In this document: piece after piece, positions 1-17,511 of the stretch
Layout: each line of letters opens with the position of its first letter
Numbering within the stretch: the first letter of the stretch is position 1
NCBI GenBank assembly: GCA_002707085.1
Contig: PALY01000109.1
Coordinates: 1-17,511 of the forward strand
Direction of reading: 5' to 3'
From: Deltaproteobacteria bacterium
GTDB lineage: Bacteria > Myxococcota_A > UBA796
DNA: 17,511 bases
Program-made: the position numbers and the translations under genes
The notes under the pieces: model-generated
The model's input: only the letters and a program-made list of their open reading frames with translations
Told to the model about the DNA's origin: nothing
Database searches by the model: none

Positions 1-78
1 CTTTTCGCTGGTACACCCAACGAATGCCAGTTGCCAAAGCAGCGGTAGACAGGCTGATCCATACTTTCGGATATTCAT
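1..78 (-). CDS. Lipoprotein gene, N-terminal part only (cut by window edge)
   Basis: Reading leftwards from an ATG at 78-76, an open frame runs to the window edge and gives 26 residues, MNIRKYGSACLPLLWQLAFV followed by GCTSEK. This is a typical lipoprotein signal: positively charged start, hydrophobic core, and lipobox FVGC with the lipidated Cys at residue 22. The residues after Cys (TSEK) give no Asp inner-membrane retention signal, so outer-membrane localisation is the default guess. The start is supported by the purine-rich AAAGGTGGAG (90-82) just upstream. The gene lies directly downstream of a cobalamin riboswitch, so it is probably repressed when B12 is plentiful. Genes under this control commonly serve B12 or cobalt uptake or B12-independent isoenzymes. 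A B12-binding or surface uptake lipoprotein is possible, but the mature protein is outside the window and no function can be assigned. Confidence 0.75.
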   Translation of the reverse strand, partial: MNIRKYGSACLPLLWQLAFVGCTSEK

Positions 79-83
79 ACACT

Positions 84-105
84 CCACCTTTCGCTCGAAG
101 GCTGG
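84..105 (-). promoter_or_regulatory. RBS-sequestering hairpin (riboswitch expression platform)
   Basis: On the minus strand CCA-G-CCTT (105-98) can pair with AAGG-TGG (90-84), leaving a 7-nt loop CGAGCGA. The right arm contains most of the Shine-Dalgarno sequence AGGTGG of the downstream lipoprotein gene. It sits between the aptamer and the start codon, as expected for a cobalamin riboswitch that controls translation. There is no U-tract, so transcription termination is unlikely. The pairing is seen in the sequence; the regulatory role is inferred. Confidence 0.5.
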
Positions 106-112
106 TATTGGG

Positions 113-226
113 AGGTGCGGTTGGTTTTCCGACTGTCAGCCCACAGAGTGAGCTGAATCACGGTGGCGGGACCGTGCTGGACTTTCACCAGCTTCCCCTG
201 TGTCTTTAATGACACACACCGCACCT
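113..226 (-). ncRNA. Cobalamin (vitamin B12) riboswitch aptamer
   Basis: The minus strand carries the B12-box core at 200-158, reading GGGGAAGCTGGTG, AAAGTCCAGC, ACGGTCCCGCCACCGTGA. This matches the family consensus GGGAA..GGTG..A.TCC....C.G.CCCGC.AC.GT.A. Other elements agree. A closing helix is formed by AGGTGCGGT (226-218) and ACCGCACCT (121-113), nine perfect pairs. A small hairpin TGTGTC-ATTAAA-GACACA precedes the core. A 3' segment GACAGTCGGAAAACC corresponds to the conserved AGTCAGGA.ACC box. In known cobalamin riboswitches, binding of adenosyl- or other cobalamins lowers expression of the downstream gene. Here that gene is the lipoprotein beginning at 78. Confidence 0.93.
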
Positions 227-247
227 GAAACAGTAATTTCTATCGGT

Positions 248-275
248 GAATTATCGGAATCACTGAAAAAGTCAA
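248..275 (-). promoter_or_regulatory. Candidate sigma70-type promoter for the riboswitch transcript
   Basis: On the minus strand TTGACT (275-270) matches the -35 consensus at five of six bases. An AT-rich stretch GATAATTC (255-248) follows and could supply the -10, for example TAATTC after 16 nt. Transcription would then start roughly 12-15 nt upstream of the aptamer, a sensible place. The -10 assignment is ambiguous. Confidence 0.4.
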
Positions 276-306
276 CGATAGACGCGTTTACGCCTGTGTA
301 TGACAG

Positions 307-336
307 AGTCCGGGTTCTCGTGGATTACTCCGGACT
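307..336 (-). terminator. Inverted repeat at the end of the MopE-like gene, weak terminator candidate
   Basis: AGTCCGG (336-330) and CCGGACT (313-307) are perfect 7-bp arms around a 16-nt loop that includes the TAA stop of the preceding gene. No T-tract follows, so it may be a processing or stability hairpin, or chance, rather than an intrinsic terminator. Confidence 0.3.
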
Positions 337-2451
337 TGGATCGATAAATGCCGTACCGTGCAGCAGGGAAGTGCCCGTGGCCACGGACGCCACAACAGAA
401 ATAATATTGTCCGTGGTGCCGTCTACCCACATTGCGCCGTTGGTGAGGTCGGCGGTTCCCAGTTTATACATGTCGTCCCAAGCTTCGTCATATGGGTCAC
501 CCCAGGTAATCCAGCCTTCTCCTGAATCATTGATGAACATGATGTACAGGGTTTCACCCGTGGCATTGAAACTGGCATCAACGGAAATGGGACTGGTTCC
601 AGAATCAATCTCTTGAATGATCTCGAAATCAGGAGAGACCACCAAAACGTCATTGCTGAAATCGTCTGCGACGACAAACCACCCGTCAGTTGAGCGGGCA
701 GGAACGACGATGTCTTCCACATCCACGTCGCTGCTCAGCCGGGGATCTATGCTGGGTAGTCCTGCAACAGAAGAGTCGGTAAGAACAATGGTGGATGATA
801 CTTGGTCCACGACTTCAGCAGTGAATCCACCATCTTGATTGCTGAGCAAAATGAGTTCGCCATCCCTTTCGACCAAGGCACAACGGCTCGCAGAAAAACC
901 GGTAGAATAGAGCACTTCAGTGAAGACTGATGAGCCGCTGACTTCTCCGATGTGTAACGATTCGTTCGATGCTCGGTTGTATTGCAGGACATCATTGTCG
1001 TTTTCACATCCAACCACATGAAAAGTGCCATCGCTCATCCGCAACATGGCGATGTCATGGAGCGGATCTAAATCGGGTACGCCCAGGTCGGAGCTGGATA
1101 TTCCTTGGCTGGCACCGGTCTCTGATGTTTCTGGTAGGCCGGCAGAGTCGTCGAAACCACGAATGAAGAGGTGGCGCTGAGTCAAACTGGACCACAGCGA
1201 TCCGGTTGCACTTAAACGCACATCTTCAGCAATCCAGAATGCAGCAGTATTTGGATTGAGCCGGTAGCTCGTGTTGCCATCGTTAAGCACATCTTGGGTC
1301 GGTGTGCTGCCGATGGGGTCGAGTGGATCGAATCCGAAAATATCAACGACACCCATTAGGTTTTCTGGTGACGCGCGCTCTTCTGCGCCTACGGAAAAAT
1401 AAATTCCTGTGTAATTCTCTCCCCACTTGAGGCTGTGGACACCGTTGTAGTTCGAGTCATCCAGCGGTCGAAGGCGAAAGGTTGTCGCACCCACCTCTGC
1501 CGATAGGGAGTCACAATCATGGTCGATGTCATCGTGCATGATTTCGGTTTCATTCGGGTTGGCGGATGCACCTGTGGCCAGGGAGTCGTCACAATCTCCA
1601 CCGGGAAGTAGCTCTGCCGCTGGTCGGTACAGCGTGGTGAGACCCACGTATTCGGTTTGTACAAAACCATCCGCGTCTTGGTCAAAGTCATCGTTGTCTA
1701 AACAGTCTGAATCGATGCCGTCGTACCACTCATCTTCGGCATTCAAGTGTACGTCGAATTCGGTATCGTCACAGTCTCCAGCAGTCGCGGTTCCTGTGTT
1801 GTCTGCATATTGGGTGGCACTGTAGACCGGTACCAAATTTTCATCGAAGTACGTGTCACCATCTTGGTCGAAATCGTCTTCTCCCATGCAGTCGGAGTCG
1901 ATTCCATCGTACCAGGCGTCCACAACGTCTGTGTTGACGGTGTCCAACTCGTCATCGCAGTCGGTGGCGTCTAAGCCGCCTGTACCGTCTGCATAGAGCG
2001 TCGGTCCGTAATCAAGTACATGTTCTTTTGATGCGAAACCATCTTCGTCTTGGTCAAAGTCATCTTTGCCGTCACAATTGGTATCGATTCCGTCGTACCA
2101 GTTGTCTGTGGCGGTAGGCTTGATGGTGTCGTTGGTGTCGTCGCAGTCACCACCAGGGAGGATGCCTGTTCCCTTTACTTCCTGTGTTTTGATTCCCATA
2201 TAGGCGGAAGGAACATGGCCATCGTTATCGGCATCGTAATCGTCGTCATTTGCGCAATTCCCATCAATCCCGTCATACCAAATCTCTTCATTGTTGGGAG
2301 AACGGTCTGCGGTGGTGTCATCACAGTCTTTGGATGCGATTACCCCATCTCCATCGTTGTCGAGTTGAGGTTCTCGTGCTGCTACATCGTCTTTTGAGAC
2401 CCAAGTGCAGCCACTAAGTGCGGCGATGAAAACAATAGAAACTGGACGCAT
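325..2451 (-). CDS. Lipoprotein with five MopE-like DCDD/WYDGID acidic repeats
   Basis: A 708-residue protein. The ATG at 2451 is chosen over one 12 codons upstream because it is preceded by GAGGGAAC and starts a clean lipoprotein signal, MRPVSIVFIAALSGC, with lipidated Cys15. Residues 31-320 hold five degenerate repeats. Each has a DxDxDG-like stretch, a DCDD motif (residues 42, 102, 164, 226, 286 approximately), and WYDGIDxxC; the fifth is MHDDID. This is the pattern of the putative metal-binding MopE family (Cu-binding MopE repeats, common in Myxococcota surface proteins). The Asp-rich loops and paired Cys suggest Ca2+ binding with disulphides, but metal identity is inference. Residues 320-708 form a second, non-repetitive domain rich in beta-type sequence, possibly a propeller, with no motif I recognise. 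It is probably anchored in the outer membrane and surface exposed or periplasmic. It lies 48 bp downstream of another lipoprotein gene in the same direction, so the two are likely co-transcribed. Confidence 0.85.
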   Translation of the reverse strand: MRPVSIVFIAALSGCTWVSKDDVAAREPQLDNDGDGVIASKDCDDTTADRSPNNEEIWYDGIDGNCANDDDYDADNDGHVPSAYMGIKTQEVKGTGILPGGDCDDTNDTIKPTATDNWYDGIDTNCDGKDDFDQDEDGFASKEHVLDYGPTLYADGTGGLDATDCDDELDTVNTDVVDAWYDGIDSDCMGEDDFDQDGDTYFDENLVPVYSATQYADNTGTATAGDCDDTEFDVHLNAEDEWYDGIDSDCLDNDDFDQDADGFVQTEYVGLTTLYRPAAELLPGGDCDDSLATGASANPNETEIMHDDIDHDCDSLSAEVGATTFRLRPLDDSNYNGVHSLKWGENYTGIYFSVGAEERASPENLMGVVDIFGFDPLDPIGSTPTQDVLNDGNTSYRLNPNTAAFWIAEDVRLSATGSLWSSLTQRHLFIRGFDDSAGLPETSETGASQGISSSDLGVPDLDPLHDIAMLRMSDGTFHVVGCENDNDVLQYNRASNESLHIGEVSGSSVFTEVLYSTGFSASRCALVERDGELILLSNQDGGFTAEVVDQVSSTIVLTDSSVAGLPSIDPRLSSDVDVEDIVVPARSTDGWFVVADDFSNDVLVVSPDFEIIQEIDSGTSPISVDASFNATGETLYIMFINDSGEGWITWGDPYDEAWDDMYKLGTADLTNGAMWVDGTTDNIISVVASVATGTSLLHGTAFIDPSPE

Positions 2452-2499
2452 GTTCCCTCGGATGAGCAAGTGGACGAAATGTACCACGTCGAGAGCGGA

Positions 2500-3054
2500 T
2501 CAACCGCCACTTACGCAACGAACACGATTTCCTTCATCATCTTTGGCCATCTCCATCCATGCTCCCGCACGACTGAGATCTACCGTCCAAGCGTTGCCTG
2601 TACTGCCTGACCCCGTGTCTCGGCTCCAAAGCCGACCCTCGACATTGTCGAATTCGGGGTACTCGTATGATGCTTGTTTGAGTTCTTCTTTCGACGGTAT
2701 GCGCCAATCAGTTCGACCATCCATGGAGTTGAAAATGGTGCAATAGCCCACACTGTCTTCATCGGGACAATCACTTCCGCATCCACCACGATCCGCATCT
2801 TCTGAACTTACGGCAGAGTACCAATCCATTGTTTCTTCGGATCGGGGACTCCATGCCAAGCAGGTGCCGGGTTGAATGTGTACGCCATCCGATTCGGTCC
2901 ATTCATCTCCACAATCACCCGTTCCAGTATTTGATGACGACGTGTCATCGGACGAAGATTCAGTGCTATCCGCAGTTCCACCAAAGGGGAGAGCGGACTC
3001 CTTGCTGCTGCACCCAACAACAGAAAGTAGCGATAGAAATGTGATGGTGCGCAT
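2500..3054 (-). CDS. Lipoprotein with DUF1566-like (Lcl C-terminal) domain
   Basis: A 184-residue protein starting at an ATG preceded by a strong GGAGG (7 to 8 nt upstream region). The signal MRTITFLSLLSVVGC gives a lipobox SVVGC with Cys15. Residues 18-47 are a Ser/Thr/Asp-rich linker typical of exported anchors. Residues 49-184 look like the DUF1566 / Lcl C-terminal domain. Typical landmarks are TCLAWSP, the signature DWRIPSKEEL at 116-125, LWSRDTG followed by AWTVDLS at about 142-161, and the closing VRCV at 178-181. Several Cys (48, 65, 92, 96, 105, 180) could form disulphides. The family is found in bacterial surface lipoproteins and adhesin-associated domains; its biochemical role is not well defined. 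It is the first gene of a two-gene unit with the MopE-like lipoprotein. Confidence 0.8.
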   Translation of the reverse strand: MRTITFLSLLSVVGCSSKESALPFGGTADSTESSSDDTSSSNTGTGDCGDEWTESDGVHIQPGTCLAWSPRSEETMDWYSAVSSEDADRGGCGSDCPDEDSVGYCTIFNSMDGRTDWRIPSKEELKQASYEYPEFDNVEGRLWSRDTGSGSTGNAWTVDLSRAGAWMEMAKDDEGNRVRCVSGG

Positions 3055-3142
3055 AAGACCTCCGAGAACACACCATACCTGTTCGCACAGACCCTGCGCG
3101 AGCGGTTAATAGCCGTCCACTTTACATCCCACGAGGTCCTCC
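3055..3142. promoter_or_regulatory. Divergent intergenic region between lipoprotein operon and thiolase
   Basis: This 88-bp gap separates divergent genes and must contain both promoters unless transcription starts inside a gene. A weak plus-strand candidate is TTCGCA (3082-3087), 17 nt, GTTAAT (3105-3110), four of six matches in each box. No convincing minus-strand promoter or palindrome was found. Confidence 0.35.
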
Positions 3143-4405
3143 ATGAGTCATACACGACGAACCTTTATTGCCGGCGGCGCACACACTCCATTTATCGGCA
3201 AGGGTCATCCCGATTTCATTTGGAAAAGGCACCCCGACTTTGGTGTGAAGGAAAATCCAGACATCGAGTCTCTTTTGAAAGCGGCTGTGGATGGTGCATT
3301 GGCCGATACCGGCGTCGATCCTGCAGCCATTGATCGCCTGTATTTGGGCAACTTTTTGGGAGAGCTATTCTCCAACCAAGGTCACTTGGGTGCGGCCCTT
3401 GCGGGATCTCACCCAGCCTTCGCTGGAAAACCTGCGGCCCGTCTTGAGGGAGCGTGCGCTTCAGGTGGTTTGGCTTTTCTCGCGGGTGTAGATGCAATCC
3501 GGGCTGGAGCAGACGCTGTTTTGGTTACGGGCGTAGAGGTGCAGACCACACAGTCTGCTCGAGTGGGAGCAGATTACCTGGCGCGGGCAGCTCATTATCG
3601 TCGCCAGCGCAGCATTGATGAGTTCACTTTTCCTGCGCTTTTCGCTCAACGAACAAAGGCCTATAGAGAGGCGTTTGGTGTTTCCGAAGAGGACATTGGA
3701 CATGTATCGGTGAAGGCCTACACCAATGCAAACAAGAATCCCTTGGCGCACATGAAGGCCCGCCAAATGAGCATTGACGTGGCCGGATCAGAAAATGATC
3801 GAAACCCATGCTTTTTGGCCAACGAAGAGTTGAAGCCATTCATCAAGATGAGCGATTGCTCTCAAGTGAGTGATGGCGCGAGCGCATTGTTGCTGGTCAG
3901 CGAAGCGGGCCTGGCCGCCCTTGGTCGAGTCGAGGCTGACGCGGTCGAAGTTGCGGGTACAGGGCACGCTGTCGCGAGCTTGTATACCGATGGTGACCCC
4001 ACGAGATTGACCACTACACAGAGTGCAGTTGAGCAAGCCTATGCTTCGGCAGCGATCACCGCCGCAGATGTAGATGTGGCCGAGGTCCATGATTGTTTCA
4101 CGGTCACCGAGTTGATGATGCTTGAAGCTTTGGGGCTGGCCAAGCCGGGTGAAGGTGCAGCGTTGACCCGTGATGGTGCCACTGCGATCGATGGTGCTGT
4201 ACCGGTCAACACGGGCGGTGGATTGGTGGGGTTTGGCCATCCAGTGGGTGCCACTGGCGTGAAACAGCCCCTCGAGATTTTCAGGCAGATGAAGGGCCGC
4301 TGTGGAGATTACCAGGTCAACAAAGCCATGAATTGGGGCATCACTGCCAACATGGGTGGTGATGATAAGACCGTCGTGTCATTGGCGATTCGCAACCTTG
4401 GTTAA
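3143..4405 (+). CDS. SCP2/SCPx-type thiolase family protein (acetyl-CoA acetyltransferase-like)
   Basis: A 420-residue cytosolic enzyme of the thiolase superfamily. Thiolases transfer acyl groups between CoA thioesters, cleaving 3-ketoacyl-CoA in beta-oxidation or condensing acetyl-CoA. Seen in the sequence: the nucleophile loop EGACASGG with Cys105, HDCF at 316-319, and GFGHPVGATG with His366. HDCF replaces the NEAF of classical thiolases and marks the SCP2/SCPx-like branch, where the HDCF Cys (here 318) is thought to take the role of the CxG cysteine. In agreement, the usual C-terminal CxG position reads NMGG (403-406). Active-site residues therefore look complete. The ATG is preceded by a GAGG motif within GAGGTCCTCC. 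It is the first gene of a rightward run, 32 bp before the caspase-like gene. Substrate cannot be read from sequence; fatty-acid or sterol side-chain metabolism is typical of the family. Confidence 0.9.
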   Translation: MSHTRRTFIAGGAHTPFIGKGHPDFIWKRHPDFGVKENPDIESLLKAAVDGALADTGVDPAAIDRLYLGNFLGELFSNQGHLGAALAGSHPAFAGKPAARLEGACASGGLAFLAGVDAIRAGADAVLVTGVEVQTTQSARVGADYLARAAHYRRQRSIDEFTFPALFAQRTKAYREAFGVSEEDIGHVSVKAYTNANKNPLAHMKARQMSIDVAGSENDRNPCFLANEELKPFIKMSDCSQVSDGASALLLVSEAGLAALGRVEADAVEVAGTGHAVASLYTDGDPTRLTTTQSAVEQAYASAAITAADVDVAEVHDCFTVTELMMLEALGLAKPGEGAALTRDGATAIDGAVPVNTGGGLVGFGHPVGATGVKQPLEIFRQMKGRCGDYQVNKAMNWGITANMGGDDKTVVSLAIRNLG

Positions 4406-4437
4406 TCGTGCGTGATAGGCTTCGACGTGGAGGAACA

Positions 4438-5544
4438 ATGCGATTCGCTGCCGCCACGCTTGGCTTTCTACTGTCTGCGCCCTCAATGGCCCAAGCGGTG
4501 GAGTCACATGATCGGGTAGCGGTGGTGATCGGCCTTGATCAACCATCGGATTCGGTACCTCCGCTTCCCAACGGGCAGCGGCATGCGCGCGCGTTGGCAT
4601 CTGCCTTGGCAGAACATGCTGGGTATGAACGAATTTTCACACTGATTGGTACGGCCGCCACATCGGAAACGGTGATCGAAACCACGAAACAAGCGTTGGG
4701 GCAGACATCCGATAATGGCACCCTTCTATTTGTTTATGTGGGGCATGGTGCAGGCGGTGACTTTGGTGAAGCAGCCTTGCTCACCCGAGGGGCGACGGTT
4801 GATGAGCCTTCAACCACTGGATTGTCCATGGAACGTTTGGCCAAGGTGTTGCGTCCCCGTACGGGTGATCAGAACATCATCACAATGATCGATGCCTCAC
4901 ACGATGGAAGCGTGGATGGGGTTGCGTTGATTGGGCCATCGGCTGAAGGGTGGCCTGATGTTCCTGAATGGGGGCTGGCGATCACGACTCCGGCTGCACG
5001 TGGACTTACGGCCGAAGCAGGAGAGTTGATACCCGCTTTGACCGACGGCATGTCGGGGTTGGCCGACGAAAATTTTGATGGTCACGTCACCATTTCAGAA
5101 CTGGCGAGGTACCTCGGTGGCCGCATGAGCGATCAGTCGGGAAGTTTACTGAACACAGCCGGTGCAGTCGCGGCGGGTTTAAAGCTCAGTGATGCGGGCC
5201 AAAGCAAACCCGTTGCGGTGACACCTGCTGAAGTCGTGACATCCAATGCTGATGTCGTTGCGGCTTCGCCAGCTTGGTCGGGTCGGCAGATTGGAGCGGT
5301 GACGTTGATGTCCGTTGGTGGATTGTCGGCCGCTGCGAGTGTCGTCATGTATGCATCCAAGCGGAGCGAATGTGTGGACCGAGATGGTCAGCTTCGGTGT
5401 GGAAATGACAGCAGTTATCGCTCCTACCAAGTGACACAACACATGTTGGGTTGGGCCGGTGCAGGCATGCTTACAGCAGGCTTGGGACTTCAATTTATTC
5501 CAGCTTCTACTGGAGCTACGGTGCAGGTTGTTGGGCGGTTCTAA
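4438..5544 (+). CDS. Caspase-fold (C14-like) exported protein with Ser in place of catalytic Cys, EF-hand and two C-terminal TM segments
   Basis: A 368-residue protein from the ATG at 4438, chosen because GGAGG lies 4 nt upstream and a signal peptide (MRFAAATLGFLLSAPSMAQA) begins there; an ATG ten codons upstream lacks both. The domain at 25-185 resembles bacterial caspase-like peptidases. It begins with RVAVVIGLD, has a conserved Leu/Pro/Asn-Gly region before RHARALASAL, and a histidine loop LLFVYVGHG with His103. The nucleophile loop normally reads DACHSG but here reads DASHDG, with Ser154 at the Cys position, so classical cysteine protease activity is doubtful. Residues 210-221 (DENFDGHVTISE) are a canonical EF-hand Ca2+ loop, a known accompaniment in caspase-like proteins. 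Two hydrophobic helices (about 284-305 and 333-355) end the protein, separated by a segment with Cys312 and Cys321. It is probably inner-membrane anchored with the caspase domain in the periplasm. The next gene begins inside its 3' end. Confidence 0.8.
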   Translation: MRFAAATLGFLLSAPSMAQAVESHDRVAVVIGLDQPSDSVPPLPNGQRHARALASALAEHAGYERIFTLIGTAATSETVIETTKQALGQTSDNGTLLFVYVGHGAGGDFGEAALLTRGATVDEPSTTGLSMERLAKVLRPRTGDQNIITMIDASHDGSVDGVALIGPSAEGWPDVPEWGLAITTPAARGLTAEAGELIPALTDGMSGLADENFDGHVTISELARYLGGRMSDQSGSLLNTAGAVAAGLKLSDAGQSKPVAVTPAEVVTSNADVVAASPAWSGRQIGAVTLMSVGGLSAAASVVMYASKRSECVDRDGQLRCGNDSSYRSYQVTQHMLGWAGAGMLTAGLGLQFIPASTGATVQVVGRF

Positions 5545-6442
5545 GCGGGCGTGGCTCGCAGCCGCGGTGTGTGCATTTTCGGCTGTTTTTGCAGCAGATG
5601 ATGACGTCCGGGTGGGACTCTGGCTGCTGGCGGCGCTGTTGATACCACTGCTCCGCAGGTATGCCGTCGCTTCATTGAGTATTGCATTGTTGATTTTGTA
5701 TCTGCGGTATTCAGGGCACGGTGATGTGCATTTTCCGGCCATTGATTGGATTCGGCCTCGAGGCATGGATTTGTGGCCAGGCTTGCTGCAAACGATGGGC
5801 ATGGTGATTGTGTTCGCCTTCGGCCGGCGTGCATTGGGACGTGCGTGTTTTGCCGCACGTATCGCCGTCATTTTGGGTGCTGCGCTTGCTGCAGGGTGGT
5901 GGGGTTTCCCTCAGCACTTCAATCTGGACCGTATTGGTGCAGAGAATCCAGATGGCATGCCCATGGTGGTCAATGGTCGAATCGAAACACGTGATTGGAG
6001 AAGGGAAGTGTTGCCATCGACCCCATCCGAATCATGGTCCACCATGATGGATAACGAATTGACCTTGTCTGGAATTGCCCATGGAATGCAACAACAACAA
6101 TACAGCTCCGGAGGTGTGTTGCGTGCAACACTTTGGGAGGTCCAACGGTCTTTGGCCCGCGTGTCCATGGGTTTGACGGTTCTGGCAAGTGCTGCGTCTG
6201 TGTTGATTGTGCTGGTGTTGCCCATGTCGCGTCGCATGGGTTGGCTGGGCTGGCTGGCGGTTCACCTAATTGGTGTGACCTTGGCCTTTCCTCCGTTGGT
6301 CAACATTGTGCTTCGAATGACGGGTTGGTTGGGCAGGTTGCCGGAATCCTCTGGACATCTGGGCTTGGCGTTTGCGTCCGCGGCAGCCACACTGGTTGTG
6401 GTGTACTTGGCGAATGAGGCGAGCAAAGAATGGTCCAAATGA
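5528..6442 (+). CDS. Polytopic membrane protein of unknown function
   Basis: A protein of about 304 residues. The start is uncertain: I prefer TTG at 5528 (or 5531), giving LLGGSKRAWLAAAVCAF, since it lets the first membrane segment start properly and overlaps the upstream gene by only 17 nt. The only in-frame ATG nearby, at 5459, would overlap by 86 nt. GGAG at 5512-5515 is a distant RBS. About eight hydrophobic segments can be seen, near residues 8-23, 29-42, 47-60, 84-98, 108-126, 212-232, 240-263 and 276-296. A hydrophilic loop of about 85 residues (127-210) lies between segments five and six and is probably extracytoplasmic. No family motif is recognised. It overlaps genes on both sides, which implies coupled expression with the caspase-like and sulfatase-like proteins and a possible shared membrane complex. 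Confidence 0.7.
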   Translation: MLGGSKRAWLAAAVCAFSAVFAADDDVRVGLWLLAALLIPLLRRYAVASLSIALLILYLRYSGHGDVHFPAIDWIRPRGMDLWPGLLQTMGMVIVFAFGRRALGRACFAARIAVILGAALAAGWWGFPQHFNLDRIGAENPDGMPMVVNGRIETRDWRREVLPSTPSESWSTMMDNELTLSGIAHGMQQQQYSSGGVLRATLWEVQRSLARVSMGLTVLASAASVLIVLVLPMSRRMGWLGWLAVHLIGVTLAFPPLVNIVLRMTGWLGRLPESSGHLGLAFASAAATLVVVYLANEASKEWSK

Positions 6443-7806
6443 AGTCATGGTTGTTGTGGGTGACGCTGGTAGGGTGTGGTGGCTCTTCCTCGGAGTCAGA
6501 GACAGTGGCCCCTTCTTCATCTGCGGATGCGGGAGTCGACATCGTCGTTACACTGGTCACGGGGGTTCGCAGTGATCCGAAAGGGAACGCGGATGAGTCA
6601 TTCCTTGATGCGACCGGGTTGACCGGGACACGATTTGTGAATGCCTATGCACAATCTCCCTCAGGTTTCGCGAGTTTAGGGTCTTTGCTGACGGGCCGAT
6701 ATGTGGGAGCAATCCCCATGTGTGGATTGCTACTCGAGGGTGACAGGGTTCACACCGATGACCAACAAGCTTGGTGCGCCCAGATCCCAGAGCAGCAAAA
6801 CACGCTCGCCGAAGTTTTGGGTTTGTATGGCTACCGAACTGGTTTTTTTACTGGAGATTTGGCCAGCGCTAAACGGCTGAATCATGGGTTTGACACCGCG
6901 GATCATCACACGCAATGGTCAGATGCGATGGACGCCGCGAAATCGTGGTGGGCTGAGGACTCCAGCAAGCCACGGCTTTTGGTTGTGGTGCTTTCTGATG
7001 ACGAAGGGGACATTTTACAGTCGTCTTCGCTTCCCCGCTTTCCCGAAAGAAAGTACCAGTGGCTTGAACCATTGGACCCAAGAGTGGGCAAGGTGTCACT
7101 GGACGCTGACTCCGTTGCAACGGCCTATTCGTCAGCGTCGAAGCGTGCAGGTGCTTCCATTGCTTCTTTGCTCAAGGGGCTGGATGAGACCCGGCCACGG
7201 TGGACGGTTGCGGCGTCGACCAACGGGATGAGTCTGACGGAACGAGGCGGGTTTTATGCTTCAGCGGTTCCATTGTTGACCAACAACTTGTTGGTGGATC
7301 GGGCCGTACGAGTACCGCTTCTTCTGTCGGGTCCGGGACAATCGGCGGTCAATGATGAATCGATCGTTGAATTGGTCGATATATTTCCAACACTGGCAGG
7401 GGTAGCCGGTGCCATTGCTCCGGCGGGTCAGCCAGGTTCAGACTTGCGGACGCCCGTTTCAGGTACAGCCTATGCAGAGTTTGGCGACATGCTTTCTGTT
7501 CGGCATGAGTCGGACTTTCTGGTGTTCCGCTGTACTCAACACAACGCCACCAGCATTGACCCTGGATTGACTCGGGTGTTGCAAGATCCTAATTCTGCAC
7601 GCCCACCTGAGTTCTATTCGCTATACAATGTGGTGGACGATCCGATGCAAGAACACAACCTACGACAGTCTGATGAAGCCAAGTTCGTGGCGATGCGCAA
7701 GCGTATGATTGCGCTTAGAACCGGGGCAGCTGCGGTGCCTGAAGATGCCATCACACCAGAACGTTTGTGGGCGTTGCGCATGGCTCCCAGTGATGGGTAT
7801 TGGTAA
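6430..7806 (+). CDS. Sulfatase-fold lipoprotein lacking catalytic residues (pseudo-sulfatase)
   Basis: A 458-residue lipoprotein: signal MVQMKSWLLWVTLVGC, lipidated Cys16, then a Ser-rich linker. ATG 6430 is preferred to 6439 because GAGG lies 10 nt upstream. The fold is recognisable as an alkaline-phosphatase-superfamily sulfatase by TRFVNAYAQSP, SLLTGRY (85-91), LAEVLGLYGYRTGFFTGD, the segment with AVRVPLLLSGPG, IVELVDIFPTLAGVAG, and the C-terminal EFYSLYNVVDDPMQEHNL. The residues needed for catalysis are gone. Where active enzymes have CxPxR, this reads GFASL (79-83), so the formylglycine Cys is Gly. The N-terminal metal Asp pair is replaced by VTGVRSD. The later DHG metal site reads TNGM. 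Sulfate ester or phosphonate hydrolysis is therefore unlikely; ligand binding or a structural role is more plausible. It overlaps the membrane protein gene by 13 nt and is followed 2 nt later by the propeller lipoprotein. Confidence 0.82.
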   Translation: MVQMKSWLLWVTLVGCGGSSSESETVAPSSSADAGVDIVVTLVTGVRSDPKGNADESFLDATGLTGTRFVNAYAQSPSGFASLGSLLTGRYVGAIPMCGLLLEGDRVHTDDQQAWCAQIPEQQNTLAEVLGLYGYRTGFFTGDLASAKRLNHGFDTADHHTQWSDAMDAAKSWWAEDSSKPRLLVVVLSDDEGDILQSSSLPRFPERKYQWLEPLDPRVGKVSLDADSVATAYSSASKRAGASIASLLKGLDETRPRWTVAASTNGMSLTERGGFYASAVPLLTNNLLVDRAVRVPLLLSGPGQSAVNDESIVELVDIFPTLAGVAGAIAPAGQPGSDLRTPVSGTAYAEFGDMLSVRHESDFLVFRCTQHNATSIDPGLTRVLQDPNSARPPEFYSLYNVVDDPMQEHNLRQSDEAKFVAMRKRMIALRTGAAAVPEDAITPERLWALRMAPSDGYW

Positions 7807-7808
7807 AT

Positions 7809-9851
7809 ATGTTTCGTTTTATGTCATTTTTGCTGGTTGTGGCCTGCGGTGAAAAACCCATTCCACTGGACCGACCCGGCCCCGATTTAGAAGTCAGCAT
7901 CAGTCCCGCCAACCCAACGACTGTTGATGACTTGGTGGTCGACGCAGATCCAGTGTCTTCCGTTGGGCGTGTCGAAGTAGAGTTGGTGTGGTGGAAGAAT
8001 GGGGAAGCGACCGAACATATGGACAATGTCCTCGCGGCCGAACATACGACCAAGGGAGACGTATGGACGGTGCAGGCCCTGGGTACTGATGCGAATGGTC
8101 TGGGCGATGTGGTTGTTTCGGAAGAGGCATTGATCGAGAATTCAGCGCCGACTACGCCTTCCATTCGTATTTTGCCTTCTGCTCCGACGGTGGGGCTTCA
8201 GCCCATGCAATGTGTCATTGACGAACTTCCCGTAGATGCAGATGGAGATTCCCTTACGCATACATTCACTTGGTTGCGAGAAGGTGAGAATTATACCGAT
8301 GCAGGCAGCCAGGAATTTGATGGTGATTTGATCGATGTCGAAGCGTTGGTGGAGGGTGACCATTGGCAATGCAGTTTGGTGGTTTCCGATGGAGATGAAG
8401 AAACTGAAGAGGTCACGGCAGATGCGGTTGTAGCAGGAGCCTTTGAGGGGTTTGGGGATGAACCACTCCCATTGTCGACGGCTGACAGGGTTTTCTATGG
8501 GGTCGACCATCGCGATTACATGGGGCATGCGGTGGCGAGCGCGGGTGACATTGATGGCGATGGTATCGACGAATTGATGGTCAGCGCACACCGCATTGAG
8601 CGGGAAGGCCGAAACCGGGGCGCAACATTCATTTTTAGGGGAGTGGACCTGCAAGAAGGAGAAGGTACGGACCCAATCGATGGTGCCGCTTGGGTTATCG
8701 ACGCCAGCCACGACTTTGATTTCAGCGGGTACGCTTTGGCAGGTGCGGGTGATGTTGATGGAGATGGGTTGGATGATGTACTCGTCTCGTCCCACAATGC
8801 GGATGACGTCGCATTCAATTCTGGTGTTGTTGGGCTGTTTACTGGAGCGACCCTGGGGGATCCTCGTGAACTGTGGACCGATGAAAACTCGGTGCGCTTC
8901 GTTGGAGAAAGCCTGAGGGCGTATACCGGCTATTCAGTGGATTCCGCAGGAGATGTGGATGGGGATGACCGACCAGACATTTTGATCGGAGCGATGGGTA
9001 ATCTTGATCGGTACCCGTACGAAGGTAAGGCCTACGTGGTCCGTGCAGCCGAGTTTGAAGATGGGGATGAAGTTCTGTTGGGTTCGACCGGAACCACGCT
9101 GTGGGGTGAAGAGCGCCGTGGCTATGCTGGTTGGTCGGTATCGGGTGCCGGAGATGCGGACGGAGATGGCTTAGATGACGTCCTTGTGAGCGCTTGTGGT
9201 ATGGAGTTGGACGGTACGGAACAGGGCAGGGTCTACCTTGTTTTGGCGGATATGATTGATGGTGCGGACAATGTTGAGTTGAGTGACGTTGATACCACTT
9301 GGTCCGGTGAAACAGACTTCGCATGGGGCGGCTATGACGTAGAAGGTCTCGGTGACATCGACGGAGATGGTCGCCCTGAATTCGCGATGTCGGCATTGCT
9401 GGAAGCGGGTTTTGATCAGTATCCGGGCCGTGTGTATGTGTTTAGGGGTGGACCGATGCCGTCCGAACAGCGCATGTCGAACGCTCCACTTCAGTTTGTC
9501 CCCGATGGTGACTCTGATCAGTTCGGTCGTGAAATCGCCGGCGATGGTGATGTGGATGGTGATGATCTTTCGGACCTATTGGTCGGTGCAATGACCGCGA
9601 GTCAACCTGATAGTGGCTCAGGGGCGGCGTACCTATGGTTGGGTGCTTCTCTTGCCTCTGATGGAATTTATGAAGCTCGGAACGCGGATGCTCGATTCAG
9701 TGGCAACGGGCCTGGAGATCTGATGGGTGCAGGGCTTTCCATTGCACATGATTTGGATGGCGATGCGCTCGACGACATTGCGATTGGGGCCCACGGCACA
9801 CAAGTTGATGGGGCTGAGATCGGAGCGGTGGGTATTTGGTTTAGTCGCTGA
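7809..9851 (+). CDS. FG-GAP repeat (integrin-alpha-like) beta-propeller lipoprotein
   Basis: A 680-residue lipoprotein from ATG 7809 (a TTG at 7800 is an alternative); no strong Shine-Dalgarno is seen, so it may depend on coupling to the gene ending 2 nt upstream. The signal MFRFMSFLLVVAC gives Cys13. Residues 20-210 look like one or two Ig/PKD-like extracellular domains with Cys135 and Cys188. Residues 227-680 contain seven FG-GAP repeats, each with a Gly-Tyr/Phe-Gly start and a Ca2+ loop of the type DxDGDGxDD. The loops begin near residues 247, 315, 382, 449, 516, 581 and 648, a spacing of 65-68 residues, which predicts a complete seven-bladed propeller. Such proteins are surface adhesins or protein-interaction platforms. 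Its 3' end overlaps a convergent gene by 11 bp. Confidence 0.9.
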   Translation: MFRFMSFLLVVACGEKPIPLDRPGPDLEVSISPANPTTVDDLVVDADPVSSVGRVEVELVWWKNGEATEHMDNVLAAEHTTKGDVWTVQALGTDANGLGDVVVSEEALIENSAPTTPSIRILPSAPTVGLQPMQCVIDELPVDADGDSLTHTFTWLREGENYTDAGSQEFDGDLIDVEALVEGDHWQCSLVVSDGDEETEEVTADAVVAGAFEGFGDEPLPLSTADRVFYGVDHRDYMGHAVASAGDIDGDGIDELMVSAHRIEREGRNRGATFIFRGVDLQEGEGTDPIDGAAWVIDASHDFDFSGYALAGAGDVDGDGLDDVLVSSHNADDVAFNSGVVGLFTGATLGDPRELWTDENSVRFVGESLRAYTGYSVDSAGDVDGDDRPDILIGAMGNLDRYPYEGKAYVVRAAEFEDGDEVLLGSTGTTLWGEERRGYAGWSVSGAGDADGDGLDDVLVSACGMELDGTEQGRVYLVLADMIDGADNVELSDVDTTWSGETDFAWGGYDVEGLGDIDGDGRPEFAMSALLEAGFDQYPGRVYVFRGGPMPSEQRMSNAPLQFVPDGDSDQFGREIAGDGDVDGDDLSDLLVGAMTASQPDSGSGAAYLWLGASLASDGIYEARNADARFSGNGPGDLMGAGLSIAHDLDGDALDDIAIGAHGTQVDGAEIGAVGIWFSR

Positions 9852-10590
9852 CTGGTGGCGGCGGCGGTGGGGAAGAGTCTTCCACCAAGGGCCAGTTGAA
9901 GTTTTCTACTGCAGGACACCAGCAGGCCGTAAAGTTTCCAAACATGGTGTCGCCAAATTCACTCCATGAGTCCAGTCCTGTGACTTGCAATTCGCCCTCT
10001 CGCTCGGCGTGCCGTACCTGTAGGCTGCCATGGTCCATTTGGACCGAGATGTTGAGTAGCGGTTCCCAGCCATTCACGACCACCTCGGGGGTGGAATCAC
10101 CCAGTGTGAGTGATGGCTCTTGCACGACGTTCACGACACCGGTGTCACCCGGGTCCCAATCGGTCAACCAAATACTGACCGCGCGACTGTCATGATCGTT
10201 GCGAAGGAAAGCGGTGATCTGCTCACACGCATTTGCAGCAGGAGATAGCACCACCCACGCTTGGTGTTCGTCGTTCGCGTACCAAGCTGCTGAAGTCTGT
10301 CGGGCTGGGGAACCTTCGATCATCCCCGATGCGGATGCGCTACCGGGAGTTTCGGAACATTCAATTTCGATGGGGTCTGGCGGCCCTGTGTCTGTGTCTG
10401 TGTCTGTATCCGCGTCGGCATCTGCGTCCGTGTCCGCATCTGTGTCCGTGTCGGCATCTGCTGCCGTGTCTGCGGGAGTAGGTGTAGATGTGTCGGGTTC
10501 ATCCATATCGGGTGGTGAAATCTTTACGCAGGCCTGTGCCAGCCCAAGGAGCAGGAGAATGGAAGGGCTACACCGGTACGTCAGTTTCAT
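9841..10590 (-). CDS. Lipoprotein with Asp-Thr/Asp-Ala repeat linker
   Basis: A 249-residue lipoprotein: signal MKLTYRCSPSILLLLGLAQAC, lipidated Cys21. Residues about 33-69 are an almost pure alternation of Asp with Thr or Ala, an acidic spacer often seen in myxobacterial lipoproteins. Residues 75-235 form a compact domain with several Trp and Cys (for example CSETPG, ACEQIT, ACWCPAVENF) that I do not recognise. The C-terminus is proline rich (SSPPPPPPVSD). The ATG overlaps the TGA of the upstream glycosyltransferase gene (ATGA), so translation is probably coupled. Its last 11 bp overlap the convergent propeller gene. It is probably exported to the outer membrane; function unknown. Confidence 0.8.
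   Translation of the reverse strand: MKLTYRCSPSILLLLGLAQACVKISPPDMDEPDTSTPTPADTAADADTDTDADTDADADADTDTDTDTGPPDPIEIECSETPGSASASGMIEGSPARQTSAAWYANDEHQAWVVLSPAANACEQITAFLRNDHDSRAVSIWLTDWDPGDTGVVNVVQEPSLTLGDSTPEVVVNGWEPLLNISVQMDHGSLQVRHAEREGELQVTGLDSWSEFGDTMFGNFTACWCPAVENFNWPLVEDSSPPPPPPVSD
10385..10476. repeat. Imperfect hexanucleotide repeat coding the (Asp-Thr/Ala) linker
   Basis: The plus strand runs as variations of TGTGTC / TGCGTC / GGCATC in 6-bp steps, coding Asp-Thr and Asp-Ala pairs on the other strand. Changes by whole units keep the frame and alter linker length only, so this is a candidate length-variable tract. Confidence 0.7.
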
Positions 10591-11333
10591 AAACGTCGAA
10601 ACACCTGTACTCGGGAATCTGCAGAAGATGTTTGGCTTCGGTATGGACTGACGGCCAAACGGGTACGGATACGAAACAATGCTGCCACCATGCCTGGCGC
10701 ATCCCGGACCGCACGTACACGAGAATCAGGATCGTGGGTCCAGTCGATGGGTACTTCTTTGATTCGCAGACCCAGGGCGCGTGCCAACGCCAATACTTCA
10801 ACATCAAATGCCCAGCCGTCTTCACGGGTTCTCGAGAAGATTGCTCGAGCGGCTTCGGCTCGGAATACTTTGAAACCGCATTGAGTGTCTTGGAAGCCAG
10901 GTAGAACTACGTGTTGCACCAAATGATTGTACGTTCGGCCCACGAGGTGTCGCCACAAAGGTTCGCCTTTTCTGAGTGAATCAGGGTGTTCCCGGGTGGA
11001 GATCGCGATGTCAAAGCCGCTGATTGCGGGAGGTAGCATCATCAGGGTGTGTTCGGGTGTCATCGACCAGTCGGCATCGGCAATCATGCGGTACATGCCC
11101 GACGCGGCCATCATGCCTGTACGGACTGCCGCACCTTTTCCTCTGTGTTGTTGACGGATAACTTTGTAGCCTGCCACCTTGGCCAGTCTCGCCGTGCCAT
11201 CCGTACTTCCATCGTCGACAACGATGACCTCAAATGGGTACGGCAGGGCTTCCTTCAAGCGATTGACTCCATCGACCATGATGGGAATTCGTTGCTCTTC
11301 CTGCCAAGCAGGGATGATTATTGAGAGAAGCAC
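10587..11333 (-). CDS. Family 2 glycosyltransferase, dolichyl/polyprenyl-phosphate glycosyltransferase type
   Basis: A 248-residue soluble GT-A enzyme with no membrane segment. Seen: the nucleotide-binding start LLSIIIPAWQEEQRI, VVDDGSTDGT (38-47), QQHRGKGAAVRTGM (61-74), the metal-binding DAD motif at 86-88, DTQCGFKVFR (149-158) and EDGWAFDVEVLALARALG (171-188). This set is typical of dolichyl-phosphate beta-glucosyltransferase/mannosyltransferase-like (ALG5/DPM1) enzymes, which transfer a sugar from a nucleotide sugar to a polyprenyl phosphate at the inner face of the membrane. The sugar cannot be read from sequence. The start is a GTG at 11333; an in-frame TAA lies four codons upstream, so no earlier start exists, and there is no Shine-Dalgarno. 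GATAAA at 11347-11342 could be a -10, which would make a nearly leaderless mRNA. It is coupled by ATGA overlap to the following lipoprotein gene. Confidence 0.9.
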   Translation of the reverse strand: MLLSIIIPAWQEEQRIPIMVDGVNRLKEALPYPFEVIVVDDGSTDGTARLAKVAGYKVIRQQHRGKGAAVRTGMMAASGMYRMIADADWSMTPEHTLMMLPPAISGFDIAISTREHPDSLRKGEPLWRHLVGRTYNHLVQHVVLPGFQDTQCGFKVFRAEAARAIFSRTREDGWAFDVEVLALARALGLRIKEVPIDWTHDPDSRVRAVRDAPGMVAALFRIRTRLAVSPYRSQTSSADSRVQVFRRL

Positions 11334-11349
11334 GTGTTGTTTTTATCGC

Positions 11350-11364
11350 GTTCTTCGGAAGAAC
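11350..11364. promoter_or_regulatory. 15-bp palindrome, operator candidate
   Basis: GTTCTTC-G-GAAGAAC has perfect 7-bp arms around one base. The arms are too close for an RNA hairpin, so a dimeric regulator site is the natural reading. It lies 17 bp before the glycosyltransferase GTG start. No regulator is identified. Confidence 0.4.
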
Positions 11365-11388
11365 TCACGGAAAGTTGCAATTTATGTC

Positions 11389-11418
11389 TTGACACGTCAA
11401 ATTCATCTGACAGACAAT
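11389..11418 (+). promoter_or_regulatory. Candidate sigma70-type promoter with overlapping palindrome
   Basis: TTGACA (11389-11394) is a perfect -35, followed after 18 nt by GACAAT (11413-11418), four of six matches to the -10. The -35 is part of TTGACACGTCAA (11389-11400), whose 5-bp arms TTGAC/GTCAA form an inverted repeat, so a repressor could cover it. Transcription would start near 11425 and read the plus-strand operon. Confidence 0.5.
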
Positions 11419-11485
11419 CTAGGTGCTGCTCGATCCTCCGCTGCGCTCCCTTCGCCCATCCTCCCTGCTGTTTGCTGGAACTGTC

Positions 11486-11962
11486 ATGCCCGCCCCGCTG
11501 CGCTCATCGTTGAAACTCCTTGTTGCTGATTCTCAGGATCACCCTGCTTCTTCACCTAATGATTTGAACTCTGTTGTTGAAGAAGCAGGCAGCACATCCA
11601 TTCCATCTGCAATCGTTGTTGGCCGTTGGCGAGCGGTTGCCGACGCGAAAATGGAAGAACTACTTTCCACCTTTGATTCCGCACTTGTTGGTGGTGAGGA
11701 ACCGGCCCGTGTGGCACACACACTTCTGCACGATTTCATGCATTGGACCCGGAATAGCGTAAAGAAATTTCAGGCGCTGACTACGGATGATGTTGATCGC
11801 GCCGCGTGGTCGCGCGAAAAGGCGGTATGGATTGGCCTGGCTGACCTTGCTGCACAAGATGCACCCCGGGATCCCGCTGGTGTGGACCGCTTCATGCGAA
11901 TTTGGCTGGGTGTTGTGCATGAAGCAACGGCTACTGGACAAGCTTGGCTGTACGCGCGATAG
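11486..11962 (+). CDS. Small protein of unknown function
   Basis: A protein of 158 residues from ATG 11486 (MPAPLRSSLKLLVADSQD). A GTG at 11423 would add 21 residues, but it falls at or before the likely transcription start of the promoter at 11389-11418, and the added segment is Pro/Leu/Ser-rich and unconvincing. There is no clear Shine-Dalgarno for either start. No signal peptide, membrane segment or motif is recognised. The C-terminal half (about 60-158) is rich in Ala, Trp and charged residues and looks mostly helical. It has a HDFMHWTRNSVKKFQAL stretch and the ending GVVHEATATGQAWLYAR. It is the first gene of the rightward operon, 32 bp before the first M14-like gene. Confidence 0.6.
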   Translation: MPAPLRSSLKLLVADSQDHPASSPNDLNSVVEEAGSTSIPSAIVVGRWRAVADAKMEELLSTFDSALVGGEEPARVAHTLLHDFMHWTRNSVKKFQALTTDDVDRAAWSREKAVWIGLADLAAQDAPRDPAGVDRFMRIWLGVVHEATATGQAWLYAR

Positions 11963-11994
11963 CTGTCGTAGTCATCCTGATGTAGGATTCTCAC

Positions 11995-12924
11995 GTGGCA
12001 GAAATGACAGCCGTTATCCAGGTAGAGCTACCCTCAGGGGATGAACTCGCCATCATTCGTCGGCGATACGGCTGCGGAGGCCCTGGTGTACCTCGGGTAT
12101 GCATTGTGGCCGGTATACGAGGCGACGCTCCTGAAGGCACCCGGGTCGCACATCAGGTGGCCAGAATCCTGGAGCAACTTGAAGACAGACTGACCGGATT
12201 GGTTGATATTTACCCGTGCGCAAACCCCTTGGGCGCCCACGTGGGTTCCCGGCAGTGGCCATTTTTTGATGTGGATTTGAATCGTTTGTTTCCCGGAAAA
12301 GAGACAGGGCATCAGCCGGATCGGGTTGCACATGCATTGTGTTCGGACATCCGCGGTGCCACACAAGTCATCGAATTGAGAGGCGCCCGGGCTGCATTTT
12401 CGGAAGTGATTCATGCCCAGGTGCGTGAGAGAGACAATGCGGCAGCGGATTTGGCATTGGGTGCCAATGTCTCTGTTGTTTGGTCTCGGAAGCCTGGTCC
12501 GGCTGCCACCAGCACATTTGCTCACCAATTTCCCGGCACCATTGTTTTAGAAGGCGGAACGGGGAATCGTCTGTCTGCCGGCGTGGGTCAGGAACTTCAA
12601 GAGGGTGTGCTGCATTTGTTGACGCAGTTGGGCATACTTTCAGAAACGGATCTGCCCTTTCATTGGGCGGCGATGAATCGCCCTGTGCGGGTAGATGATG
12701 CACAAGTTTTTCGTGTTCGGGCAGAGACTTCAGGCTTGTTTTTGCCTGAATTTGAGGTTTGGAGTGAGGTTGATGAAGCATCTGTTTTGGGTACTGTGAT
12801 TGACCCCGAAACCGGACATGTTTTGGAAACCATTCTGAGCCCTAGTGCTGGGCGGGTCATGGCCGTTCGTGAACACCCCGTTGTGTATCCAGGAACGATG
12901 GTGGCTCGAGTGGTCAAAGTATGA
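11995..12924 (+). CDS. Aspartoacylase/succinylglutamate desuccinylase-family paralogue without zinc ligands
   Basis: A 309-residue cytosolic-type protein starting at GTG 11995, with AGGA 7 nt upstream (ATG 12004 is the alternative and lines up with the start of the next paralogue). It aligns by eye with the neighbouring gene and with the AstE/AspA branch of the M14 family. Shared blocks are VAGIRGD, YPCANPLGAH, RQWPFFDVDLNRLFPG, DRVAHAL, VVWSRKPG, and a C-terminal beta-barrel-like domain ending YPGTMVARVVKV. Active family members bind zinc through H-x-x-E and a later DLHS. Here these read R42-G-D-A45 and ELR129G, so all three ligands are lost. The candidate catalytic Glu is kept in IVLEGG (Glu186). 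It may be an inactive partner or a binding protein. It lies 10 nt upstream of its zinc-ligand-containing paralogue. Confidence 0.85.
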   Translation: MAEMTAVIQVELPSGDELAIIRRRYGCGGPGVPRVCIVAGIRGDAPEGTRVAHQVARILEQLEDRLTGLVDIYPCANPLGAHVGSRQWPFFDVDLNRLFPGKETGHQPDRVAHALCSDIRGATQVIELRGARAAFSEVIHAQVRERDNAAADLALGANVSVVWSRKPGPAATSTFAHQFPGTIVLEGGTGNRLSAGVGQELQEGVLHLLTQLGILSETDLPFHWAAMNRPVRVDDAQVFRVRAETSGLFLPEFEVWSEVDEASVLGTVIDPETGHVLETILSPSAGRVMAVREHPVVYPGTMVARVVKV

Positions 12925-12934
12925 GGTTGCAGCG

Positions 12935-13837
12935 ATGACGGTCATTTTCTCGATCGATGCCCCATACAGGGGTCGATATGAACTTCATCGATTGACCTAT
13001 GGGTCGGGAAGTCCATCGATTTCTGTTGTGGCGGGACTACATGGGAATGAACTGAACGGTATTCACTCGGTCAATCTGCTGAACAAGATGCTTCGGGTGC
13101 AACGACCGAAGGGTACGGTTCATCTATTTCCTTTGGTGAACACCTTTGGTGCCGACCAGGCGCAGAAGCGATGGCCATTTGATGACCAGGACATCAATCA
13201 TGCCTTTCCCGGAGATGCGGATGGTTCCGTCGTGCAACGGATAGCCCATGCGTTGTTTCAAGCCACAGATACGGATGTTTGCGTTGATGTGCATTCCGGC
13301 GCCCCTCATGTGCGGGAGTTGCCACAGGTCAGAGCGCCCATGGGCGGCGAAGAACTTGAACTCGCACGCGCCTTGAAGCTCCCGGTTGTTTGGCGTAGGC
13401 CAGGTATACGTTTGGAACCAACAGGGTTGGTTGGTGCTTGGCGTGCCGTGGGTCGAAGGGCGCTTCATGTGGTTGGAGGCCGCGGAATTACGCTCGACAA
13501 CCGTCATGCAACGACCATGGCGAATGGTTTATCCAATCTCTTGGGTCATATGGGTATTTGTCGAGCCATGGATATGGGCGGCACGGGAACATTGGCAGAT
13601 GTGACCCACGCTCAAGTTGAAACCCATCGCGCTTCCTGTGGTGGTTTTTTCGTGGCGGAAGTTCGTGTTGGAGATGAAGTCAAGCCAGGCCATCTGTTGG
13701 GCTACATTCAGTCACCGATGGGTGGTGAACGAATGGACGAGGTTCGGGCAGGACGTGCAGGAATTGTCATGACGGTTCGTGCCTACCCGATGATCCATTC
13801 CCAGGAATTGCTCGTTCGGGTCGCAGGAACCTCTTGA
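12935..13837 (+). CDS. Aspartoacylase/succinylglutamate desuccinylase-family protein with intact zinc site
   Basis: A 300-residue protein from ATG 12935, with GAGG 8 nt upstream (the GAGG overlaps the preceding stop). The family normally removes an acyl group from N-acylated amino acids using zinc. Zinc ligands are visible in VVAGLHGNE (His36, Glu39) and CVDVHSG (His120). Other family blocks are FPLVNTFGAD, RWPFDDQDINHAFPGD and QRIAHALF. Where family members usually have a catalytic Glu in an E-x-G strand, this reads LHVVGG, with Val180, while the upstream paralogue has Glu there. The C-terminal region (about 215-300) is the lipoyl-like beta domain, with GGFFVAEVRVGDEVKPGHLLGYI. Hydrolysis without the Glu is uncertain. 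The gene overlaps pyroglutamyl-peptidase by one base (TGATG). Confidence 0.87.
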   Translation: MTVIFSIDAPYRGRYELHRLTYGSGSPSISVVAGLHGNELNGIHSVNLLNKMLRVQRPKGTVHLFPLVNTFGADQAQKRWPFDDQDINHAFPGDADGSVVQRIAHALFQATDTDVCVDVHSGAPHVRELPQVRAPMGGEELELARALKLPVVWRRPGIRLEPTGLVGAWRAVGRRALHVVGGRGITLDNRHATTMANGLSNLLGHMGICRAMDMGGTGTLADVTHAQVETHRASCGGFFVAEVRVGDEVKPGHLLGYIQSPMGGERMDEVRAGRAGIVMTVRAYPMIHSQELLVRVAGTS

Positions 13838-14391
13838 TGAGACTCCTCGTTGCGGGCTTCGGTCCGTTTGGCGAGGTGAGGGATAACCCTTCCGCGCGAT
13901 TGGCACGTTCGATTGATGGTGAGAAGACCCAAGGTGTTCACATCATCGGAAGGGAAATGCCTGTCAGCTATCGACGCTCAGTTCGTTGCTGTATCGACTG
14001 GGTGAAGGAATTGGACGTAGACGTTGTGATTGGTGTGGGGGTTGCAGTCTCTCGGGATGTCGTCACCGTCGAAAGAACGGGAGTGCGCCCTCTGGAAACA
14101 GTCGAGGCAGATGTGGATGGTCTCGTGACTTTCGAGTCTTTGCAAGACGCACCTGCACAGGTTCACGCCACCATAGACGTAGACCAATTGGCCCTTCATT
14201 TAGATGCTGTGGTCGGTGATGATGCAGGCCGATATGTTTGCAATGCCTGGCTGTATCAGGCTGTGCAAGAAATCGATAGAAAGGTCGGGTTTTTGCATAT
14301 TCCTCCTGAAGGTTTGGATGTTCAACGGTTGCTGCATGCGATCGGTGAGATGTGGGGAGAGCGACGATGGCAACGAAATTCGACGACCTGA
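13837..14391 (+). CDS. pcp: Pyroglutamyl-peptidase I-like cysteine peptidase (C15)
   Basis: A 184-residue cytosolic peptidase. The family removes an N-terminal pyroglutamate (5-oxoproline) from peptides. Seen: the N-terminal fingerprint LLVAGFGPFG..NPSA, the Glu motif VVTVERTG (Glu79), the nucleophile motif GRYVCNAWLYQAV (Cys135), and the His motif GFLHIPPEG (His154), so the Glu/Cys/His catalytic set is intact. It is shorter than the usual 200-215 residues, and the central segment after VERTG lacks the familiar N-x-x-D-A-R-I-P-D-N block; the substrate pocket may differ. ATG 13837 forms TGATG with the previous stop and has AGGA 9 nt upstream. The next gene starts 25 nt before its end. Confidence 0.87.
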   Translation: MRLLVAGFGPFGEVRDNPSARLARSIDGEKTQGVHIIGREMPVSYRRSVRCCIDWVKELDVDVVIGVGVAVSRDVVTVERTGVRPLETVEADVDGLVTFESLQDAPAQVHATIDVDQLALHLDAVVGDDAGRYVCNAWLYQAVQEIDRKVGFLHIPPEGLDVQRLLHAIGEMWGERRWQRNSTT

Positions 14392-15248
14392 TGGAGAGCA
14401 TGGGTGTAAAACCCATGGGAAAGTCAAAGATTCAGACCCAAAAGAAGCCCGTTTCCAAGAAAAAACCTTCGCCTAAAAAGCGGCCAGCGCCATCCAAGGT
14501 TGTACAGAACAACCAAGCTGATCTGATTGCGGCCTTACAGGAACGCATCACCTCTTTGGAGGCATCCTTGGCCAGCGCCAAAAAGGAGCGTGTGAGCGCG
14601 GAACGTGCGGTGACGGAAGCAGAGAGCCGATTGGAAGCATTGCAGGCGATACCCGTGTCAAAGAGTCCGACGATGACGGAAGTTTTGGTCGGTTGGGGTT
14701 TGGAGACTGCCCCAGAAAGAGCAGCGCTGTTTGCCGTGGATAACTGGCTTGAACGACTGATCGGCACACCCGAATTGGCAGAAAATACCGAGATGTACAG
14801 TGAGTTCATGGAGAAATTCGTTGCAGTGTGCAGAGACTGTGATGCCCCATCTCGTCGTACGGTCATCCCTGTGCCGGCCAAACGCTGTGAAGTGTGTGGT
14901 GGTGTCGATATGGAGCGCGCTGTACGCAAGTTTATCGATGCAACACTGGTCAATGGGCGTTTGCGTATCGTGATTGTTGGCCGTGACACGAAGCATCACC
15001 GAATGCTCCGTGACAGGGTGTCAGACTCGCGATTGGTTTTGACCCAGGTACCAGGCAATGTCCGAAGGGATTTGGGTCAAGCTCAAACCGATGTTGATCA
15101 TGCAGATGCAGTGATTGTTTGGGATGGAGATAGCCTTCCGACCGACCTTAAAAGTGTCTACGAAAAGGCAGAGATCGGGGGGGTCGTCGAAGCGTGTGCT
15201 TTGGGTCCATTCCTTGAGTCTGCAGCTGTGTTGATCGCCGGCCATTGA
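14367..15248 (+). CDS. Coiled-coil / zinc-ribbon protein, possible DUF2325-like C-terminal domain
   Basis: A 293-residue protein from ATG 14367, with GGAG 7 nt upstream; it overlaps the pcp-like gene by 25 nt. Order of parts: a short N-terminal motif FDDLMESMGVKPM (5-17), a Lys/Pro-rich basic tail (20-44), a coiled coil (about 50-93), and a helical section (100-150). Next come two Cys pairs, CRDC (155-158) and CEVCGG (174-179), that look like a four-Cys zinc ribbon. A C-terminal alpha/beta domain (198-293) begins with LRIVIVGRDTKHHRML and includes DHADAVIVWDGDSLP. That last part resembles a Rossmann-like receiver or the DUF2325 family, but the match is weak. The basic tail suggests nucleic-acid or ribosome association. 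No function is assigned. Confidence 0.75.
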   Translation: MATKFDDLMESMGVKPMGKSKIQTQKKPVSKKKPSPKKRPAPSKVVQNNQADLIAALQERITSLEASLASAKKERVSAERAVTEAESRLEALQAIPVSKSPTMTEVLVGWGLETAPERAALFAVDNWLERLIGTPELAENTEMYSEFMEKFVAVCRDCDAPSRRTVIPVPAKRCEVCGGVDMERAVRKFIDATLVNGRLRIVIVGRDTKHHRMLRDRVSDSRLVLTQVPGNVRRDLGQAQTDVDHADAVIVWDGDSLPTDLKSVYEKAEIGGVVEACALGPFLESAAVLIAGH

Positions 15249-15281
15249 CGAATCATTCGTCTGGCCACAGTATGGAATGCG

Positions 15282-15914
15282 ATGTCTCATTCAAACCCCT
15301 TGTTCCGGCGCATATCAGACCTGATGTATCAATTGGGGCCTGCCCGCTATTACCAGCCAGCCTACGCACAAATTGCACAAGCCATTGGGCTCGATGATGG
15401 TGTGTTCTTGGATGTCGGCTGTGGTCCAGGGTGGCTGTGTGTACATGTAGGCGGGGGCAAGCCACATGTGGATGCCATTGGGCTCGACACAAGCGAACAG
15501 ATGGTCACCTATGCCCGACGAAATAAAGGTCCACGGCTCAACGTAACGATTCGTAAGATGGATGCGATGGACATCAAGTTTCCCGAAGGTACCTTTGACG
15601 TCGCCGCCGCCGTTCAATCGGCCCACCATTGGGAAGATACGACTCGAGTATTGAGCGAAGTCCACCGTGTTCTCAAACCAGGGGGTAGATTTCTGATTTA
15701 TGAAGCCGAAAGCGGACGTTCGGATGTGCCAACGGGTTGGGTGGAAAGAAAGCGGGGATGGCCACCCGATAGTGTTGTCATCAATGGGTGGAAACGCTTT
15801 GGTATGGACGATGCGGAATGGGCAGAATTGGAAGTCAAGGTTCGCGGTGTGGGCTTTTCCAATGTGGTGCGGGATGTACATGGATTTTATCGCCGAATGA
15901 CACTGACCAAATGA
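15282..15914 (+). CDS. Class I SAM-dependent methyltransferase
   Basis: A 210-residue cytosolic enzyme of the Methyltransf_11 type. Motif I is FLDVGCGPG (42-50). The acidic residue for the SAM ribose is Asp69 in IGLDTSEQM. Motif IV region reads FDVAAAVQSAHHWED (105-119), and EVHRVLKPGGRFLIYE (126-141) follows. It is close in style to UbiE/menaquinone-like and small-molecule methyltransferases; the substrate is unknown. ATG 15282 is chosen because the N-terminus fits the family; upstream ribosome-binding signal is weak. It is 33 bp after the zinc-ribbon gene, and its TGA overlaps the ATG of the next gene (ATGA). Confidence 0.9.
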   Translation: MSHSNPLFRRISDLMYQLGPARYYQPAYAQIAQAIGLDDGVFLDVGCGPGWLCVHVGGGKPHVDAIGLDTSEQMVTYARRNKGPRLNVTIRKMDAMDIKFPEGTFDVAAAVQSAHHWEDTTRVLSEVHRVLKPGGRFLIYEAESGRSDVPTGWVERKRGWPPDSVVINGWKRFGMDDAEWAELEVKVRGVGFSNVVRDVHGFYRRMTLTK

Positions 15915-16741
15915 ATCTGGTTTTCCTTGCGCTTGTGGGTTGTGGTGATGTCACACCTGGCGAAATGGTGCTGGGAGATGAGGTTTCTGCCGAAATTTTG
16001 AAGGGATCCACTGGGTTTGGGCGTTCACTCGCGCTGTTTGGGGAGCATGTCTTGGTCACAGAGCCTCTTCAATTTGGCGAATGGAAGGCAGAAGCGTTGA
16101 CTCCATTGGAGATGGGTGAGGCCAGGGTTGTTGGTCACAATGGAGATTTTTTTTGGGCATGGATGTCAGATGGTGATGTCGTCACCGTTCCTGACGGCGA
16201 GGTCATTGCGACGGCCAAATCTGCATCCGGTATTGATGTCTGTCCAGATGGAGAGATTGTGTCGGTTTATGGACCCGGTGAATCGATTGACTGCGCAGTG
16301 GCGGGAGTTTTGTGGAGTCGCTGCGAAGGATCAGCATGTTCCATCTTGGTCGACGACGGGCCGGTCCTGGACACGGTGAGTCCGGGAGGTGATTTGTCGT
16401 GGAATGGAGATGTAGCGTGTTGGGGAGATCCCAGTTTGTCTAAGGAACAAGCTGCAGGCAGGGTGGCCTGCAGTGATGGAACTGAAGTCATTGGAATGAA
16501 GGGTGACCACCTGGGATTGACCATTGCCGGTGGTATCGGCGCTGGGCGTTACAATCGCCACATCGTGCCACCCCGTTTGCGCATGGTCTCCATACAGGGG
16601 GGCGCAACATGGCTGATTGACCAAGCGGCTGAAAACAGTCGGGTGAGTATCGACTCAGACCAGGGAACCGTGGCGGTTGGTGTGGCGAAGTTTCGACAAG
16701 GCGCTTCAGGCGGTCGCGTATTTATCGTGAAGGAGCAATGA
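15911..16741 (+). CDS. Lipoprotein, possibly beta-propeller
   Basis: A 276-residue lipoprotein. ATG 15911 is chosen because it begins MNLVFLALVGCGDV, a short lipoprotein signal with Cys11, and overlaps the methyltransferase stop as ATGA; upstream codons in frame give an unlikely Cys/Gly-rich sequence. The mature part holds short repeated beta-type stretches. TGFGRSLALFGEHVLVTE near the N-terminus and GTVAVGVAKFRQGASGGRVF at the C-terminus resemble FG-GAP-type repeat units. A Cys-rich middle (WSRCEGSAC, DVACWGD, GRVACSDG) may form disulphides. A propeller fold is inference. Translation is coupled on both sides by ATGA overlaps. Confidence 0.78.
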   Translation: MNLVFLALVGCGDVTPGEMVLGDEVSAEILKGSTGFGRSLALFGEHVLVTEPLQFGEWKAEALTPLEMGEARVVGHNGDFFWAWMSDGDVVTVPDGEVIATAKSASGIDVCPDGEIVSVYGPGESIDCAVAGVLWSRCEGSACSILVDDGPVLDTVSPGGDLSWNGDVACWGDPSLSKEQAAGRVACSDGTEVIGMKGDHLGLTIAGGIGAGRYNRHIVPPRLRMVSIQGGATWLIDQAAENSRVSIDSDQGTVAVGVAKFRQGASGGRVFIVKEQ

Positions 16742-17460
16742 AGATGGAAGAGAAAAAGATCGCGCTAAAACATGCTGGTCTGGCATTTTTCCTTTCCATC
16801 GTGGCATCGACCGTCGCCATCGCTGGAATGGTGGTCGTTTTGTTGGTGATGGACAAAGCAACGTATGAGCCTCTGTTGGAGGACATGGATGTATTTTTCT
16901 TGGAACCAATGGGCCTACTCACGGCCATCATCAGCAGTGCCGTTGGAGGGCTTGCCGCCCTCGTGTATATCTGGTCGAAAATAGGATGGAGCGGGCTACG
17001 TTTCACGGCTTTATCCAAGCATGAAATTGGACTGACACTTGTGTGGATGCTGCCGATTCTTGGATTTGGTCAACTTGTTTCCTGGGTGATGGAGATGTGG
17101 TCGATACCACCAGAACCACAGGTGATGATGCAGGCCTTTGTGAACTCTTCAGGGACGCCCATTGGGATCGCTGCATTTCTATTTATTGTGCTGGGTGCGC
17201 CCTTTTTCGAAGAGGTGTTGTTTCGGGGTTTCATACAGCCCGCTTTGGTACAGCGGTGGGGTATGTGGCCAGGAATTGTAATGGCGTCCATCGTTTTCGG
17301 AGGGATGCACGGGACAGATGCCTGGGCAGTGCTTCCAACCTTTGTGATTGGTATTGGCGTAGGTTGGCTTCGGGAGCGGACCGGTGGCTTGACCGCGCCC
17401 ATTCTTCTTCACTGTGTGAACAACCTTGTGGCTGTCATCGTAATGATGTTGTTCTATTGA
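16738..17460 (+). CDS. CPBP family intramembrane metalloprotease (Abi/Rce1-like)
   Basis: A 240-residue polytopic membrane protein with about six to seven hydrophobic segments. The three family motifs are present: EEVLFR (Glu158, Glu159, Arg163), FGGMH (Phe187, His191) and HCVNN (His225, Asn229). These provide the glutamate and histidine active-site residues of CPBP (CAAX protease and bacteriocin-processing) enzymes, which cleave substrates within or near the membrane. It starts with MKMEEKKIALKH; AAGGAG precedes the ATG by 2 nt and the ATG overlaps the previous stop as ATGA, so translation is coupled. It is the last gene of the rightward operon in this window. Substrate unknown; bacterial members process peptides, act in immunity to peptides, or have housekeeping roles. 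Confidence 0.9.
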   Translation: MKMEEKKIALKHAGLAFFLSIVASTVAIAGMVVVLLVMDKATYEPLLEDMDVFFLEPMGLLTAIISSAVGGLAALVYIWSKIGWSGLRFTALSKHEIGLTLVWMLPILGFGQLVSWVMEMWSIPPEPQVMMQAFVNSSGTPIGIAAFLFIVLGAPFFEEVLFRGFIQPALVQRWGMWPGIVMASIVFGGMHGTDAWAVLPTFVIGIGVGWLRERTGGLTAPILLHCVNNLVAVIVMMLFY

Positions 17461-17461
17461 G

Positions 17462-17474
17462 CCTGAGGGTCAGG
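17462..17474 (+). terminator. Short hairpin after the operon, weak terminator candidate
   Basis: CCTGA-GGG-TCAGG has perfect 5-bp arms 2 bp after the CPBP stop. No T-tract follows, so intrinsic termination is doubtful. The remaining 37 bp to the window end show no gene. Confidence 0.3.
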
Positions 17475-17511
17475 TCTACATCAATCCGTAGAAGTTCGGG
17501 GAATCCACGAC

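Follow-up and report, generated by a model that had tools for sequence, protein, structure and literature searches.

The AstE/AspA family (PF24827) includes succinylglutamate desuccinylase and aspartoacylase, and its active site is scored here at four positions, which we take to be a zinc-binding His/Glu/His triad and a catalytic Glu. In human aspartoacylase (ASPA), the catalytic Glu is Glu178. One report describes this residue as contributing to ASPA activity (PMC10240701). Another AstE/AspA-like group, the DoeB/EutE N-acetyl-diaminobutyrate deacetylases (TIGR02994), is represented among solved proteins by 6twl and 6twm. Cooperation between paralogous chains is a feature of M16 peptidases such as the mitochondrial processing peptidase, where a zinc subunit and a zinc-less paralogue act together. 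Finally, a gene set encoding CP-ATP-grasp, Alpha-E and transglutaminase proteins has been described, in an account that also covers Anbu, as a possible peptide-synthesis system (PMC5666114).

The stretch of DNA analysed here (17,511 nucleotides, hereafter the window) carries two tandem genes, A and B, whose products score above the PF24827 cut-off, as do those of a clostridial pair that we call X1 and X2. Compared with AstE/AspA enzymes, A is devoid of zinc ligands, the catalytic Glu is missing from B, and the genes occur in tandem pairs. DoeB is the best NCBIfam match of B, but B scores 53.7 bits and A 21.0 bits against an equivalog cut-off of 402.7, and B is without the catalytic Glu; no ectoine-type families were found among the window proteins scanned. 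M16 heterodimers differ in belonging to another fold and clan, while in A–B and X1–X2 the identity of the zinc subunit depends on the lineage and the zinc site can be lost. A literature search for tandem, pseudoenzyme or heterodimer AstE/AspA forms returned no such pairs, which does not prove their absence from print, and a search for M16 found none. We give about even weight to the reading that A and B form an old, obligate complex born of a duplication, in which catalysis moved or vanished and whose lasting function is something other than ordinary hydrolysis. Somewhat more tentatively, the pair may be an ancient, obligate heteromer of AstE/AspA-fold subunits whose catalytic role switched subunit between phyla and was then erased in some lineages, so that the complex outlived the activity.

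Active-site residues of the tandem genes

The features are collected in Table 1. For gene B, the ATG at 12935 is the likelier start, with an overlapping GTG at 12845 as the alternative in the list of open reading frames. The original prediction had named Arg42, Ala45, Arg129 and Glu186 in A and His36, Glu39, His120 and Val180 in B, and a script reading of the window returned every one of them. The zinc triad, His-x-x-Glu...His, is absent from A, where it reads Arg, Ala and Arg, and present in B; in neither chain do the triad and the catalytic Glu occur together. The placement of the fourth position also holds up in alignments to solved relatives, of which 2qj8, 3na6, 3cdx, 6twl and 6twm are nearest to B. 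The catalytic Glu falls on Val180 (2qj8) or Val179 (3na6) of B, with no Glu either way, and Glu186 of A falls on the Glu of 3cdx and, in a profile alignment, on that of 2qj8 (an ungapped single-sequence alignment of A to 2qj8 is off by one here).

Table 1. Features of the A–B pair, its neighbours and the related loci (positions refer to the window unless a locus is named)
Feature	Position	Strand	Description or basis
Gene A	11995..12924	+	309 aa, GTG start; AstE/AspA-fold without zinc ligands; PF24827 46.7 bits (cut-off 25)
A codons 42-45 (R-G-D-A) at the His-x-x-Glu zinc motif	12118..12129	+	Sequence reading, alignment rows
A Asn96-Arg97	12280..12285	+	121/121 rows
A Arg129, third zinc-ligand position	12379..12381	+	Sequence reading, alignment rows
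A Glu186, catalytic-Glu position	12550..12552	+	Sequence reading, 3cdx alignment, 2qj8 profile alignment
Gene B	12935..13837	+	300 aa; AstE/AspA-fold with zinc ligands, without catalytic Glu; PF24827 75.5 bits
B codons 36-39 (H-G-N-E), zinc motif	13040..13051	+	Sequence reading, alignment rows
B His120, third zinc ligand	13292..13294	+	Sequence reading, alignment rows
B Val180, catalytic-Glu position	13472..13474	+	Solved-relative alignment, alignment rows
Peptidase_C15, pyroglutamyl-peptidase-like	13834..14391	+	185 aa, overlaps B stop; PF01470 82.3 bits
Conserved downstream gene	14352..15248	+	Homologues in 19/28 loci compared
Third AstE/AspA-like gene	L068:6364-7296		Equivalents in L048, L059, L061, L063, L064
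ATP-grasp gene upstream of A	L068:8303-9592		PF00289, PF02786; also in L048, L052, L055, L059, L061, L062, L064
Clostridial loci with the CP-ATP-grasp/Alpha-E/transglutaminase set	L160-L162, L164, L168-L173, L175

Conservation was read from 121 rows per protein, namely the window protein plus the best 120 of 336 (A) or of 233 (B) homology matches. Among these best matches of A, position 42 is Arg in all 118 rows with a residue there, position 45 is Ala (101) or Thr (17), position 129 is Arg throughout (121/121), and Glu186 lies above the 97% conservation threshold. Equally fixed in A is Asn96-Arg97, presumably the substrate-binding pair of the family, whereas the second position of this pair in B is Arg in only 38 rows, otherwise His (34), Lys (21), Gln (18) or another residue. 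The corresponding B rows keep His36, Glu39 and His120 without exception (121/121), and position 180 is Val in 80, Ile in 20, Leu in 10, Glu in 7, Met in 2, and Thr and Gln in one each. The altered site of A is, judging from substitution rates, not gene decay, because dN/dS between L053 and L060 is about 0.19 for A and about 0.18 for B, this being the only one of five comparisons without saturated synonymous sites.

Two residues were considered as a replacement base in B. Glu128 (in RELPQVR) was rejected, since A, X1 and X2 also carry Glu at the equivalent position and the residue is thus not a substitute particular to B. Asp188, past the GGRG motif, is conserved in B and is a candidate.

Pairing and site variation in the window's order

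The genome surveys are samples, covering the window's order, its phylum and one clostridial class, and several contigs end inside the pair. Within the window's order, A is present in 36 of 63 genomes (0/21 in family f4, 36/42 in the other families), and all 36 also carry B. It is the next gene after A in 35 of them; the exception is G229, where both genes are at contig ends. B with no A in view was seen only in G001 and G278, at a contig end in both. Contig ends also cut B in G004, G242 and G311, and in G008 they cut A, which spans two frames at the contig start. The estimated distance between the A stop and the B start ranges from -8 to +10 bases in the 35 loci and is -4 in 23 of them. Across a 377-genome sample of the phylum, strong A matches are confined to the window's order; two f13 genomes give weak matches, which in the tree fall among ordinary AstE-like proteins. 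A contig scan with the A profile returned 29 loci; the window's group accounts for 21 of these, and the other 8 belong to Lachnospiraceae or Eubacterium. Three genome records titled Klebsiella pneumoniae (L086, L090, L093) carry the Myxococcota-type A–B locus and look like mislabelled metagenome bins.

The tandem pair of the original prediction thus recurs: 35 adjacent loci and co-occurrence in 36/36 A-bearing genomes indicate that A and B are co-inherited and probably one functional unit, and a single gene is found only at contig ends. It is improbable that they are two separately acting proteins that share an operon and whose residue patterns reflect independent drift after duplication. Such a reading would sit well with the lack of a believable natural fusion among the 120 listed matches, but it must contend with co-occurrence and adjacency in two groups of bacteria, the 4-base overlap in 23/35 loci, and the low dN/dS of both genes in the one possible comparison.

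The substitutions themselves do not stay the same; residues vary among the 34 genomes in which both genes could be scored (G278 was omitted for want of A, G229 because B lies outside the piece, and G008 because its A is unscorable). The split seen in the window, with an A that has the Glu and no zinc ligands and a B that has His/Glu/His and no Glu, is found in 15 of the 34. Three, all of genus g10, combine a complete site in B with an A that has Arg/Thr/Arg plus Glu. Another 15, all of family f2, have the triad in neither chain (B position 180 is unread in three f2 rows, those of G004, G242 and G311), and the last, G005, has the triad in B and the Glu in neither chain. A is without its Glu in 8/34; positions 129 and 186 are Asp and Arg in G005 and Gly and Arg in genus g8. 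The Asp129/Arg186 charge swap in G005, a single event, is suggestive of a salt bridge between the two positions inside A.

The claim that each chain lacks what the other keeps is therefore true of the window and 14 other genomes but fails as a rule. Built on it was the proposal that the two halves complete one active site, with Glu186 of A serving, across the interface of a heterodimer, as the general base at B's zinc. The exact split in 15 of 34 genomes, the pairing of the genes, and the constancy of A among its best 120 of 336 homologues and the window (Asn96 and Arg97 in 121/121 rows, Glu186 in at least 97%) are what one would expect of it. However, three pairs have both Glus, 15 have no triad and eight have an A without Glu; the G005 swap ties position 186 to its own chain; and, to our knowledge, known M14 enzymes hold the Glu and the zinc in one chain. 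With the split present in only 15/34 pairs, donation of the Glu across chains is unlikely, and we regard a composite site as very improbable; as a general rule, Glu186 donated in trans is ruled out by the residue table of the 34 pairs.

Genus g10 (G011, G023, G033) is informative in another way, as its B has Glu at position 180 (GAG/GAA) where close relatives have Val or Ile, while its A and its Peptidase_C15 are of the same kind as theirs. Against the refuting conditions of the original prediction the outcome is mixed: a B with Glu exists beside a same-kind A, but neither gene occurs singly other than at contig ends. In the tree, the g10 sequences are placed, weakly supported, among relatives with Val or Ile, and their Glu could have been regained, or retained with losses elsewhere; if it was regained, catalysis would matter in g10.

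This bears on a further alternative, in which B, with or without A, would still be a working zinc hydrolase that uses another base, and A an allosteric or substrate-binding partner. We consider it rather unlikely, although less so than the two alternatives above. In its favour are the His/Glu/His triad, invariant in 121/121 rows (window and best 120 of 233 homologues) and kept in all 13 loci that encode a Peptidase_C15, which argues that zinc is used, and the full site in the B of g10. Against these stand Val, Ile, Leu or Met at position 180 in 112/121 of the same rows, the Arg of the Asn-Arg pair in only 38/121 of them, and the 15 f2 genomes that keep the pair without a zinc triad. Because the pair survives alike with Glu or Val in B and with the triad gone, ligand binding or scaffolding is a likelier lasting role than hydrolysis, as in the duplication-born complex that we prefer.

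The clostridial pair and the origin of both subunits

In seven of the eight Lachnospiraceae or Eubacterium loci, a tandem X1–X2 with a complete X2 is present; L102 holds only the first 42 residues of X2. Among 391 clostridial genomes, X2 (threshold E of 1e-20) and X1 (threshold E of 1e-40) occur in the same 15 and are adjacent in 15/15, counting G381, the search centre, which was picked for having X1–X2. One genome, G382, carries an X1–X2 pair and a second, broken one. The alignment of X1 and X2 with A and B extends to the C-terminal third as well. Of the 22 loci in which X1 could be scored, 20 show the four catalytic residues complete, and in the other two, L102 and L103, Tyr replaces the first His; L166 lacks the N-terminus. 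In X2, all 22 loci show Arg in place of the first His, a residue other than His at the third ligand, and Tyr or Phe instead of the catalytic Glu; the zinc-motif Glu is kept (RGNE). With the full site in X1 and none in X2 (0/22), the active-site assignment is therefore the reverse of that in the window's order, where a full site occurs in B alone (3/34), and in neither subunit of the window itself. X1–X2 looks like an orthologous counterpart of A–B with the roles reversed. Four long proteins among the 120 listed matches were rejected as natural fusions: P0241 and P0257 repeat their own sequence and are assembly duplications, and in P0327 and P0336 a truncated X1 runs into X2, with the junction in a different place in each, for which reasons they were not counted.

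The clostridial pair also has a context of its own. Eleven of 23 distinct loci have it immediately downstream of genes for CP_ATPgrasp_2, Alpha-E and transglutaminase proteins, which places an M14-like pair behind the Alpha-E/ATP-grasp gene set, and a role for X1–X2 similar to that described for the set would fit. The set is absent beside the window pair: none of its families (PF14403, PF04168, PF01841) was found among the window proteins scanned, and PF14403 has no match in the window's genome, an assembly that is 72% complete. The clostridial context is therefore not transferable to the window.

Whether the two pairs stem from one duplication or two was approached with profiles and trees. 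Profile scores are 335 for A-X1, 291 for A-B, 237 for B-X1, 218 for X2-B, 174 for X2-X1 and 163 for X2-A; A and X1 are mutual best profiles, X2 is closest to B, and B is closest to A. In a tree of 73 proteins, A and X1 form one group (98/95), and B and X2 form another (82/80) if the tree is rooted on other AstE-like proteins. When trees were constrained, A and B as one clade was disfavoured (p 0.028, one of several tests), and neither X1+X2 (p 0.24) nor A+X2 (p 0.20) was rejected. X2 has a long branch and an odd letter make-up in several rows, which weakens any placement of it. A single ancestral tandem duplication with the order kept is the better reading of these sequences, supported but not proved; the modest support for B+X2, the fact that A is B's best partner, and the two constraints that were not rejected make two independent duplications possible.

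We envisage that one AstE/AspA-type zinc deacylase (M14-like) was duplicated in tandem and gave rise to a two-subunit, obligate complex, whose first-second gene order would have been kept as A-B in the window's order and X1-X2 in Clostridia, and that the site-bearing subunit then diverged. In Clostridia, X1 would have retained the whole site as a likely zinc deacylase or peptidase, with X2 a pseudoenzyme acting as non-catalytic partner. In the window's order, A would have become the zinc-less subunit, with an arginine-containing pocket (Arg42, Arg97, Arg129) and an intact Asn-Arg site, its Glu186 probably salt-bridged to Arg129. B would have kept zinc at first, with loss of the general-base Glu following in most cases and loss of zinc ligands as well in most of f2; in the window species it probably still binds zinc, without a general base. 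In this order, the lasting job would most likely be to bind, or assemble around, a small ligand of carboxylate, acyl-amino-acid-like or peptide type, which in the window's lineage would be exercised beside a pyroglutamyl-peptidase. Three further observations speak against this picture: the invariant triad of B (121/121 close rows), the Glu that X2 keeps in its zinc motif, and the differing gene contexts of the two pairs.

With gene order unchanged, the pairs form a natural series, from a full site in the first subunit, through a full site in the second, to a triad without Glu and no triad at all. Through them one could test directly how a pseudoenzyme subunit serves its partner and which functions selection maintains after catalysis is lost. 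Succinylglutamate desuccinylase-type labels on both members are no safe guide to activity.

Gene neighbourhood

The gene contexts of A–B and X1–X2 are unlike. In the window, B is followed by a Peptidase_C15 gene whose product keeps Glu, Cys and His in alignment to 2df5 and 1iof, at what we take to be the functional positions of solved pyroglutamyl peptidases. The next gene (14352..15248) has no Pfam match in the window; its relative in L050 scores 20.4 bits to PF10087 (DUF2325), below the cut-off of 33.6. The usual order in families f1, f5 and f6 is A, B, Peptidase_C15, a TPR gene (in f6) and the DUF2325-like gene. Of 28 loci compared, 13 yielded a Peptidase_C15 gene, none of them from f2 or f3. 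In most f2 loci, B is followed by a TPR gene, A is immediately preceded by a biotin-carboxylase-like ATP-grasp gene, or both arrangements occur. In six f2 loci scored, a third AstE/AspA-like gene whose product retains His/Glu/His lies some 3 kb upstream of A, close to the gene for a Rieske protein.

A defence system was considered and set aside: a PADLOC comparison of seven proteins gave one match only, to the product of the 14352 gene (E 0.003). Elsewhere in the window, 4408-5544 has a weak caspase-like (Peptidase_C14) match of 20.6 bits, under the cut-off of 21.4. A 720 aa protein encoded on the minus strand (325-2487) carries a MopE-like putative metal-binding motif (PF11617) within a repetitive Cys/Asp-rich region. 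Positions 6430-9851 encode a sulfatase-domain protein followed by an FG-GAP repeat protein, the second frame starting inside the last codons of the first.
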